Positions 1-64,000 of a stretch of DNA of 64,000 nucleotides are shown here, piece by piece. The notes under the pieces are model-generated. The model did not search any database and was not told where the DNA came from. It saw only the letters and a list, made by a program, of their open reading frames with translations. Origin of the DNA: Comamonadaceae bacterium (GTDB lineage Bacteria > Pseudomonadota > Gammaproteobacteria > Burkholderiales > Burkholderiaceae_C); assembly GCA_947475685.1 (NCBI GenBank), contig CANJNC010000007.1, positions 28,783 to 92,782 on the forward strand, read 5' to 3'. How positions within the stretch are numbered: the stretch's first letter is position 1; each line of letters starts with the position of its first letter. The translations under genes were made by a program, and so were the position numbers.

Positions 1-793
1 CCATCTTTTGGCAGTTGCAGCAAAGAACCCCAACGTTCGTTTTGCGCACTGCGGTGGTTTGTGGAGCAAAGACAAGCACCCTTTGAACACGGGTAGTTAT
101 TTTGGCTATATCGATGAGGGTCAATATTTGAATGGTGTCATTGCAGGACACATGTCTAAGAGCAAGAAGCTTGGATTTATAGCGGCCAAACCCATTCCAC
201 AAGTGCTGGCCAACATCAATGCGTTCACTTTGGGAGCCAGATCGGTCAATCCAGCGATCACGACAACGGTGATTTTTACTGGTGACTGGTCTTTGCCTGT
301 GAAAGAGGCTGAGGCCACAAATAGCTTGGCCGATCAAGGCGTGGATGTGTTCACCATGCATGTAGACTCACCCAAAGTGATTGTTGAGACAGCTGCCAAG
401 AAAGGCAAGTTTGTTTGTGGCTACCACGCCAATCAATCTAAATTGGCCCCTCAAGCTTATCTGACAGGTGCAGAGTGGAATTGGATTACCGCGGTCAATA
501 CCATGGTCGATGCGGCCAAAACTGGTAAGCCTCATCCTAATTTCATCCGTGGAGGCCTCAAGGACGGTTTCATTAAAACTTCTCCCTACGGCTCCATGGT
601 GCCAGAGGCAGCTAGGAAAGCCGCTGATGCCGTCAAAGCGAAAATGCTAAAAGGTGAGTTCTCCATTTTTGCGGGCGAACTTAAAGACAACACGGGCAAG
701 GTTGTCATTCCAAAGGGGGCTGCGTTTAAGCAAACGGCCATCGAATTGGAATCCATGAACTACCTTGTTGAAGGTGTGATTGGCAAGATATAA
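1..793 (+). CDS. BMP-family ABC transporter substrate-binding protein (5' truncated by window edge)
   Basis: Frame is open from the window edge. BMP-like sequence (GSYFGYIDEGQYLNGVIAGHMSKSKKLGFIAAKP, DVFTMHVDSPKVI); followed by two permeases. Confidence 0.85.
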   Translation, partial: HLLAVAAKNPNVRFAHCGGLWSKDKHPLNTGSYFGYIDEGQYLNGVIAGHMSKSKKLGFIAAKPIPQVLANINAFTLGARSVNPAITTTVIFTGDWSLPVKEAEATNSLADQGVDVFTMHVDSPKVIVETAAKKGKFVCGYHANQSKLAPQAYLTGAEWNWITAVNTMVDAAKTGKPHPNFIRGGLKDGFIKTSPYGSMVPEAARKAADAVKAKMLKGEFSIFAGELKDNTGKVVIPKGAAFKQTAIELESMNYLVEGVIGKI

Positions 794-801
794 GCGTTGA
801 C

Positions 802-1896
802 GTGCAAAGAACCAATATGAGCAATAAGACGATCAACCATCTAGAGGGCTTTTTTCTGCCCTTTGTTGCTCTTATTGGTTCACTCTTTATTTTTGGCCTC
901 ATTGTTTTCTTATCGGGCAAAAGTCCTGTTGAAGCCTGGAAGTTATTGTTCCTAGGCGCATTTGGAGATTCGTTTTCGATTCAAAACACGCTTCAAAGGG
1001 CAGCTCCTTTGATGCTCACTGCACTTTGTGTAGCCATTCCAGCCAATGCGGGCTTGACCGTCATTGGGGGTGAGGGTTCCGTGTTGGTCGGTGCCTTGGC
1101 GTGCTCAAGCGTTCCCTATTTTTGGAGTGTTCCATTGAACACGCAAGGCACCTGTATTTTGATGCTGGCCTCCTGCATAGCCGGTGCGTGCTGGATGTCC
1201 TTGGTGGGTGTCATGAGGCAGTACCGAGGCGTCAATGAGACCATCAGCAGTTTGTTGCTGGCTTATCTGGCCGTGAATTTATTCAAACATTTGGTTGAAG
1301 GGCCCATGCGAGATCCTGGCAGCTTGAACAAGCCGTCTACCTTTGCCTTGAGTCCAGAATTGCTCATCGGTGGGATTGCTGGATACGATGTCCATTGGGG
1401 TTTGGTTTGGGGTCTTGTTTTTTGTGTCATCGCATCTCTTTGGTTGAAGTTCACTTCCCATGGTTTTGCTACAAAGGTCGTGGGTGGCAACCCTAGAGCG
1501 GCGAGCTTTGTGGGTCTCCCCACCAATGCTTTGATCATCACCGCATGTGCACTTGGTGGTGCTGCAGCGGGTTTGGCCGGTGGTTTTGAAATCGCTGCCA
1601 TACACACCGCTTCAAATGCCTCTGTGATTGCTGGCTTGGGGTATACAGGCATTTTGGTGAGTTTTGCTGCGCGGCACAAGCCCATGCTCATTGTGCCTGT
1701 TGCCATTATCTTAGGAGGGTTTGGATCGGCTGGGAGTTTGCTGCAAAGAAGGCTTGGACTGCCAGATGCTTCAATTCAAGTGTTAATGGGTTTTGCGTTT
1801 GTGCTTATCTTGGCGGCTGAATCGGCAAGAGGGCGCGTTCAGTGGTCTCGAATTTGGCGCTCAAAGCTTGATCACCATGGGGCTGGGGTGAAATAG
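802..1896 (+). CDS. ABC transporter permease (BMP/nucleoside-type)
   Basis: Multi-TM ORF with GGEGSVLVGAL...NETISSLLLAYLAVNL typical of this permease family; probably starts at an internal ATG near 838. Confidence 0.85.
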   Translation: MQRTNMSNKTINHLEGFFLPFVALIGSLFIFGLIVFLSGKSPVEAWKLLFLGAFGDSFSIQNTLQRAAPLMLTALCVAIPANAGLTVIGGEGSVLVGALACSSVPYFWSVPLNTQGTCILMLASCIAGACWMSLVGVMRQYRGVNETISSLLLAYLAVNLFKHLVEGPMRDPGSLNKPSTFALSPELLIGGIAGYDVHWGLVWGLVFCVIASLWLKFTSHGFATKVVGGNPRAASFVGLPTNALIITACALGGAAAGLAGGFEIAAIHTASNASVIAGLGYTGILVSFAARHKPMLIVPVAIILGGFGSAGSLLQRRLGLPDASIQVLMGFAFVLILAAESARGRVQWSRIWRSKLDHHGAGVK

Positions 1897-2816
1897 TGGA
1901 CGCTCAAACCATGCAGTTTTTAGTCCTTGCCGTCTTGGGAGGCGCCGTTCGTGTTGGAACGCCATTTTTATTCGTAAGCTTGGGTGAATGCATCACTGAA
2001 AAATCCGGTCGAATCAATTTGGGATTGGAAGGTGTTTTGGTTTTATCAGCGATGGCTTCATTTTTGATTGCAAATCTCTTTAACTCCCCTTGGCTTGGAG
2101 TTTTAGGCGGCGCATGTGTGGGTGGGCTTTTTGCTGCTATTCATGGCGCCATCTGTTCAATTCGCAGAGTCAATGACATTGCCATGGGAATTGCTTGCAT
2201 GATGCTTGGCATAGGGATTGCCTTTTATGTAGGCAAGCCTCTCATCCAACTCAACGCCATTTCTTTGACTTCGTTGAATTTAGGTTCTTGGAGTTCGTCC
2301 GAGCAGGTCAGATCGGCGTTGGAGATCAATGTGCTGTTTCCAATTGGGATCTTGATCACTTTGCTGATGTCTTGGGGTTTCAAGCATACGAAATGGGGCA
2401 TGATCATTCGAATGGTTGGCGATTCTTCCGATGCGGCCAAAGCTCAAGGCGTCTCAGTCACTCGGGTCAGGTTTTTATCGACAATGCTTGGAGGCGCAAT
2501 TGCAGGCATTGGGGGTGCATCCCTCTCACTCTGTTATCCAGGCGGGTGGAATGAGGGCTTATCAAGTGGTCAAGGACTGATAGCTGTCGCCCTCGTCATC
2601 TTTGCAAAGTGGAAGCCTTTAAATTGTTTGATGGCCGCCATGGTTTTTGGTGGAGCGGGCTCCCTAGGCCCGGCCCTACAGTCTGCTGGCATTAATGGCT
2701 ACTATTATTTATTCAATGCAGTGCCGTATTTCCTAACGTTGATCATTTTGGTGATCACGTGTGCGCCCCAAAGGGCTTTGAGGGGAGCGCCTTCAGAGTT
2801 AGGAAAAATACAGTGA
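1896..2816 (+). CDS. ABC transporter permease (BMP/nucleoside-type)
   Basis: GTG start overlapping the upstream stop; ITEKSGRINLGLEGVLVLSAM motif typical of the second BMP-type permease. Confidence 0.88.
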   Translation: MDAQTMQFLVLAVLGGAVRVGTPFLFVSLGECITEKSGRINLGLEGVLVLSAMASFLIANLFNSPWLGVLGGACVGGLFAAIHGAICSIRRVNDIAMGIACMMLGIGIAFYVGKPLIQLNAISLTSLNLGSWSSSEQVRSALEINVLFPIGILITLLMSWGFKHTKWGMIIRMVGDSSDAAKAQGVSVTRVRFLSTMLGGAIAGIGGASLSLCYPGGWNEGLSSGQGLIAVALVIFAKWKPLNCLMAAMVFGGAGSLGPALQSAGINGYYYLFNAVPYFLTLIILVITCAPQRALRGAPSELGKIQ

Positions 2817-2845
2817 ATGGTTTAACTTGAGCAAAGAGGTGTCTT

Positions 2846-3859
2846 ATGAATGGTTTAAGTGGATTAAATAAATCACCCGCGGGTGTGGTGGTTGGACTGG
2901 TTCAACTGCAGTTGCCGGTGGTTGAGACTGTTGAGCATCTTGCTGGTCAAACCGTGAAAATTACCTCTATGGTTGAAAAAGCCCGTAAAAGCTACCCGAA
3001 CATGGATTTGGTCGTTTTTCCTGAATACGCTTTGCATGGATTGTCAATGAGTACAGCGGATCACCTCATGGTGAGTTTGGATGGTCCTCAGGTGAATGCC
3101 TTTAAACAAGCTTGTATTGATCACCGCATTTGGGGCTGCTTTTCTATCATGGAGAAAAACCCCAAAGGCAACCCTTACAACACGGGCTTGATCATCGATG
3201 ACAAAGGGCAACTTCAACTCTATTACCGAAAGTTTCATCCCTGGATTCCTGTAGAAGCTTGGGAGCCAGGAAATATGGGTATTCCGGTGATTACAGGACC
3301 CAAGGGTCTAAAAATAGGTTTGATCATTTGTCATGATGGCATGTTCCCCGAGATGGCCAGAGAGTGTGCCTATCAAGGTGCAGAGCTCATGATCAGGACG
3401 GCAGGCTATACAGCACCAATTCGCCATTCATGGACAATCACCAACCAAGCAAACGCCTTTCAAAATTTGATGGCAACAGCCAGCGTGTGCTTATGTGGAA
3501 GTGATGGGACTTTTGACTCTATGGGAGAGGCGATGTTTTGCGACCATGAGGGTCAGATCGTGAGTATGGGAGGAGGCCGTGTCGATGAAATCATATGCTC
3601 TGAAATTCGCGCAGATCTGATCCGTGAGGCACGAGAGCATTGGAGTGTGGAAAACAACATCTACCAACTTTATCACCGTGGGTATGTGGCCGTCAAAGGG
3701 GGTGCTCAAGATTGTCCTTACACCTTTATGCAAGATATGGTGAGGGGGCAATACGTTTTACCCTGGGATAAAAATATCATACACAAGGACGGTTCATCTT
3801 GTGGTTTTGAAGCACCGACGCGAGCTTTTGTGGGAAATGAAAAAAATCTATTGAATTAA
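2846..3859 (+). CDS. Nitrilase-superfamily amidohydrolase, formamidase/aliphatic amidase-like
   Basis: Glu-Lys-Cys triad context FPEY / YRKFHPW / CHDGMFPEMAREC; resembles AmiF-type proteins over full length. Confidence 0.85.
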   Translation: MNGLSGLNKSPAGVVVGLVQLQLPVVETVEHLAGQTVKITSMVEKARKSYPNMDLVVFPEYALHGLSMSTADHLMVSLDGPQVNAFKQACIDHRIWGCFSIMEKNPKGNPYNTGLIIDDKGQLQLYYRKFHPWIPVEAWEPGNMGIPVITGPKGLKIGLIICHDGMFPEMARECAYQGAELMIRTAGYTAPIRHSWTITNQANAFQNLMATASVCLCGSDGTFDSMGEAMFCDHEGQIVSMGGGRVDEIICSEIRADLIREAREHWSVENNIYQLYHRGYVAVKGGAQDCPYTFMQDMVRGQYVLPWDKNIIHKDGSSCGFEAPTRAFVGNEKNLLN

Positions 3860-3874
3860 AAACAGAGAGCGACC

Positions 3875-4561
3875 ATGACCTACCACGTTAAATCAGATCC
3901 CTATGCTTGGCCCTTTGATGGTCACTTGACGCCCGCCAACACAGCGTTGGTGATCATTGATATGCAAATTGATTTTTGTGGGGTGGGGGGCTATGTGGAC
4001 AAGATGGGCTATGACCTGAGCCTTACCCGTGCGCCGATCGAACCCATCAAAAAAGTGCTCGCACTTGCCCGTCAAAAAGGGCTGCATGTCATCCATACCC
4101 GTGAGGGACATCGTGCGGATTTAAGTGACTTACCGGCCAATAAGCGGTGGCGCTCGCAACAAATTGGCGCTGGCATTGGGGACATGGGGCCGTGTGGTCG
4201 AATCTTGGTCAGGGGCGAGCCTGGATGGGAAATTATTTCCGAGTTGGCCCCTCTCGCTCATGAAGTCATCATTGACAAACCAGGAAAAGGGTCTTTTTAC
4301 GCAACAGATCTTGAATTGATCTTGCATACTAAAAAGATTCGAAATTTGATTTTGACAGGCATCACCACAGATGTTTGTGTTCACACCACCATGAGAGATG
4401 CCAACGATCGTGGGTTTGAGTGTTTGATGTTGAGCGATTGCACGGGCGCAACAGACTACAACAATTACTTGTCAGCCATCAGCATGATTAAAATGCAAGG
4501 TGGGGTATTTGGAGCGGTAGCCTCATCTGAGCAACTGATTCAATGCATCGAGAAGTTTTAA
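3875..4561 (+). CDS. biuH: Isochorismatase-like cysteine hydrolase, probable biuret hydrolase
   Basis: [90 protein letters not shown]; strongly resembles remembered BiuH sequences. Confidence 0.75.
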
Positions 4562-4563
4562 AA

Positions 4564-6111
4564 ATGAAGTCTGCCGTTTCCATTGAAAGTTACAAACTGT
4601 CCAAAAGATTTGGTGATTTCATCGCGCTTGATGATGTTTCGATCAAGGTCAGAGCGGGAACAGTTCATGCGCTGCTTGGAGAAAACGGGGCGGGTAAAAG
4701 CACTTTTGTCAAATGTTTAGTCGGATACTACAAGAGTGATGAAGGTGCTGTCTTGTTGGATGAGAGGGAGGTGAAGATTGATTCTCCAACGGATGCACGC
4801 AATCTGGGTATTGGGATGGTTTACCAGCATTTCACGGTTGTTCCAGGGATGTCAGTGGCTGAGAATTTACTCTTGTCTCTTGGAGACATTCCCAATGTGA
4901 TCCATTGGGCGAAGGTAAGGGATCGATTGAATCAATTTATGCAAGACGCACCCTTCAAATTGGATTTAGACGCAACACCCTTGGATTTGTCTGCAGGCGA
5001 GAAACAGAAACTTGAAATTCTTAAACAAATTTTATTGCACCCTAGGCTCTTGATTTTAGATGAGCCTACTTCAGTTTTAACCCCCGATGAAGCCGATGAA
5101 GTTTTGTTTGCCTTGCGTTCTCGTGCGCATCGCAAAGAGTGTTCGATCATCATGATTACACATAAATTTAGGGAGGTGATGGCTTACTGTGACGATGTGT
5201 CTGTATTAAGGCGGGGTCGTTTGATTTTGAGTAAAGGGGTTTCATCGACCAATTCGGATGAACTCGCTAGCGCCATGATCGGACAAACGCAACATCATTT
5301 CACACCAAGGTCTATCACGTCCAAACAACCCCAAGCCGCTCGCGCAACTTCAGTATTGAATGTTTCACATTTGACCGCATTCGGTGACAGGGGAGAGTTG
5401 GTTCTCAATGACATCAGTTTTGACGTGTCAAGGGGTGAAATTTTAGGGCTGGCAGGTGTCTCTGGCAATGGTCAAAAGGAGCTGATGGAAGCTTTGACGG
5501 GTCAAAGAGGAATTTTGTCTGGCGAGATTTCAATCTCAGGCCAAGCGTTTCATGCCACAAGGTCGCAAAATCAGTCTTTGTTGGTCAGAGGTTTGCCAGA
5601 GGAGCCCTTGATCAATGCATGTGTCAGAGCCATGTCGGTTGAGGAAAATTTAGCACTCAGAGAGTTTGATGAAGATGGATTTTCGACTTTGGGATTCATC
5701 AACTGGTCAAAGCTAAGGGAAAAAGCTCAAACAGCAATTGCTGAATTTTCCATCAAAACATCGGGTGCAGATGCCTCGATTGGTGAATTGTCTGGTGGCA
5801 ATATTCAACGCGTTGTATTGGCAAGAGAGTTGTCAAAACCCGCAAATATTTTGCTGGTTTGCAACGCAACTTTTGGACTGGATTTTGCAGCAACTCAAGA
5901 GATCCGAAATCGCTTGATTGCAGCAAGAAACAGTGGAACGTCTATACTACTCATCAGTGAAGACTTGGATGAAATATTGGAGCTGTCTGATCGCATTGCC
6001 GTTGTAAGTTCAGGCAAAATTGTTTATAGCGTTGAATCAAGCTTGGCCGATCGCAAAACATTGGGCTCATACATGGCTGGTGAACGTCAAGTCTTAGAGA
6101 GCATTCATTGA
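4564..6111 (+). CDS. ABC transporter ATP-binding protein with two NBDs (BMP/sugar-type)
   Basis: Walker [23 protein letters not shown] signature, second NBD with [14 protein letters not shown] and [15 protein letters not shown]; start moved to ATG 4564. Confidence 0.9.
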
Positions 6112-6782
6112 AAACGCACACCCTCCTTGAAGCAGCCAAACCCTTTGGTTTCCCTTTGTCAATTCATTCTGCTGCATTGATCATTATTGACATGCAAAGA
6201 GACTTTGTAGAGCCCGGCGGATTTGGAGAGAGTCTTGGAAATCGAGTCCAGCCGCTGCAAGACATCATCCCAACGGTTCAAAAGGTACTGACCTGCTGGC
6301 GAGACAGAGAAGGTTTGGTGATTCATACACGCGAGTCGCATTTGCCTGATCTCACCGATTGCCCTGTTTCTAAGCGCGATCGCGGAAATCCTAGCTTGCG
6401 AATTGGAGACAAAGGGCCCATGGGAAGAATTTTGGTGCGAGGTGAACCCGGTAACGCGATCATCGAAGAACTTTCACCCTTGGACAATGAGCTTGTGATT
6501 GATAAACCTGGTAAAGGAGCTTTCTATGGAACTGACCTTCATCGGCTTTTACAGAGTCTTGGTATTGACCAATTGATATTCATGGGGGTCACCACAGAGG
6601 TTTGTGTGCAGACCTCAATGAGAGAAGCAAATGACAGAGGATATGAGTGTTTGTTGTTAGAAGATGCGACTGCCAGTTATTTTCCCCATTTTAAACAATC
6701 TACTCTAGAGATGATCACTGCACAAGGTGCAATCGTTGGCTGGACAAGCACGTCTGAAGAGTTTTTAAAAGCGATTGAATAA
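6108..6782 (+). CDS. Isochorismatase-like cysteine hydrolase, paralogue of the upstream BiuH-like protein
   Basis: [12 protein letters not shown] ... [14 protein letters not shown] ... [25 protein letters not shown] start overlapping upstream stop. Confidence 0.82.
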
Positions 6783-6783
6783 A

Positions 6784-8580
6784 ATGAATGACAAATTGTT
6801 TACCTTAAGCGATTGGAAAGGGGCGTATGAAAAACGCAATGCCAATCCCAGAGATGTTTTGCAAAGCTTACTCGATAGCATTGACCGAACAGACCCAGCT
6901 TGGATCAGTGTCTGCTCAGATGATTTTTTAAAAATTCAACTTGATAAACTGGAGTCTCTCGATCCATCGAAGCGTCCTCTTTATGGTGTGCCCTTTGCAG
7001 TTAAGGACAATATCGATGCAATTGGTTTCAATACGACAGCGGCTTGCCCAGAGTTTTCTTTCACGCCTCAAAAAAATGCCACGCTTGTCAGTCGATTGCA
7101 AAGCGCTGGTGCGATACTGATTGGTAAAACCAATCTTGATCAATTCGCAACTGGTTTGGTCGGTGTTAGATCCCCTTATGGTCATGTGCCCAATACGTTC
7201 AATGCCGAGTACATCAGCGGGGGGTCAAGTTCTGGATCGGCATCGGTGGTGGCCCGTGGCATTGTCCCCTTTGCGATCGGAACAGATACGGCAGGCTCTG
7301 GTCGCATCCCAGCTGGTTTTAACAATATCGTTGGCCTGAAACCTACCCCTGGTTCAATACCCATGAATGGTGTGCTCCCGGCCTGTAGAACGATCGATGT
7401 ATTCTCCATCTTTGCATTGACCGTTGCCGATGCAGCTGGGATCTTAAGTCTGTTACAGGGCGCAGATGATGAGCCTACGTTCAATACCTTTCAATATATG
7501 CAGGGATGGTTTGGAGTTGGGGATCGAAAAATAAAGGTAGGTATTCCAAAAAATGCTCACTGTGATGAGCGTGTTGGTTATCAAACCTCGTTTGATCAAT
7601 CCATCGAAAAGTTAAATCAATTGAACTTGGAGTTGATTGAAGTTGGGATGGGTCAATTGAATGAAGTTGCGCAACTTTTGTATGACGGCCCCTGGGTCGC
7701 TGAAAGATACGCTGTCATTCAAGGACTTTTGTCAACAAAGCCAAATGTGATTGATCCAACTGTCAAAAAAGTCATTGAAAAAGCCAGCGATTTTGATTCT
7801 AAAGACACATTCAATGCAATGTATCGTTTGGCACAGTTGAGAGTGGCTGCAAATGCAATTTGGAAAGATATAGATGTCTTGATGGTTCCCACTGCACCAA
7901 CGATACCCACTTTGAATGAATTGGTGTTGGAGCCTATTAAAAAGAATTCTGAGCTTGGCGAATATACAAATTTCGTTAATTTGCTAGGGTGGTCGGCTAT
8001 TTCTGTACCAGCAGATATCACTTGCAAAGGTTTGCCTTTTGGCGTGACGTTCATTGCACCCGCAGGATTTGAATACGCGCTGATCAACTTGGGCAATGAA
8101 TGGCAAGCACACGCTCATTTGCCCCTAGGAGCGAACCTCAAAGATTATGCCAAAGACGATGGTCTTCTTTCCTCATTGCCTTTGAAAGAAGATGATATTG
8201 AAATCGCTGTCGTTGGTGCTCATTTAAAAGGGTTTCCTTTGCATTGGCAAATGGAGCAAAGGCAATGTAGATTTGTTGGTTCTACCCAAACATCAAATTC
8301 CTATAAGTTGGTTGCTTTGAATTCAACATTGCCCCCGAAACCCGGTCTAATTCGTGTCAATGAAGGCGGTAGCGCTATTTGGGTTGAAATATATCGAATG
8401 CCTGCTCGTGAAGTGGGTTCTTTTTTTGCGCTAATACAGCACCCCCTAGGTTTAGGCTCCATAGAGCTCGGTGATGGCCAGTGGGTCAAGGGTTTTATAT
8501 GCGAGGCAAGCGCGAGCGATGGTTCAAAAGATATCAGCCACTTTGGAGGATGGAAAAAATACATGGAGTCTGTTTCATGA
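6784..8580 (+). CDS. atzF: Amidase-signature allophanate hydrolase-like protein with C-terminal AtzF-type domain
   Basis: Ser-cisSer-Lys amidase core (GGSSSGSASVVARG...IGTDTAGSGRIPAGFNNIVGLKPTPG) plus C-terminal domain (VVGAHLKGFPLHWQM...YRMPAREVGSFF). Confidence 0.8.
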   Translation: MNDKLFTLSDWKGAYEKRNANPRDVLQSLLDSIDRTDPAWISVCSDDFLKIQLDKLESLDPSKRPLYGVPFAVKDNIDAIGFNTTAACPEFSFTPQKNATLVSRLQSAGAILIGKTNLDQFATGLVGVRSPYGHVPNTFNAEYISGGSSSGSASVVARGIVPFAIGTDTAGSGRIPAGFNNIVGLKPTPGSIPMNGVLPACRTIDVFSIFALTVADAAGILSLLQGADDEPTFNTFQYMQGWFGVGDRKIKVGIPKNAHCDERVGYQTSFDQSIEKLNQLNLELIEVGMGQLNEVAQLLYDGPWVAERYAVIQGLLSTKPNVIDPTVKKVIEKASDFDSKDTFNAMYRLAQLRVAANAIWKDIDVLMVPTAPTIPTLNELVLEPIKKNSELGEYTNFVNLLGWSAISVPADITCKGLPFGVTFIAPAGFEYALINLGNEWQAHAHLPLGANLKDYAKDDGLLSSLPLKEDDIEIAVVGAHLKGFPLHWQMEQRQCRFVGSTQTSNSYKLVALNSTLPPKPGLIRVNEGGSAIWVEIYRMPAREVGSFFALIQHPLGLGSIELGDGQWVKGFICEASASDGSKDISHFGGWKKYMESVS

Positions 8581-8969
8581 ACGAGATCCAAATTAATCTC
8601 AAACACGTCATTGATGACATCACGGCTGTTTTCCATGATTATGAAAAAGCTTTGATGACCAATGATGTGGTCGCTTTGCGATTTTATTTTTGGGACGATC
8701 CTGGTGTGACGCGCTATGGGATTGCTGATAAGCAATGGGGGATGGCTGAATTAGATGCCTACAGACAATCGGTTCCCATACCGGACTTCACGCGAGAGCT
8801 GTCTCATTTAAGAGTAACCAGTGTTGGGGAGTCAATGGCCACTGTTCAAGTTGAATTTGTTCGATCAGACAGTGATTTAAGGGGATTTCAAACACAAACG
8901 TGGGTTCGATTCGGCATTGGCTGGAAAATCATCTCCGCTCATGTCAGTATGATTTCATGGAGACAGTAA
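8577..8969 (+). CDS. AtzH-like / DUF3225 NTF2-fold protein
   Basis: DYEKALMTNDVVALRFYFWDDPGVTRYGIADKQWG...; ATGA overlap with the upstream amidase. Confidence 0.75.
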   Translation: MNEIQINLKHVIDDITAVFHDYEKALMTNDVVALRFYFWDDPGVTRYGIADKQWGMAELDAYRQSVPIPDFTRELSHLRVTSVGESMATVQVEFVRSDSDLRGFQTQTWVRFGIGWKIISAHVSMISWRQ

Positions 8970-8970
8970 T

Positions 8971-9717
8971 ATGACGGTTTTAAACCTTCCTCAGCCTGTA
9001 TTGCCGATGGTTGAGCAAGCCGTTTCTAGCAAATCGACTACATCTTTGGCTCAGCAAGCCGTTGAATCTATCAAAGATTTGATTTTTAATTTTGACTTGA
9101 TTCCTGGGGAACGTTTTTCCGAAGCTGATCTGACTCAAAGGCTCAATATCAGTCGAACTCCATTGCGGCAAGCTTTGCAACAATTGGAGCAACAAGGGTT
9201 TTTACAAGTTTTACCTAAAATGGGATGGTTTGTGGCGCCCATTGATTTTGAGGCCATCGATGAGTTGTACGACTTGCGAATACTGTTGGAAATAAATGCC
9301 ATTGGGGGCATCGTCGATCAGGGTAAAACTGAGTTACTCGAACCATTGGCTAAATTTTGGATCAAAGAGGATAGCGAGTATTCTACAGATGGAAAATCAG
9401 TTGGAACCCAAGACGAAATTTTCCACTTCTCTATTGTTGCAAGTGCTGGAAACAAAGAAATATTAAAGATTTATCAGCAAATTACAGATCGAATTCGTTT
9501 GATCAGAAGACTGGACTTTAAAAAATCCCAAAGAATTGAAGTCACTTACAAAGAACATGCCGCCATATTAAACGCCATTCGCAGCAAAAGAAAAGCCGAT
9601 GCGCAACGCCTCATTAAGGCCCACATCAGTCAAAGTAAGATAGAAGCTAGAAAAATCACTTTGGATGAGTTGTACAAAGCAAAAAGTAGATCGTTGGAAT
9701 TGGAGAAAACTATTTAA
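8971..9717 (+). CDS. GntR-family transcriptional regulator (FCD-type)
   Basis: wHTH LAQQAVESIKDLIFNFDLIPGERFSEADLTQRLNISRTPLRQALQQLEQQGFL. Confidence 0.9.
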   Translation: MTVLNLPQPVLPMVEQAVSSKSTTSLAQQAVESIKDLIFNFDLIPGERFSEADLTQRLNISRTPLRQALQQLEQQGFLQVLPKMGWFVAPIDFEAIDELYDLRILLEINAIGGIVDQGKTELLEPLAKFWIKEDSEYSTDGKSVGTQDEIFHFSIVASAGNKEILKIYQQITDRIRLIRRLDFKKSQRIEVTYKEHAAILNAIRSKRKADAQRLIKAHISQSKIEARKITLDELYKAKSRSLELEKTI

Positions 9718-9889
9718 TAGTACATAAGTATTCATTATAATGATTCTTTGGCTTGATTTAACCAAAGCCCCAATGATTGTCATGACAGCTATCAAGTTAC
9801 AAGGAATGAACCCGATACAAAGTTGTGGGTCAAATAGATTAGAAAATTGTTTTTTCTATGGCTATGGACAAGTCAATTGGGAGCATCTC

Positions 9890-10021
9890 ATGGGATATAT
9901 CATCTCTTTTATGTTGGGCGTCTTTGTGGCGACTGTAGGTTTTAGCAATGTTGCTATGGTGATAGATAAAACCGTGCACAAAGCGCAGGTCTATATGATT
10001 GAAAGTGTCAAATCAAATTAA
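9890..10021 (+). CDS. Small (43 aa) single-TM protein
   Basis: MGYIISFMLGVFVATVGFSNVAMVIDKTVHKAQVYMIESVKSN; internal ATG of the longer tracked ORF. Confidence 0.45.
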   Translation: MGYIISFMLGVFVATVGFSNVAMVIDKTVHKAQVYMIESVKSN

Positions 10022-10028
10022 CGGGAAG

Positions 10029-10493
10029 TTATTGGTAAATTTGATCAATCAATTGAAGGGAGAGCACGGACAATTGGTATTCAATGGAGTCTAGCCACCA
10101 TTTTTCGTTTTTATAGTCGGTCAAATTCATGATAGAGGTCAGAAACAGGATCAACAATACACCTGTGATGAATCCAAAGATAGACCCAATGAATCTGTGG
10201 CCTGGTACAGCTTCAACTTGTTTAAAAATATAGCTGTGAAGTTTTCTAACCAAGTAAAAAACCAAAAACACGCAAACAAACGCACCCTCTAAGTGCACTA
10301 TCTTTTTTGTCTCAAGGCTCAACTCAGGCAAGAGTACGAAAGAAAATATACCCGCGTTGATTCTTTGAGAAATGATGTACAAAACGATAAACATCAACAT
10401 GTAGTAAGCCTGAAAAGTCCAGCCCTTCCAGGCGCCAAGGCCCATGCAAACCAAGAGTAAAACTAAAGATAAATAATTTAAGTAAGTCATCAA
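10029..10493 (-). CDS. CvpA-like membrane protein
   Basis: Four hydrophobic segments; RFIGSIFGFITGVLLILFL resembles the CvpA family. Confidence 0.55.
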   Translation of the reverse strand: MMTYLNYLSLVLLLVCMGLGAWKGWTFQAYYMLMFIVLYIISQRINAGIFSFVLLPELSLETKKIVHLEGAFVCVFLVFYLVRKLHSYIFKQVEAVPGHRFIGSIFGFITGVLLILFLTSIMNLTDYKNEKWWLDSIEYQLSVLSLQLIDQIYQ

Positions 10494-10574
10494 ACGCGAA
10501 GTTAGAGGAATATTTCTACCCTATTCTTGAAGATCTGATTCTAAGGGAAAGTACTCAATAATCCTAAAATAATG

Positions 10575-10606
10575 TTGAGACTCTCTTAAGTCTCAATCTA
10601 TTTTTC
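10575..10606 (+). terminator. Candidate intrinsic terminator with no upstream co-oriented gene
   Basis: TTGAGACT-ctctta-AGTCTCAA (perfect 8-bp stem, 10575-10596) followed by tctattttt. Confidence 0.5.
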
Positions 10607-11132
10607 CAAAATGCCCTAGAAAAAATCAAAATGACTTTTGGATGTGAAGCTTTTAGAGAGAAAAAGTGGCTAAAGGGTTTATCCTGATGATTACTTGTGA
10701 TATCAAAGTACACTGACTTTTTGATTCAAATTTATTTTTTGCATACTCGATTTAATTGATACCAATGTTTTTTGGTCGATATGGTTGATTGTGCATGGAC
10801 TGATTTGCGTTGCACTTTTAGGCGTCTATAAACTTCCCCCTCTTACCCTTTTGCGGCGACTGATGAAATTTATATAGGATGGAAAGCTTTCAATGAAGAA
10901 TCTGGTCCAACAATGCATTGGTATGGATAGCGCCTCACATCATTTTTTGTCAACGACTTTAGCCGCTGGCTTCTTAATTTATGTTCTCCCTCTATCGACA
11001 AAGAAATTAGTTTTTCTTTCTAATTTTTCTTGGACTGCCATTATTTTACTTATTCCTTTTTTGATTCAATCTCTAAAATTTTATTCGTCTCTCAATTTAG
11101 ACTTGATCAATAAAGCATTTTTTTTAAAAACT

Positions 11133-12098
11133 ATGAGCCTCTTTAGGCTTGCCAGTTTTGCCTTTTTGTTTTTTTACTTTGCGCCGACTTTTGCGCAAGA
11201 TTTTCCAAGCAAGCAATTCAAGATTATTGTTCCCTCTGCCTCCGGAGGTGGAACTGATATTTTGGCAAGATCGGTTGCACAAAAAATGAGTGAATTTTTC
11301 AAACAATCGGCCATTGTTGACAATAAAACTGGTGGTGGATCAATCGTCGGATCAGAATATGTGGCGCGTTCTTTGAGTGATGGTCATACCATCTTGATGG
11401 GATCCATTGCCAATATGGTGATGAACAAAATATTGATTCCCAAATTACCATACGACCCAGAGAAAGATTTCGTCTCCGTTGGATACATTTCAGCTTATCC
11501 ATTCGTATTGATGGCCAGGGCTGATTTACCGGTGAACAATCTTCAAGAGTTTGCTCAATATGTAAAAAACCGTCCGGATAAACTTTCCTTTGGGTCTGCT
11601 GGCATAGGAACTTTGCAGCATGTTTGGTTTTCCGTATTGCTCAATAATATGAATCTGCAAGTCTTACACATTCCTTTTAAGGGTGCAGCTCCGGTTCACC
11701 AGGAAATGTTAGGTGGGAGAATTGATTTCATGTTTGACAATATTTCAGCGGCTAAACAGTATGTGCTGTCAAAACGTCTTAAAGGGCTTGCTGTCTCATC
11801 CGTTGAGAGAACAAATTTATTGCCCAATACACCAACAGTCAATGAGTCTGGCATCACAAAATTTGATGGTGAGAGTTGGTTTGGACTGTTTGTGCCTGTC
11901 AATACGCCAGTAAGCGTTGTTAATAAATTTCGAAATGTCATGTCTGAGATTAATAAAGATTTAGAGTTTATTTCGAAAATTGAACGCGATGGAGGGCGTA
12001 TGCTTAACGTAACGCAGGAAAACCAAAATACCTTCCTACGTGATGAAATAAATAAATGGACGCTTGCTATACAAAAAATTCAAGTGAGTATTGAGTGA
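11133..12098 (+). CDS. TTT (Bug/TctC) substrate-binding protein
   Basis: Signal peptide ...FAQDFPSKQFKIIVPSASGGGTDILARSVAQKM; open frame extends upstream to 10893. Confidence 0.9.
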   Translation: MSLFRLASFAFLFFYFAPTFAQDFPSKQFKIIVPSASGGGTDILARSVAQKMSEFFKQSAIVDNKTGGGSIVGSEYVARSLSDGHTILMGSIANMVMNKILIPKLPYDPEKDFVSVGYISAYPFVLMARADLPVNNLQEFAQYVKNRPDKLSFGSAGIGTLQHVWFSVLLNNMNLQVLHIPFKGAAPVHQEMLGGRIDFMFDNISAAKQYVLSKRLKGLAVSSVERTNLLPNTPTVNESGITKFDGESWFGLFVPVNTPVSVVNKFRNVMSEINKDLEFISKIERDGGRMLNVTQENQNTFLRDEINKWTLAIQKIQVSIE

Positions 12099-12152
12099 TC
12101 TCTTTGAGTTTTATTGCTTCCCATATTTTCAACTCCAACTAAAAGCCTAAAA

Positions 12153-12608
12153 ATGACACCTCACATCGATACAGACCGATTGCTTTTCCCAAAGTTGGGT
12201 ATTGTTTATAACTTGGCCAATCCGTATTTATGGACCATTTTTCGCATTCTTCTGGGTGTATGGCTTATTCCACACGGCTTTCCTAAATTGTTTGGTGATG
12301 ATGCAATACCGGCATCCAAAAACTTTGTTAATTTTGGCTGGGACTACCCTATTGTTTGGGCTTACTTTATTGGATGTCTTGAGTTCTTTGGTGGCATATT
12401 CTTGATACTTGGACTAGGTACTCGTCTTGTTGCATTGATGGTTGCGGTACAAATGTTTGTGATTTCATTTGCAGTCCTTTATCCAACTTGGGGTTGGGGC
12501 AAAAAAGGCATGGAATTCGCATTACTTTGGGGATTATTATGTTTAATTTTAGTGATCAAGGGCGGTGGTAAGTATTCAGCTGATCGCTTTTTACCAAAAG
12601 AGTTATGA
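12153..12608 (+). CDS. DoxX-family membrane protein
   Basis: LWTIFRILLGVWLIPHGFPKLFG...GCLEFFGGIFLILGLGTRLVALMVAVQM. Confidence 0.85.
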   Translation: MTPHIDTDRLLFPKLGIVYNLANPYLWTIFRILLGVWLIPHGFPKLFGDDAIPASKNFVNFGWDYPIVWAYFIGCLEFFGGIFLILGLGTRLVALMVAVQMFVISFAVLYPTWGWGKKGMEFALLWGLLCLILVIKGGGKYSADRFLPKEL

Positions 12609-12883
12609 TGGAAAACTGCCAAGCTTGTCAGTAGGTCACTCAGAGTTAAAAGTCATGAATTGTTTTCTAACGAGTCGACGATTTTTTTAGTTACATTGGC
12701 CCCTTTCATTTAAAGTTGATTTTTTTGAAGCGCAACTGCGTTCTGATTTTTGAAATTAGAAAAAAGGGCGCCATAAGTAAAAAGTTTATTCAAGATCATG
12801 GTAAATTTTCCTCATGGGGTTTGCATGGTATTAAAAACAATGAATTCTTGCTAGCATGTCTGACTGTTTAGGAGGTTTTAAGC

Positions 12884-13690
12884 ATGAGCTCACAAGAAAT
12901 TCAACGCCGGAGCATTTTAGGTGCTGGAGTGTTTGCAATGGCTGGTGCATCGATTGCACAGCAAACGACATTTAATGTAAAGCAAAGAAAAACTTTTGTT
13001 CTGATTCACGGAGCATGGCATGGAGGTTGGTGTTGGTCTAGGGTTTCGGATTTATTACTTTCTCAAGGTCATAAAGTCTATGCCCCCTCTTTGACAGGCA
13101 ATGGGGATCGCTCTCACTTATTGAGTAAAGAAATCAATTTAGATACACATGTTGCAGACATTGTGAATTTGTTCAAATGGGAAGATTTAAAGGATGTTTG
13201 CCTTGTAGCCCACTCCTACGGAGGTTGGCCTGTTTCTGGAGCGCTTGAACAGGTTCATACCAAAGTTTCTTCATTGGTTTTATTGGATGCATTCAAGCCA
13301 GAAAATGGCCAAAAGGGCATTGATATTGCCTCTGAGTTCAGTCGCAAAGCTTTGGTTGAGGCTGTTGCAAAGGGCGAGGCTGGTCGAAAAGCCCCGCCAG
13401 CAAATTCATTTTCTTTGCATGAAAAAAATTGGGCTTGGTTACAAGAAAAGATGACGCCCCAACCCAATGGAGTTGCTACTCAAGCGATTCAATTGACTGG
13501 AGCTAGAGAAAAAGTTGCCAAGAAAACGTACATCAGAGCGCCTAAGTACCCACAAGCTTCATTTGATCAAGCACTGTCCCAGTGCAAAGCAGATCCTTCA
13601 TGGAAAACATTTGTGATGGAGGATACGGGCCATGATGTGATGGTTGATGAACCAGAGAAGTTGTGTGAGATCTTGTTGCAAGTTTCTTGA
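12884..13690 (+). CDS. Alpha/beta hydrolase (esterase-like) with Tat-like signal
   Basis: QRRSILGAGVFAM signal; FVLIHGAWHGGWCW; VAHSYGGWPV nucleophile elbow; GHDVMVDEP. Confidence 0.88.
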   Translation: MSSQEIQRRSILGAGVFAMAGASIAQQTTFNVKQRKTFVLIHGAWHGGWCWSRVSDLLLSQGHKVYAPSLTGNGDRSHLLSKEINLDTHVADIVNLFKWEDLKDVCLVAHSYGGWPVSGALEQVHTKVSSLVLLDAFKPENGQKGIDIASEFSRKALVEAVAKGEAGRKAPPANSFSLHEKNWAWLQEKMTPQPNGVATQAIQLTGAREKVAKKTYIRAPKYPQASFDQALSQCKADPSWKTFVMEDTGHDVMVDEPEKLCEILLQVS

Positions 13691-13715
13691 GTTTTAATGT
13701 TGATTTTTAACTTTC

Positions 13716-15323
13716 TTACCAAGCTGCGACTGCACCATCTGTTCTAGGCTCAGTTCCACCACAAAGAATGCCCTCATCATTTCTCCATATGATTTGACCT
13801 CTACCTAGAGCAACACGGTTGTTGTTCCAAGCAACCTCGTGACCTAGGCCTTCTAGGCCGTAGAACAAGTGCTCAGAAGTTGATCTTTCTATGGCCACTT
13901 TATTACCCTCTTTCCACTCCCATCTAGGAGCATCTAGGGATGCTTGAGGGTTCAGTCCAAAATCAACTGTGTTCATCACCATTTGTACATGCCCTTGAGG
14001 TTGCATAAAACCTCCCATCACGCCAAAGGGGCCAATGGCTTTTCCGCCTTTGGTTAAAAATCCTGGAATGATGGTGTGATAGGGCCGTTTTCCAGGTTCA
14101 ATCACGTTTGGGTGACCTGCTTGAAGTGAAAAATTATTCCCTCGGTTGTGCAAGGAAATGCCAGTTCCGGGTACAACCAATCCAGAGCCAAATCCCATGT
14201 AATTGCTCTGAATCATTGAGACCATGTTGCCAAATTTGTCTGCAGTAGATAAGTAAACGGTTCCTCCCTTTGGTGGGATGCCTGCAATTGGAATTCGAGC
14301 CTGAGAGCCAATAAGTTTTCTTCGAATGGAAGCGTAGTCATCGCTTAAAAGGTCTTTCACGCTCACTCGCATGTGTGAAGGCTCTGAAATATGAGCGAAA
14401 CCATCGCTATATGCCAGTTTAATGGCCTCAATTTGGTGGTGATAGGTTTGAAGACTGTCTCGATCAGTAAAGTCAAAACCTTTCAAAATATTAAGCGCCA
14501 TCAAGGCAACCAAGCCGTGTCCGTTGGGAGGAATTTCCCAGACTTCATGACCTCGATAATTGACAGATATGGGCTCACACCACTCCACATTAAAAGCGTC
14601 TAGGTCACTTTCTTGAATAAAGCCACCAATTTTTGACATGAATGCCGCAATTTTTTGTGAGAGATCACCCCTATAAAAGGAATTGGCTTGACTTTGAGCA
14701 ATGGAAGAAAGTGTTTCAGCGTGATGGGGAAGTCTAATAAGTTCACCAGGATGCGGAGCCCCGCGAGGAGCAAATGTATCGAACCAGTGGTGAAAGTACT
14801 CTTGGGTCAGATTTTTCTTGAATTCTTGATGTTGTTGCGTCCAAGAATATGCAATGGATGGAGAGACTGGAAACCCCTCGAGGGCCAATTCAATGGCCTG
14901 GGCGAGAGTATCGCTCAAAGCCAAAGTCCCAAAACGCTCATTCATTGCTGCCCAGGCAGCAGGAGTACCGGGAATGGTGACTGGCAGCGGACCCCATTTG
15001 GGCATTTCTTGGTAACCAAGCCCATGAACTTTATCAAGACTCAAAGACATGGGTGCAGGGCCGCTGGCATTTAGGCCATGCAAATGATCTTTGTGCCAAA
15101 TCAAAGCAAAGCAGTCTCCCCCTATCCCATTGGCAGTTGGTTCAACTACGCTTAGAGCCGCAGCTGTTGCAATGGCCGCGTCAATTGCATTTCCTCCTTT
15201 TTGGAGAATATTCAGTCCGGCTTGGGCCGCTAAAGGTTGAGAAGTCGCCACCATTCCATTTTTAGCAAAAACAGCATTTCTTCTGGAGACGTAAGGATAA
15301 TTTAAGGAATCTAAATGGTTCAT
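13716..15323 (-). CDS. Gamma-glutamyltransferase-family protein
   Basis: GGNAIDAAIATAAALSVVEPTANGIGGDCFALIW; catalytic-site context PKGGTVYLSTADKFGNMVSMIQSNY. Confidence 0.9.
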   Translation of the reverse strand: MNHLDSLNYPYVSRRNAVFAKNGMVATSQPLAAQAGLNILQKGGNAIDAAIATAAALSVVEPTANGIGGDCFALIWHKDHLHGLNASGPAPMSLSLDKVHGLGYQEMPKWGPLPVTIPGTPAAWAAMNERFGTLALSDTLAQAIELALEGFPVSPSIAYSWTQQHQEFKKNLTQEYFHHWFDTFAPRGAPHPGELIRLPHHAETLSSIAQSQANSFYRGDLSQKIAAFMSKIGGFIQESDLDAFNVEWCEPISVNYRGHEVWEIPPNGHGLVALMALNILKGFDFTDRDSLQTYHHQIEAIKLAYSDGFAHISEPSHMRVSVKDLLSDDYASIRRKLIGSQARIPIAGIPPKGGTVYLSTADKFGNMVSMIQSNYMGFGSGLVVPGTGISLHNRGNNFSLQAGHPNVIEPGKRPYHTIIPGFLTKGGKAIGPFGVMGGFMQPQGHVQMVMNTVDFGLNPQASLDAPRWEWKEGNKVAIERSTSEHLFYGLEGLGHEVAWNNNRVALGRGQIIWRNDEGILCGGTEPRTDGAVAAW

Positions 15324-15395
15324 TTTGGTTTGGGCGATGTGGGTTCTTTGAGATAAAAAAACCCCGCCTAACAATCGGGATTTTTAACCTATTCT

Positions 15396-15409
15396 AAGGA
15401 ATATTCCTT
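15396..15409. promoter_or_regulatory. 14-bp perfect palindrome, candidate operator
   Basis: AAGGAATATTCCTT, upstream of the minus-strand gamma-glutamyltransferase-family gene in the divergent intergenic region. Confidence 0.3.
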
Positions 15410-15638
15410 CACCTTTATGAGTTTAATTGACAGGTGATCTAAAAGAGGAGTAAAACTTTGATTAATTCTTAATGATTTTTGCATTGTGTGGATTTAAGGG
15501 TTAACCTCGTTTGGGAAAATCGAGTTAAAAATTATGATGAAAAGGTAAAACCATCATTTAAAAGATTAGCCCAATGTTAGTTATGAGCAAAATCTAAAAA
15601 GCACTTTCACACCATCTTTTAAGGGTTGAGTAAATCAA

Positions 15639-17303
15639 ATGAAGAAAATAATTTATATTTTATGCCTGTTTGGGGTAATGAATCTAAAGTCACAAACCAT
15701 AGAAGATTTGAATGCTGGTATAAAAAATACCGATAACATCACAAATTTTGGACTTGGATATGACTTGAAAATGTTCAGTCCATTGAAGCAAATCAATAGC
15801 AAAAATGTAAAAAAATTAGTTCCCATTTGGAGCACCAGTCTGAGCAATGAAGTGGGAGAGCATTCCCAGCCCACTGTTTTTAACGGTGTGATGTATATCG
15901 TCAATGGAAATTGGACCTTTGCATTGGATGTAATGACTGGCAAACAGCTTTGGCGAGTGCCTGTGCAGTATGAAAGAGCTTCTTTAAGGGTCGCTGGTGG
16001 CGGGGCGCTTATGAGAGGACCTGCAACCATTTTCAACGGAAAGTTATTTAGACAATCCATAGATGATTATTTATTTGCATTGGACATGAAAACTGGTAAG
16101 GAGATTTGGCGTAAGAAATTTGCCGAATGGAAGGACGGAACAAAAGGCGTGATTGCGCCCTTGATTGCCAACGGTGTTTTAATCAACGGCATGGGAGGAG
16201 GTGACACAACTGCGCGTGGATTTATTGAGGGTTATGATCCAGAGACGGGCAAACAGCTTTGGAGAACTTACACCATTCCTGCACCTGGAGAGCCAGGAAG
16301 TGAGACTTGGCCGCATCAAAATAAACCTGAGGCATGGAAATATGGTGGTGGCGCTACATGGCAATATGCAAGTTACGATCCAAAGTTAGATTTAATTTAC
16401 GTTGGTACTGGAAATGCTGAACCTTATAACCCTGAGTATAGAGAAGGTGCTGATAGTCTCTATACATCAAGCATTTTAGCGATAAGACCAAAGACAGGCG
16501 AGTTGGTTTGGCACTATCAATATGTACCCAACGACAGTTATGATTTTGACTCAACCGCTGAAAGTGTTTTAGCAGATCTTAAAATTAATGGTGAGGAGAA
16601 AAAGGTTTTGATTAATGCCCATAAAAATGGGTTTTTATATGTTTTAGATCGTACAAATGGCAAGTTAATTTCAGCAAATCCATATGTCAAGGTGAGTTGG
16701 GCCTCGCACATAGATTTAAAAACTGAACGACCTGTTTTAACGGACTTATTACAAAAGGCAATTGCAGGAGAAACGGTGAATGTGTACCCTTCAAGAGGGA
16801 CCAACGCCAGTTTAATTTCATTTAATCCAAGTAGAAATTTAATTTTTTTGAATTCTTGGAATCAAGCAAGAGTCATGAAATTTGTCAAAGCCGAGTTATC
16901 TCTTGGGAATGGCTATACGGGTGTTGAATCTGGATACTACAAGCCTAGTGATGAGCCATTTGGATACCACATGGCCATAGAACCCGTTACTGGTAAAGTC
17001 AAATGGAAGGTTCCAATCAATGAAATGTATAACTCGGCCGGTGTTTTGTCTACAGACGGTAACTTACTTTTTACAGGGAAGTTAACTGGAGAGATGATTG
17101 CTCTTGATCAAAACAATGGGCGTGAACTTTGGTCATTTAAAACGAGTTCTGGAATCAATGCGCCTCCAATCACGTACACCTTCAAGGGTAAGCAATACGT
17201 CACTATTTTATCGGGTATCGGAGGTAGCAATCCCAAGCGATTCGCTGGTGAGATGATCCCTAGTGGTGGAGCTGTATGGACTTTTGCTTTGCAGGGTAAG
17301 TAA
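15639..17303 (+). CDS. PQQ-dependent dehydrogenase, methanol/ethanol family-like
   Basis: Quinoprotein propeller repeats (ALDVMTGKQLWRV, ALDMKTGKEIWR, AIRPKTGELVWHYQYVPNDSYDFDS, ALDQNNGRELWSF). Confidence 0.9.
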   Translation: MKKIIYILCLFGVMNLKSQTIEDLNAGIKNTDNITNFGLGYDLKMFSPLKQINSKNVKKLVPIWSTSLSNEVGEHSQPTVFNGVMYIVNGNWTFALDVMTGKQLWRVPVQYERASLRVAGGGALMRGPATIFNGKLFRQSIDDYLFALDMKTGKEIWRKKFAEWKDGTKGVIAPLIANGVLINGMGGGDTTARGFIEGYDPETGKQLWRTYTIPAPGEPGSETWPHQNKPEAWKYGGGATWQYASYDPKLDLIYVGTGNAEPYNPEYREGADSLYTSSILAIRPKTGELVWHYQYVPNDSYDFDSTAESVLADLKINGEEKKVLINAHKNGFLYVLDRTNGKLISANPYVKVSWASHIDLKTERPVLTDLLQKAIAGETVNVYPSRGTNASLISFNPSRNLIFLNSWNQARVMKFVKAELSLGNGYTGVESGYYKPSDEPFGYHMAIEPVTGKVKWKVPINEMYNSAGVLSTDGNLLFTGKLTGEMIALDQNNGRELWSFKTSSGINAPPITYTFKGKQYVTILSGIGGSNPKRFAGEMIPSGGAVWTFALQGK

Positions 17304-17624
17304 ATGCCGAAAGAGTTTTTAATAAAAATCAAATGTAGTGTTTTTTTAATGATGGCAATATTTTTTGCTAATGTATTTGCTCAGGAAAAGACAGCATCAA
17401 TTAAAAGTGGGGAAATAATTTATGCTAAAAATTGTTCTACTTGTCATGGCAATAGGATGAAAAATCCGCAGTGGGGGATCAATTTAGAGTTGTTTCCAGT
17501 TGAACAAAAAATAAGATTTATAGACAGTGTGACTTATGGGAAAAATGCGATGCCCCCATGGGAAGATGTATTAAGTACAGATGAGATAGCAAATATTTGG
17601 TCTTATTTTTTAAGCCTAAGATAA
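17304..17624 (+). CDS. Small c-type cytochrome, likely partner of the PQQ dehydrogenase
   Basis: Signal peptide and CSTCH heme motif; immediately follows the quinoprotein. Confidence 0.88.
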   Translation: MPKEFLIKIKCSVFLMMAIFFANVFAQEKTASIKSGEIIYAKNCSTCHGNRMKNPQWGINLELFPVEQKIRFIDSVTYGKNAMPPWEDVLSTDEIANIWSYFLSLR

Positions 17625-17656
17625 GAGATTGTTCTAATGATTAAGAGATTGAATCA

Positions 17657-18631
17657 ATGAAAAAAAAGAAATCACTTCTAATGCATATTATTTTCTTGGT
17701 ATTTGCGTCCCTATGTTTTAATATTTCAGCTCAGCCCTATCCATCAAAACCCATAAAAATCTTGGTTGGGTTTTCACCTGGAGGAGTACCTGATATTGCT
17801 GCTAGAGTAATTGCTCAAAAATTGACTGAGAAGTGGGGGCAGCCGGTCATTGTTGAAAACAAACTGGGAGCGGGAAGCAATATCGCTGCACAGGCTTTGT
17901 CGACATCTGCAGCTGATGGTTATACACTTTTATCTATATCATCGGCTCATGCGATTGCTCCAAGTATTTATAGCAAACTTCCCTTCGATTCTCAGAAAGA
18001 TTTCAGTGGCGTATCTCTGACGTCAACCGGCCCAGCTTTTGTGATCGTGCCTGCGCAACTAGGAGTTAATACAATGGGCGAGTTTTTAGCTTTAGCTCGA
18101 TCGAAACCTGGACAATTAAATTTTGCTTCTGCCGGTACGGGTAGTGGTTCTCACTTTGCAATTGAACTGCTTAAATCAAAAGCCAATATTGATCTCGTTC
18201 ATGTTCCTTTTAAAGGCATACCTGAAGCATTGACTGACACAATCGCTGGAAGAACGCATATTTTTATTTCTCCTTACGCTACTGCAGTTCAATTGGTGAA
18301 AGATGGCAAGGCAAAAGCAATTGCGGTGACTAGTGTGTCTCGCGTGGCAGATTTTCCAGATTTACCAACTGTATCTGAATCAGGCGTACCAGGTTATAAA
18401 TGGATTTTTTGGTATGCAATATTGGCTCCAGCCAAAACTCCCAAGCCAATATTAGAAAAACTGCACCATGAAATTGCAAGTATCTTGAATATAACTGAAG
18501 TTAAAAATAAATTTCAACCTCTTGGGATTGATCCCGTTTCAAATACTCCGGACGAGATGGATCGATTAATTACCGAAGAAATAGCGAATTTTAAAAAGTT
18601 GGCTATTGCCGCACAAATCAAACCGGAGTAA
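17657..18631 (+). CDS. TTT (Bug/TctC) substrate-binding protein
   Basis: AQPYPSKPIKILVGFSPGGVPDIAARVIAQKL... Confidence 0.92.
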   Translation: MKKKKSLLMHIIFLVFASLCFNISAQPYPSKPIKILVGFSPGGVPDIAARVIAQKLTEKWGQPVIVENKLGAGSNIAAQALSTSAADGYTLLSISSAHAIAPSIYSKLPFDSQKDFSGVSLTSTGPAFVIVPAQLGVNTMGEFLALARSKPGQLNFASAGTGSGSHFAIELLKSKANIDLVHVPFKGIPEALTDTIAGRTHIFISPYATAVQLVKDGKAKAIAVTSVSRVADFPDLPTVSESGVPGYKWIFWYAILAPAKTPKPILEKLHHEIASILNITEVKNKFQPLGIDPVSNTPDEMDRLITEEIANFKKLAIAAQIKPE

Positions 18632-18634
18632 GAA

Positions 18635-19633
18635 TTGAAAATTGGTATTAAGTTTCTTGTCGGTTTCTTTGTTTTAATTTTCCTTTCTTTGACGATCAAT
18701 TTGGCTATGGCTGCTGAGCTTGAGGTTGTGCGTGTCAGCGGATTTCCGAATGCAAAAGTTTTACCAATTTATATTGGTGTCAACAAGGGTATTTTTGAAA
18801 AGAATGGTATCAAGGTTGAACTAAATTTAACTGAAAGTTCAAGTCAGCAACGTCAAGATCTGGCATCCGCTCGAATAGATGTTGTTCATTCAGCTCTTGA
18901 CAACGCACTAGCGATGATAGAAGTGGCTAAAAAGGATGTTGTGATCGTATCCGGTGGAGACGGTGGAATGAATGAATTTTTTGTTCAACCGGATATTCAA
19001 AAGTTTGAAGATCTGAAAGGAAAAACCATCATTGTGGATGCTGTAGACACTGCATACGCACTGCAAGCTAAAAAAATCTTATTGCGCTATGGTTTACTAG
19101 AGGGGCGGGACTATTTGGTTAAACCTGCAGGTGCAATTTTGTATCGCTACAAGGCACTGATTGAAAATAAAAACAACTCTGCTGCAATTTTAAATTTACC
19201 TTTTAATGTTCAGGCTCAAGAGCTTGGCTTGCGAAGCCTTGGCCGATTGGTCGATTTATTAGGCCCCTATCAAGCGGTTGGAGCATTTGTCATGAGAAAC
19301 TGGGCCAATGAAAAACCTGATCTTTTGAAGAGATACTTAAAAGCTTATATTGAATCCTTGCGTTGGATAAGAGATCCATTGAATAAGGAGTACTGTGTTT
19401 CAGTGTTGAAGTCAAAATTAAATTTGTCAGATTTTGCTGCAAATCGAACTTATGATTTGTTGAATGAATCAGGATTTGGTTTTAATTTGGATGCAAAACT
19501 AGATGATCAAGGATTTCGAAATATGCTTGATTTACGCCAAGAAATTCAAACCAGTGGTTCGAGGAAAAGTCTTCCCATTGATTCATATGTTGATTTGAGC
19601 TTTTATAACAAAGCTATCAGCGAATTAAAATGA
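18635..19633 (+). CDS. ABC transporter substrate-binding protein (SsuA/NMT1-like)
   Basis: Signal peptide; GVNKGIFEKNGIKVEL...QQRQDLASARIDVVHSALDNALAM. Confidence 0.8.
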   Translation: MKIGIKFLVGFFVLIFLSLTINLAMAAELEVVRVSGFPNAKVLPIYIGVNKGIFEKNGIKVELNLTESSSQQRQDLASARIDVVHSALDNALAMIEVAKKDVVIVSGGDGGMNEFFVQPDIQKFEDLKGKTIIVDAVDTAYALQAKKILLRYGLLEGRDYLVKPAGAILYRYKALIENKNNSAAILNLPFNVQAQELGLRSLGRLVDLLGPYQAVGAFVMRNWANEKPDLLKRYLKAYIESLRWIRDPLNKEYCVSVLKSKLNLSDFAANRTYDLLNESGFGFNLDAKLDDQGFRNMLDLRQEIQTSGSRKSLPIDSYVDLSFYNKAISELK

Positions 19634-19638
19634 AAAAT

Positions 19639-20271
19639 TCAATTCCAGATTTCAATGATATCTTTTGTTTTTACTACGGGTGTAATCCAACTTCTTAAAA
19701 AATCAAGGCTTCTTTGATGTGCAACATCTGTGTATGAACCACAAGCATCTTCAGCAACCACGCTAAAGTAACCTAACGATGCCGCATGTCTGCATGTAAA
19801 CTCAATCCCAATATCGGTTGCAACTCCAGCAAAAACCAGAGTTTTGATCCCAAGAGTTTTAAGCCGCAGATCAAGTGGCGTATCAATGAAAAATGAAGGT
19901 TGGCTTTTTTCAAGAACAATATGTCCTCGTCTTGGCTCTAATCCATCTAAGTATTGTGCGTCGAACATTCCGTCCTTCATCGTTTCAACTAGCATATTTG
20001 GATCACTCACTTTTTGTTTTTTCATTAAAAACATTAAAAACGGATCAGTTATGAGATCAAGTGATGGGAGGATATGTTTGCTCCAAAAGACGGGTATTTG
20101 GTGCTTGTCTGCGGTATCTAATAGTAATTTTGCATTAACTTTAATGAGATCTAAGTTGCTGGCCTTGCCTGCAAGGCCGTTTTGCATGTCCCACATAATC
20201 AACGCAACCTTATTGGTTGGAATAAAGTCGATTAAAGATGTCGGAAGAAACTTGTTTTTAAAGGTGTTCAT
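19639..20271 (-). CDS. Isochorismatase-family cysteine hydrolase
   Basis: KVALIMWDMQNGLAGKA...TLVFAGVATDIGIEFTCRHAASLGYFSVVAEDACGSY. Confidence 0.85.
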   Translation of the reverse strand: MNTFKNKFLPTSLIDFIPTNKVALIMWDMQNGLAGKASNLDLIKVNAKLLLDTADKHQIPVFWSKHILPSLDLITDPFLMFLMKKQKVSDPNMLVETMKDGMFDAQYLDGLEPRRGHIVLEKSQPSFFIDTPLDLRLKTLGIKTLVFAGVATDIGIEFTCRHAASLGYFSVVAEDACGSYTDVAHQRSLDFLRSWITPVVKTKDIIEIWN

Positions 20272-20411
20272 ATGAGTCTGAGGGTCTATCAATCGTTGTA
20301 ATTCTATCTAGTTGGAACTTTAAAATTAAAAACTCAAGTCATTGAGGATGTATTTTCAATTTAGAGATGATAGGTTCATAATATGTGAAAAAATGTTTTT
20401 AAGGATTAATT

Positions 20412-20675
20412 ATGAGCGATTCCAAACAAACTAATCAAACAGCTGATGAATTGTCTAAAGCGAACGGACCAGCTTTTACAAATGAAAAAAAAATTCATCC
20501 GTGGCTGCCTGAGGAAAAGTTTTCATCAATTTGCATGCTTTTTTTCTTATTTGTTGGGTTTTATGGTATTTTCATGGTCAATCGGAATTGGATTTTGTCT
20601 TGGTTTGTTGCTTTATTGTTCTCGCCTAAAATTATAAAAAATATTTTAGATTTTCTTTTAAGAAAAAAGCAATAA
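20412..20675 (+). CDS. Small hypothetical membrane protein
   Basis: 87-aa ORF with two hydrophobic stretches; upstream RBS-like aagga. Confidence 0.5.
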   Translation: MSDSKQTNQTADELSKANGPAFTNEKKIHPWLPEEKFSSICMLFFLFVGFYGIFMVNRNWILSWFVALLFSPKIIKNILDFLLRKKQ

Positions 20676-20719
20676 GCGTTCTAAAACTGCTTTTTAAATT
20701 AACTCTCTAGTTTGAAATA

Positions 20720-21610
20720 ATGATTAATAAAATAGTTGATAAAAAACAAAATCTTCAGCAGATTTTTCGCAGTGGTGTTGTTCATCGAATACCTTGTGCT
20801 TATGATGGTATTTCTGCAAAAATTGCTGAGAAATCAGGGTTTAAAGCCGTCGCTTTTTCTGGTAATGCAGTCTCTGCTAGTCTACTAGGAATGCCTGATA
20901 TTGGAGTTCTTGGGATGAGTGAAAATATTTCTCATGCTGCGCGAATTTCCCAAAATCTATCCATCCCTCTGATTTGTGATGCTGATACAGGTTATGGGGG
21001 ATTGATGAACGTCATTAGGACTGTTAGAGAGTTCGAGATGAGTGGGATTTCAGCGATACACATAGAAGATCAAGTCACGCCTAAGCGTTGTGGGTTATTG
21101 CCTCAAGGTATTCCTGTTGTGGATGTTTCAGAACAAGTGATAAAAATTAAAGCTGCAGTTGAAGCTCGAACGTCTAAAGACTTTTTAATCATTGCGCGTA
21201 CTGATGCAAAATCTATGCATGGACTGGAAAATGCAGCCAATCGAGCAAGAGCCTACATAGAGTCAGGTGCAGACGCTGCTTTAGTTATGGGAGCCAATAC
21301 GCCTGAAGAGTTACGCTATGTTGCCTCAATTGTTAAAGCCCCTTTGGTTTGTGTAATTCAAGAGTCACCTCCAACAACCGATTTGACAGATGAATTACTC
21401 AATGAGGTCGGTTGTGCGCTTGCGCTACACGCTGGCATAGCTAGATATGCTGTCGTCAAGTCGCTTATGGATGTTTATAAAGCATTGATTCATGAAGGCA
21501 GTACTCTTTCTGTAAAGGAAAAGATGGCGAGTTTTGACGAATACAATGAAGTGTTAGATTTGAAACAATGGCTTGAAATAGAAAAATACTTTTTATCAAA
21601 TGTGATTTAA
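20720..21610 (+). CDS. Isocitrate lyase/PEP mutase-superfamily C-C lyase (methylisocitrate/dimethylmalate lyase-like)
   Basis: CAYDGISAKIAEKSGFKAVAFSGNAVSAS; DADTGYGG; IHIEDQVTPKRCG; IIARTDA. Confidence 0.88.
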   Translation: MINKIVDKKQNLQQIFRSGVVHRIPCAYDGISAKIAEKSGFKAVAFSGNAVSASLLGMPDIGVLGMSENISHAARISQNLSIPLICDADTGYGGLMNVIRTVREFEMSGISAIHIEDQVTPKRCGLLPQGIPVVDVSEQVIKIKAAVEARTSKDFLIIARTDAKSMHGLENAANRARAYIESGADAALVMGANTPEELRYVASIVKAPLVCVIQESPPTTDLTDELLNEVGCALALHAGIARYAVVKSLMDVYKALIHEGSTLSVKEKMASFDEYNEVLDLKQWLEIEKYFLSNVI

Positions 21611-21631
21611 CAAGAGTCAATTGAATTCATT

Positions 21632-23020
21632 ATGAATACTAAAAAAACACTTTTCGACAAGATCTGGGAGCAACACTCTGTTGGTCAAAGAAATGACGGT
21701 AGACATTTACTTTATATTGATCGACATGTGATTCATGAACTGCATGTGCCCCACGCTTTTAAAAGATTAGATTTGTCGGGTCGTTCAATCAGGAGACCCG
21801 ACCTCACCGTCATTGTTCAAGATCATACTGTGCCAACTAGACCAGGGCTGGAATTGATTTCTGAACACATTAAAATAACTCGTGAATACGCTAAAAAGTA
21901 TCAGCTCAAATTGATAGATGTCTCATCTGAGCAGCATGGTATTGTGCATATTGTGTCCTCAGAAATGGGGTTTGCTATGCCCGGATTTACACTCGCTTGT
22001 CCAGACAGTCATGCCTCAACTGTTGGTGCCCTTGGCTGCTTGGCTTTTGGTTGCGGGACAACAGAGTTGGAGCATATTTTAGCTACGCAAGTGATGGTAT
22101 TGGATAAACCTAAGCAGTTGAAGGTCAATATCACTGGAGTCCTTCAACCTGGCGTGAGTGCCAAGGATGTTTCATTGTATTTAATACGGACCTTGGGCGT
22201 TAATGCTGGTCGTGGTTTTGTTGTTGAATTTACTGGTTCAACCGTTCAAGAAATGAATATAGAGTCAAGGATGACGCTATGCAATATGTCAATAGAGTGG
22301 GGCGCTAGAAGCTGTTTAATCGCTCCAGATTCAAAAGCGATGGATTGGTGCTCCAAGACCCCTCTTTCACCGATGCGTGACCAATCTCTCAGCATGTCTG
22401 CATTTTGGGAAAACTTAAAGAGTGACGATGGTGCATTTTTTGATCAGGAAATTGAATTGAATTGCTCTGAACTAACACCTCAATTAACCTGGGGTACAGA
22501 TCCTTCTCAGGTGGTTGGTATCGATGAGTTGATCCCAGATCCTCAAGACATGTCTTTAAACGATCAGCAGCAAGCCTTGAAAGCGATATCATACATGGAT
22601 GTTCTTCCAGGAGAGCGGATTCAAGGAATCAAAGTTGACCGTGTTTTTATCGGTTCATGTTCAAACAGCCGAATCTCGGATTTAAGAGCTGCAGCTTCAA
22701 TTGTCAAGAATCAAAAAATTGCCATTCATCTCAAGGCGATTGTCGTTCCTGGCTCAACACAAATTAAGAAGCAAGCAGAACAAGAGGGTTTAGACAAGAT
22801 CTTTTTAGACGCGGGTTTTGAGTGGCATCGATCTGGGTGTTCAATGTGTGCAGGAGCAAACGGTGATATAGGTCTTCCTGGTGAGAGGTGGCTATCAACG
22901 ACAAATAGAAATTTTGAAAATAGGCAAGGTCGGGATGTTAAAACTCACTTGGTCAGTCCTCAAATGGCTGCTGCCGCTGCTTTGGCTGGTTCAATCGTGG
23001 ATGTAAGAAATTACTTATGA
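21632..23020 (+). CDS. Aconitase/isopropylmalate dehydratase large subunit-like (LeuC-like)
   Basis: CPDSHASTVGALGCLAFGCGTTELEHILATQ; FIGSCSNSRISDLRAAASIV; SGCSMCAGAN (Fe-S cysteines). Confidence 0.9.
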   Translation: MNTKKTLFDKIWEQHSVGQRNDGRHLLYIDRHVIHELHVPHAFKRLDLSGRSIRRPDLTVIVQDHTVPTRPGLELISEHIKITREYAKKYQLKLIDVSSEQHGIVHIVSSEMGFAMPGFTLACPDSHASTVGALGCLAFGCGTTELEHILATQVMVLDKPKQLKVNITGVLQPGVSAKDVSLYLIRTLGVNAGRGFVVEFTGSTVQEMNIESRMTLCNMSIEWGARSCLIAPDSKAMDWCSKTPLSPMRDQSLSMSAFWENLKSDDGAFFDQEIELNCSELTPQLTWGTDPSQVVGIDELIPDPQDMSLNDQQQALKAISYMDVLPGERIQGIKVDRVFIGSCSNSRISDLRAAASIVKNQKIAIHLKAIVVPGSTQIKKQAEQEGLDKIFLDAGFEWHRSGCSMCAGANGDIGLPGERWLSTTNRNFENRQGRDVKTHLVSPQMAAAAALAGSIVDVRNYL

Positions 23021-23024
23021 GCAT

Positions 23025-23651
23025 ATGAATTCATTTACACAATTAAGAGGCGTCGTGGCTCCTGTTTTGGGTGACGATATGAATACGGATCAAATCATAC
23101 CGTCTGCATATTTAAAAGATGTACATGCAAATCTAGGTGAAGGTTTGTTTGCCTACCTTAGACGCAAACCGACTGGAGAGAAAAATTCGGATTTTGTACT
23201 CGAAATGGATACGTACAAGCATTCAAAAATACTTTTGGTCGGCAATAATTTCGGCTGTGGCAGTTCAAGGGAACATGCTGTTTGGGCGCTACAAGAATTT
23301 GGTATCCAGTGTTTAATTGGGAAGAGTTTTGCAGAATTATTTAGAGAAAATTGTTTAAAAAATGGAGTTTTAGCCATATCACTGGATGATGAGAGGTATT
23401 CTATTATTTCAAATTTCGTCTCCAATACAGGGGGAGGAGAGTTGTCTGTTGATTTGGAAAAGTGTGAAATTCAAAATAAAGATCATAAACTTTGTGATTT
23501 TCTAATCCATCAAAACGAGCGCTATATGTTACTCAATGGACTTGACGATATCGGGTTAACACTAGGTAATGTAGATTTAATTTTAAAGTGGGAAGAGCAT
23601 ATGATTGGACATCACTCTTTTCTTCAATCTTCGATTACGACAGGTTATTGA
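23025..23651 (+). CDS. Isopropylmalate dehydratase small subunit-like (LeuD-like)
   Basis: GDDMNTDQIIPSAYLK; GNNFGCGSSREHAVWAL; AELFRENCLKNGVLAI. Confidence 0.9.
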   Translation: MNSFTQLRGVVAPVLGDDMNTDQIIPSAYLKDVHANLGEGLFAYLRRKPTGEKNSDFVLEMDTYKHSKILLVGNNFGCGSSREHAVWALQEFGIQCLIGKSFAELFRENCLKNGVLAISLDDERYSIISNFVSNTGGGELSVDLEKCEIQNKDHKLCDFLIHQNERYMLLNGLDDIGLTLGNVDLILKWEEHMIGHHSFLQSSITTGY

Positions 23652-23695
23652 TAGGCTAACACTTGCCACAGTCGTCTTTTAACGTTTCTTTCATT

Positions 23696-24664
23696 ATGTT
23701 TAAAACCTTTCGAACCCTATTCTTATTGGCTTGTCTAAATGTGTCGATGCTCTATGCTCAGGAGATAGAGTGGCCAACTAAACCAATTCGCATTGTGTAT
23801 CCTTATGCCGCAGGTGGGGTGGGGGATGCAATTTTCAGAGTGATTGGTCCAGCCCTTGAGGCAAAATTGGGTCAACGATTTATTGTTGATAATAAAACGG
23901 GTGCAGATGGGAAAATTGGAACTCTTGAGGTAGTGAATGCCAAGCCGGATGGCTATACCCTTTTGATGGCCCCTACAGCCAATTACTCAGTTAATCAGCA
24001 TCTTTTTGCCAATCTCGGCTATGATCCCATCGCACTTTTGGAACCTATTTCTTTGATAGCAGAGGCGCCACTTATTGCAGTGACTTCTATGTCTGGGCCA
24101 AATAGTTTGAAAGACTTTGCTCAACAAGCTTCTAGTAATCCCAAAAAATTTAATTACGGCTCGCCAGGAACCGGTTCACCACCACAACTCGCTGGCGCAC
24201 TGTTTTCTCAACTCGCTGGTAATTCCATTGAGCATATAGCTTACCGAGGGACGCCTCCCATGGTCATGGCAATGGTAGGTGGCGATATTCAATTGGCCTT
24301 TGGTTCTTGGTCAGCGGTAGGTACTCAAATCAAGGCTGGAAAAATTAAAGCGTTGGCTACGACTGGTTCACAACGCTTTGAAGAAATATTAAATGTGCCA
24401 ACAACGAAAGAAGCTGGTTATCCAGATCTTACAATTACCAATTGGTGGATTCTTTCTGCACCGAAAAACATAGACCTCAAAATCATACAAAAGCTATATG
24501 CTGAGTTGAGAGTGATTTTGAATGATACGCAAATTAAATCCAAGTTGCTTGATATCGGACATGCTTCTATTGGATTGGATCCTAAAGAATCTGCAGCCTT
24601 TATTCGGTCTGAAAGTGCAAAGTATAAAAATTTAATACTCAAAAATTCTATCAAGGTTGAGTAA
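23696..24664 (+). CDS. TTT (Bug/TctC) substrate-binding protein
   Basis: EWPTKPIRIVYPYAAGGVGDAIFRVIGPALEAKLGQRFIVDNKTGADGKIGTLEV. Confidence 0.92.
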   Translation: MFKTFRTLFLLACLNVSMLYAQEIEWPTKPIRIVYPYAAGGVGDAIFRVIGPALEAKLGQRFIVDNKTGADGKIGTLEVVNAKPDGYTLLMAPTANYSVNQHLFANLGYDPIALLEPISLIAEAPLIAVTSMSGPNSLKDFAQQASSNPKKFNYGSPGTGSPPQLAGALFSQLAGNSIEHIAYRGTPPMVMAMVGGDIQLAFGSWSAVGTQIKAGKIKALATTGSQRFEEILNVPTTKEAGYPDLTITNWWILSAPKNIDLKIIQKLYAELRVILNDTQIKSKLLDIGHASIGLDPKESAAFIRSESAKYKNLILKNSIKVE

Positions 24665-24807
24665 TCGATGATCGCTTTCTTATTTTTTTAGCTCATTTTT
24701 TTTGATTGGGTGTTTCTTTTTTTTAGGGTATACCATTACATCAAGTCTTTATAATAATTTTAATATTCGGTGTCCTATTCATTTAATCGAAATATATTCG
24801 GAGTCAT

Positions 24808-26010
24808 TTGATGAGCTTGTTTAAAACATTATGTATTTCTATTTGTGGCTTAATTTACTGCTTACTAAATCTTTCCCAAGCCCAACAACCACCTATTCGA
24901 ATTGGGAGTACCTTAGCTCTATCGGGGCCTTTTGCTGCAACGGCTGCTATGCAAAAATTGTCTGGTGAAATTTTTATTGAACAACTTAACAAAAGAGGTG
25001 GTTTATTAGGTAGACAAATCGAGTGGGTTTTAAAAGATGATCAATCAAAGCCAGAGTTGACTAGGACCATATATGAGAAATTAATCATTGAGGATAAAGT
25101 TGATTTAATCATTGGGCCTTATGGTACTGGTGCAATACTCTCTGCAATGGGTGTTGCTCAGAGATACAACAAAATATTGCTTCACAATACTTTTGGTCTT
25201 CCTGCTCAAGCAAAATACGACATGCAGTTTTCTGTGTCTGGTGGCGCTTATGCAATTGAGAGTGTATGGCCTAAACTTGTTCTCGATTCTGTTGCTGCAA
25301 GTAGCAAACCACCCAAAAATATAGCCATTGTTACCAGCAAATTTCCTTCAGTCTTCTTTGTGTCTGAAGGTGCTCGGGAGGAAGTTAAAAAGCGAGGAAT
25401 CAAAGAAAATATATATTTAGACTGGGATTTCGGTAATAGAGATTTTGGTGCTATTGCAGCAAGAATTAAGGAAGCCAATCCTGATTTTTTATGGATTGGT
25501 GCTGTAGGCATAGAGGGAAATCTTTTAATTGATGCAATGAAAAAAATTGATTATTCTCCCCCCATTTCGTTTGTTGCATTTCCTGCCTCAAGTTTAATGA
25601 CAAGATCACCCAATGGAGAAAACGTATTAGCTTTGACTGTCTTTGAAGACCATCCGCCATTTACCAATAATGCTGTTGCATCTGTCTTAGTAAAATCATT
25701 TCAAGAGCGTGGACAAAAAGCCAATCTGCCTGATCCATCGGTTGATTTGATGGCCTCTGTAGCTTATTCAACTTGGCAAGTGTTGGAAGCTGCAGTCAAT
25801 GCGACCAAAAGCCTAGACGATAAAGTTTTATCGACTTGGATTAAAAAGAGTCAGGTTGATACAATCATTGGTCGCATACGTTGGGATGGGCCCAATAACT
25901 TCATCAATGGAACCGATCTTTATAAAGTCAAACAAGTCCAAAATGGCAAATGGGTGGTTGTTTGGCCTAAAGAGTTCGCCGCTCCTGGAGCTAAACTACT
26001 GACACCTTAG
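24808..26010 (+). CDS. ABC transporter substrate-binding protein, branched-chain amino acid (LivJ-like) type
   Basis: PPIRIGSTLALSGPFAATAAMQKLSGEIFIEQLNKRGGLLGRQIEWVLKDDQSKPE. Confidence 0.9.
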   Translation: MMSLFKTLCISICGLIYCLLNLSQAQQPPIRIGSTLALSGPFAATAAMQKLSGEIFIEQLNKRGGLLGRQIEWVLKDDQSKPELTRTIYEKLIIEDKVDLIIGPYGTGAILSAMGVAQRYNKILLHNTFGLPAQAKYDMQFSVSGGAYAIESVWPKLVLDSVAASSKPPKNIAIVTSKFPSVFFVSEGAREEVKKRGIKENIYLDWDFGNRDFGAIAARIKEANPDFLWIGAVGIEGNLLIDAMKKIDYSPPISFVAFPASSLMTRSPNGENVLALTVFEDHPPFTNNAVASVLVKSFQERGQKANLPDPSVDLMASVAYSTWQVLEAAVNATKSLDDKVLSTWIKKSQVDTIIGRIRWDGPNNFINGTDLYKVKQVQNGKWVVVWPKEFAAPGAKLLTP

Positions 26011-26025
26011 GTCTGTGTATTATAA

Positions 26026-26057
26026 AAATGCCCTATTTAGCAATAAAAAGGGCATTT
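26026..26057. terminator. Bidirectional intrinsic terminator between convergent genes
   Basis: AAATGCCCT ... AGGGCATTT perfect 9-bp stem with A/T-rich flanks. Confidence 0.75.
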
Positions 26058-26065
26058 CAATTAAT

Positions 26066-26797
26066 TTAAGCTTTTTCGTTTTTTTCAATGGCTAATTTCT
26101 TGAGCCATTTTTTCTTCCATAAGTCCCAAGATCTGTAATATTCTTGCCATGAGACATTGGCAGCTACTTCATCGTCATCCATGTAAACGACAGACTCGCT
26201 AGAGCCAGCCATCATCATGGCTTGAAATTGCATTTTTGCGTTGTAGTCAAGATAGATGGTTCTGCCTACAGCTGTTTGAATTTTATTTCCCGTTACCACT
26301 GATCCATGTCCACGCATAAGTGCTGCAGGATGCTTGCCTAATTTGTCTGCAAGTGATTTTCCCAACATACTATTGCGAACCAACATGTCGGTACCTTTTT
26401 GAGCATCTCTAATATCCCAGTTTGGAATACCTAAACCAATAAAAGAGGACATGTGGAAAATGGGTTTAAGTTCACAAGTCGTACAGCTAAATGGAACAAC
26501 AGCGTGCGAATGATTGTGAACTATTGAATTGACATCAGGACGCGCTTTATAAATTTCACCATGAATATATCTCTCGTTATATCCTTTTGGTGAGTTTGGA
26601 TGAACAGGATTGCTATCAAGATCGAACTCTAAAATATCTTCTTCTTGAATTAACTCAGGAGCTACGTCTCGAGACATGAAGTAATGGTTAGGATTGGCTT
26701 CGCTTCTTACGGTAACGTGTCCATATGCATCAATAACGCCATATTCAGCGCAGACTCTTGATGCAATTACAAGGTCTTCAATAATACTCATCTTCAT
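26066..26797 (-). CDS. Class II aldolase/adducin-family protein
   Basis: GVIDAYGHVTVR; HGEIYKARPDVNSIVHNHSHAVVPFS; MRGHGSVVTG. Confidence 0.9.
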   Translation of the reverse strand: MKMSIIEDLVIASRVCAEYGVIDAYGHVTVRSEANPNHYFMSRDVAPELIQEEDILEFDLDSNPVHPNSPKGYNERYIHGEIYKARPDVNSIVHNHSHAVVPFSCTTCELKPIFHMSSFIGLGIPNWDIRDAQKGTDMLVRNSMLGKSLADKLGKHPAALMRGHGSVVTGNKIQTAVGRTIYLDYNAKMQFQAMMMAGSSESVVYMDDDEVAANVSWQEYYRSWDLWKKKWLKKLAIEKNEKA

Positions 26798-26811
26798 CCT
26801 TTGGGTTTTAA

Positions 26812-27807
26812 TTACTCAACGCTTATTTTTCTATTTTGAACAACGGAAATCCATTTTGGGATTTCTTTGGACAATAACTTTTCTAGTTTATCAGGTTTAC
26901 CTCCGCTTACGTGAAGACCCAATTTGACCATTGAGTCTTTGGCATCAGCTTGAGTAAGAATTAAATTTATTTCATTGTTCATTGTATTGATAATATCTTT
27001 TGGGGTATTGAGTGGAGCAAGTACACCATACCAAGTATCAACCACCAATCCCGAAAATCCAAGTTCTTTGAAGGTGGGTACTTGAGGAAATGCAGTTGAT
27101 CTTTCATCACTCATGACTGCGATCATTTTGAGTTGTCCATTTGTAATAAACGGACTGGCTGTTTGAAGAGAGACAATGGTTGCCTTGACATGACCCGCTA
27201 TTACATCGGTCATGGCACCTGAGGAGCCCTTGTAGGGTACGTGAGTCAATTTAAGACCTGTCTCTTGCAGGAAAAGCTCCATTGCCAAGTGCTGAATACC
27301 GCCAGCGCCAGGAGTAGAGTAATCAAGTTGATTGGGCTTGCTTTTTGATAGCTCAATAAACTCTTTAACGGTATTGGTTTGTAAGTCAGGGGCGGTTACA
27401 AATCCCATTGCGCTTGTGCCTAGAAGGATGACGGGTGTAAAGCTTTTTATGGGATCAAATGGCAGTTGATTCTTAATGGCTGCTGTTGTACCGTGTGAAG
27501 TCGCTGTAAAAAGGTAGGTATACCCATTGGGTGGGGCCTTGGAAACTGCATCCGTCCCAATAATTCCAGATGCCCCAGCTTTATTGTCGACAACAACTGG
27601 AACATTCAATTTTGATGCTAAGCGTAAGCCAATTAACCTAGCCAAGACATCGGCTGTAGTTCCTGTCGTGTATGGAACAATAAAGTTAATTGACTTTGAA
27701 GGAAAACTTGGACTTACATTTGCTTGAGCAAAGCTACTTAAGGAATTTAATTGGGTGAGCGTTAGCAGTAGAAGAAATTTAGAGACTTTTTTAAGTTGCA
27801 ATTTCAT
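26812..27807 (-). CDS. TTT (Bug/TctC) substrate-binding protein
   Basis: SFPSKSINFIVPYTTGTTADVLARLIGLRLASKLNVPVVVDNKAGASGIIG. Confidence 0.92.
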   Translation of the reverse strand: MKLQLKKVSKFLLLLTLTQLNSLSSFAQANVSPSFPSKSINFIVPYTTGTTADVLARLIGLRLASKLNVPVVVDNKAGASGIIGTDAVSKAPPNGYTYLFTATSHGTTAAIKNQLPFDPIKSFTPVILLGTSAMGFVTAPDLQTNTVKEFIELSKSKPNQLDYSTPGAGGIQHLAMELFLQETGLKLTHVPYKGSSGAMTDVIAGHVKATIVSLQTASPFITNGQLKMIAVMSDERSTAFPQVPTFKELGFSGLVVDTWYGVLAPLNTPKDIINTMNNEINLILTQADAKDSMVKLGLHVSGGKPDKLEKLLSKEIPKWISVVQNRKISVE

Positions 27808-28025
27808 AAAATAAAATTAGGAATGATTACTGGTTAATAATTGAGCATAGAAGTATGAAATTATAAGAAAATTTAATAACTTATGCTAATATCTTAAATA
27901 GGATTAAATATTATTTCGTATTAGGGTTTATACCAACTTCAAGTTAGTGCAAATCAAGATGGTCTGCATCTTTGCCCTATTAATTTTAAACTACGACTTA
28001 GACTCCTATGAAGGGTCCTAATGAA

Positions 28026-29057
28026 ATGTCTCAAACTCCTTTAAGTCTTTTTTCAGATCGCATCAGCCCACTCAGTATTTCTCCACTTTGGGAGAGAAAA
28101 ATTAAAATGGTCCCAGGCTCTCAGTGTGTTCCTCATGTTTGGCCTTACTCGGTCATGCGTCCTTTACTTGATGAATCAACGCACTTGATTGAAAAAAAGG
28201 AAGCAGATAGAAGAGTTTTAATGATGGAGAATCCATCTCTAAGGGGCTCGTCTTTTATTTCGAATTCACTTTTTGCCGGTCTACAAATCATCATGCCTGG
28301 AGAGATTGCGCCATCACACAGGCATTCACCCAATGCACTTCGCTTTGTGATGGACGGGGAGGGAGCGTATACCTCTGTAAACGGTGAAAAAGTTTCAATT
28401 TATCCTGGTGACTTTATTGTTACTCCAGCATGGTCTTGGCATGATCATGGCAATTTGGGAAATGGTGCAGTTGTTTGGATGGACGGATTAGATACTCCGT
28501 TTAGTTCACTATTTGGTGCCCATTTCAGAGAAAATTATCCTGAAGATATTTTTCCTATTAGTAAACAACATGGGAACAGTTACGCTCAATATGGATCTAA
28601 CTTAGCGCCCTTGAGTTTCACTCATACACATGAACAAAATCCTTGCTCTTTATTGCATTATTCGTTTGATAAAACAAGGGATGCATTATTGAGCTTGGCT
28701 AAAGACGATGGTGTGAAAATCGACCTTGCACATGGATTCAAACTTCGTTACGTCAATCCCCTTGACGGATCATATCCTTTTAAGACGATGGCTGCCTTTA
28801 TGCAATTGCTACCAAAGGGCTTCAAAGGGCTTAATTACAGAACGACTGAGAACACAGTTTTTAACGTTGCATACGGTAACTGTCGAATTCAATTAAAAGA
28901 TCGCGTCGTTGAAATAAGTTCTAACGATGTTTTAGTAATCCCTTCATGGGAAACTTTTAGTTTTGAATCCGAAAACGAAACAATGATATTTAGTTTCTCT
29001 GACAGAGCTGCACAGCAATCGCTAGGTTTTTGGAGAGAAGAAATTCTTCCTATTTAA
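28026..29057 (+). CDS. Double cupin, gentisate 1,2-dioxygenase-like
   Basis: PGEIAPSHRHSPNALRFVMDGEGAYTSVNGEKVSIYPGDFIVTPAWSWHDHGN; second C-terminal cupin. Confidence 0.82.
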   Translation: MSQTPLSLFSDRISPLSISPLWERKIKMVPGSQCVPHVWPYSVMRPLLDESTHLIEKKEADRRVLMMENPSLRGSSFISNSLFAGLQIIMPGEIAPSHRHSPNALRFVMDGEGAYTSVNGEKVSIYPGDFIVTPAWSWHDHGNLGNGAVVWMDGLDTPFSSLFGAHFRENYPEDIFPISKQHGNSYAQYGSNLAPLSFTHTHEQNPCSLLHYSFDKTRDALLSLAKDDGVKIDLAHGFKLRYVNPLDGSYPFKTMAAFMQLLPKGFKGLNYRTTENTVFNVAYGNCRIQLKDRVVEISSNDVLVIPSWETFSFESENETMIFSFSDRAAQQSLGFWREEILPI

Positions 29058-29087
29058 AATGTTGAAAAGTATTTAAGGATTTTTTTA

Positions 29088-30380
29088 ATGTCGTTCAATA
29101 GATATGTACGTAACGATCCAGCAAATCAAGATTTTCAAGTCAACAGGCGTGCGCTTGTTGAGGATGAAGTATTGAATGATGAGTTTAAACATATATTTGA
29201 TAAGTGCTGGATCTATGCTGGACACGAGTCGGAAATTAAAAACAAAGGGGATTTTAAAACACGCAGCGTTTGTGGTCGACCAATCATTTTATGCAGAGAT
29301 GCGAATGAAAAAATCAGAGTTTATTTAAACGTATGTAGACACCGAGCGGCAGTTGTTTGCCGTGAATCCGAAGGTAATTCAAAGGGATTTTTTTGTTTTT
29401 ACCATGGGTGGAGCTACAACATAAACGGAGAGTTGGATGGTGTTCCTGGAAAAGCAAGTTATCCGCCTAGCTTTGACCAGTCAAAATTAGGACTTGCACA
29501 ACCCGCTCAAGTAGATAATTACAAAGGCTTTATTTTTATTTCATTCAACCCTGATGTTGAACCCTTGCCCGATTATTTGGCTGGTGCTAAAGAGTATATT
29601 GACTTGATTGTTGACCAATCACCAGATGGGAAAATGGAGGTTCTGGAAGGCACGCAAGAATACGATATTAAAGCAAATTGGAAATTATTGGTTGAAAACA
29701 GTTTTGATGACTATCATTTAATCACGACTCATTCGACTTGGCTTAACTATATGAAAAGATCAGGTGTTGAAATCAAAAAACCTGAAAAAGGCCATTTGAT
29801 GCCATCACATGGAATAGGAAAAGCTCTTGGAAACGGTCATGCGGTAATTGATAATGTTAATTTCCGGGGAAGACCTGTTGCCAAATGGATCCCCTTGTAT
29901 GGTGAAGCAGCAAAGCCAGTTATAGAAAAAATCCGCGAAGAACTTGTCAATCGTTTGGGGGAAGTTCGGGCAACTAGAGTGGCAGATACCAATCGCAATT
30001 TGGTTGTCTTTCCAAATTTAGTTCTCAATGACGGTTCCGCTGTAACGATCAGAACTTTTTTCCCAATTGCACCTGATCGAATGCAAGTTACTGCGTGGGC
30101 TTTAGGTCCTGTCAATGAGTCAGTTGAGGCCCGAGCAGTCAGGCTCGATAGTTTCCTTACCTTTTACGGCCCTGGTGGTTTTGCCACTCCCGACGACGTT
30201 GAGGCTTTGGAGTCTGTACAAAAAGGCATGGCAACTTTTAAAGAAGTTGAATGGTCAATCATGTCTAGGGGTATGGCTAAAGAGGGTGAGCAACTTAACA
30301 CGGATGAACTTCATTTAAGAGCCTTTTGGCTAAGATGGAGTGAGTTGATGTCTGAAAAAAATAAGTTGGAAATAACATGA
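29088..30380 (+). CDS. Aromatic ring-hydroxylating dioxygenase, alpha (Rieske) subunit
   Basis: Rieske CRHRAAVVCRESEGNSKGFFCFYHGWSY; mononuclear Fe region NSFDDYHLITTH. Confidence 0.92.
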   Translation: MSFNRYVRNDPANQDFQVNRRALVEDEVLNDEFKHIFDKCWIYAGHESEIKNKGDFKTRSVCGRPIILCRDANEKIRVYLNVCRHRAAVVCRESEGNSKGFFCFYHGWSYNINGELDGVPGKASYPPSFDQSKLGLAQPAQVDNYKGFIFISFNPDVEPLPDYLAGAKEYIDLIVDQSPDGKMEVLEGTQEYDIKANWKLLVENSFDDYHLITTHSTWLNYMKRSGVEIKKPEKGHLMPSHGIGKALGNGHAVIDNVNFRGRPVAKWIPLYGEAAKPVIEKIREELVNRLGEVRATRVADTNRNLVVFPNLVLNDGSAVTIRTFFPIAPDRMQVTAWALGPVNESVEARAVRLDSFLTFYGPGGFATPDDVEALESVQKGMATFKEVEWSIMSRGMAKEGEQLNTDELHLRAFWLRWSELMSEKNKLEIT

Positions 30381-30889
30381 AAATTACCGGCGAAGTAACT
30401 CGATCCGTAATTGAGGACTTTTTATATCGCGAGGCATTTCTATTAGATCAATGGAATTTGGATGAGTGGCTTAAACTCCTTACTGATGATTGTACTTATC
30501 ACATCCCATCTAACGATGCGCCGAAAAGTGAGTCGAGTAAAGCTCTTTTTTTAATCGCAGATGATTATCGAAGAATTACTGAGCGTGTCAATCGGTTGAA
30601 AGATAAAAATGCACACTCTGAATTTCCTCACTCTAGGACAAGACGAGTTATTGGAAATGTTCAATTTTATGAGCCAACTGATTCAGTCAATTCGTTATTA
30701 AAAACGTTTATTGTTAATGCAAACTTTGTCATTTATCGCCATAGAAGAGAAGGTGATATTCGTACTTATGTCGGCCGATATGAACACGAAGTAAGACTTA
30801 TTGATAGCCAACTTTTCCTATCTAAAAGAAAAGTTCTTTTAGATGCATATGAACTCGGCTCAATGGGACTCGTTAGTTTTATTCTTTAA
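30377..30889 (+). CDS. Aromatic ring-hydroxylating dioxygenase, beta subunit
   Basis: FLYREAFLLDQWNLDEWLKLLTDDCTYHIPSND; ATGA overlap with alpha subunit gene. Confidence 0.9.
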   Translation: MKITGEVTRSVIEDFLYREAFLLDQWNLDEWLKLLTDDCTYHIPSNDAPKSESSKALFLIADDYRRITERVNRLKDKNAHSEFPHSRTRRVIGNVQFYEPTDSVNSLLKTFIVNANFVIYRHRREGDIRTYVGRYEHEVRLIDSQLFLSKRKVLLDAYELGSMGLVSFIL

Positions 30890-30901
30890 TCGAGAAGAAA
30901 A

Positions 30902-31876
30902 ATGGTTATATTAAAAAGACAATTTCTAAAATTATTTTCAATCAGTGTTTTGACTTTATTGACCAGTTATTTTGCTTACAATGCAAATGCTCAACAACGA
31001 ATACTTAAAATTGTTGTGCCACTTACTCCAGGTACAACGCCAGATTTAATCGCCCGCGCACTGGGCCCTTCTTTGAGTCAAAGGTTAGATATCAATTACA
31101 CAGTCGATAATCGTGCTGGCGCATCTAGCATGATTGGGATGAGTTATGTTGCAAAGTCTAACGATTCAAATACCTTGATGGTTATTCCAGCAACAACGGT
31201 GACACTGCCCTTTCTTTATAAAAATATAGATTTTGATGTCATCAATGGTTTTACTCCCATAACACAAGTGACATCGACCTCCTTTTTGTTGGTTGTAGGC
31301 CCTCAAGTTGGCGTGAAAAATTTATCTGAATTTATTGCGTGGACTAAAAATAACAAAAATCTTTTTTATGCGTCCCCCGGAAATGGGACTCACCACCACC
31401 TGTCGATGGAGTTGTTAAAGCAGGTGACTGGTGCGGAGATTGAGCATGTTGCTTATAAAGGTTCTGCACCTGCTTTTAATGATTTTTTATCTTCTCAAAT
31501 TCCAGCGATGTTCATGCCTATACAAGTCGCAGTTCCACTAGGTCAAGCTGGTAAATTAAAAATTATCGGTGGAACTTTAAAAGAAAGGCATCCTAATTTT
31601 CCAGATATACCATCCCTCCATGAACTTGGAGCAAAAGACTTTAATGTTGATCCATGGTATTCAATTTGGGGCCCACCAAATTTGTCTAAAAGTATGGTCG
31701 ATAGTTATCGAAATGCAATTATCGCTTCTCTGAACGAGCCCTCTATTAAAGAGAGCTTTTTAAAGCAGGGTTTAATCATTAAAACTTCAACTCCTACGGA
31801 ATTGGTGAGTTTGACTAGAGCCGAGTCAGCTTTATGGTCAAGGGTAATAGGACTGACAAACATCAAAGCTGAATAG
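30902..31876 (+). CDS. TTT (Bug/TctC) substrate-binding protein
   Basis: RILKIVVPLTPGTTPDLIARALGPSLSQRLDINYTVDNRAGASSMIG. Confidence 0.92.
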   Translation: MVILKRQFLKLFSISVLTLLTSYFAYNANAQQRILKIVVPLTPGTTPDLIARALGPSLSQRLDINYTVDNRAGASSMIGMSYVAKSNDSNTLMVIPATTVTLPFLYKNIDFDVINGFTPITQVTSTSFLLVVGPQVGVKNLSEFIAWTKNNKNLFYASPGNGTHHHLSMELLKQVTGAEIEHVAYKGSAPAFNDFLSSQIPAMFMPIQVAVPLGQAGKLKIIGGTLKERHPNFPDIPSLHELGAKDFNVDPWYSIWGPPNLSKSMVDSYRNAIIASLNEPSIKESFLKQGLIIKTSTPTELVSLTRAESALWSRVIGLTNIKAE

Positions 31877-31896
31877 TTTCATTCTGCTTTGATGTT
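31859..31896. terminator. Hairpin formed by the 3' ends of two convergent CDSs
   Basis: AACATCAAAGCTGAAT-agtttc-ATTCTGCTTTGATGTT; 15 of 16 positions complementary, spanning both C-terminal coding ends. Confidence 0.6.
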
Positions 31897-32889
31897 ATTC
31901 TTATTAACGAGTGAAACCCATTTATTGATTTCATCTTTTAAAAACTGCTGCTGATCTTGACTTGAAATGTTTAGCATTCTTCCGCCGTCTTTTTCTACTT
32001 GAGCTATAAATTCCGGATCTTTATTAATTAACTCCATACTGGTCCTTAATTTACTCACAATTTGCACTGGAGTATTGATTGGCGCAAAAAGAGCAAACCA
32101 ACTCTCACCATTGAATTTTGTTACACCAGTTTCATTGATTGTTGGAACTTGAGGTATCAGTGGGTTACGCTCTAGAGATGAAAGTGACAGACCTTTAAGT
32201 TTATTAGTTTGAATGTACTGTTTGGAGGCAGACATGTTATCAAACATCACATCTATTCTTCCACCGAGCATTTCTTGATATCCTTGTGCCGCGCCTTTGA
32301 ATGGAACGTGGGTTAAATTTAAACCCATGCCGTTAAACAATATGGTGCCCCAAACATGTTGAAGTGTTCCAATTCCAGCGGAGGCAAAATTGAGTTGATT
32401 GGGTCTTTCTTTTGCGTATTTAAAAAATTCTGCAAAGGAGTTGACGGGTAAATCTGGTTTTGCTAAAAGAACAAATGAGTATGCCGATATGTATCCTAAG
32501 GGTATGAAACTTTTTTCAGGGTCATAGCTTAGATCTTTAATCAGGGCTTTGTTCATTACCATATTAAAAAGGCCACCGATCATTAGGGTGTAACCATCAG
32601 AGGCCGCATTGGCGGCAAACTCGGTTCCAACCAAAGAACCCGCTCCAGTTTTATTTTCTACAACGGTAGGTTGCTTGAGTTGTTCTGATAGTTTTTGAGC
32701 AACTTTTCTTCCAATTAAGTCTGTTCCACCTCCTGCCGCTTGTGGAATAATGAATTTAATAGGTCTACTTGGATAGTCAGCGTAATTGTTAGGGGCCTGG
32801 GCCAAAAGATTGGTCGTGAAAAACATGATCAATGCGAAGGCGCTGAAACTGCATTTACGTTGAATGCAGATATATGTCTTTGGATTCAT
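31879..32889 (-). CDS. TTT (Bug/TctC) substrate-binding protein
   Basis: DYPSRPIKFIIPQAAGGGTDLIGRKVAQKLSEQLKQPTVVENKTGAGSLVGTE. Confidence 0.92.
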   Translation of the reverse strand: MNPKTYICIQRKCSFSAFALIMFFTTNLLAQAPNNYADYPSRPIKFIIPQAAGGGTDLIGRKVAQKLSEQLKQPTVVENKTGAGSLVGTEFAANAASDGYTLMIGGLFNMVMNKALIKDLSYDPEKSFIPLGYISAYSFVLLAKPDLPVNSFAEFFKYAKERPNQLNFASAGIGTLQHVWGTILFNGMGLNLTHVPFKGAAQGYQEMLGGRIDVMFDNMSASKQYIQTNKLKGLSLSSLERNPLIPQVPTINETGVTKFNGESWFALFAPINTPVQIVSKLRTSMELINKDPEFIAQVEKDGGRMLNISSQDQQQFLKDEINKWVSLVNKNNIKAE

Positions 32890-33079
32890 TTTCGTCCCTT
32901 GGTTTAAAGTCTATCTATTCAGCTACCTTAATTGATAATCTGCATTATTTGTAAATTAAAAGAAAAATAATTCTAAGTATTTTCATCTCTTTCATTTTTT
33001 CTAAATTGTGGTAAATTCGAGGGTTAATTTAGGTCTAAATTTCAAGAATAAAGTAAATAAATTAGCAATGGTGGGAATA

Positions 33080-33631
33080 ATGGAATTACCAAATTTAAAT
33101 CTTAGGCATGTTGGAATATTTGTTTCCGATATAGATGTCATGTCCTCTTTTTATAAAAGTGTTTTAGGTTTTACTCAAACCGATCGTGGCGAAGTTAGAG
33201 GCGGTCAAGTGGTATTTCTGACGCGAGATCCTTTATCGCACCATCAGTTGGTGATGGAAACGGGTCGACCCATCGGCGCTGGACCTGGTTTAGGAGTTCA
33301 ACAAATTTCATTTCAAGTTGCGACCCTTGGCGATTTAAGGCAAATGTATAAAATTGTTTCACAAAGAAATGACGTTACGACGATTCAGACCATTGATCAC
33401 GGAAATTCATGGTCTTTGTATTTTAGAGATCCTGAGATAAATCGAATTGAGGTTTATCTTGACACGCCGTGGCATATTTCTCAGCCTTATTCGGAGCCTC
33501 TTGATTTACTACAGACAGATGAAATAATTTATGAAACAACTCTAAAAAAGTTAACTTCCTACGGTGAAGTTAAACCTTTTGAAGCATGGTCGAATGAATT
33601 ATCAAAAACCATTTTCTCTAACTTGAGTTGA
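33080..33631 (+). CDS. VOC-family (extradiol dioxygenase-like) protein
   Basis: LRHVGIFVSDIDVMSSFYKSVLGFTQTDRGEVRGGQVVFLTRD...WSLYFRDPEINRIEVYLDTPWH. Confidence 0.82.
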   Translation: MELPNLNLRHVGIFVSDIDVMSSFYKSVLGFTQTDRGEVRGGQVVFLTRDPLSHHQLVMETGRPIGAGPGLGVQQISFQVATLGDLRQMYKIVSQRNDVTTIQTIDHGNSWSLYFRDPEINRIEVYLDTPWHISQPYSEPLDLLQTDEIIYETTLKKLTSYGEVKPFEAWSNELSKTIFSNLS

Positions 33632-33669
33632 ATTGAACTATATTATTTGTAAATGAATTGGAATAGAAA

Positions 33670-34959
33670 ATGGCGATAAGTAGTCAAACAAACCTTGAAC
33701 TCACTCAAACTGGGCCAGGTACCCTTATGGGTAATCTTTTCAGACGATATTGGATTCCTATTTTAATTTCCAGCGAACTTCCAACGCCTGACTCTAATCC
33801 GATCCGAGTTAAGGTTTTATCTGAAAAGTTATTGGCTTTTCGCGATTCAAAGGGTAAGGTTGGTTTAATTGACGAATTTTGTGCCCACAGAGGTGTCTCC
33901 CTTTGGTTTGGTCGAAACGAAGAATCTGGAATTCGTTGCCCATACCATGGATGGAAATATGATGTAAATGGTCAATGTGTTGACGTTCCTTCAGAGGAAG
34001 GAAATGGGTTTAACCAAAAAATTAAACTTGTTTCATATCCTTGCATTGAGCAAGGTGGCGTTGTTTGGGCTTTTATGGGTAAAAAGGAAGAAATGCCAGA
34101 TTTACCAAAGTTTGAGTGGAATTTGGTGCCAAGTGAAAATTGCTATGTCTCAAAGAGATTGCAGGAGAATAATTATTTACAAGCGATGGAGGGGGGAATT
34201 GACTCCAGTCATGTCTCCTTTCTACACAGCGGTGAATTGCATACTGATCCTTTGCATAAAGGTACTAAAGGCGCTAAATTTCAAGGCGATAGAAAACCAC
34301 AGTTTGAGGTTCAAGAATCAGATGGCGGCTTATTAATTGGGGCAAGACGCAATGCTGAAGAGGGTTCTTATTATTGGCGAATATCCCAGTGGATCATGCC
34401 TTGGTACACAATGATTCCTCCCTACGGAGATAACGCCTTAAATGGACACGCATTTGTTCCAATTGATGATGAAAATTGCTGGGTATGGAGTACGACCTAT
34501 AAGCCGGCTCAAGCTCTGTCTAAGGAGGAAATTTATTCAATGGATAACGGTGAGGGTATGTATGCACAACTTATTCCAGGTACTTATCTTCCTGTCGCGA
34601 ATAAAAGAAACGACTATCTGATTGATCGTGATCTGCAGAAATCGGGCCGTTATTACAGTGGCGTCAAAGGGATTGGCATGCAAGATGCTTCTTTGCAAGA
34701 ATGCATGGGACCAATTCAAGATCGGAGTTTGGAGAATCTAGTCTCTACTGATAATGCAATTATCATGGCAAGAAATCGCTTGTTAAAAGCGGCTAAAAAT
34801 CTAGATAAAGGAATTGCACCTCCTGCCTTGAATCCCGATTCTCATTTTGTGCGATCGGCCTCAGTTCAGTTACCAATTGGGACTCCATTTAAGGAGGGAG
34901 CGGCAGATAGTTTAAAAGCCAATCCTGGAAAAACACATGTATCTGAACATTCTGTGTAA
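33670..34959 (+). CDS. Rieske 2Fe-2S oxygenase (phthalate dioxygenase-like)
   Basis: CAHRGVSLWFGRNEESGIRCPYHGWKYDVNGQCVDVPSE; EGGIDSSHVSFLH. Confidence 0.9.
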   Translation: MAISSQTNLELTQTGPGTLMGNLFRRYWIPILISSELPTPDSNPIRVKVLSEKLLAFRDSKGKVGLIDEFCAHRGVSLWFGRNEESGIRCPYHGWKYDVNGQCVDVPSEEGNGFNQKIKLVSYPCIEQGGVVWAFMGKKEEMPDLPKFEWNLVPSENCYVSKRLQENNYLQAMEGGIDSSHVSFLHSGELHTDPLHKGTKGAKFQGDRKPQFEVQESDGGLLIGARRNAEEGSYYWRISQWIMPWYTMIPPYGDNALNGHAFVPIDDENCWVWSTTYKPAQALSKEEIYSMDNGEGMYAQLIPGTYLPVANKRNDYLIDRDLQKSGRYYSGVKGIGMQDASLQECMGPIQDRSLENLVSTDNAIIMARNRLLKAAKNLDKGIAPPALNPDSHFVRSASVQLPIGTPFKEGAADSLKANPGKTHVSEHSV

Positions 34960-34966
34960 TTTGAAT

Positions 34967-35941
34967 ATGCGAATTTACATTTTATTATTTTTGTATTTTT
35001 TAATAACAAATACTCAAGCCCAATCCCAATCCCAACCTAACCTTAATTCATTGGGGTCTATGCAGTTTATAGTGCCGTCGTCTGCTGGGACAACAGGGGA
35101 TCAATTGGCAAGATTAATTTCATCCAAATTGTCCTCCAGAATTAACGCTGCAATCGTGGTTGACAATAAGGTTGGAGCGGGAGGCTTGATTGGAATAGAT
35201 TATGTTGCTAAATCTGTTCCTGACGGTAAAACGTTGTTGTTTTCAGCTACTGCATTCAGCACACTTTCTGCCTTGCGCAATGATTTGCCTTACGATCCAA
35301 TTAAAAATTTTTCGCCTATTATTTTGTTGGGAACAAGTCCATTGGTCTTTGTTGTAACGAACTCTATGCCAGCAAAGAATATGAAGGAATTTTTTGATTA
35401 TGTGAATAAGCAACCCATCGGTTCAGTCAACTACGCGTCACCCGGAGTTGGAAGTGTTCATCACCTGACCAGTGAAATGTTTCTTCAAGAGACTGGAATA
35501 AAACTAACACATGTGCCTTATAAAGCTTCAGCTACTTTGATCAATGATATTGTTGCCGGCCATATTCAGTCTGCATTTGTTGTATTGCAAACTTCTTCCC
35601 AGATGGTGCTAAACGGAAAAATGCGAATGCTCGCTGTTCTTGGGCAGTCAAGAATTTCTCAGTTTCCTTCAATCCCAACCATGGCCGAGTCCGGTGTTCC
35701 TATCCCGCCCATTAGCGCGTGGTTTGGTATTTCCGCCCCTGCAAATTTGCCATCCTCTCTTGTGATCCAGTTAAATAATGAGATCAATCAAGTGTTAAAT
35801 ATGCCGGAAACAAGAGCTGCTATTTCTAAAATGGGTGTTGAACCTGTTGGTGGTAAACCCGAAAAATTAGAGATGCTGATTAAGAATGAGTTAAAAATAT
35901 GGTCTCAAGTTGTTAAAAAAGGAGATATTGCAGTAGATTAG
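34967..35941 (+). CDS. TTT (Bug/TctC) substrate-binding protein
   Basis: MQFIVPSSAGTTGDQLARLISSKLSSRINAAIVVDNKVGAGGLIGIDYVAKS. Confidence 0.9.
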   Translation: MRIYILLFLYFLITNTQAQSQSQPNLNSLGSMQFIVPSSAGTTGDQLARLISSKLSSRINAAIVVDNKVGAGGLIGIDYVAKSVPDGKTLLFSATAFSTLSALRNDLPYDPIKNFSPIILLGTSPLVFVVTNSMPAKNMKEFFDYVNKQPIGSVNYASPGVGSVHHLTSEMFLQETGIKLTHVPYKASATLINDIVAGHIQSAFVVLQTSSQMVLNGKMRMLAVLGQSRISQFPSIPTMAESGVPIPPISAWFGISAPANLPSSLVIQLNNEINQVLNMPETRAAISKMGVEPVGGKPEKLEMLIKNELKIWSQVVKKGDIAVD

Positions 35942-35977
35942 ACGTAGAACTCCTGAAATCCTTTTATAGAGAACAAA

Positions 35978-37099
35978 ATGTCAATTGAACAAAATAAGGT
36001 TCTGGCTGCTGTGGCCAAGGAAAATAATCAAATTGAATTGGTTAACTTCGATTTTCCGGAGGTCACATCTACTACTGGTTTATTAAAAATTGAGATGACT
36101 GGTATGTGCGGCAGTGACTGGCCTTACTTTATAAACTATCCCCGGACAAAGGGATCAATGATTTTGGGTCACGAGACGGTTGGTCATGTTCATAAAATTG
36201 GTAATGAGGCTTTTGCGCGTTGGGGGGTGAAAGAGGGTGACCGGGTGGCTTTAGAGGAGTATTTACCTTGTGGCCACTGTCAATATTGCAGGACTGGTGA
36301 TTTTCGTTTATGCGATGAAACTGACACGCTACTTGGAAATGGTGTCAGGTATGGTTCAACTCCAATTTCTATGCAGCCATCTTTGTGGGGTGGTTACGCA
36401 AGGTATCAATATCTTCATTCCAACACAGTTTTTCATAAGATCCCAGTGGCCATGCCAGCCAAATTGGCAACTTTAGCCTTACCCTTGGGAAATGGGGTTG
36501 AGTGGGCGAATATTCAAGGCAAGGCTGGGCTAGGTAAGTGTGTTGTTATACAGGGCCCAGGTCAACAAGGTCTGGCATGCACAGTTGCGGCACATCAAGC
36601 TGGTGCATCCCAAATTATCGTAACAGGCCTTAAAGCTGATCAACATCGCTTAACCTTGGCTAGGGAGCTTGGTGCACACCATACAATTGCAATAGACGAA
36701 GTTGATTTATTGGAGTCAATTGCAGATATAACCGGCGGATTATTCGCTGATATTGTCATAGATTGTTCTTCTGGTGGTGAAGAAACTGTCCTTTCAGCCA
36801 TTCAAATAGCTAGGAAGGGAGGATTGGTTCTTTTATGTGGAAGAAAAGGGGTTCCTGTTAGGGAGTTTCAAAGTGATCAATTGTTCAAAAAGCATTTAAC
36901 TGTCCGTGGGATGCGTGGACATAGCTATCAAGCCGTAGAAATGGCGATTTCCATCATCTCTTCTGAACATTATCCTCTGCATAAACTGTGCACTCACACC
37001 TTCAAATTGGAAGAGGTAGAACTCGGACTAAGGACTTTGGGTGGAAAGGGCCTTCCAAATGCAATCCATTGTTGCGTAGACCCCTGGATGAATTCTTAA
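35978..37099 (+). CDS. Zinc-dependent medium-chain alcohol dehydrogenase
   Basis: GMCGSDWPYF; GHETVGHVHKIG; CGHCQYCRTGDFRLC structural zinc motif. Confidence 0.9.
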   Translation: MSIEQNKVLAAVAKENNQIELVNFDFPEVTSTTGLLKIEMTGMCGSDWPYFINYPRTKGSMILGHETVGHVHKIGNEAFARWGVKEGDRVALEEYLPCGHCQYCRTGDFRLCDETDTLLGNGVRYGSTPISMQPSLWGGYARYQYLHSNTVFHKIPVAMPAKLATLALPLGNGVEWANIQGKAGLGKCVVIQGPGQQGLACTVAAHQAGASQIIVTGLKADQHRLTLARELGAHHTIAIDEVDLLESIADITGGLFADIVIDCSSGGEETVLSAIQIARKGGLVLLCGRKGVPVREFQSDQLFKKHLTVRGMRGHSYQAVEMAISIISSEHYPLHKLCTHTFKLEEVELGLRTLGGKGLPNAIHCCVDPWMNS

Positions 37100-37173
37100 T
37101 AGGTATAAAGGTATCAAGAAATAGTATTTAATTGGTAATTTTTTTAAAAAAGTAGCCCAAATAGGTTAATATT

Positions 37174-37231
37174 GCTTTACTTTTCCGCAAGAAAAGCCCG
37201 AAAACGATCTAAATAATCGAAAAGGTAAAGC
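37174..37231 (+). promoter_or_regulatory. Inverted repeat ending at the flhD-like start codon; candidate RNA switch or operator
   Basis: GCTTTACTTTTC (37174-37185) vs GAAAAGGTAAAGC (37219-37231), one-base bulge; alternative proximal CTTTTC-cgcaa-GAAAAG (37180-37196). Confidence 0.5.
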
Positions 37232-37537
37232 ATGACAAACGAATTAATCAACGAAAGCATCAAGCAGATCAACCGTTCTTTCCTCACTCTTTGTTTAAAA
37301 GCGGATGAAAGTACCCTCATCGAAATGTCAATTAAATTGAATTGTGAAATATCGATTCTTCGTGCAATTAGAAAATTAGATCACACCGGTTTGGAAAGAG
37401 TTTATTTGACAGAGAGATTTCTTTTAAAACCAGCGGTTGATAACTCCACGATAGAAAGAATTTCAACGATTGAGACGATTGAACAAAGAAATCTTTTTAT
37501 AAGTTCAACCACTAGGAGTGGTAATGCAAGGATATAA
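37232..37537 (+). CDS. flhD-like: FlhD-like transcriptional activator subunit
   Basis: INRSFLTLCLKADESTLIEMSIKLNCEISILRAIRKLDHTGLERVYLTERFLLKP resembles the FlhD fold region; directly upstream of an FlhC-like ORF. Confidence 0.7.
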   Translation: MTNELINESIKQINRSFLTLCLKADESTLIEMSIKLNCEISILRAIRKLDHTGLERVYLTERFLLKPAVDNSTIERISTIETIEQRNLFISSTTRSGNARI

Positions 37538-38072
37538 AAATAAATCCTTGACTTCAAAAGAGTTTTCATTGATCGAAGAGTTGGTTGAATGGGGTTCAAA
37601 GATAAAAGACATAATGTGGATTGTCGGACTTCCTAAAACAGAGTTGTATGCAAAGCAATACTATAAAAGAATGGGAATTAGACCGCCTAACGGTTTGCCG
37701 GGTACGTCAACTGCTAAAACAGTGAAGTTAGAAAAAAAAATGCAGTACTCTGCCATGGCAGTTCAGTACTTAAATTTGTTAGATGACGGCATTGGCAAAA
37801 AAGAAGCAATGCTATCCGTATATAGATTGCACTGGATTGAGTACGGACACGATGAGATTCAAAATGTAAAGCCCTCAACGTGGTTTTCAACAACAAAAAA
37901 CATTGATTGCGGTATTGAAGAGCTAATTTCGTGTTTAACTTGCGGAGGAAAATATATCTTGGGCGCGGACGTTATTCAAGAAGTAAGCGATAGATGTATT
38001 TGGTGCAATCATCTACTGACATTTCATAGTTTCAAAAAAACGATAAAAAAGGGAGTTTTTATACAAAAATAA
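37524..38072 (+). CDS. flhC-like: FlhC-like transcriptional activator subunit
   Basis: RPPNGLPGTST and zinc motif CLTCGGKYILGADVIQEVSDRCIWC match the FlhC pattern; RBS AGGAG ahead of ATG 37524. Confidence 0.8.
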   Translation: MQGYKNKSLTSKEFSLIEELVEWGSKIKDIMWIVGLPKTELYAKQYYKRMGIRPPNGLPGTSTAKTVKLEKKMQYSAMAVQYLNLLDDGIGKKEAMLSVYRLHWIEYGHDEIQNVKPSTWFSTTKNIDCGIEELISCLTCGGKYILGADVIQEVSDRCIWCNHLLTFHSFKKTIKKGVFIQK

Positions 38073-38099
38073 TAGAAAAGTAAAAGATACAGTTGGTAC

Positions 38100-39071
38100 A
38101 TGGAATCAAAGTATCTAGTAATTGAAAACTTTTTAAACCCTATCCAACATCTATTGGGAGATTTGAGCATTACTGAAATAATGATCAATAAACCAAATGA
38201 CGTTTGGATCAAAAGGTTTGGCTTTAAATCGGAAAGAAATAAAGTCGAGATTTCGAATAATCAAATAAAAGGTTTGATTACACTATTGGCAAGTATTTCC
38301 AATAAGATAATTTCGGATGAAAAATCAATAGGCAAAAATTTCCAAGTCATTAGTGCAGCAATTCCAGGTTTTAGATTTGAAGCATGGAACACTCCAGTCA
38401 GTCTCTATGGCCCTGCAATGACTATACGAAGATTAGCGAGTGAGTCGATATCGCTAGAAAAGTTCAAAAATATAGGAACAATAAATCAAGAAACTTACAT
38501 AGAGTTGAAAAGATATGTAAGGGAGAAAAGAAATATTATCATAGCTGGTTCAACGGGTTCTGGTAAAACAACTTTTTGTAGTGCATTGTTGAACTGTATT
38601 GAAGTATTCGAACGATTAATAGTTATTGAAAATATTCAAGAATTAAATATAAAAATACCGAATGTTCTATATCTTCAAACAGATGAAGAACAAGGATACA
38701 GCGTTAATCGTTTGATCACATCAGCTTTAAGAGGTCTTCCAGACAGAATAATCGTTGGTGAATTGAGAGGTATAGAAGCTGATGGATATTTAAAAGCAGC
38801 GAATACAGGGCATCCAGGTTCAATTACAACTCTTCACGCAAACTCAGCTTTTGATGCATTGCAAAGGCTAGAAGATATGATTCAAAGCAGCAGTTTAATT
38901 GGTCAATCACATCATATAAAAAATAGAATAAAAACAGTAAATCCTATTGTTCTTTATTTAGATTCGATATTAGTGAATGGAACCTTTCTTCCAGTAGTTA
39001 CTCAAATAATCGAAATTATGGGGATTAAAAATAATGAGTACGTAATCAAATCGAAATTTGAATTTAAATGA
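38100..39071 (+). CDS. trbB: VirB11/TrbB-type secretion ATPase
   Basis: Walker A AGSTGSGKTTF; RGLPDRIIVGELRGIEADGYLKAANTGHPGSITTLHANSAFDALQRLEDM. Confidence 0.93.
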   Translation: MESKYLVIENFLNPIQHLLGDLSITEIMINKPNDVWIKRFGFKSERNKVEISNNQIKGLITLLASISNKIISDEKSIGKNFQVISAAIPGFRFEAWNTPVSLYGPAMTIRRLASESISLEKFKNIGTINQETYIELKRYVREKRNIIIAGSTGSGKTTFCSALLNCIEVFERLIVIENIQELNIKIPNVLYLQTDEEQGYSVNRLITSALRGLPDRIIVGELRGIEADGYLKAANTGHPGSITTLHANSAFDALQRLEDMIQSSSLIGQSHHIKNRIKTVNPIVLYLDSILVNGTFLPVVTQIIEIMGIKNNEYVIKSKFEFK

Positions 39072-39385
39072 AGAAAATCTTACTTATTACGACAATATGC
39101 TTGCTGTTGTCGTTTTTTTCACTATCTGCGACGGCTCAATCAATGGCCATGTCGTTTCCAGTTATAGATCAATTGATGTGCGGTTTTATTATTTACACAA
39201 AAGGAAAATTGGCACCTTATATTGCAGTTTTATGCATTGTGATCAGTGTCATCGGACATTGGTTAGGTATGACAAAAATATGGGGCTCACTTTTATATAT
39301 TTCAATGGGATTGGGTTTAATCATGGGTATAGGAACAGTAATTACAAGTGCAACTGGAACAAGCGCAAGTTGTCTATCATATTGA
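39068..39385 (+). CDS. trbC: VirB2/TrbC-type pilin
   Basis: Signal peptide ...SATAQS, two hydrophobic helices, size and position between TrbB- and TrbD-like ORFs. Confidence 0.75.
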   Translation: MKKILLITTICLLLSFFSLSATAQSMAMSFPVIDQLMCGFIIYTKGKLAPYIAVLCIVISVIGHWLGMTKIWGSLLYISMGLGLIMGIGTVITSATGTSASCLSY

Positions 39386-39397
39386 ATAGTAAAAATA

Positions 39398-39649
39398 ATG
39401 AGTCACTCTGTTATTTATTTAAGCCTGATACATAAAAATACAATTATGGATATAAGTCAAAATACGTTCGCAATACTAATTGGAATTACATTTTCAATTA
39501 TCATTTTAAATTTGTACTTTTTGTTGCTATTTATACCTTTGATTTATCAAGCTGTAAAAATAATTTATAAAAAAGATGAAATGTTTTTTGAAATTTATAG
39601 AAACTTTTCTAAAGAAATGGATTTTTGGGATCCATGGCAACATGAGTAA
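39398..39649 (+). CDS. trbD: VirB3/TrbD-like inner membrane protein
   Basis: TM segments followed by KIIYKKDEMFFEIYRNFSKEMDFW, resembling the TrbD C-terminus; position in operon. Confidence 0.65.
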   Translation: MSHSVIYLSLIHKNTIMDISQNTFAILIGITFSIIILNLYFLLLFIPLIYQAVKIIYKKDEMFFEIYRNFSKEMDFWDPWQHE

Positions 39650-39655
39650 AAGTCA

Positions 39656-42157
39656 ATGATAAGTTTGAAATCCGTTCTTTACAATTATCATTCAATAAAT
39701 AGCTCAGTATCGGAGTTATTACCTTGGTTTGAGCAATTGACATCAGATTTGATTATCAATCAAGACGGTTCTCTTTTAGCTGGTTATGAGATTGATGGCT
39801 TGGATAAATATTCCAGTTCTCAAATAGATTTTGATAGAGCAACTCAAATTTTTAACAATGCACTAACAATACTCAATGAAAAAAATACCATATGGATTTA
39901 TCTTGATAAGAGAAAAATAGAAATAAAAATTGAGAGTGATATTGCCAATCCTATTTCAAATTATATAGAAATCGAGTGGTCAAAGGATCTCAGCAAGAGA
40001 AAATTATTTTCATATAAGCACTTCATTTTTATATCATTTTTCCCAGAAGTAAATGAAAGTCAGTCTATTGAAAGATGGAGTCAAATTTTTCAAAATATCT
40101 TTTTAAAATTAAGAAATTTAAGTTTTAAATTAAAAAACGAAGACACAAAACAAATTATCGAAAAGTCAATTATTGAATTTGAAATTCAACTGGATTCATA
40201 TGAAAGAATTTTACAAAATTTGAAAATTAAAAGACTATCTAAAAATAATTTACTTACTCAACTTTCAAACAGGATCAACTTGGCTTCATTTCGGTCAAAA
40301 GTTCCATCATCTTTAGTGAATCAATTTTCATTAAATGAGTTTTTGTCAATGGACTCAATTCAAAGAGTGGAAAATGGTGTCATTAAATTTATCGGTGCTT
40401 TGGAAAATAAATATGTTTCTATGTTAACCATAAAAGGCTATCCAGGACAAGTTGAAAATACTGATATTGAAAAATTATTAAATGTAAATGCGGAATTTTC
40501 AATTATTCATGTTTACAAATTTTTATCAAATGAAAATTCAAAAAATACACTCATGAAAAAGGAACAGTATTATAGATCTAGAGTAAAGAGTCCTTTTGTA
40601 CAGATGTTTGAGAAAGTTTCTGGTGTTGAATCCACTCGGTCAGATTTAGGCCAGTTATCTTTTGCCAACGACTCAAGGCAAGCTTTGATTTCTATTTCGG
40701 AAACTGAAAATAAGTTTGGCTACCACACTATGTCTATCTTATTGGTTGCAGAATCTTTGGATGAGTTGGATAAAACAAGAAAATTAGTTTCCGAAGTATT
40801 GATAAATATTGGGTTCGGTGTAATAAAGGAAGTCCTACATCAAATTGGTGCATTTATGACATCTATTCCAGGTGCTGTAGACGTAATGGTTAGGAGTACT
40901 TTAATTGGCATTTCGAATTTAGCACATCTAGTTCTTTTAAGATCAGTTAAGTCGGAATCCAAATTTAATCAACACCTCAGTGAACAAAGAAGAATAAATT
41001 CACCTTTTCTATGTATGTTTCCTACCAGCTCTGGGGTGCCGGAGTATTTTAATTTTCACGTAGGCGATGTAGGTCATTTTTTATTGATAGGTCAAAGTGG
41101 TGGTGGTAAGTCAACATTGGTAAATTTTTTAATTTCAATGTGGCAAAAATACTATCCTTGTAAAACAATCATTTTGGATAAAGATAAAAGTTGTTATCTT
41201 ACTGTGAAAGCTTTAGGGGGAGAGTATATAAATTTATCGACCAATCAAAATGAAAATTACCGCATGAACCCGTTGCAATGGTTAAAGGACCCAGAGAAAT
41301 TTCCATTAATTTCTTCTTGGATCATTGGTTTATTGACAACGTTCAACAATGATGAAATTTCACCATATAAAGTGGATCGTCTAAACCATGCTTTGAAATT
41401 ACTAACCAGTTCATTAAGTAATAATTTAACCTTATCACATTTAAAGCTAATGTTGGATGGTATTGATGAAGATCTTTCATCAAGACTTTCACCTTGGGTG
41501 AGAGATGATCAAAGTGAGTTTGGGTTTGGATACTTGTTTGATAATCCAATCGATACATTTTTTCAAAATCTATCCGGTCAAGTTACTTCAATTATTTGTA
41601 TTGATTTCAGTTCAATTCTCGTTAATGAAAAGATTGCGCGACCGATTATTGAGTACCTATTGTTATGTGTGGATAACTATATAGATGGTAAATCGCCATC
41701 CTTAATTTATCTTGAGGAGGCTTGGTATTTGTTAAAAGATAAAAGATTCAGCGATCAATTTGAAAACTGGATAAAAACTATGCGGAAAAAAATGGCGATC
41801 ATTGGTTTAAGTACACAGTCGGTTGATGACATTAAAAAATTGAGTATAAGTGCTGCTATCAATGACAATATTAAAACTAAAATCTTTTTACCAAATCTTC
41901 AAGTGGATGCATCTTATTCAACTTACAAGGATTTTCTAGGTTTAAGAGATGATCATATACAAAGTTTAAAAAATTTAACTCCAAAGTCACAGTACTTAAT
42001 TTGGCAAGATGAAAGAGTGCGTGTGATCGATGCAAAACTTCCTTTTCGTGTTTTGGCTTTGACTAGATCTGACTCATATGCAATCGGTCTTTTTGATCAA
42101 TTATTTCATAAGAATGGTCTTGAGGCTTATATGAGTAAACTTGAGAAATTGCAATGA
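39656..42157 (+). CDS. trbE: VirB4/TrbE-type ATPase
   Basis: Walker A LLIGQSGGGKSTLVNFL; IYLEEAWYLLKD Walker B region; KMAIIGLSTQSVDDIKKL. Confidence 0.92.
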   Translation: MISLKSVLYNYHSINSSVSELLPWFEQLTSDLIINQDGSLLAGYEIDGLDKYSSSQIDFDRATQIFNNALTILNEKNTIWIYLDKRKIEIKIESDIANPISNYIEIEWSKDLSKRKLFSYKHFIFISFFPEVNESQSIERWSQIFQNIFLKLRNLSFKLKNEDTKQIIEKSIIEFEIQLDSYERILQNLKIKRLSKNNLLTQLSNRINLASFRSKVPSSLVNQFSLNEFLSMDSIQRVENGVIKFIGALENKYVSMLTIKGYPGQVENTDIEKLLNVNAEFSIIHVYKFLSNENSKNTLMKKEQYYRSRVKSPFVQMFEKVSGVESTRSDLGQLSFANDSRQALISISETENKFGYHTMSILLVAESLDELDKTRKLVSEVLINIGFGVIKEVLHQIGAFMTSIPGAVDVMVRSTLIGISNLAHLVLLRSVKSESKFNQHLSEQRRINSPFLCMFPTSSGVPEYFNFHVGDVGHFLLIGQSGGGKSTLVNFLISMWQKYYPCKTIILDKDKSCYLTVKALGGEYINLSTNQNENYRMNPLQWLKDPEKFPLISSWIIGLLTTFNNDEISPYKVDRLNHALKLLTSSLSNNLTLSHLKLMLDGIDEDLSSRLSPWVRDDQSEFGFGYLFDNPIDTFFQNLSGQVTSIICIDFSSILVNEKIARPIIEYLLLCVDNYIDGKSPSLIYLEEAWYLLKDKRFSDQFENWIKTMRKKMAIIGLSTQSVDDIKKLSISAAINDNIKTKIFLPNLQVDASYSTYKDFLGLRDDHIQSLKNLTPKSQYLIWQDERVRVIDAKLPFRVLALTRSDSYAIGLFDQLFHKNGLEAYMSKLEKLQ

Positions 42158-42912
42158 TATTTTTATTGTTCATACTTCTTTTCTTCTCATCAATGTGTAA
42201 CGGTTTTGTTGTTTTTGATCCAAGTAATTTTGTTAAAAATTCACTCACTGCAGCGCAAACTGCTGAACAAATAATGTATCTCACATCTCAATATGAGACA
42301 CAGATGAGGCAATTTGAAACACAACTTTTACAACTCAAAAATTTACCTGTTTCCTCTATCAATTCACTATTAAGTAAAAACCACGATGATCTTTTAATTT
42401 CTACAGAATTTTTTTCCAAAGTTCAGTCTATTTATGGGTCGATTAACCAAATTCAGGAAAACTTCAAAAAAAGACTCGATTCTGCAAAAATGTTGAATTT
42501 GGATTGGAATCAATACGTTGCATATGAAAAAAATCGAATTGATCGCGTTCAAAGTGATGCAATTTCAATATCTTCAAATGATTTATCTGCTTTGAGTCGA
42601 TTAAAGCGTGATTACGAATTCGCAAGTGAAATAGAAATGAAAATTGGTGCTACATCTGGAGTACACGAAGCCATGCAACTGCTTAATGTTCAAGTGAATC
42701 GAATCATTACCCAGAATGCTGATTTTTTAAAAACTCTTAATGTTTCAATCAATACACCTAGTAGTGGAGTAAATTTATTAGAACGTAATTTTAAGGATCA
42801 ACTTGAATTGAACCGCAAACTAGCGAGAGAAAATCTTGATCGGTCGAGGTACGAGGGCGAGTTAAAGGTTTTTAATATATTAGGTAATGGTTATTTTCGA
42901 AATGATAAATGA
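42154..42912 (+). CDS. trbJ: VirB5/TrbJ-like protein
   Basis: VVFDPSNFVKNSLTAAQTAEQIMYLTSQYETQMRQFETQLLQLKNLP resembles TrbJ N-terminus; ATGA overlap with trbE. Confidence 0.8.
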   Translation: MIFLLFILLFFSSMCNGFVVFDPSNFVKNSLTAAQTAEQIMYLTSQYETQMRQFETQLLQLKNLPVSSINSLLSKNHDDLLISTEFFSKVQSIYGSINQIQENFKKRLDSAKMLNLDWNQYVAYEKNRIDRVQSDAISISSNDLSALSRLKRDYEFASEIEMKIGATSGVHEAMQLLNVQVNRIITQNADFLKTLNVSINTPSSGVNLLERNFKDQLELNRKLARENLDRSRYEGELKVFNILGNGYFRNDK

Positions 42913-43888
42913 ATTTTTTAAAATTCTTTTTATTTTTCTTCTTTTGATTACATTCAATTGTGCATTTCCTCAATCTTGTGATTCAACTTCTGGTACTTGT
43001 TTAAACTCGATCGAGGAGATTGATAAAACAAAAAATCTTGCTCTGAATGCTACTAACCAGTTGAAATTGGCTATCAATTCTTTAGAAGATCAAATCGATT
43101 CTTTGCGAAATCGACACCCATTCAATTCTCTTGGTCGTCAATTGATTGTTTCACTTTTTTTAATTGTGTTTATGTGGACTGTGATTAAAAATATGTTGAT
43201 CAAACCTGTTTTTAGTCAAATTTTTATAGATTTGATTTATCCATGCATAATTTTAGGCTTGGCGTTTGAAGTATTGGATCAAAACTTAGGACAAATTATT
43301 GCTGATTCTGTTCAGTATGTGACTCTTCTCTTGACGTCAAATTCTCAATCAAATGGAACTTCAAGCGAAATCTACGCTGAAAATCTTTTGAAGTCTATGT
43401 TAGTTATTTGGAGTGCACCTAATACAGTCGATCCATTTAACTTAGGCATAGAGGCTGGCATCTCTTTTTTATTAAAAATTATTTCTATTTTCTTTATCGG
43501 TTCTTCAATTGCTATTGGTTTAACGTATTTACTCATAGCAAAATTTCAAATTGCTTTGGCAATAGCCTTAGGTCCCATCATGATCCCATGGGCCATTTGG
43601 AAGCCAACGGAGTTTATTTTTACGAGTTGGTTAAATTTTTTGCTTAAATCGTCCTTTGTTTCACTATGTGTTTTTTCTATTGAATCAATTTTGAGAGTTT
43701 CTATTGCTAATTTAGTCAACCTTTCTGATTCTGTTACGCAAGGCGTAAATTCAGCTTTTGTATATGGAACAGTTTCACTGCTTTCATTGCTCTTTTCTTT
43801 GCTTATTTCTAAATCTTTTGAAATAGGATCTGGACTTATTTCGGGTGTTTCCTCAGGATTTCGACAAATTGGTCCTGTATTGAAATGA
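42902..43888 (+). CDS. trbL: VirB6/TrbL-like polytopic membrane protein
   Basis: Multiple TM segments; AKFQIALAIALGPIMIPWAIWKPTEFIFTSWLNFLLKSSF resembles the TrbL core. Confidence 0.82.
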   Translation: MINEFFKILFIFLLLITFNCAFPQSCDSTSGTCLNSIEEIDKTKNLALNATNQLKLAINSLEDQIDSLRNRHPFNSLGRQLIVSLFLIVFMWTVIKNMLIKPVFSQIFIDLIYPCIILGLAFEVLDQNLGQIIADSVQYVTLLLTSNSQSNGTSSEIYAENLLKSMLVIWSAPNTVDPFNLGIEAGISFLLKIISIFFIGSSIAIGLTYLLIAKFQIALAIALGPIMIPWAIWKPTEFIFTSWLNFLLKSSFVSLCVFSIESILRVSIANLVNLSDSVTQGVNSAFVYGTVSLLSLLFSLLISKSFEIGSGLISGVSSGFRQIGPVLK

Positions 43889-44034
43889 ATTTTTTTTCCA
43901 ATAAGGCGAGTTCTTTGAGGGTATTTTTTAGTTTGATTCGGCTAGAAATCATAAGAATTCAGTCTTTGCACCCTTTTTTAATTCCTATTCTGACTTTTTC
44001 CTATTGCATGAAGTTTTGGCGTATCTTTTCTTAA
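43885..44034 (+). CDS. 49-aa ORF with ATGA overlap to trbL; possible truncated next operon gene
   Basis: MNFFSNKASSLRVFFSLIRLEIIRIQSLHPFLIPILTFSYCMKFWRIFS*; below the cutoff of the supplied ORF track. Confidence 0.3.
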   Translation: MNFFSNKASSLRVFFSLIRLEIIRIQSLHPFLIPILTFSYCMKFWRIFS

Positions 44035-44122
44035 AAGAAACCTTGTTTTTTAGTTCTTTATGATTAAATTTATATTTTTTTCACTGATGTATCATCACGG
44101 TTAATCTATTTAAGGAGATTTC

Positions 44123-44968
44123 ATGTCTATTTGTTCATTAGCGAAACATGTTTTGCGGCTTTTACTCACTATTTCTTGTTTTATGGGTTTTATTTCGTTT
44201 ACGCATGCACAAACACCCTCAGGTAAAACCCAACTTCAATGGCTAGGTCAGGCCTCATTTAAATTAACTTCTCCCGGAGGTAAAAATATCATTATTGATC
44301 CGTGGATTACTGGTGGCCCCAAAGCTCCCACGATTTACAAAAAAGATTTATCTGCTCTTGGAAAAGTTGATTTTGTTCTTGTTTCTCATGGTCATGTTGA
44401 TCATTTAGGTGATGCGCCCGATATTGCCAAATTAAATAGTGCAGTTCTATATGGTCCTGCTGACATGATTACTCCTTTAATTACTTTGGGATTAATGCCT
44501 GCTAATTTAACCCATCGCTTCAATAAATCTGGTTCAATTCTTCCAGCTCAAGGAATCAAAGTAACTGCTGTTCGAGCAGATCACTCGTCTTTGATCGTTT
44601 TTAACAACCCAACGACTAACAAAAATGAATCACACCCCGCTGGTGAGGCTGTTGGATATATTATTCAGTTAGAAAATGGGTTCAAAATTTGGCACATGGG
44701 AGATACGGGTCTATTTTCAGACATGAAATTTATCAGTGAGTATTACAAACCTGATTTGGTATTGATTCCAATTGGTGGGAATTTTACGATGGATCCAGTT
44801 GATGCTGCCTATGCCATCAATACCTTGATAAAGCCTAAGATGGTGATTCCAATTCACTATAACTCTAACCCACTTACGAAAGGCACCTTAGCAGAGTTTC
44901 AAGAAGCGATGAAATCAAGTCAGACTAAAGTTATTCCAATGGTTGAAGGTCAGACTTTAGAGTTTTAA
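44123..44968 (+). CDS. Exported metal-dependent hydrolase (UPF0173/MBL-fold)
   Basis: Signal peptide; VSHGHVDHLGD; VLIPIGGNFTMDPVDAAYAI. Confidence 0.88.
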   Translation: MSICSLAKHVLRLLLTISCFMGFISFTHAQTPSGKTQLQWLGQASFKLTSPGGKNIIIDPWITGGPKAPTIYKKDLSALGKVDFVLVSHGHVDHLGDAPDIAKLNSAVLYGPADMITPLITLGLMPANLTHRFNKSGSILPAQGIKVTAVRADHSSLIVFNNPTTNKNESHPAGEAVGYIIQLENGFKIWHMGDTGLFSDMKFISEYYKPDLVLIPIGGNFTMDPVDAAYAINTLIKPKMVIPIHYNSNPLTKGTLAEFQEAMKSSQTKVIPMVEGQTLEF

Positions 44969-44969
44969 G

Positions 44970-45611
44970 ATGATTGATTTATACACTTTTTTCCGCAGTG
45001 GAACTTCTCATCGCCTGCGAATCGCTTTAGCTTTAAAAGGCTTGGATGCAAATCACATTCCTGTTGACTTAAGAACGGAGGAGCATTCAAAAGCAGCCTT
45101 TATGTCCATTCAACCACAAGGCTTGGTTCCAGCTTTGAGAGTCGATGAACATGTTCTTATACAATCACCAGCAATTATTGAATGGCTAGAAGAAGCTTAC
45201 CCCAGTAGGCCTTTCTTGCCTAAAGACTTATTGGCTAGACAGTATGTTCGTTCTATCGCTGCTATAGTGGGTTGTGACATTCATCCGGTTAACAATAGGC
45301 GGGTCCTTGAACATTTAAGAGGACACTTCAAGGCTGACGAAGATCAAATTTTAGAATGGTGTGCAAAATGGATTGTCAGTGGCTTTGATGCGCTAGAAAA
45401 AATCTTAAATGCAGAAAAAAATAGAGGACTTTATTGTTATGGCAATGAGCCAACCCTGGCTGATATTTATTTGATACCTCAAGTTGAGAGTGCTAGACGC
45501 TTTAAAATAGACATGAATCGCTGGCCCTTAATTCAGGCGATTGATAAGCAGTGCATGACTTTATCTGCTTTTATAAACGCGGCGCCATCAAAGCAAAAAG
45601 ATGCTTCATGA
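44970..45611 (+). CDS. Zeta-class GST, maleylacetoacetate/maleylpyruvate isomerase
   Basis: FRSGTSHRLRIALALKGL; NPQGLVPAL-type motif; CDIHPVNNRRVLEHL. Confidence 0.88.
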   Translation: MIDLYTFFRSGTSHRLRIALALKGLDANHIPVDLRTEEHSKAAFMSIQPQGLVPALRVDEHVLIQSPAIIEWLEEAYPSRPFLPKDLLARQYVRSIAAIVGCDIHPVNNRRVLEHLRGHFKADEDQILEWCAKWIVSGFDALEKILNAEKNRGLYCYGNEPTLADIYLIPQVESARRFKIDMNRWPLIQAIDKQCMTLSAFINAAPSKQKDAS

Positions 45612-45719
45612 GACTTCTAAATTAATTTTGATTTTTCGCCTTATCAAGCACTTATAGATTACCTATGATGAACTTATCAAAGCAATCCAATAGTAGGCAC
45701 TTAATTTAAGGTTCTTCTT

Positions 45720-46478
45720 ATGGAAATAGAATACGGATCAAAAGGTCTCATTGGTGTTTTAACTCCCCAAGCCAATACGACAGTTGAACCTGAGTTTTGG
45801 ACATTGCTTCCCAATGGTTTTAGTTTTATCAATGCTCGATTAATCAGTTCTTGTAACACCATTGAGGAAAGATTGATCGATTATTTTTCTAATCTTGAAA
45901 ATTCATGTAATCAATTTGGCAATGCACCTATTAAATTATTGTCAATCGCTTGCACAGGCAGTTCTTATTTGATTGGACGCGATAAAGAAGAGTCAATTGT
46001 TAATAAAATTAGCAAATTATTAGGTATTCCGGTTACGACTTCTGGTTTATCGGTTGTCGCTGCGTTGAATAATTTATCAGCTAAACGTATAGCTCTTTGC
46101 TCTCCATACCCAGATGCATTGACCCAACTCAGCGTTGAGTATTGGCAGTCCCATGGACTTATTGTATCTTCTGTTGTGAGTGTATTGCCTGCAACTGAGC
46201 ATTTCCATCCGATTTATGGAATTTCAGCACAAAATGCTTTGGATAGTTTGGCTACATTGAATCAGTCTGATGCCGATGTAATTGTGATGCTTGGAACAGG
46301 AATGCCAACCTTATTGCCCCTGATCAAAGGCAACCAGGTGGCAGATGCAAAACCAATTATCTCTTGCATGTTGGCTACTGTTTGGAATAGTGTGAGTCAA
46401 ATTGATGAAAACTTTGGGAACATTGTCCCTTGGGTTAATAATCCGATATGGATTGATAGATTCAACGCTAGTCATTAA
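45720..46478 (+). CDS. Asp/Glu racemase-superfamily (maleate isomerase/arylmalonate decarboxylase-like)
   Basis: GVLTPQANTTVEPEF; SIACTGSSYLIG; ADVIVMLGTGMPTL. Confidence 0.82.
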   Translation: MEIEYGSKGLIGVLTPQANTTVEPEFWTLLPNGFSFINARLISSCNTIEERLIDYFSNLENSCNQFGNAPIKLLSIACTGSSYLIGRDKEESIVNKISKLLGIPVTTSGLSVVAALNNLSAKRIALCSPYPDALTQLSVEYWQSHGLIVSSVVSVLPATEHFHPIYGISAQNALDSLATLNQSDADVIVMLGTGMPTLLPLIKGNQVADAKPIISCMLATVWNSVSQIDENFGNIVPWVNNPIWIDRFNASH

Positions 46479-46495
46479 TTTTCTTGGTAAATAAG

Positions 46496-47692
46496 ATGCT
46501 TTACGATGTTTTGATAATTGGTGCTGGCCCGGTAGGTTTGACTTTGGCGATGCGACTGGGATTGAATGGTCATAAAGTATGTGTTTTAGAAGCGCAAAGT
46601 GATATTGAAACTGATCTGAGGGCCTCTACCTTTCATCCTCCCACATTGGATTTGTATGATGAGCAAGGAATTACTGCTCAATTGATCGATTCAGGTTTAG
46701 TCGCTCCTACTTGGCAAGTTCGAATGAACCATACCAATGAATTTGCGGAATTTGATTTATCTATACTAAAAGACCATACAAATCACCCATATAGACTTCA
46801 ATGCGAGCAATGGAGATTGAGTGGGTTCTTAAGAGACTATATTGAGAATAAATTACCAAATGTATCCTTGCTATGGGGTCATCCCTGTGAAAGCTTCAAC
46901 CAAGACGCATCATCTGTAGTTGTTAACTCCAAGAGTTCAACATCTGATTTAACTACATTTAAAGCTAAATTTTTAATTGGCTGTGATGGTGCTAGAAGTA
47001 TTGTTCGAAAAAATTTGTGTCTAGAGTTTGAAGGGCAAACTTTTCCGGAAACAACCATACTCGCAACAACGCATTTTCCATTTCAAGATTACCTTGATCA
47101 TTTATCTTATATTAACTACTGTTGGACTTCAGATGGTACGTTTAGTCTCCTCCGGTTAAAAAATCTTTGGCGAGTCAGTCTTTATCCTTCTTTGGACGAG
47201 TCCATAGATTCTGCTGTTGAGAGTCAATCGGTTCGCCGAAAGATCAATCAAATTTCATCAAGCTTTGGAGACAGTCCAATCTTAGAAATTCGACCTTATA
47301 AAATTCACCAGCGGGTTGTCAAGCAATATGTGGTGGGTCGAGTACTTCTCGCTGGAGACGCCGCACATATCAACTCGCCTAGTGGAGGCATGGGTATGAA
47401 TGGAGGTGTTCATGATGCATTTAATTTGGCTGACAAATTAAACCGTATATTGAAAGGCGAAGGTATTGAGCTTTTAAATAAATACGAACGTCAGCGAAGG
47501 CCTATTGCCATTAAGCATGTCATTGAGCAATCTTCAAAAAATCGCGCTCGTATGCAAGAAAAAGATATGTCTAAAAGACTCTTGACCTTGCAGGAATTGA
47601 AAAGAAAAAGCCAAGACAAAAGCTTGGCTTTGGATTATTTATTAGAAACCTCTATGATTTCTGGTTTAGCGGAATCTTTAAATATAGATTGA
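46496..47692 (+). CDS. FAD-dependent aromatic monooxygenase (MhpA/PheA-like)
   Basis: IIGAGPVGLTLAMRLGLNGHKVCVLE; IGCDGARSIVR; LLAGDAAHINSPSGGMGMNGGVHDA. Confidence 0.9.
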   Translation: MLYDVLIIGAGPVGLTLAMRLGLNGHKVCVLEAQSDIETDLRASTFHPPTLDLYDEQGITAQLIDSGLVAPTWQVRMNHTNEFAEFDLSILKDHTNHPYRLQCEQWRLSGFLRDYIENKLPNVSLLWGHPCESFNQDASSVVVNSKSSTSDLTTFKAKFLIGCDGARSIVRKNLCLEFEGQTFPETTILATTHFPFQDYLDHLSYINYCWTSDGTFSLLRLKNLWRVSLYPSLDESIDSAVESQSVRRKINQISSSFGDSPILEIRPYKIHQRVVKQYVVGRVLLAGDAAHINSPSGGMGMNGGVHDAFNLADKLNRILKGEGIELLNKYERQRRPIAIKHVIEQSSKNRARMQEKDMSKRLLTLQELKRKSQDKSLALDYLLETSMISGLAESLNID

Positions 47693-47695
47693 TTT

Positions 47696-48754
47696 TTAAG
47701 AAGAACTTGTTAAATTGCTTGATTTGATAACTGGGCCCCATTTTTTATTTTCATTTTGTAGGAATTGATTGAACTCCTTTGGTCCAATGACATTGCTGTT
47801 TAATCCCATATCTTGAAGTCGTTGTTTCGTGTCAGTGTTTTCCATTGCTTTAATTATTTCTATTTTTAATTTTTCAACGACCAATGAGGGCGTTCTTGAT
47901 GGGACAGAAATACCAAACCAGGCATCCCCTATTGCACCATTGACCGATTCGTTCATGGTTGGGATTTCAGGGTGATCTTGAATTCTTTGCTGTGAAGTCA
48001 CTGCGAGTGCCCGCACTTTACCGCTTTTGATATAGGGAGTTGCTGCAATCAATGCATTAAACATCGCATCAATTTGCCCGCCCAATAAATCTGTCATTGC
48101 GGGCCCAGTCCCTTTGTAAGGGATATGAATCATGTCAACCTTGGTCAAGTGCTTTAGTAGTTCCCCGGTTAAAAACCCCGCTGATCCTACCCCTGCAGAG
48201 GAGTAGCTCAATTTTCCAGGATTTGATTTGGCCATATTGAGGAAATCGTTGAAATTTTTTGCCGGATGATCGGCTCTGACGATCAATGCATTGGTAAATG
48301 TGCCTAGTAGGCAAACATGAGTCAGGTCCTCCATGGGTTTATAGCCAAGTTGTTGACCCATGAGAGGACCAACAGTTATGGCCGCACCATTTGATAGAAC
48401 AACGGTGTAACCATCAGGATTGGATTTGGCAGCGATTTCAGTGCCCAATACGGACCCATTGCCGCCTTTGTTTTCAATGACCCAGACTTGTGACATTTGT
48501 CTGCTGAGTTGTTCAGCAATGACTCTGGCTATCAAGTCGCCAGATCCGCCAACTGCAAATGGAACAATAAATCGTATGGGTTTATAGGGATAATTTGTAT
48601 TCGCTTGGGCCATGCTTTTGGAGGGCATAACGCCACTTAAGCCACAAAGTGTTATTACTAAAGAGGACAAGGCTCCGAATTCAATCGCATTTCTTCTTGA
48701 AAGAGTAACTTTCAGTTCGCTATTTTTTTTAATTTTTAGTAATTCTATAGACAT
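47696..48754 (-). CDS. TTT (Bug/TctC) substrate-binding protein
   Basis: Tat-like SRRNAIEFGAL; NYPYKPIRFIVPFAVGGSGDLIARVIAEQLSRQMSQVWVIENKGG. Confidence 0.92.
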   Translation of the reverse strand: MSIELLKIKKNSELKVTLSRRNAIEFGALSSLVITLCGLSGVMPSKSMAQANTNYPYKPIRFIVPFAVGGSGDLIARVIAEQLSRQMSQVWVIENKGGNGSVLGTEIAAKSNPDGYTVVLSNGAAITVGPLMGQQLGYKPMEDLTHVCLLGTFTNALIVRADHPAKNFNDFLNMAKSNPGKLSYSSAGVGSAGFLTGELLKHLTKVDMIHIPYKGTGPAMTDLLGGQIDAMFNALIAATPYIKSGKVRALAVTSQQRIQDHPEIPTMNESVNGAIGDAWFGISVPSRTPSLVVEKLKIEIIKAMENTDTKQRLQDMGLNSNVIGPKEFNQFLQNENKKWGPVIKSSNLTSSS

Positions 48755-48866
48755 GATACTTATTACAATATAGATAAAGTACTGGAGGGACTTGGAAGTC
48801 CTGCATTTTTTGTTGATTATAAATATCCTTCTGAATTAAGTCCAACTTAATAGGAATACCTGATTG

Positions 48867-49877
48867 ATGCTTATGCCTAAAATTTTCTTCAACGATCCAC
48901 TTGTATTTACTTTCAATGTCATCTGTGCCTGTCTCTTGTCATTGGGACTGCTTTGCCCTAAAGAGGCGTTTTGCGCTGATTCCTTTCCAAGTCGCTCCAT
49001 CAGGATAATGATTGGATTCTCACCCGGTGGAAGTGCGGATACTGTTGCCAGAGCCATGGCACCTAAGATGTCTGAGCTTTTTAAGCAAAGTGTGGTTATT
49101 GAAAACCATCCAGGTGCGGGTGGCAATATAGCTTCCGAACAAACCATTCGTTCTTTGCCTGATGGTCATACCATTATGTTGGGGACCATTGGTTCGCTTG
49201 CTGTGAACCAGCACATCAATAAGTTATCTTATGACCCAGCAGTTGATATGCAGGCTTTGTCCATGGCGATTGTTTTTTCAAATGTTCTTGTCGTCAATGC
49301 CAACAGCGAGATCAAATCAATCGAGGACTATATTCGTTTAGGTAAGCCAGAGAACTCTAAGCTTTCCTTTGGATCATCTGGTATTGGCAGTGCAGGGCAC
49401 TTGGCTGGAGAGTTGTTCAAAATCACAGCAAATGTAAACATTCAACACATTGCTTATCGGGGAGGTGCACCTGCAATGAATGATTTATTGTCTGGTGTTC
49501 TTCCATCGATTTTTTCCAGTCCACCTGATGCAATTCAGTTTATTCAGTCTGGTAAATTAAGGGCAATTGCAGTGACAGGTTCCAAAAGATTGGATGTTTT
49601 GCCCCAAACACCGACAATTGCTGAATTGGGGTTTCCTGGGTTTGAAGCTGTAAATTGGTATGCTTTTACAGCTCCCTTGAAAACACCAGCCGATGTCGTT
49701 GCAAAACTCAATCAAGTCATTGTCACCACCTTAAAGGACCCATCGATTTCCTCACAGCTTAAAAAATCAGGATTAAATCCTTTGCCCACTTCAGTGGACG
49801 AAACTACTAAATACATAAAGTCTGAAAGTGAAAAATGGGGCAATATTGTTAAAAAGGCAGGTATTCGAGCCGAATGA
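48867..49877 (+). CDS. TTT (Bug/TctC) substrate-binding protein
   Basis: DSFPSRSIRIMIGFSPGGSADTVARAMAPKMSELFKQSVVIENHPGAGGNIA. Confidence 0.92.
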   Translation: MLMPKIFFNDPLVFTFNVICACLLSLGLLCPKEAFCADSFPSRSIRIMIGFSPGGSADTVARAMAPKMSELFKQSVVIENHPGAGGNIASEQTIRSLPDGHTIMLGTIGSLAVNQHINKLSYDPAVDMQALSMAIVFSNVLVVNANSEIKSIEDYIRLGKPENSKLSFGSSGIGSAGHLAGELFKITANVNIQHIAYRGGAPAMNDLLSGVLPSIFSSPPDAIQFIQSGKLRAIAVTGSKRLDVLPQTPTIAELGFPGFEAVNWYAFTAPLKTPADVVAKLNQVIVTTLKDPSISSQLKKSGLNPLPTSVDETTKYIKSESEKWGNIVKKAGIRAE

Positions 49878-50003
49878 AGTCTTGGTAAGTTCAATCTCAA
49901 GCTCAGACTCCTAGGGTTAACACCTGCATGAGGGTAATCACGGTCTACAGCAGTGGGTCATGAAGTGATACATTGAAAATGTACTTACTTAGGAGTTCTT
50001 TCA

Positions 50004-51122
50004 ATGTTTCAACGCCTTTTGTCCCCTTCGTGTCAGCATGCTTCACAAACCATGATTTGCTCATGTGAAAATAGTCAAGAGCACGCTTTAGATCACGGGA
50101 AACGTTCATTTATCAAGACCGTTGGCGGTCTTGGTGTCGTGGGTGGTTCTATTACGTCTTTGATCGCTAACGCCCAATCCGCAAGTCCTTTGATCGATAC
50201 GCATTACCATTTTTATCCACCCGAGTATCACAAAGCTTGGCTAGACTGGGAAAAGGAAAGAAAAATCCCTCATTTCCCGCAACTAGAAAATTGGACATTG
50301 AAAAATGCAATTTCAGATCTAGATAAAGCGGGCGTGACAAAAGCAATCCTCTCTCTTGCTTCGACTCCGGGCCTTTGGTTTGATCTACCCGTGCCAGAGA
50401 TCAACAAAATGGTGAAGTTGGTCAACGAGTATGGTGCAAAATTGGTCAAGGATTATCCTGGTCGTTTTGGTTTATTTGCCGCTTTAACGATGCTAGATGT
50501 TCCCAGCACATTGAAGGAAATCGAATACGCTTTTGATGTTCTTGGTGCCGATGGCGTTGGTATACAAACCAATTATGGAGATAAATGGCCGGGTCACCCC
50601 GATTTTGCTCCGATCTTTGCTGAGCTCAATCGCAGAAAAGCGGTTGTTTACTTTCACCCGCTGGCTGCGGCATGTTGTGGCAGACTCAATACGGGTACCT
50701 ATCCCGCAGTCATTGAAGTACCCCATGACACCACAAGAGCTGTTGTGAATTTATTGCTCAGTGGCTCATTTGCTAAATTTAGAGATATCAAATGGATCTT
50801 CTCGCATGGAGGTGGAACGATACCGATGCTGGCTGGGCGTATTAATTTTTTCCATGGCTCACAAAAAAATATCAATGAAATTGCGCCCAATGGCATTGAA
50901 GCTGAGCTGAGGAGACTTTACTACGATACAGCCAATGCAACACATCCTGCACCCATGGCCAGTTTACTGAAGTTGGTCCCCTCCAGCCAAGTCCTTTACG
51001 GAAGTGACTATCCTTATGTGCCAATGGATACCCAAGCACAAGCATTGTCACAATTGGGATTGGACAAATCAGTTTTAGATCAAATCAGATACAAGAATGC
51101 AACGGGTCTTATCAAGAAGTAA
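50004..51122 (+). CDS. Amidohydrolase 2-family metal-dependent hydrolase/decarboxylase-like
   Basis: LIDTHYHFYPPEYHK; FSHGGGTIPMLAGRI; LYGSDYPYVP. Confidence 0.9.
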   Translation: MFQRLLSPSCQHASQTMICSCENSQEHALDHGKRSFIKTVGGLGVVGGSITSLIANAQSASPLIDTHYHFYPPEYHKAWLDWEKERKIPHFPQLENWTLKNAISDLDKAGVTKAILSLASTPGLWFDLPVPEINKMVKLVNEYGAKLVKDYPGRFGLFAALTMLDVPSTLKEIEYAFDVLGADGVGIQTNYGDKWPGHPDFAPIFAELNRRKAVVYFHPLAAACCGRLNTGTYPAVIEVPHDTTRAVVNLLLSGSFAKFRDIKWIFSHGGGTIPMLAGRINFFHGSQKNINEIAPNGIEAELRRLYYDTANATHPAPMASLLKLVPSSQVLYGSDYPYVPMDTQAQALSQLGLDKSVLDQIRYKNATGLIKK

Positions 51123-51133
51123 TTTGGATTGGT

Positions 51134-51164
51134 TCTAAAAACGCATGTTGAATGCGTTTTTAGA
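51134..51164. terminator. Strong bidirectional intrinsic terminator
   Basis: TCTAAAAACGCAT-gttga-ATGCGTTTTTAGA, perfect 13-bp stem between convergent genes. Confidence 0.85.
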
Positions 51165-51171
51165 CCGTTCA

Positions 51172-51621
51172 TTAAATCCTTGAACTTTTCAGAGCTGCAC
51201 TGTATGCGGCCCTCAGACCGAGCAGGTAGCTGTCGACACCAAATCCACAAATTTGACCTCGGACAATAGAGGAGAACACTGAAATGTGACGAAACTCTTC
51301 ACGGGCATGCACATTGGACATGTGGACCTCAATGATGGGAATGGTCAAAATTGCCAACGCATCTCTGATGGCGAAGCTGTAATGGGTCCACGCCCCAGCA
51401 TTGATGACAATGGCTTTGGTTGAGTCGGTGTGCGCGCCATGGATTCGCTCGCACATTTCGCCTTCATGATTGGTTTGAAAGGATTCAACGGTGACAGACA
51501 ATTCTTTTGCCAATTTCGACAGCTCAGAGTCAATATCTCCAAGCGTTTCAGTCCCATAGTGCTTGGGGTCACGCTTTCCAAACATATTGAGATTGACCCC
51601 ATTGAGGATGAGTATTTTCAT
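51172..51621 (-). CDS. aroQ: Type II 3-dehydroquinate dehydratase
   Basis: ILILNGVNLNMFGKRDPKHYG; ESFQTNHEGEMCERIH; INAGAWTHYSFAIRDAL; EVHMSNVHAREEFRHISVFS. Confidence 0.95.
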   Translation of the reverse strand: MKILILNGVNLNMFGKRDPKHYGTETLGDIDSELSKLAKELSVTVESFQTNHEGEMCERIHGAHTDSTKAIVINAGAWTHYSFAIRDALAILTIPIIEVHMSNVHAREEFRHISVFSSIVRGQICGFGVDSYLLGLRAAYSAALKSSRI

Positions 51622-51714
51622 GCAATTAAAACTTTTTTCAGGTTGGTGTCTATTTCATTATATGAGAAGATGCTTTTCAAGCGAACATCAATGAATTAGT
51701 AAAAAGCGAAAACT

Positions 51715-52407
51715 TTAAATCGTTTCAATATCCCCGTGGGTGAGGTATTGCCATTTGCGCTCCGCTATGGAGCCCACCCATGTTGCGCGATGTGTGGCTT
51801 GTTCTTGGGAGTTGAAGATGACATGATTTTCTCTGCCGCTGGCCTGGCAAGCGAGCTCAACCCGCGCAGCATCTTCTAAAAACCAAGCTAAAACGGTTGC
51901 TTTCTCTAAAGAATCAGCAACCGTCACGGCGCCATTGATGCTCACGATGACAGCGCTGGCTTGTCCCAAAGTTTGAGCCACCCCTAGAGCGGCCTCTTCA
52001 TTTCTAATCAGTGCAGGATCGCTCCACATGGGCACTTCTGGATAAAAATATGACCCAAAGCCGTGCCTGGCCTTGGGTGCCAAACCCATTGCAGCCAAAG
52101 CCAAGACATTGGGTGGAAAGACGCGACAGATGCCACGCACATCGGCACGGTTTTTGTAGATGGCTTGGTGCATTCGAACCTCACCGAGCACCTGCGCGGG
52201 CAATGCTTCGTGAATATGGACCACATCTCCCACATGGGAAGCATCAAGATGGCCCATCGGTTTTGGAGCACACACCAGCATGTAATGCTCATCAAGTCTA
52301 AGGCTACAGTGGCCAAAGGCTGTGACGAGATTGGACCTGGCGAGCGCCCTGGCAGATTGCCGAACCAGTCTTTCTTGAATCGCCGTGGCTTTGGGTTTGG
52401 GGTTCAA
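51715..52407 (-). CDS. Class II aldolase/adducin-family protein
   Basis: LVTAFGHCSLRLDEHYMLVCAPKPMG; EVRMHQAIYKNRADVRGICRVFPPN. Confidence 0.85.
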   Translation of the reverse strand: MNPKPKATAIQERLVRQSARALARSNLVTAFGHCSLRLDEHYMLVCAPKPMGHLDASHVGDVVHIHEALPAQVLGEVRMHQAIYKNRADVRGICRVFPPNVLALAAMGLAPKARHGFGSYFYPEVPMWSDPALIRNEEAALGVAQTLGQASAVIVSINGAVTVADSLEKATVLAWFLEDAARVELACQASGRENHVIFNSQEQATHRATWVGSIAERKWQYLTHGDIETI

Positions 52408-52412
52408 GGTGC

Positions 52413-52943
52413 TTATCTTGTTTGAGTGTTGACTTTCAATTCTTCCAAGTTGGATGAATCCCCTTCTTCATCAGATGAGAATCGATCCCCAAAGTCAAAG
52501 AAATCGTCGTGTTGGAAGCCATTTTGATAGTGTTGAATCTCCCACCAATTGTGATCCAAGTCTTCGAGGTAGAAAGAATAAACGCCATGCATTTCTTGGG
52601 GTTTTAAAACTTGGCGTATCTTGTATTTTTCTTGGTGTTCAATTGCTTTTTGATGGGCTTGGTCAACCTCAGAACGGGTTGCCACGTCGACCCCCCAGTG
52701 ATTGAGCAGACTCACTGGATGTATTTGGTCGCCTACTTCAACACAAACGACATGAAAGCGCATGCCAAGGCGAAGGACCATGGCAGGTTTGCCATGGCGG
52801 ACAACTTCAAGACCCAAAAATTCTTCATAAAATTTTCTAGATTGCTTGAGACTGTAAACCTCCAAGGTCCCATGGCTCAAACAATAGGGTTTGATCACTG
52901 AAGTTCTTTCTTGGGGTTGTACGGTGCAATTGTTTGGCAACAT
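52413..52943 (-). CDS. VOC-family protein
   Basis: SHGTLEVYSLKQSRKFYEEFLGLEVV; YSFYLEDLDHNWWEIQHY. Confidence 0.88.
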   Translation of the reverse strand: MLPNNCTVQPQERTSVIKPYCLSHGTLEVYSLKQSRKFYEEFLGLEVVRHGKPAMVLRLGMRFHVVCVEVGDQIHPVSLLNHWGVDVATRSEVDQAHQKAIEHQEKYKIRQVLKPQEMHGVYSFYLEDLDHNWWEIQHYQNGFQHDDFFDFGDRFSSDEEGDSSNLEELKVNTQTR

Positions 52944-52981
52944 GTTCTATTCTCCTTTTAACGGTTCAAAAAAATACACTC

Positions 52982-54013
52982 TCATTTAACGAAATCGGCC
53001 TTGCTGGTGAAGGAGTCTGCATGAAAATCTTTGGGATTCAAACGGCAGCTTTCTACAAAATCAAATTTGGCTTTTTCAACCATCACCGGTGCTCCACATG
53101 CATAGACTTCAAATCCGAGCATATGGGGGTGATCTTTCATCACGATCTCGTGAACATTTCCAACGCGCCCATTCCATTGGCATTGATCAGTGGGCTCGCT
53201 CAGCACAGGAATAAAATCCAAATTTAAGTGGTCTTTGACCATTTGCTTGGCCACATCGTATTCATATAGATCAATCTTCTTTCGAGCACCCCAATAAAAA
53301 TGAACGGTTCGATCGAGATGCTTTTGATGGATGTCATTGATGATGGACTTAATCGGTGCAAAACCGGTTCCTGAGGCCACCATGATGATGGGCTTGGCAT
53401 GCTCCTGTCTTAAATAGAAATTACCCATGGGCACTTCAATTTGAAGAATGTCTCTGACCTTGAGATCAGAGAAGACATGATCGGTGAACAGGCCACCAGG
53501 CAAATGTCTCACATGGAGTTCAACTTGACGCACACCTTCAGCTTTCGGGGTTGTGGCGATGGAGTAACTTCTCTTTTCTCCATTTTTAAGTTTGATATCT
53601 AGGAACTGTCCAGCTCGAAAATGAATTGGCTCATTGGCTGGCAATCCAAGGGTGATTATTTTCACGTCAGGCGCGGGCGTTTGGATGTCCAAAACTCTGG
53701 AGGGCATGTGTTTGGGTTGGTTTCCATGATGGGGATCCATCTCCTCAATTTCGATCAGCAGGTCACTTTTAGGTTTTGCGCAGCACAGCAAAGCCAATCC
53801 TTTTTCTCGATCATGCTCGCTTAAATACTTGGTGTGGGCTTCGCCATGATCGACTTGACCGCTCAAAATGCTACCCCTACAAGTCAGGCACATGCCTGAG
53901 CGGCAACTAAAGGGAAGGAAATGACCAAAAGCCAAGCCAGCTTTAAGAATCTCTTGGTCTTTTTCACATGAAAAAGTATGCCCGCTTGGACTTAATTTAA
54001 TTGTAAATGTCAT
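52982..54013 (-). CDS. 2Fe-2S ferredoxin/FAD/NAD oxidoreductase (oxygenase reductase)
   Basis: CRSGMCLTCRGSILSGQVDHGEAHTKYLSEHDREKGLALLCCAKP; RSYSIATTP; VASGTGFAPIKSI; VYACGAPVMVEKA. Confidence 0.92.
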   Translation of the reverse strand: MTFTIKLSPSGHTFSCEKDQEILKAGLAFGHFLPFSCRSGMCLTCRGSILSGQVDHGEAHTKYLSEHDREKGLALLCCAKPKSDLLIEIEEMDPHHGNQPKHMPSRVLDIQTPAPDVKIITLGLPANEPIHFRAGQFLDIKLKNGEKRSYSIATTPKAEGVRQVELHVRHLPGGLFTDHVFSDLKVRDILQIEVPMGNFYLRQEHAKPIIMVASGTGFAPIKSIINDIHQKHLDRTVHFYWGARKKIDLYEYDVAKQMVKDHLNLDFIPVLSEPTDQCQWNGRVGNVHEIVMKDHPHMLGFEVYACGAPVMVEKAKFDFVESCRLNPKDFHADSFTSKADFVK

Positions 54014-54337
54014 GGAGGTGGTTGTTTATCAATCTCTTTTGCGTGCGCAGGTTCAATGCTGCCTATGGACAAAATATATCACCTAAATGGGCCCTTGCTT
54101 GTGGCCAATTTAACAGCAGGCCAAGGTTTAGATGCAGTTCAAGCTGTGTTTCTCCCAGTTGATTCGTGGGTCTAGGGTAAACACTTAGTGGATTTTTTGC
54201 GATTGGATGGCTCTAAGAGGGCCAGGTACTGGCGCAATGGCACTTGAATATAATGAGCGTTTTAAATTCGCATTTCAGCGTTGCATTGCATTGCATTTTC
54301 GCAGATCTGATACTGATAAATATTCAAGGAGATTTTT

Positions 54338-55120
54338 ATGATGACCCCCAGTGAGAGAGAGTTGGCCGCAGATATTTTGATCAAAGCAGAAAAGGCGTGT
54401 ATTCAGGCCAAGCTCTTATCAGAGACCTTTCCACACATCCAAATTGAGGACTCCTACGCGATCAGTTCAATCGTTGCGCAGCGAAAAATCAAAGACGGTG
54501 CAAAGTTGATTGGTCATAAAGTGGGTTTAACCTCCAAGGCCATGCAAGCCTCTTCTAAAATTGATGAGCCCGATTATGGCCATTTACTCGATACGATGAT
54601 GATCTCAGAGGGTGCCAAGGTTCCTCACAGTCGGTTTTGTAAGCCGCGTGTTGAAGTTGAACTCGCATTCGTATTGGGACACTCCCTCAAGGGGCCAGGC
54701 ATTGGCTTGGTCGATGTGCTCAGGGCCACCGAATATGTGGTTCCCGCTTTAGAAATCGTTGACGCACGTTTGGTGGATCAAAGAAAAATTTTCGATACGG
54801 TTGCCGACAATGGCGCCGCCTCTGGACTGGTCTTGGGAGGACGTCCCATCAAGCCCATGGACGTGGATTTGAGATGGGTGAGTGCTCTGATGTACAGAAA
54901 TTCGGACATTGAGGAGACGGGTGTTGCTGCTGGTGTGCTTGGGCATCCAGCGCTGGGTGTGGCATGGTTGGCCAACAAGTTAGGACAGCATGGTGTGACC
55001 TTGGAGGCGGGTCATGTCATATTGGCAGGCTCTTTCACGCGCGTCGTTTTTGCCCAAAAGGGAGATACCTTGTTTGGGGATTTTGGCCCAATGGGTAGCG
55101 TTTGCGTTCAATTTGTGTAA
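54338..55120 (+). CDS. 2-keto-4-pentenoate/2-oxohepta-3-ene-1,7-dioate hydratase-like
   Basis: GAKLIGHKVGLTSKAMQ; EPDYGHLLDTMMISEGA; PRVEVELAFVLGHSL; VVPALEIVDARL. Confidence 0.9.
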   Translation: MMTPSERELAADILIKAEKACIQAKLLSETFPHIQIEDSYAISSIVAQRKIKDGAKLIGHKVGLTSKAMQASSKIDEPDYGHLLDTMMISEGAKVPHSRFCKPRVEVELAFVLGHSLKGPGIGLVDVLRATEYVVPALEIVDARLVDQRKIFDTVADNGAASGLVLGGRPIKPMDVDLRWVSALMYRNSDIEETGVAAGVLGHPALGVAWLANKLGQHGVTLEAGHVILAGSFTRVVFAQKGDTLFGDFGPMGSVCVQFV

Positions 55121-55313
55121 ATTTTTTTTCACTTTCATGTTTGCGTGTGAAATGAAAATGTTTTTTCCCATTTTCGTTCACTTGCATTTTTGTGTCTTTA
55201 TTTTTTAACACCTGAAGTTAAATTTCTTCAATTTCCTTTGATAATTGTCATTTTTAGCAGATTATGTGAATTAGTGTTTTCCTAAAAGTGATCTTTTTTG
55301 TCACATTACACAT

Positions 55314-55586
55314 GTGAGTAAATCTATTAATTATCATCTCGGTCAGTGTGTCAAAGAACTTAGACGCGAAAAAGGACTGACCCAAGTCGAATTCAGTGAA
55401 CGATGTGGCTTTTACCAAACCTACCTAAGTCGCATTGAAAACGGACTGTCCAACCCAACGATCAATGCCATTGAAATCGTGGCCAATGCACTTGAGATGA
55501 GCGTTTACGATCTGTTTGAGTTCATGAAAATGGCAGAGAGTAAACGCAAAAAACAAGGCCTCATTCACAAAATTTCCAAGAAATAA
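55314..55586 (+). CDS. XRE-family HTH regulator
   Basis: LGQCVKELRREKGLTQVEFSERCGFYQTYLSRIENGLSNPTINAIEIVANAL. Confidence 0.92.
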   Translation: MSKSINYHLGQCVKELRREKGLTQVEFSERCGFYQTYLSRIENGLSNPTINAIEIVANALEMSVYDLFEFMKMAESKRKKQGLIHKISKK

Positions 55587-55609
55587 TCGATTTACACTTG
55601 ACTCGTCTC

Positions 55610-55629
55610 GATTCGATTCGATTCGATTC
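55610..55629. repeat. Pentanucleotide tandem repeat (GATTC)x4
   Basis: GATTCGATTCGATTCGATTC directly read downstream of the XRE gene. Confidence 0.85.
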
Positions 55630-55828
55630 GAGTTGATCAGACCGCATCGATCTTTATCCCGTCCATCTTGAAACTCCCTGCATATTTTGGGTGTGTGTGA
55701 GGGCCTGCTATTTGCCACTTTCTTTTTAGACACCAAATCGTATATGATCTTTACATGATCAATGTACATTTGTGACTTTGATTAGACGATGACGTTCAAA
55801 CTCACATCAAGAAAAACCCCTTAGGCTC

Positions 55829-57175
55829 ATGCAAGAAAACTCTACACCTCAGGGGCAAGATCGAATCGTCTCTATTGCTTTTTGGGATGCTTTTGTATTT
55901 TGGCTGAAACTGGGATTCATCAGCTTTGGGGGGCCGGCAGGTCAGATCTCCATCATGCACCAAGAGTTGGTTGAAAAACGCAAATGGATTTCAGACAAAC
56001 GGTTTTTGCATGCCTTGAACTTTTGCATGGTCTTGCCTGGTCCTGAGGCGCAACAGTTGGCCACCTACTTGGGTTGGTTGATGCACCGAACTTTGGGCGG
56101 CATTACAGCGGGCGTGTTGTTTGTCTTGCCCTCTTTTTTGATTTTGATCCTTTTGTCGACCCTGTACATGGTTTATGGTCATTTGAGTTGGGTTGCTGGC
56201 CTCTTGGAGGGGCTCAAACCCGCAGTGAGTGCCATCGTCTTTCAGGCGGCCTACCGGATTGGCCTTAAAACACTTAAAAATTGGATGCTGCTTTTGATTG
56301 GGCTTGTGTCGTTCATTGCAATCAACCAAGTCCATGCGCCGTTTCCTCTTATTCTCTTGGTCGCTGCAGTATTGGGCATGTTGGGGGGGCGCTTTTATCC
56401 AAGTCATTTCTCTTCGTTTTCTCACTCCAATTTACTCGCTAAGGAAAAAGACAAGGCCATCATCGATGACGACACGCCAGTGCCAGGTCATGCCTTAATG
56501 TCCAAAGCCAAACTCTTCAAAATCGTCCTCATTGGATTGCTTTTGTGGCTCATCCCCATTGCGCTGATGGCTTGGAGGTTGGGGTTTGATCATATCTTGA
56601 CCCAAATGAGTTGGTTTTTCACCAAAGCGGCCTTGTTGACCTTTGGTGGAGCCTACGCCGTATTGCCCTATGTCTTTGAAGGCGCGGTCACTGCAAATGA
56701 ATGGATTACCCCAGAGCAGATGCTGGATGGTTTGGCACTGGGAGAGACCACTCCAGGTCCTTTGATCATCGTCATCACTTTTGTGGGCTTTGTTGGTGGG
56801 TACGTGAAGTCCTTTTTGGGTCCTGAAATGCAGTGGGTCTCGGGCCTTTTGGCTGCCTTCGCCGTGACGTGGTTCACCTTCTTGCCCTCCTTTGTATTCA
56901 TCTTTCTTGGCGGCCCGTTCATCGAGGCCACCCATAAAGAGTTGAAGTTGACCGCTCCTTTGAATGCCATGACGGCAGCCATCGTTGGTGTGATATTGAA
57001 TTTGGCTTTTTTCTTGGGGCTGCACGTCTTGATGCCTCAAGGCGTTGGCTCAGGCTTGAACAGTTTTGCCGCCATCGTGTTCATTGCAAGCCTTTTGGCG
57101 TTGATTGTTTTTAAGCAAAGTGTGATTCGGGTGATTCTTTTTTCCTCATTGATGGGGTGTGCATTTCAATTTTGA
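55829..57175 (+). CDS. chrA: Long-chain (two-domain) ChrA chromate transporter
   Basis: FWLKLGFISFGGPAGQISIMHQELVEKRKWISDKRFLHALNFCMVLPGPEAQQLATYLGW; second half FTKAALLTFGGAYAVLPYV...LGETTPGPLIIVITFVGFVGG. Confidence 0.93.
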   Translation: MQENSTPQGQDRIVSIAFWDAFVFWLKLGFISFGGPAGQISIMHQELVEKRKWISDKRFLHALNFCMVLPGPEAQQLATYLGWLMHRTLGGITAGVLFVLPSFLILILLSTLYMVYGHLSWVAGLLEGLKPAVSAIVFQAAYRIGLKTLKNWMLLLIGLVSFIAINQVHAPFPLILLVAAVLGMLGGRFYPSHFSSFSHSNLLAKEKDKAIIDDDTPVPGHALMSKAKLFKIVLIGLLLWLIPIALMAWRLGFDHILTQMSWFFTKAALLTFGGAYAVLPYVFEGAVTANEWITPEQMLDGLALGETTPGPLIIVITFVGFVGGYVKSFLGPEMQWVSGLLAAFAVTWFTFLPSFVFIFLGGPFIEATHKELKLTAPLNAMTAAIVGVILNLAFFLGLHVLMPQGVGSGLNSFAAIVFIASLLALIVFKQSVIRVILFSSLMGCAFQF

Positions 57176-57239
57176 CAATGGGGTTTTTTTGCACACATGG
57201 TTTTTTGTTTTGAAGTCGATGTTTTTTTTGAATTTAAAT

Positions 57240-58427
57240 ATGAGAATTTCTATTGTAGGTGGTGGTTTGGGTGGGTTGACGGCAGCCCTTGCTTTGTTGC
57301 ATCAAGGCTTCAAAGTCACGGTGTATGAGCAAGCCAAGTCACTCAGAGAACTGGGTGCTGGTGTGCAACTGGGGCCCAACGCCGTAGGGGTTTTGTACCG
57401 TTTGGGATTGCAAGCGCAAATGCAAACCATTGCAACCGACACCCAGGGCAAAAGAGTTCGCTTGTGGAACACGGGCCAATCATGGCCTTTGTTTGATTTG
57501 GGCGCTTTATCGGTGCAGATGTATGGCTACCCCTATTTGACCGTTCACAGGGCCGACTTGCAAAGGGTCTTGGCTGAACAAATACATGCCATGGATTCAC
57601 AATGCATCGTCTTGAATTCAAAAGTCAACGGGGTTGAACAAACGAATGGCGCTGTAAAACTTGACATTGAAGGTCGCGAAAGCGTGGTGTGCGACTTGCT
57701 CATTGGTGCAGATGGTGTGCATTCGATCATCCGAAAATCGCTTTTTGGGCATGACGAAGCCAGGCAATCTGGCATCATGGCATGGCGAGGGGTGATTGAT
57801 TGTAAAAATTTGCCCACCCACATGCACGAGATGGTCGCAACCAACTGGGTCGGACCCGGTGCCCATGTGGTGCAATACCCACTCAGGCGCGGTGCTTTGA
57901 TGAATTTTGTCGGAGCCATTGAAGGCAACCGCTGGGAGATTGAATCTTGGTCAGAAAAGGGCTCAACTGAGGAGTGTTTGGGTGACTTTAAAGGCTGGCA
58001 TGAGGATATCCAAACGCTCATCAAAACGATCGAGACGCCTTATAAATGGGTCCTGAAGGTGAGAGATCCCATGCCGACTTGGACCCAAGGCTCCATCACT
58101 CTTTTGGGAGATGCCTGTCATCCCATGCTGCCCTTTTTAGCACAAGGTGCTGGCATGGCTTTGGAGGACGGCTTTATTTTGGCCCGTGCGTTGAAGAAGT
58201 ACAGTTCGAGTTTGCCTCAAGCGCTTGAGCATTATGAGAGCGCTCGCATTGAGAGAACATCCAAAGTGGTGGACGGCTCAAATGCCAATGCAAAGAGATT
58301 TCATAACCCAGCCCTTGCCGATGCTAGGGGTGCCTCAGAGTATGTGAGCAAGGAGTGGAGCGAGGAGCGGGTCAAGGAAAGATATGAGTGGCTCTTTAGG
58401 TACAACGTTCAAGAGGTTGAAATTTAA
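57240..58427 (+). CDS. FAD-dependent monooxygenase (salicylate/3-hydroxybenzoate 6-hydroxylase-like)
   Basis: MRISIVGGGLGGLTAALALLHQGFKVTVYE; IGADGVHSIIRKSLFG; TLLGDACHPMLPFLAQGAGMALEDG. Confidence 0.9.
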   Translation: MRISIVGGGLGGLTAALALLHQGFKVTVYEQAKSLRELGAGVQLGPNAVGVLYRLGLQAQMQTIATDTQGKRVRLWNTGQSWPLFDLGALSVQMYGYPYLTVHRADLQRVLAEQIHAMDSQCIVLNSKVNGVEQTNGAVKLDIEGRESVVCDLLIGADGVHSIIRKSLFGHDEARQSGIMAWRGVIDCKNLPTHMHEMVATNWVGPGAHVVQYPLRRGALMNFVGAIEGNRWEIESWSEKGSTEECLGDFKGWHEDIQTLIKTIETPYKWVLKVRDPMPTWTQGSITLLGDACHPMLPFLAQGAGMALEDGFILARALKKYSSSLPQALEHYESARIERTSKVVDGSNANAKRFHNPALADARGASEYVSKEWSEERVKERYEWLFRYNVQEVEI

Positions 58428-58468
58428 AGGTCTCCAATCGTGCCCTTTAACAACCCCTTGCCTTCAAT

Positions 58469-58681
58469 TTATAGCAAGAGCAAAACATTCTCCGAGTCCA
58501 TCCCTGCATCGGGCACGCCGGTGATGATCACCTTGTCTTCTTTGCCATCACAACTGAGGTGCAAATAAGCACCCTGTGTCAATGGCAACCAGCCGATTGA
58601 CTCGGCTGCAATGCTTTTTAACTCTTGCTCAATGGACGGTATAAATAGGGTCATGGTGCAACACTTAACAAACAAATTCAT
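58469..58681 (-). CDS. Small hypothetical protein upstream of TonB receptor region
   Basis: ORF only (SIEQELKSIAAESIGWLPLTQGAYLHLSCDGKEDKVIITGVPDAG). Confidence 0.35.
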   Translation of the reverse strand: MNLFVKCCTMTLFIPSIEQELKSIAAESIGWLPLTQGAYLHLSCDGKEDKVIITGVPDAGMDSENVLLLL

Positions 58682-58746
58682 TTGATCAGCTTCTAGCCCT
58701 TGGCGAGGGCGAGTAGAGAGTCAAATGCAGGGGAACAGAAAAAAAT

Positions 58747-60924
58747 CTAATAACTCCATTTTATACCCATGGACAAGTTTCTCCCAGCTTGGGGTGCATA
58801 AAGTCTCAAGGTCTCTACGGTGGTTGAGTACCGAATATCTTGATTGAGCAAGTTTTTCGCAAACACGTACCAGTTCAAATCGCTGTGGTTGAGTCTTTGG
58901 TGAAATGACAAAAAGGCACTTAAATCAGTGTATGCAGGCGTTTGTGTCACTTCAGAAGGGGCAAGGTGGGTTTGTTTAAAGGCATGTTTGACCGATACGC
59001 CTGTCTTAAGAGGTCCTTCACGGTAAGCCCAGTCCAGTCCTACTCGAACGGGTGCTTGCAAAGGTGTGAACTGTCCATTCAAGAGCTGTGTTTGCGAGCT
59101 ATCGGTAAACAGTCGGTAAGAAGACCCCTCTGAATTCCAGCGGTAAGTGATCTCAGCTTCCAGGCCCTTTTGCGTCACAGTGGCTTGATTGAACTGACGG
59201 ATATCAAAACCGCTGAGTGGATCTTGTTGGCCAAAGAGTGTGCCGTAAATAAAGTCATCGATCTTGTTGAAAAAAACATGGCTCTTCCAACGCAATGGGC
59301 CTTTTGTTTTCATGAGGCTTAGTTCAAGATTGTGCGCTCTCTCGGGTCTTAAATGGGTTTGTCCAATGTCAAAAGTGGCAGTGGCATCATGTGCGCCAAA
59401 GGCAAACAACTCATCCGTGGCAGGAGCTCTTTGAGTGAGCGAATAGTGCAGTCCGGCTGCATGACCTGCGGGCAAATCTATCACCAGTCCACTCGAGCCA
59501 GATAGCAAATTGAAGACCTTGTCTTCAAGCACAGGCGAATTCCAACCCAACGCGCCCAAAGAGTCGCTATAGGGCAAATGGGTGTTGGGTCTCTTTTGGT
59601 TCCTCTCAAATCGAAGTCCCAAGTCCACGGAGAAACCCGGCCATTTTTTCTCCTCTACCCAAAAGCCCGCCCATGAAGTGGTGGATGTCTGGGGGAGGAT
59701 GGCGGCATGGTTGTTTTGCAGCAAATCCAGTGCGGACAAGGTGCCCTTTAACGCTTCAAGCCCAAACAGCCCTTTCCATCGATCAATCGGTTCGTGCCAG
59801 ACTTCAAGTCTTGCATTCAGGCCATCGCTTTTATACAAGGTGGAGGCGACCGCGTCGGCGCTTAATTCGGTGTGCTGATAGTGGGTATTGGAGAGTTTGA
59901 ATTTAATCGATTCAATGCCTTGCATGGGATTTTTGGTCAAATGTTGAAGGTCAAATTTTTGCTGTGTTTGATTGATTTGAGAGCCCTCAAAGGAGGGAAT
60001 GCCGTAACGATGGTTGTATTGTTCCAACGAAAATCCGGTATAGCCGTGATCAACAATGTATGAAGCGCCCGCTGCGAGGGTGTCGCTGTAGCTGAATGAG
60101 TTGGGTAGGGGGCTTTGTGAAAGCGCGTTGCCCTTGGACGCCCAATTGGCTTTTGTACCCCCAAGCTCTCTAAAGCTGGGGATGGCATAATTTTGCGCAG
60201 ACTGCTTGGAGGCTTCCAAATGCAAGGCCAAGGGCCCAGAGCCGGTGCTTAATTCAAGACCATTGGACAGGCCGTGATCAACCGTGCTGATTTTGGAGCC
60301 TGCTGCCACGCTCAACTTCTCTTGGCGTTCGGTGAGTATTTTGTCGTTGACGATGTTGATCACACCCGCGCCCGTGCTCGTGCCGTAAATGAGTGCAGAC
60401 GAGCCGCGCAAGATCTCAATTTCTTTGGTGTGCAAGAGGCCATTGGCAACGGCGTGATCATTTGACAAGCCCGAGACATCGCTCATTGCCATGCCGTTTT
60501 CCAAGACAAGCACCCTTGAGCCCTCCATGCCCCTGATGATTGGCCTGGAGGCGCCCGCACCAAAACCAGAGGCAGACAAGCCCAATTCATTGTTCAAGGT
60601 CTCGCCCAAAGAGGAGCCCAGTTTTTTATCCAGCTCATCGCCACTCAATGTTTTAACGCTTTGCATCAGCGTGCCTTCGCTCACGGATTTGGTGGTCACG
60701 GTGATCGATTGAATTGTTTTGTCTTTGATGTTTGGCGCTTGAGCCCTCGAGCTTTGTACCGTTGCGATGACAAAGACCAGACTCAAGAAAAAGCCAAAGC
60801 ACGAATTACAGCACGAACTAAAGAGCCAACTCAAGCACATGATCCATGGCTTAGTGGTCAATGGACTGAAACGCCATTGGGTGTCTGATCGTATTAAAGG
60901 TCTACAGGGTATTGCGGTGTTCAT
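58747..60924 (-). CDS. TonB-dependent outer membrane receptor (possibly ZnuD-like)
   Basis: Plug domain GASRPIIRGMEGSRVLVLENGMAMSDVSGLSNDHAV...EILRGSSALIYGTSTGAGVINIV; aromatic C-terminus ...GIKWSY. Confidence 0.9.
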   Translation of the reverse strand: MNTAIPCRPLIRSDTQWRFSPLTTKPWIMCLSWLFSSCCNSCFGFFLSLVFVIATVQSSRAQAPNIKDKTIQSITVTTKSVSEGTLMQSVKTLSGDELDKKLGSSLGETLNNELGLSASGFGAGASRPIIRGMEGSRVLVLENGMAMSDVSGLSNDHAVANGLLHTKEIEILRGSSALIYGTSTGAGVINIVNDKILTERQEKLSVAAGSKISTVDHGLSNGLELSTGSGPLALHLEASKQSAQNYAIPSFRELGGTKANWASKGNALSQSPLPNSFSYSDTLAAGASYIVDHGYTGFSLEQYNHRYGIPSFEGSQINQTQQKFDLQHLTKNPMQGIESIKFKLSNTHYQHTELSADAVASTLYKSDGLNARLEVWHEPIDRWKGLFGLEALKGTLSALDLLQNNHAAILPQTSTTSWAGFWVEEKKWPGFSVDLGLRFERNQKRPNTHLPYSDSLGALGWNSPVLEDKVFNLLSGSSGLVIDLPAGHAAGLHYSLTQRAPATDELFAFGAHDATATFDIGQTHLRPERAHNLELSLMKTKGPLRWKSHVFFNKIDDFIYGTLFGQQDPLSGFDIRQFNQATVTQKGLEAEITYRWNSEGSSYRLFTDSSQTQLLNGQFTPLQAPVRVGLDWAYREGPLKTGVSVKHAFKQTHLAPSEVTQTPAYTDLSAFLSFHQRLNHSDLNWYVFAKNLLNQDIRYSTTVETLRLYAPQAGRNLSMGIKWSY

Positions 60925-61088
60925 CGGACAGGGTTCGCTCGTATTTTGTAAATGACAAATTCAATGCATCACGCTGAGTTGCGTCCTCTATGGGGGGAGG
61001 TTCAGTTTTAAAAACTGCGCAAGACGGGAGATTGAATGATTGAAATCAAAGCGTCTAGCTCGGCCAGTTGGGATGGGCCGGCAAAGAC

Positions 61089-61475
61089 TTACAAAATAAA
61101 GTGCGGAGGTGCCCTAGATTGAAAAAAACTGGGTGCCAGCACAATCGCGTCTTTGAATGCGAGCAAAGACAGCAAGCCCAATTTATACTGAAGCGAAGCA
61201 AACGTGAAGGCTTGAGCGTTCAAGCAAGGGGAGAGGTGCAAGGCGTCAAACAAGACGCATTGATGGCCCTCTAGGAGGCTAGAGTCACTTGAGAGGATCT
61301 CGGTGTTGGCGACCGAGACGATATTTTCAATCTGCAGATGGTGCTGTATGCGGTGAAGTTGCCCCAAGAGTTGACAAAACATCAAGGCAGCAATGACCAC
61401 CCACCAAAGTTTTTGAACTTTGGCTTGTCGAACGCAATGAAACGTCATGGGTTTGAGGAAATGCACGGTGGTCAA
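61089..61475 (-). CDS. Small DUF2946-like secreted/membrane protein
   Basis: LWWVVIAALMFCQLLGQLHRIQHHLQI ... CVLFDALHLSPCL; upstream of and co-oriented with the TonB receptor. Confidence 0.5.
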   Translation of the reverse strand: MTTVHFLKPMTFHCVRQAKVQKLWWVVIAALMFCQLLGQLHRIQHHLQIENIVSVANTEILSSDSSLLEGHQCVLFDALHLSPCLNAQAFTFASLQYKLGLLSLLAFKDAIVLAPSFFQSRAPPHFIL

Positions 61476-61563
61476 GAAAATGAGGAGCCCAAGGCTTGCT
61501 TGTCAATGATCAGCACATTCTAGCGAGAATATATGACAAGTCTTTCTTTAAGGCTCCAGGGCA

Positions 61564-62601
61564 CTATGCCACCATGGTGTGATTGAGCTCGCCAACCTCT
61601 TGAATCCAAAGTTTAAGGTGGTCGCCTGGTTTTAAGAAAATTTTCCTGGCCAGTCCAACGCCTGAGGGCGTGCCCGTGAGAACCAGATCACCGGGGTGCA
61701 AAGTAATGCGCTTGGAGAGGGCCTCGATTTGCTCAGCGATGTCAAAGATGAGCTTGCTGGTGTTGGAGTCTTGCATCAACTCATCATTGACCCACAGCTT
61801 CATGGCAAGTTGATGGGGGTCAGAGACTTGATCGGCCGGAACAATCCAAGGGCCCAAGGGGCAAGCGCCATCAAAACACTTTTGACCAATCCAGTCCATG
61901 TGAAAGGGCGAGGTGGGTGGATTGTGAGGCCGTCTCATGGCGTCTCTGGCCGAGAGGTCATTGGCGATGGTGTAACCAGCAACGTATTTCATGGCGTCTT
62001 TGGCCAAGACTTGGCTGCAAGTTTTTCCAATCACAACGGCCAATTCGATTTCCCAGTCGAGCATTTTGGAGTAGTGGGGGACCTTGACCTTCGTGTTCGG
62101 ACCCACAACGGTGGAGCGTGAGGACTTGATAAAGTGCCAAGGCATTTCTCCCAATTCCTTCATATTGGGCCCAGGCGGCAAGCCCGTCACGCGAGCCATT
62201 TCTTGCATGTGGTCGGTGTAGTTTGCGCCAGCACAGTAAATGTCCCCAGGGTACATCAAGGGTGCGCTCAGTTTGCATTTCTTTAATTCAATGCCTTTGG
62301 GGCGAATTTCTTTTGCGCGGATGGCCCGAGCCTTTTGTGAAAGAACTTTGTTGCTAGCTGACCACGTGTCCAAGATGGCCAAGACGGTATGCAGATGCGA
62401 GTTGCCCAGCAACTTGCTTGCTTCATAGACGACATCGTCGATCACCACACCTGCTTGCAGGTTTTTGTCGATGCGGTGGGTAATTAATTGATAGTGACCA
62501 AGCGAGTTTTTCAAGCCTATGCTCCTAGAGGAATGGATATTTGAACGATTTTTGACGGTGTACTTGAGCCGTGAAAGAAAACGAAGAGAGGAAGCTCGCA
62601 T
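61564..62601 (-). CDS. Fumarylacetoacetate hydrolase-family protein (start uncertain)
   Basis: YPGDIYCAGANYTDHMQEM; LDWEIELAVVIGK; GYTIANDLSARDAMRR; LHPGDLVLTGTPSGVGLAR. Confidence 0.92.
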   Translation of the reverse strand: MRASSLRFLSRLKYTVKNRSNIHSSRSIGLKNSLGHYQLITHRIDKNLQAGVVIDDVVYEASKLLGNSHLHTVLAILDTWSASNKVLSQKARAIRAKEIRPKGIELKKCKLSAPLMYPGDIYCAGANYTDHMQEMARVTGLPPGPNMKELGEMPWHFIKSSRSTVVGPNTKVKVPHYSKMLDWEIELAVVIGKTCSQVLAKDAMKYVAGYTIANDLSARDAMRRPHNPPTSPFHMDWIGQKCFDGACPLGPWIVPADQVSDPHQLAMKLWVNDELMQDSNTSKLIFDIAEQIEALSKRITLHPGDLVLTGTPSGVGLARKIFLKPGDHLKLWIQEVGELNHTMVA

Positions 62602-62757
62602 TTATAACCCAAGTTTAATCGCTTGAACAGGTTGACTACCCTGAGCAGTCGGGGGATACCTTGAGCGGGTCTGTTAGGGGTCAAACTCACGCGCTTTGTG
62701 TGCCAAAATACGCTTGAGGCAGTCAACTGAGCTGCTGGTAAGAAAGATGGAAGAACT

Positions 62758-63756
62758 ATGCGACTGATCAAATTTATAAAAGCCAATGACTGGATGGTGT
62801 TTTTTGGCCTAACAATTTCTCTAACCCTTCACTCTGCACGGGCCAATGAGGCCGATTACCCAAGCAAGCCTATCTCCATCATCGTGGCCTATGCCCCAGG
62901 TGGGCAAGGGGATGCATTTGCACGCATCATCTCAGACCGATTGGGTCAAATTTACAAACAGTCGGTGGTGGTGGATAACCGCCCGGGCGTCTCTGGCGTG
63001 GTGGGCACCCGTTTGGCGGCCAAGGCCAAGAACGACGGCTACACCCTTTTTCTTGGGCAAACGGGTGAAATCGTGGTCAACCGAGTCATGATGAAAGACA
63101 TGGGTTTTGATCCCGTGAAAGACTTCATACCAGTGGTTTTGATTGGCAACGCTCCCTTGGTTTTATTGGTGTCCTCTGATTCACCACTCACCTCTGTCAA
63201 TGAGTTGGTCGAGTTGGCCAAATCAAAGCCCGGCAGATTGAGCTTTGGCAGTGTGGGAGCAGGCACCCCGGGTCATCTTGCGGCGACCGCCTTGTCGCTT
63301 GGCATCAAGTCAGAAATGGTGCATGTGCCCTACAAAGGTGTCGGCCCCTTGATGGCCGATTTGATGTCTCAAAGGCTGGACTTCTTCTTTAGCAGTGCTT
63401 CTGCGGCGATGCCTCAAGTCAAAGGAGGAAAGCTCAAAGCCTTGGCTGTGAGCACGCCCCACCGAATGAACTCTTTGCCCCAATTGCCCACCTTGGCCGA
63501 GACGGTTTTTCCGGGTTTTAATTATTCCTTGTGGGGCGGACTGTTTGCCCCGAGCGGAACACCTAAAAACGTGATCCAAAGCTTGAACAAAGAAATCAAC
63601 CAAATTCTGGCTTTGCCTGAAATCAAGGCACAAATGGACAGAGACAGTTTGGCTGTGCCGAGCAACACCCCGCAAGAGTTCACCAATTACATTGCCACAG
63701 AGTCTGTGAAGTTTGAAAAATTGGTCACCGATGCCAAGCTTAAATTAGACAATTAA
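62758..63756 (+). CDS. TTT (Bug/TctC) substrate-binding protein
   Basis: DYPSKPISIIVAYAPGGQGDAFARIISDRLGQIYKQSVVVDNRPGVSGVVGT. Confidence 0.93.
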   Translation: MRLIKFIKANDWMVFFGLTISLTLHSARANEADYPSKPISIIVAYAPGGQGDAFARIISDRLGQIYKQSVVVDNRPGVSGVVGTRLAAKAKNDGYTLFLGQTGEIVVNRVMMKDMGFDPVKDFIPVVLIGNAPLVLLVSSDSPLTSVNELVELAKSKPGRLSFGSVGAGTPGHLAATALSLGIKSEMVHVPYKGVGPLMADLMSQRLDFFFSSASAAMPQVKGGKLKALAVSTPHRMNSLPQLPTLAETVFPGFNYSLWGGLFAPSGTPKNVIQSLNKEINQILALPEIKAQMDRDSLAVPSNTPQEFTNYIATESVKFEKLVTDAKLKLDN

Positions 63757-63759
63757 CCA

Positions 63760-63784
63760 GACCATTAAAAGTCACCTAATGGTC
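63760..63784 (+). terminator. Hairpin downstream of TTT receptor gene
   Basis: GACCATTA-aaagtcacc-TAATGGTC perfect 8-bp stem; no long T tract. Confidence 0.4.
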
Positions 63785-63920
63785 CCTTGTCCAAGAGCCA
63801 TCGCATTGGTGTGAGTTGAATGGATGTTGAGTTCAAGCGTAGAGAAAGTGATGTGGGTCAAGGGGGTCATTCCTTGCCTGGTTGGGCAACAAAATGTCTT
63901 GCATTCAAGGAGAGCTGTAC

Positions 63921-64000
63921 ATGGTTAAAGCAATTTTAAAATTTATTTTGTGGTCTTTGACCTTGTCTTTGGGACTCATCCATGCCCAAACCTACCCAGC
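63921..64000 (+). CDS. N-terminus of another TTT (Bug/TctC) receptor, truncated by window edge
   Basis: Translation MVKAILKFILWSLTLSLGLIHAQTYPA..., signal peptide followed by Q-x-YP as in other Bug proteins. Confidence 0.65.
   Translation, partial: MVKAILKFILWSLTLSLGLIHAQTYP

Follow-up and report, generated by a model that had tools for sequence, protein, structure and literature searches.

The window analysed here, a 64,000-nucleotide stretch of contig CANJNC010000007.1 from a Comamonadaceae bacterium, carries at 37232-43888 on the + strand eight intact, tightly packed open reading frames (ORFs) of the flhD-flhC-virB11-virB2-virB3-virB4-virB5-virB6 type, which we call locus A. Coordinates, strand, order and frames are all as described in the initial annotation, and the spacings between successive ORFs are -14, +27, -4, +12, +6, -4 and -26 bp. 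The locus, its flanks and two short sequence elements discussed below are laid out as follows, with protein identities given relative to G105, the genome of another species of the same genus:

35978..37099, + strand: zinc alcohol dehydrogenase (ADH), upstream flank, a synteny marker outside the system; 84% identity in G105
37159..37231, + strand: conserved block 5' of flhD (AAATAGGTTAATATTGCTTT ... CGAAAACGATCTAAATAATCGAAAAGGTAAAGC), near-identical in G105
37232..37537, + strand: flhD-like regulator subunit, 101 aa; 79% identity in G105
37524..38072, + strand: flhC-like regulator subunit, 182 aa; PF05280 1.9e-5; 75% identity in G105
38034..38060, + strand: candidate operator AAA-N7/8-AAA-N5/7-GTTTTT, overlapping the flhC 3' end, upstream of trbB
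38100..39071, + strand: virB11/trbB ATPase; TIGR02782 6.5e-57; Walker A GSTGSGKT
39068..39385, + strand: virB2/trbC pilin; PF04956 (TrbC) 2.2e-5; 67% identity in G105
39398..39649, + strand: virB3/trbD; PF05101 1.4e-5, above cut-off
39656..42157, + strand: virB4/trbE ATPase; TIGR00929 3.3e-107; Walker A GQSGGGKS; 62% identity in G105
42154..42912, + strand: trbJ/virB5; TIGR02780 6.2e-11; 69% identity in G105
42887..43888, + strand: trbL/virB6; PF04610 1.5e-11; 73% identity in G105
44123..45611, + strand: metallo-beta-lactamase-fold (MBL) protein and maiA-like GST, downstream flank; 87% and 77% in G105

Pfam and NCBIfam profiles bore out the proposed VirB11-, VirB2-, VirB3-, VirB4-, VirB5- and VirB6-like assignments and their trbB-C-D-E-J-L order. 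The VirB11/TrbB ORF matched T2SSE (2e-38) as well as TrbB_P (6.5e-57), VirB4/TrbE matched CagE_TrbE_VirB (1e-14) and is 39-44% identical to its relatives on plasmid 2 of Polaromonas sp. JS666 and in a groundwater Burkholderiales metagenome-assembled genome (L025), and VirB2/TrbC scored slightly below the curated cut-off of the TrbC profile. Locus A is surrounded by aromatic catabolism and TctC genes; the window's contig (C7) and a second contig, C51, hold very many paralogues of TctC (Bug-type solute receptors) amid ring-hydroxylating dioxygenases and CoA-transferases. GC content is 32% in locus A, 38% in the surrounding stretch of ~38 kb (window 10000-48000) and 47-50% in the region around that stretch (47-49% at the ends of the window). 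The same genes at the same low GC lie in G105 (C2:58000-88000; L093, L094) at saturated dS, so this AT-rich stretch is not recent foreign DNA.

The first two ORFs had been likened to FlhD and FlhC, a resemblance that held for FlhC and, for FlhD, emerged at the level of the family. The likely start of flhC is the ATG at 37524 (the mechanical ORF start is the GTG at 37518). Searched alone, the FlhC-like ORF matched PF05280 at E = 1.9e-5 with 24.9 bits, slightly under the cut-off of 27, and its family profile matched solved FlhC (2avu_E) at 1.3e-7; the FlhC-type zinc motif that had been pointed out is indeed there, its four cysteines (139, 142, 160 and 163) all invariant. The FlhD-like ORF returned no match in a single-sequence Pfam search, but the best PDB match of its five-member family profile was solved FlhD (8j56_A, E = 0.0068), and the best four Foldseek matches of its AlphaFold model (pLDDT 75) were all FlhD chains, though weak ones (E 0.33-1.1). 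We regard the product of 37232..37537 as FlhD-like with moderate confidence. The sole FlhC match in the window's genome is this T4SS-linked flhC. A flagellar role for the pair was considered and rejected: flagellins are present, but the nearest relatives of the pair are plasmid regulators. The open frames that carry the flagellin N-terminal domains are very long, at 1078 and 1437 aa (G000:C32:15 and C64:12797).

All eight genes recur in G105 in unchanged order, again flanked by ADH on one side and MBL/maiA on the other, an agreement far beyond chance. Between the window's genome and G105 all frames are intact, and protein identity ranges from 49% (VirB3) to 81% (VirB8). For the genes of locus A and of two further loci, B and C, dN lies between 0.13 and 0.37, set against dS that is saturated or at least 1.6; these genes are under purifying selection, and the earlier argument from intact frames against simple decay holds across species.

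Locus B came to light when the window's genome (G000; 3.77 Mb in 146 contigs, estimated contamination 1.5%) was searched with joined JS666 plasmid proteins. It lies on contig C51 and encodes VirB8, VirB9 and VirB10, then TcpQ, the PilN secretin, a PilO-like protein, the PilQ ATPase, PilR and PilS; upstream of virB8 are genes for an LLM-type oxidoreductase (named by inspection) and TctC, and no trbL. Locus B of G105 adjoins the same LLM gene (94% identity). Locus C is a lone T4CP gene on contig C36 (3747-5720; L091), unlinked to loci A and B and placed between thioesterase and FMN-binding protein genes; its product matches TraG-D_C (1.5e-10) and SXT_TraD (TIGR03743, 3.8e-23), with Walker A and Walker B intact. 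In most species (L091, L114-L121) this T4CP has no clear N-terminal transmembrane helices, which is unusual; the relative in G094 has two. G105 also holds a second, truncated T4CP copy, a 178 aa frame at C29:37952-38461 with the same candidate operator sequence ahead of it. The other parts that the mobile-element suggestion placed elsewhere do exist, but scattered over two loci: VirB8-9-10 and a type IVb pilus on C51, a T4CP on C36, all syntenic across species. The MPF_T proteins VirB2, B3, B4, B5, B6, B8, B9, B10 and B11 are all present, six in the window and VirB8/9/10 on C51, so that G000, judged by these nine, holds a nearly complete mating-pair set plus T4CP. They are not co-localised, the components falling into three separate loci in both G000 and G105.

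A split, AT-rich locus could in principle stem from misassembly or contaminating contigs, given an assembly in 146 contigs with 1.5% estimated contamination and a locus whose GC differs strongly from that of G000. We consider this extremely improbable: other species, assembled independently, show the same junctions ADH-flhD, trbL-MBL, LLM-virB8 and thioesterase-T4CP. Joining C7 to C51 end to end was tried and rejected, their shared end sequence being no longer than chance, and a contiguous ICE or plasmid in the G000 assembly was rejected likewise, the two halves adjoining unrelated metabolic genes.

Of the relaxase families, the search covered MobH and MobP. In the window's genome, MobP (PF03432) had zero matches and MobH (PF07514) sub-cut-off matches alone, the best of which (E 0.0035) was rejected as a relaxase, being an HD-domain protein; a query with JS666 mobH/traD likewise turned up no relaxase. 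The initial proposal of a mobile element is contradicted by these searches, by flanks shared with G105 at saturating dS and by synteny at the other loci. Nor was mobility independent of the host phylogeny borne out, the machine having the same flanks in diverged species and forming one clade in trees. Because these flanks are shared by diverged species, frames are intact and dN is low against saturated dS, we conclude that the T4SS is vertically inherited and is neither a mobile nor a decaying element. One might still suppose that it persists as a helper, used by mobilisable plasmids or islands that bring their own relaxase, given that use of T4SSs in trans is considered common (PMC3158045) and that AcaCD-type regulators are hijacked by genomic islands (PMC4207636). 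This seems to us improbable, as no MobH or MobP relaxase was found in G000 and retention as fixed genes, under purifying selection over saturating divergence, needs a benefit to the host.

Across the genus, locus B was detected in 11 of 85 genomes, in a survey that scored no more than three candidates per genome, which makes an individual absence less certain here than in the case of the T4CP. The T4CP occurred in 10 of these 11 and in none of the remaining genomes (Fisher p 3.5e-12, uncorrected for phylogeny), always at one conserved genomic site. Locus B has two contexts: the LLM flank in seven genomes (G000, G105, G028, G037, G101, G094 and G025) and a different flank in four (G005, G020, G031 and G033). 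VirB4, by profile search, and with it a complete locus A, was found in just two of the 11 (G000 and G105); G025 adds a trbL fragment at a contig end, adjoining the same MBL and maiA-like markers. In G101 and G094, contigs stop next to MBL, at the expected position of locus A, which suggests lost AT-rich DNA; in G005, G020, G031 and G033, locus A is absent after ADH. Either AT-rich locus A was lost in assembly or binning, or most species keep just loci B and C, and the main weakness of our case is that VirB4 was seen in just two assemblies, with a third adding no more than a trbL fragment. VirB11-like genes of G025 and G031 were rejected as a second locus A, since they resemble Tad-type clusters. 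A congener assembled in two contigs has another kind of T4SS, encoded contiguously and accompanied by genes for a secretin and a pilus ATPase (G089:C2:92000-112000; L103, L104), on a 149 kb contig that is probably a conjugative plasmid.

The same distribution bears on the idea that a conjugative plasmid or ICE integrated in the distant past, was split up by rearrangements and is now a slowly decaying remnant. None of these loci carries relaxase, AAA ATPase or DUF4400 genes, locus A is AT-rich (32% GC) and it is seemingly missing in several genomes, all of which would fit. Against decay, every frame is intact in G000 and G105 alike at protein identities of 49-81%, dN is low where dS is saturated, and 10 of 11 locus-B genomes keep the partner T4CP; we consider such a remnant very unlikely.

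Plasmid relatives point to where the machine came from. On the JS666 plasmids and an Azonexus plasmid, the corresponding genes form one cluster, mobH-traD-x-DUF4400-trbB-C-D-E-J-L and later virB8-9-10-tcpQ-pil. FlhC-type genes are annotated ahead of mobH in JS666 plasmid 1 and Azonexus, and JS666 plasmid 2 has an unannotated one just upstream of mobH (NC_007950.1 226030-226623; L018:7504-8097). L025 (JACPOK010000026) has a contiguous flhD-flhC-mobH-traD-...-virB8-9-10 cluster with flhC tandemly duplicated: its 366 aa FlhC-like gene (L025:2238-3338) consists of two tandem FlhC domains, and the Azonexus plasmid FlhC (L020:7058-8251, 397 aa) also resembles two fused copies. Trees of VirB4 and of VirB8+9 agree, each joining the genus clade first to L025 (support 99/98 and 98/98) and then to JS666 plasmid 2 with L024, which implies that loci A and B derive from one such cluster; as judged by these gene trees, the two loci are shown to share ancestry and a single origin. 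Locus A looks like the ancestral cluster minus the putatively deleted mobH-traD-x-DUF4400 segment between flhC and trbB, and the FlhDC-type pair goes back to a plasmid-type ancestor in which flhD-flhC already stood ahead of mobH-traD-trb. A literature search for FlhC in connection with MOBH/MPF_T plasmids of Burkholderiales found no published work.

The block at 37159..37231 stands out in the intergenic DNA 5' of flhD, which is otherwise diverged between the window and G105, and is a probable flhDC promoter/operator. Two more specific identities were rejected: the sequence does not match the AcaCD core, as an AcaCD-like operator should, and the one sign of an FlhDC-like operator is a string resembling an E. 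coli FlhDC half-site, seen by eye. The A-tract/T-tract pattern at 38034..38060 recurs ahead of virB8 (nine species) and of the T4CP gene (four species). When a position weight matrix trained solely on the elements upstream of virB8 was scanned over 382 upstream regions, the top score fell on the G105 trb promoter, at the flhC 3' end, and, of nine regions upstream of the T4CP gene, five scored above the 95th percentile of controls. Alignment suggested a tightened pattern, AAA-N7/8-AAA-N5/7-GTTTTTT, which in 545 kb of genus loci had 13 matches, every one at a virB8, trb or T4CP promoter, and 0.5 matches in dinucleotide shuffles; the tightening followed sight of the T4CP sites, so this count is partly circular. 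With five Ts, 15 of 16 matches in the same 545 kb lay at T4SS promoters, the window's 38034-38060 included. Across whole genomes the pattern did not outnumber its reversed control and turned up near rodA and lepA as well, and it was rejected as a genome-wide regulon finder for want of specificity. We treat the element as a candidate operator.

The three loci thus have intact frames and the same flanks across species, and in our judgement they are reasonably likely to represent a domesticated MPF_T T4SS with no detected relaxase, descended from a JS666-type MobH plasmid and retaining a putative switch and export function. Locus A would supply motors and inner-membrane/pilus parts (VirB11, 2, 3, 4, 5 and 6), locus B the VirB8-9-10 proteins and a type IVb thin pilus, and locus C the coupling protein, the relaxase having apparently been lost from the ancestral MobH plasmid cluster. 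The FlhD-FlhC-like pair may act in the manner of AcaCD/SetCD and turn on expression of the machine, presumably by binding the A-tract/T-tract element that precedes the trb, virB8 and T4CP genes. Since the machine has retained VirB5, VirB11 and a T4CP whose Walker motifs are intact, we infer export: going by its gene content, its present role is probably an export task of another kind, one in which a substrate would leave on contact rather than the element transferring itself, with protein effectors the most likely cargo and DNA a less likely one. The initial annotation's second suggestion, a repurposed machine under its own FlhDC-type switch, is supported, except that this is not an inner-membrane half machine, as VirB8-10, the type IVb pilus and the T4CP are kept elsewhere. 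We advance more tentatively, as a possibility somewhat less likely than not, that the three-locus T4SS and the type IVb pilus form one regulon under a domesticated plasmid FlhDC-type activator and pass effectors or DNA from one environmental bacterium to another.

The cargo might alternatively be the cell's own DNA, with the dispersed T4SS acting as an uptake or release machine under an FlhDC-type competence switch, comparable to ComB or archaeal Ced. Conserved, scattered chromosomal loci without a relaxase are the layout reported for ComB (PMC13395361), the T4CP descends from the DNA-transfer TraD family (TIGR03743), and domesticated conjugation machinery moves cellular DNA in archaea (PMC9905601). 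Yet ComB does without VirB5 and VirD4, a lack linked to uptake as opposed to export (PMC13395361), and here TrbJ/VirB5 and the T4CP are kept; we think DNA traffic of this kind unlikely. On the preferred reading of a domesticated export machine, one Burkholderiales group has apparently taken over a conjugation-type apparatus for good. If the three loci do cooperate, they would be a further dispersed domesticated T4SS besides ComB, set apart by components for export, a thin pilus and an FlhDC-type regulator—a selfish transfer machine turned host organelle, apparently through relaxase loss and T4CP relocation with the switch kept. Surveys of conjugation and secretion generally seek co-localised genes, and a three-locus machine would be missed or taken for debris; the loci described here name specific genes and promoters for testing.

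Among known systems, the closest are JS666 plasmids 1 and 2, the Azonexus hydrophilus plasmid and L025, which have the same families in the same order and are nearest in both trees. Their clusters are contiguous, with mobH and traD; here the genes occupy three loci, mobH was not found and the T4CP is diverged and lies at a distance. Helicobacter pylori ComB is likewise a chromosomal, relaxase-free MPF_T system (PMC7366825), dedicated to DNA uptake, without VirB5 and VirD4 and encoded at three conserved loci (PMC13395361). That lack is not shared by the G000 machine, which has TrbJ and a T4CP, and the ancestry of the two differs. To our knowledge, ComB has neither an FlhDC-type regulator nor a type IVb pilus. 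MOBless T4SSs, mostly judged to be protein secretion systems and found in environmental bacteria too (Guglielmini et al. 2011; PMC3158045), resemble ours in having no relaxase detected and differ in that the components here are not co-localised. Archaeal Ced is also chromosomally domesticated conjugation machinery (PMC9905601), but it is archaeal, imports DNA and has unrelated gene order and regulation. For the switch, the models are SetCD, from SXT/R391 ICEs, and AcaCD, from IncA/C plasmids, which we compared by description; both are heteromeric members of the FlhDC family that activate conjugation genes in a class 2-like manner near -35 through element-specific motifs (PMC4207636, PMC4542580). 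The AcaCD core operator, GCCCTAAAAGGGC (PMC4605294), is unlike our candidate element, and SetCD and AcaCD belong to mobile elements, whereas the FlhDC-type pair described here sits in an apparently non-mobile system.
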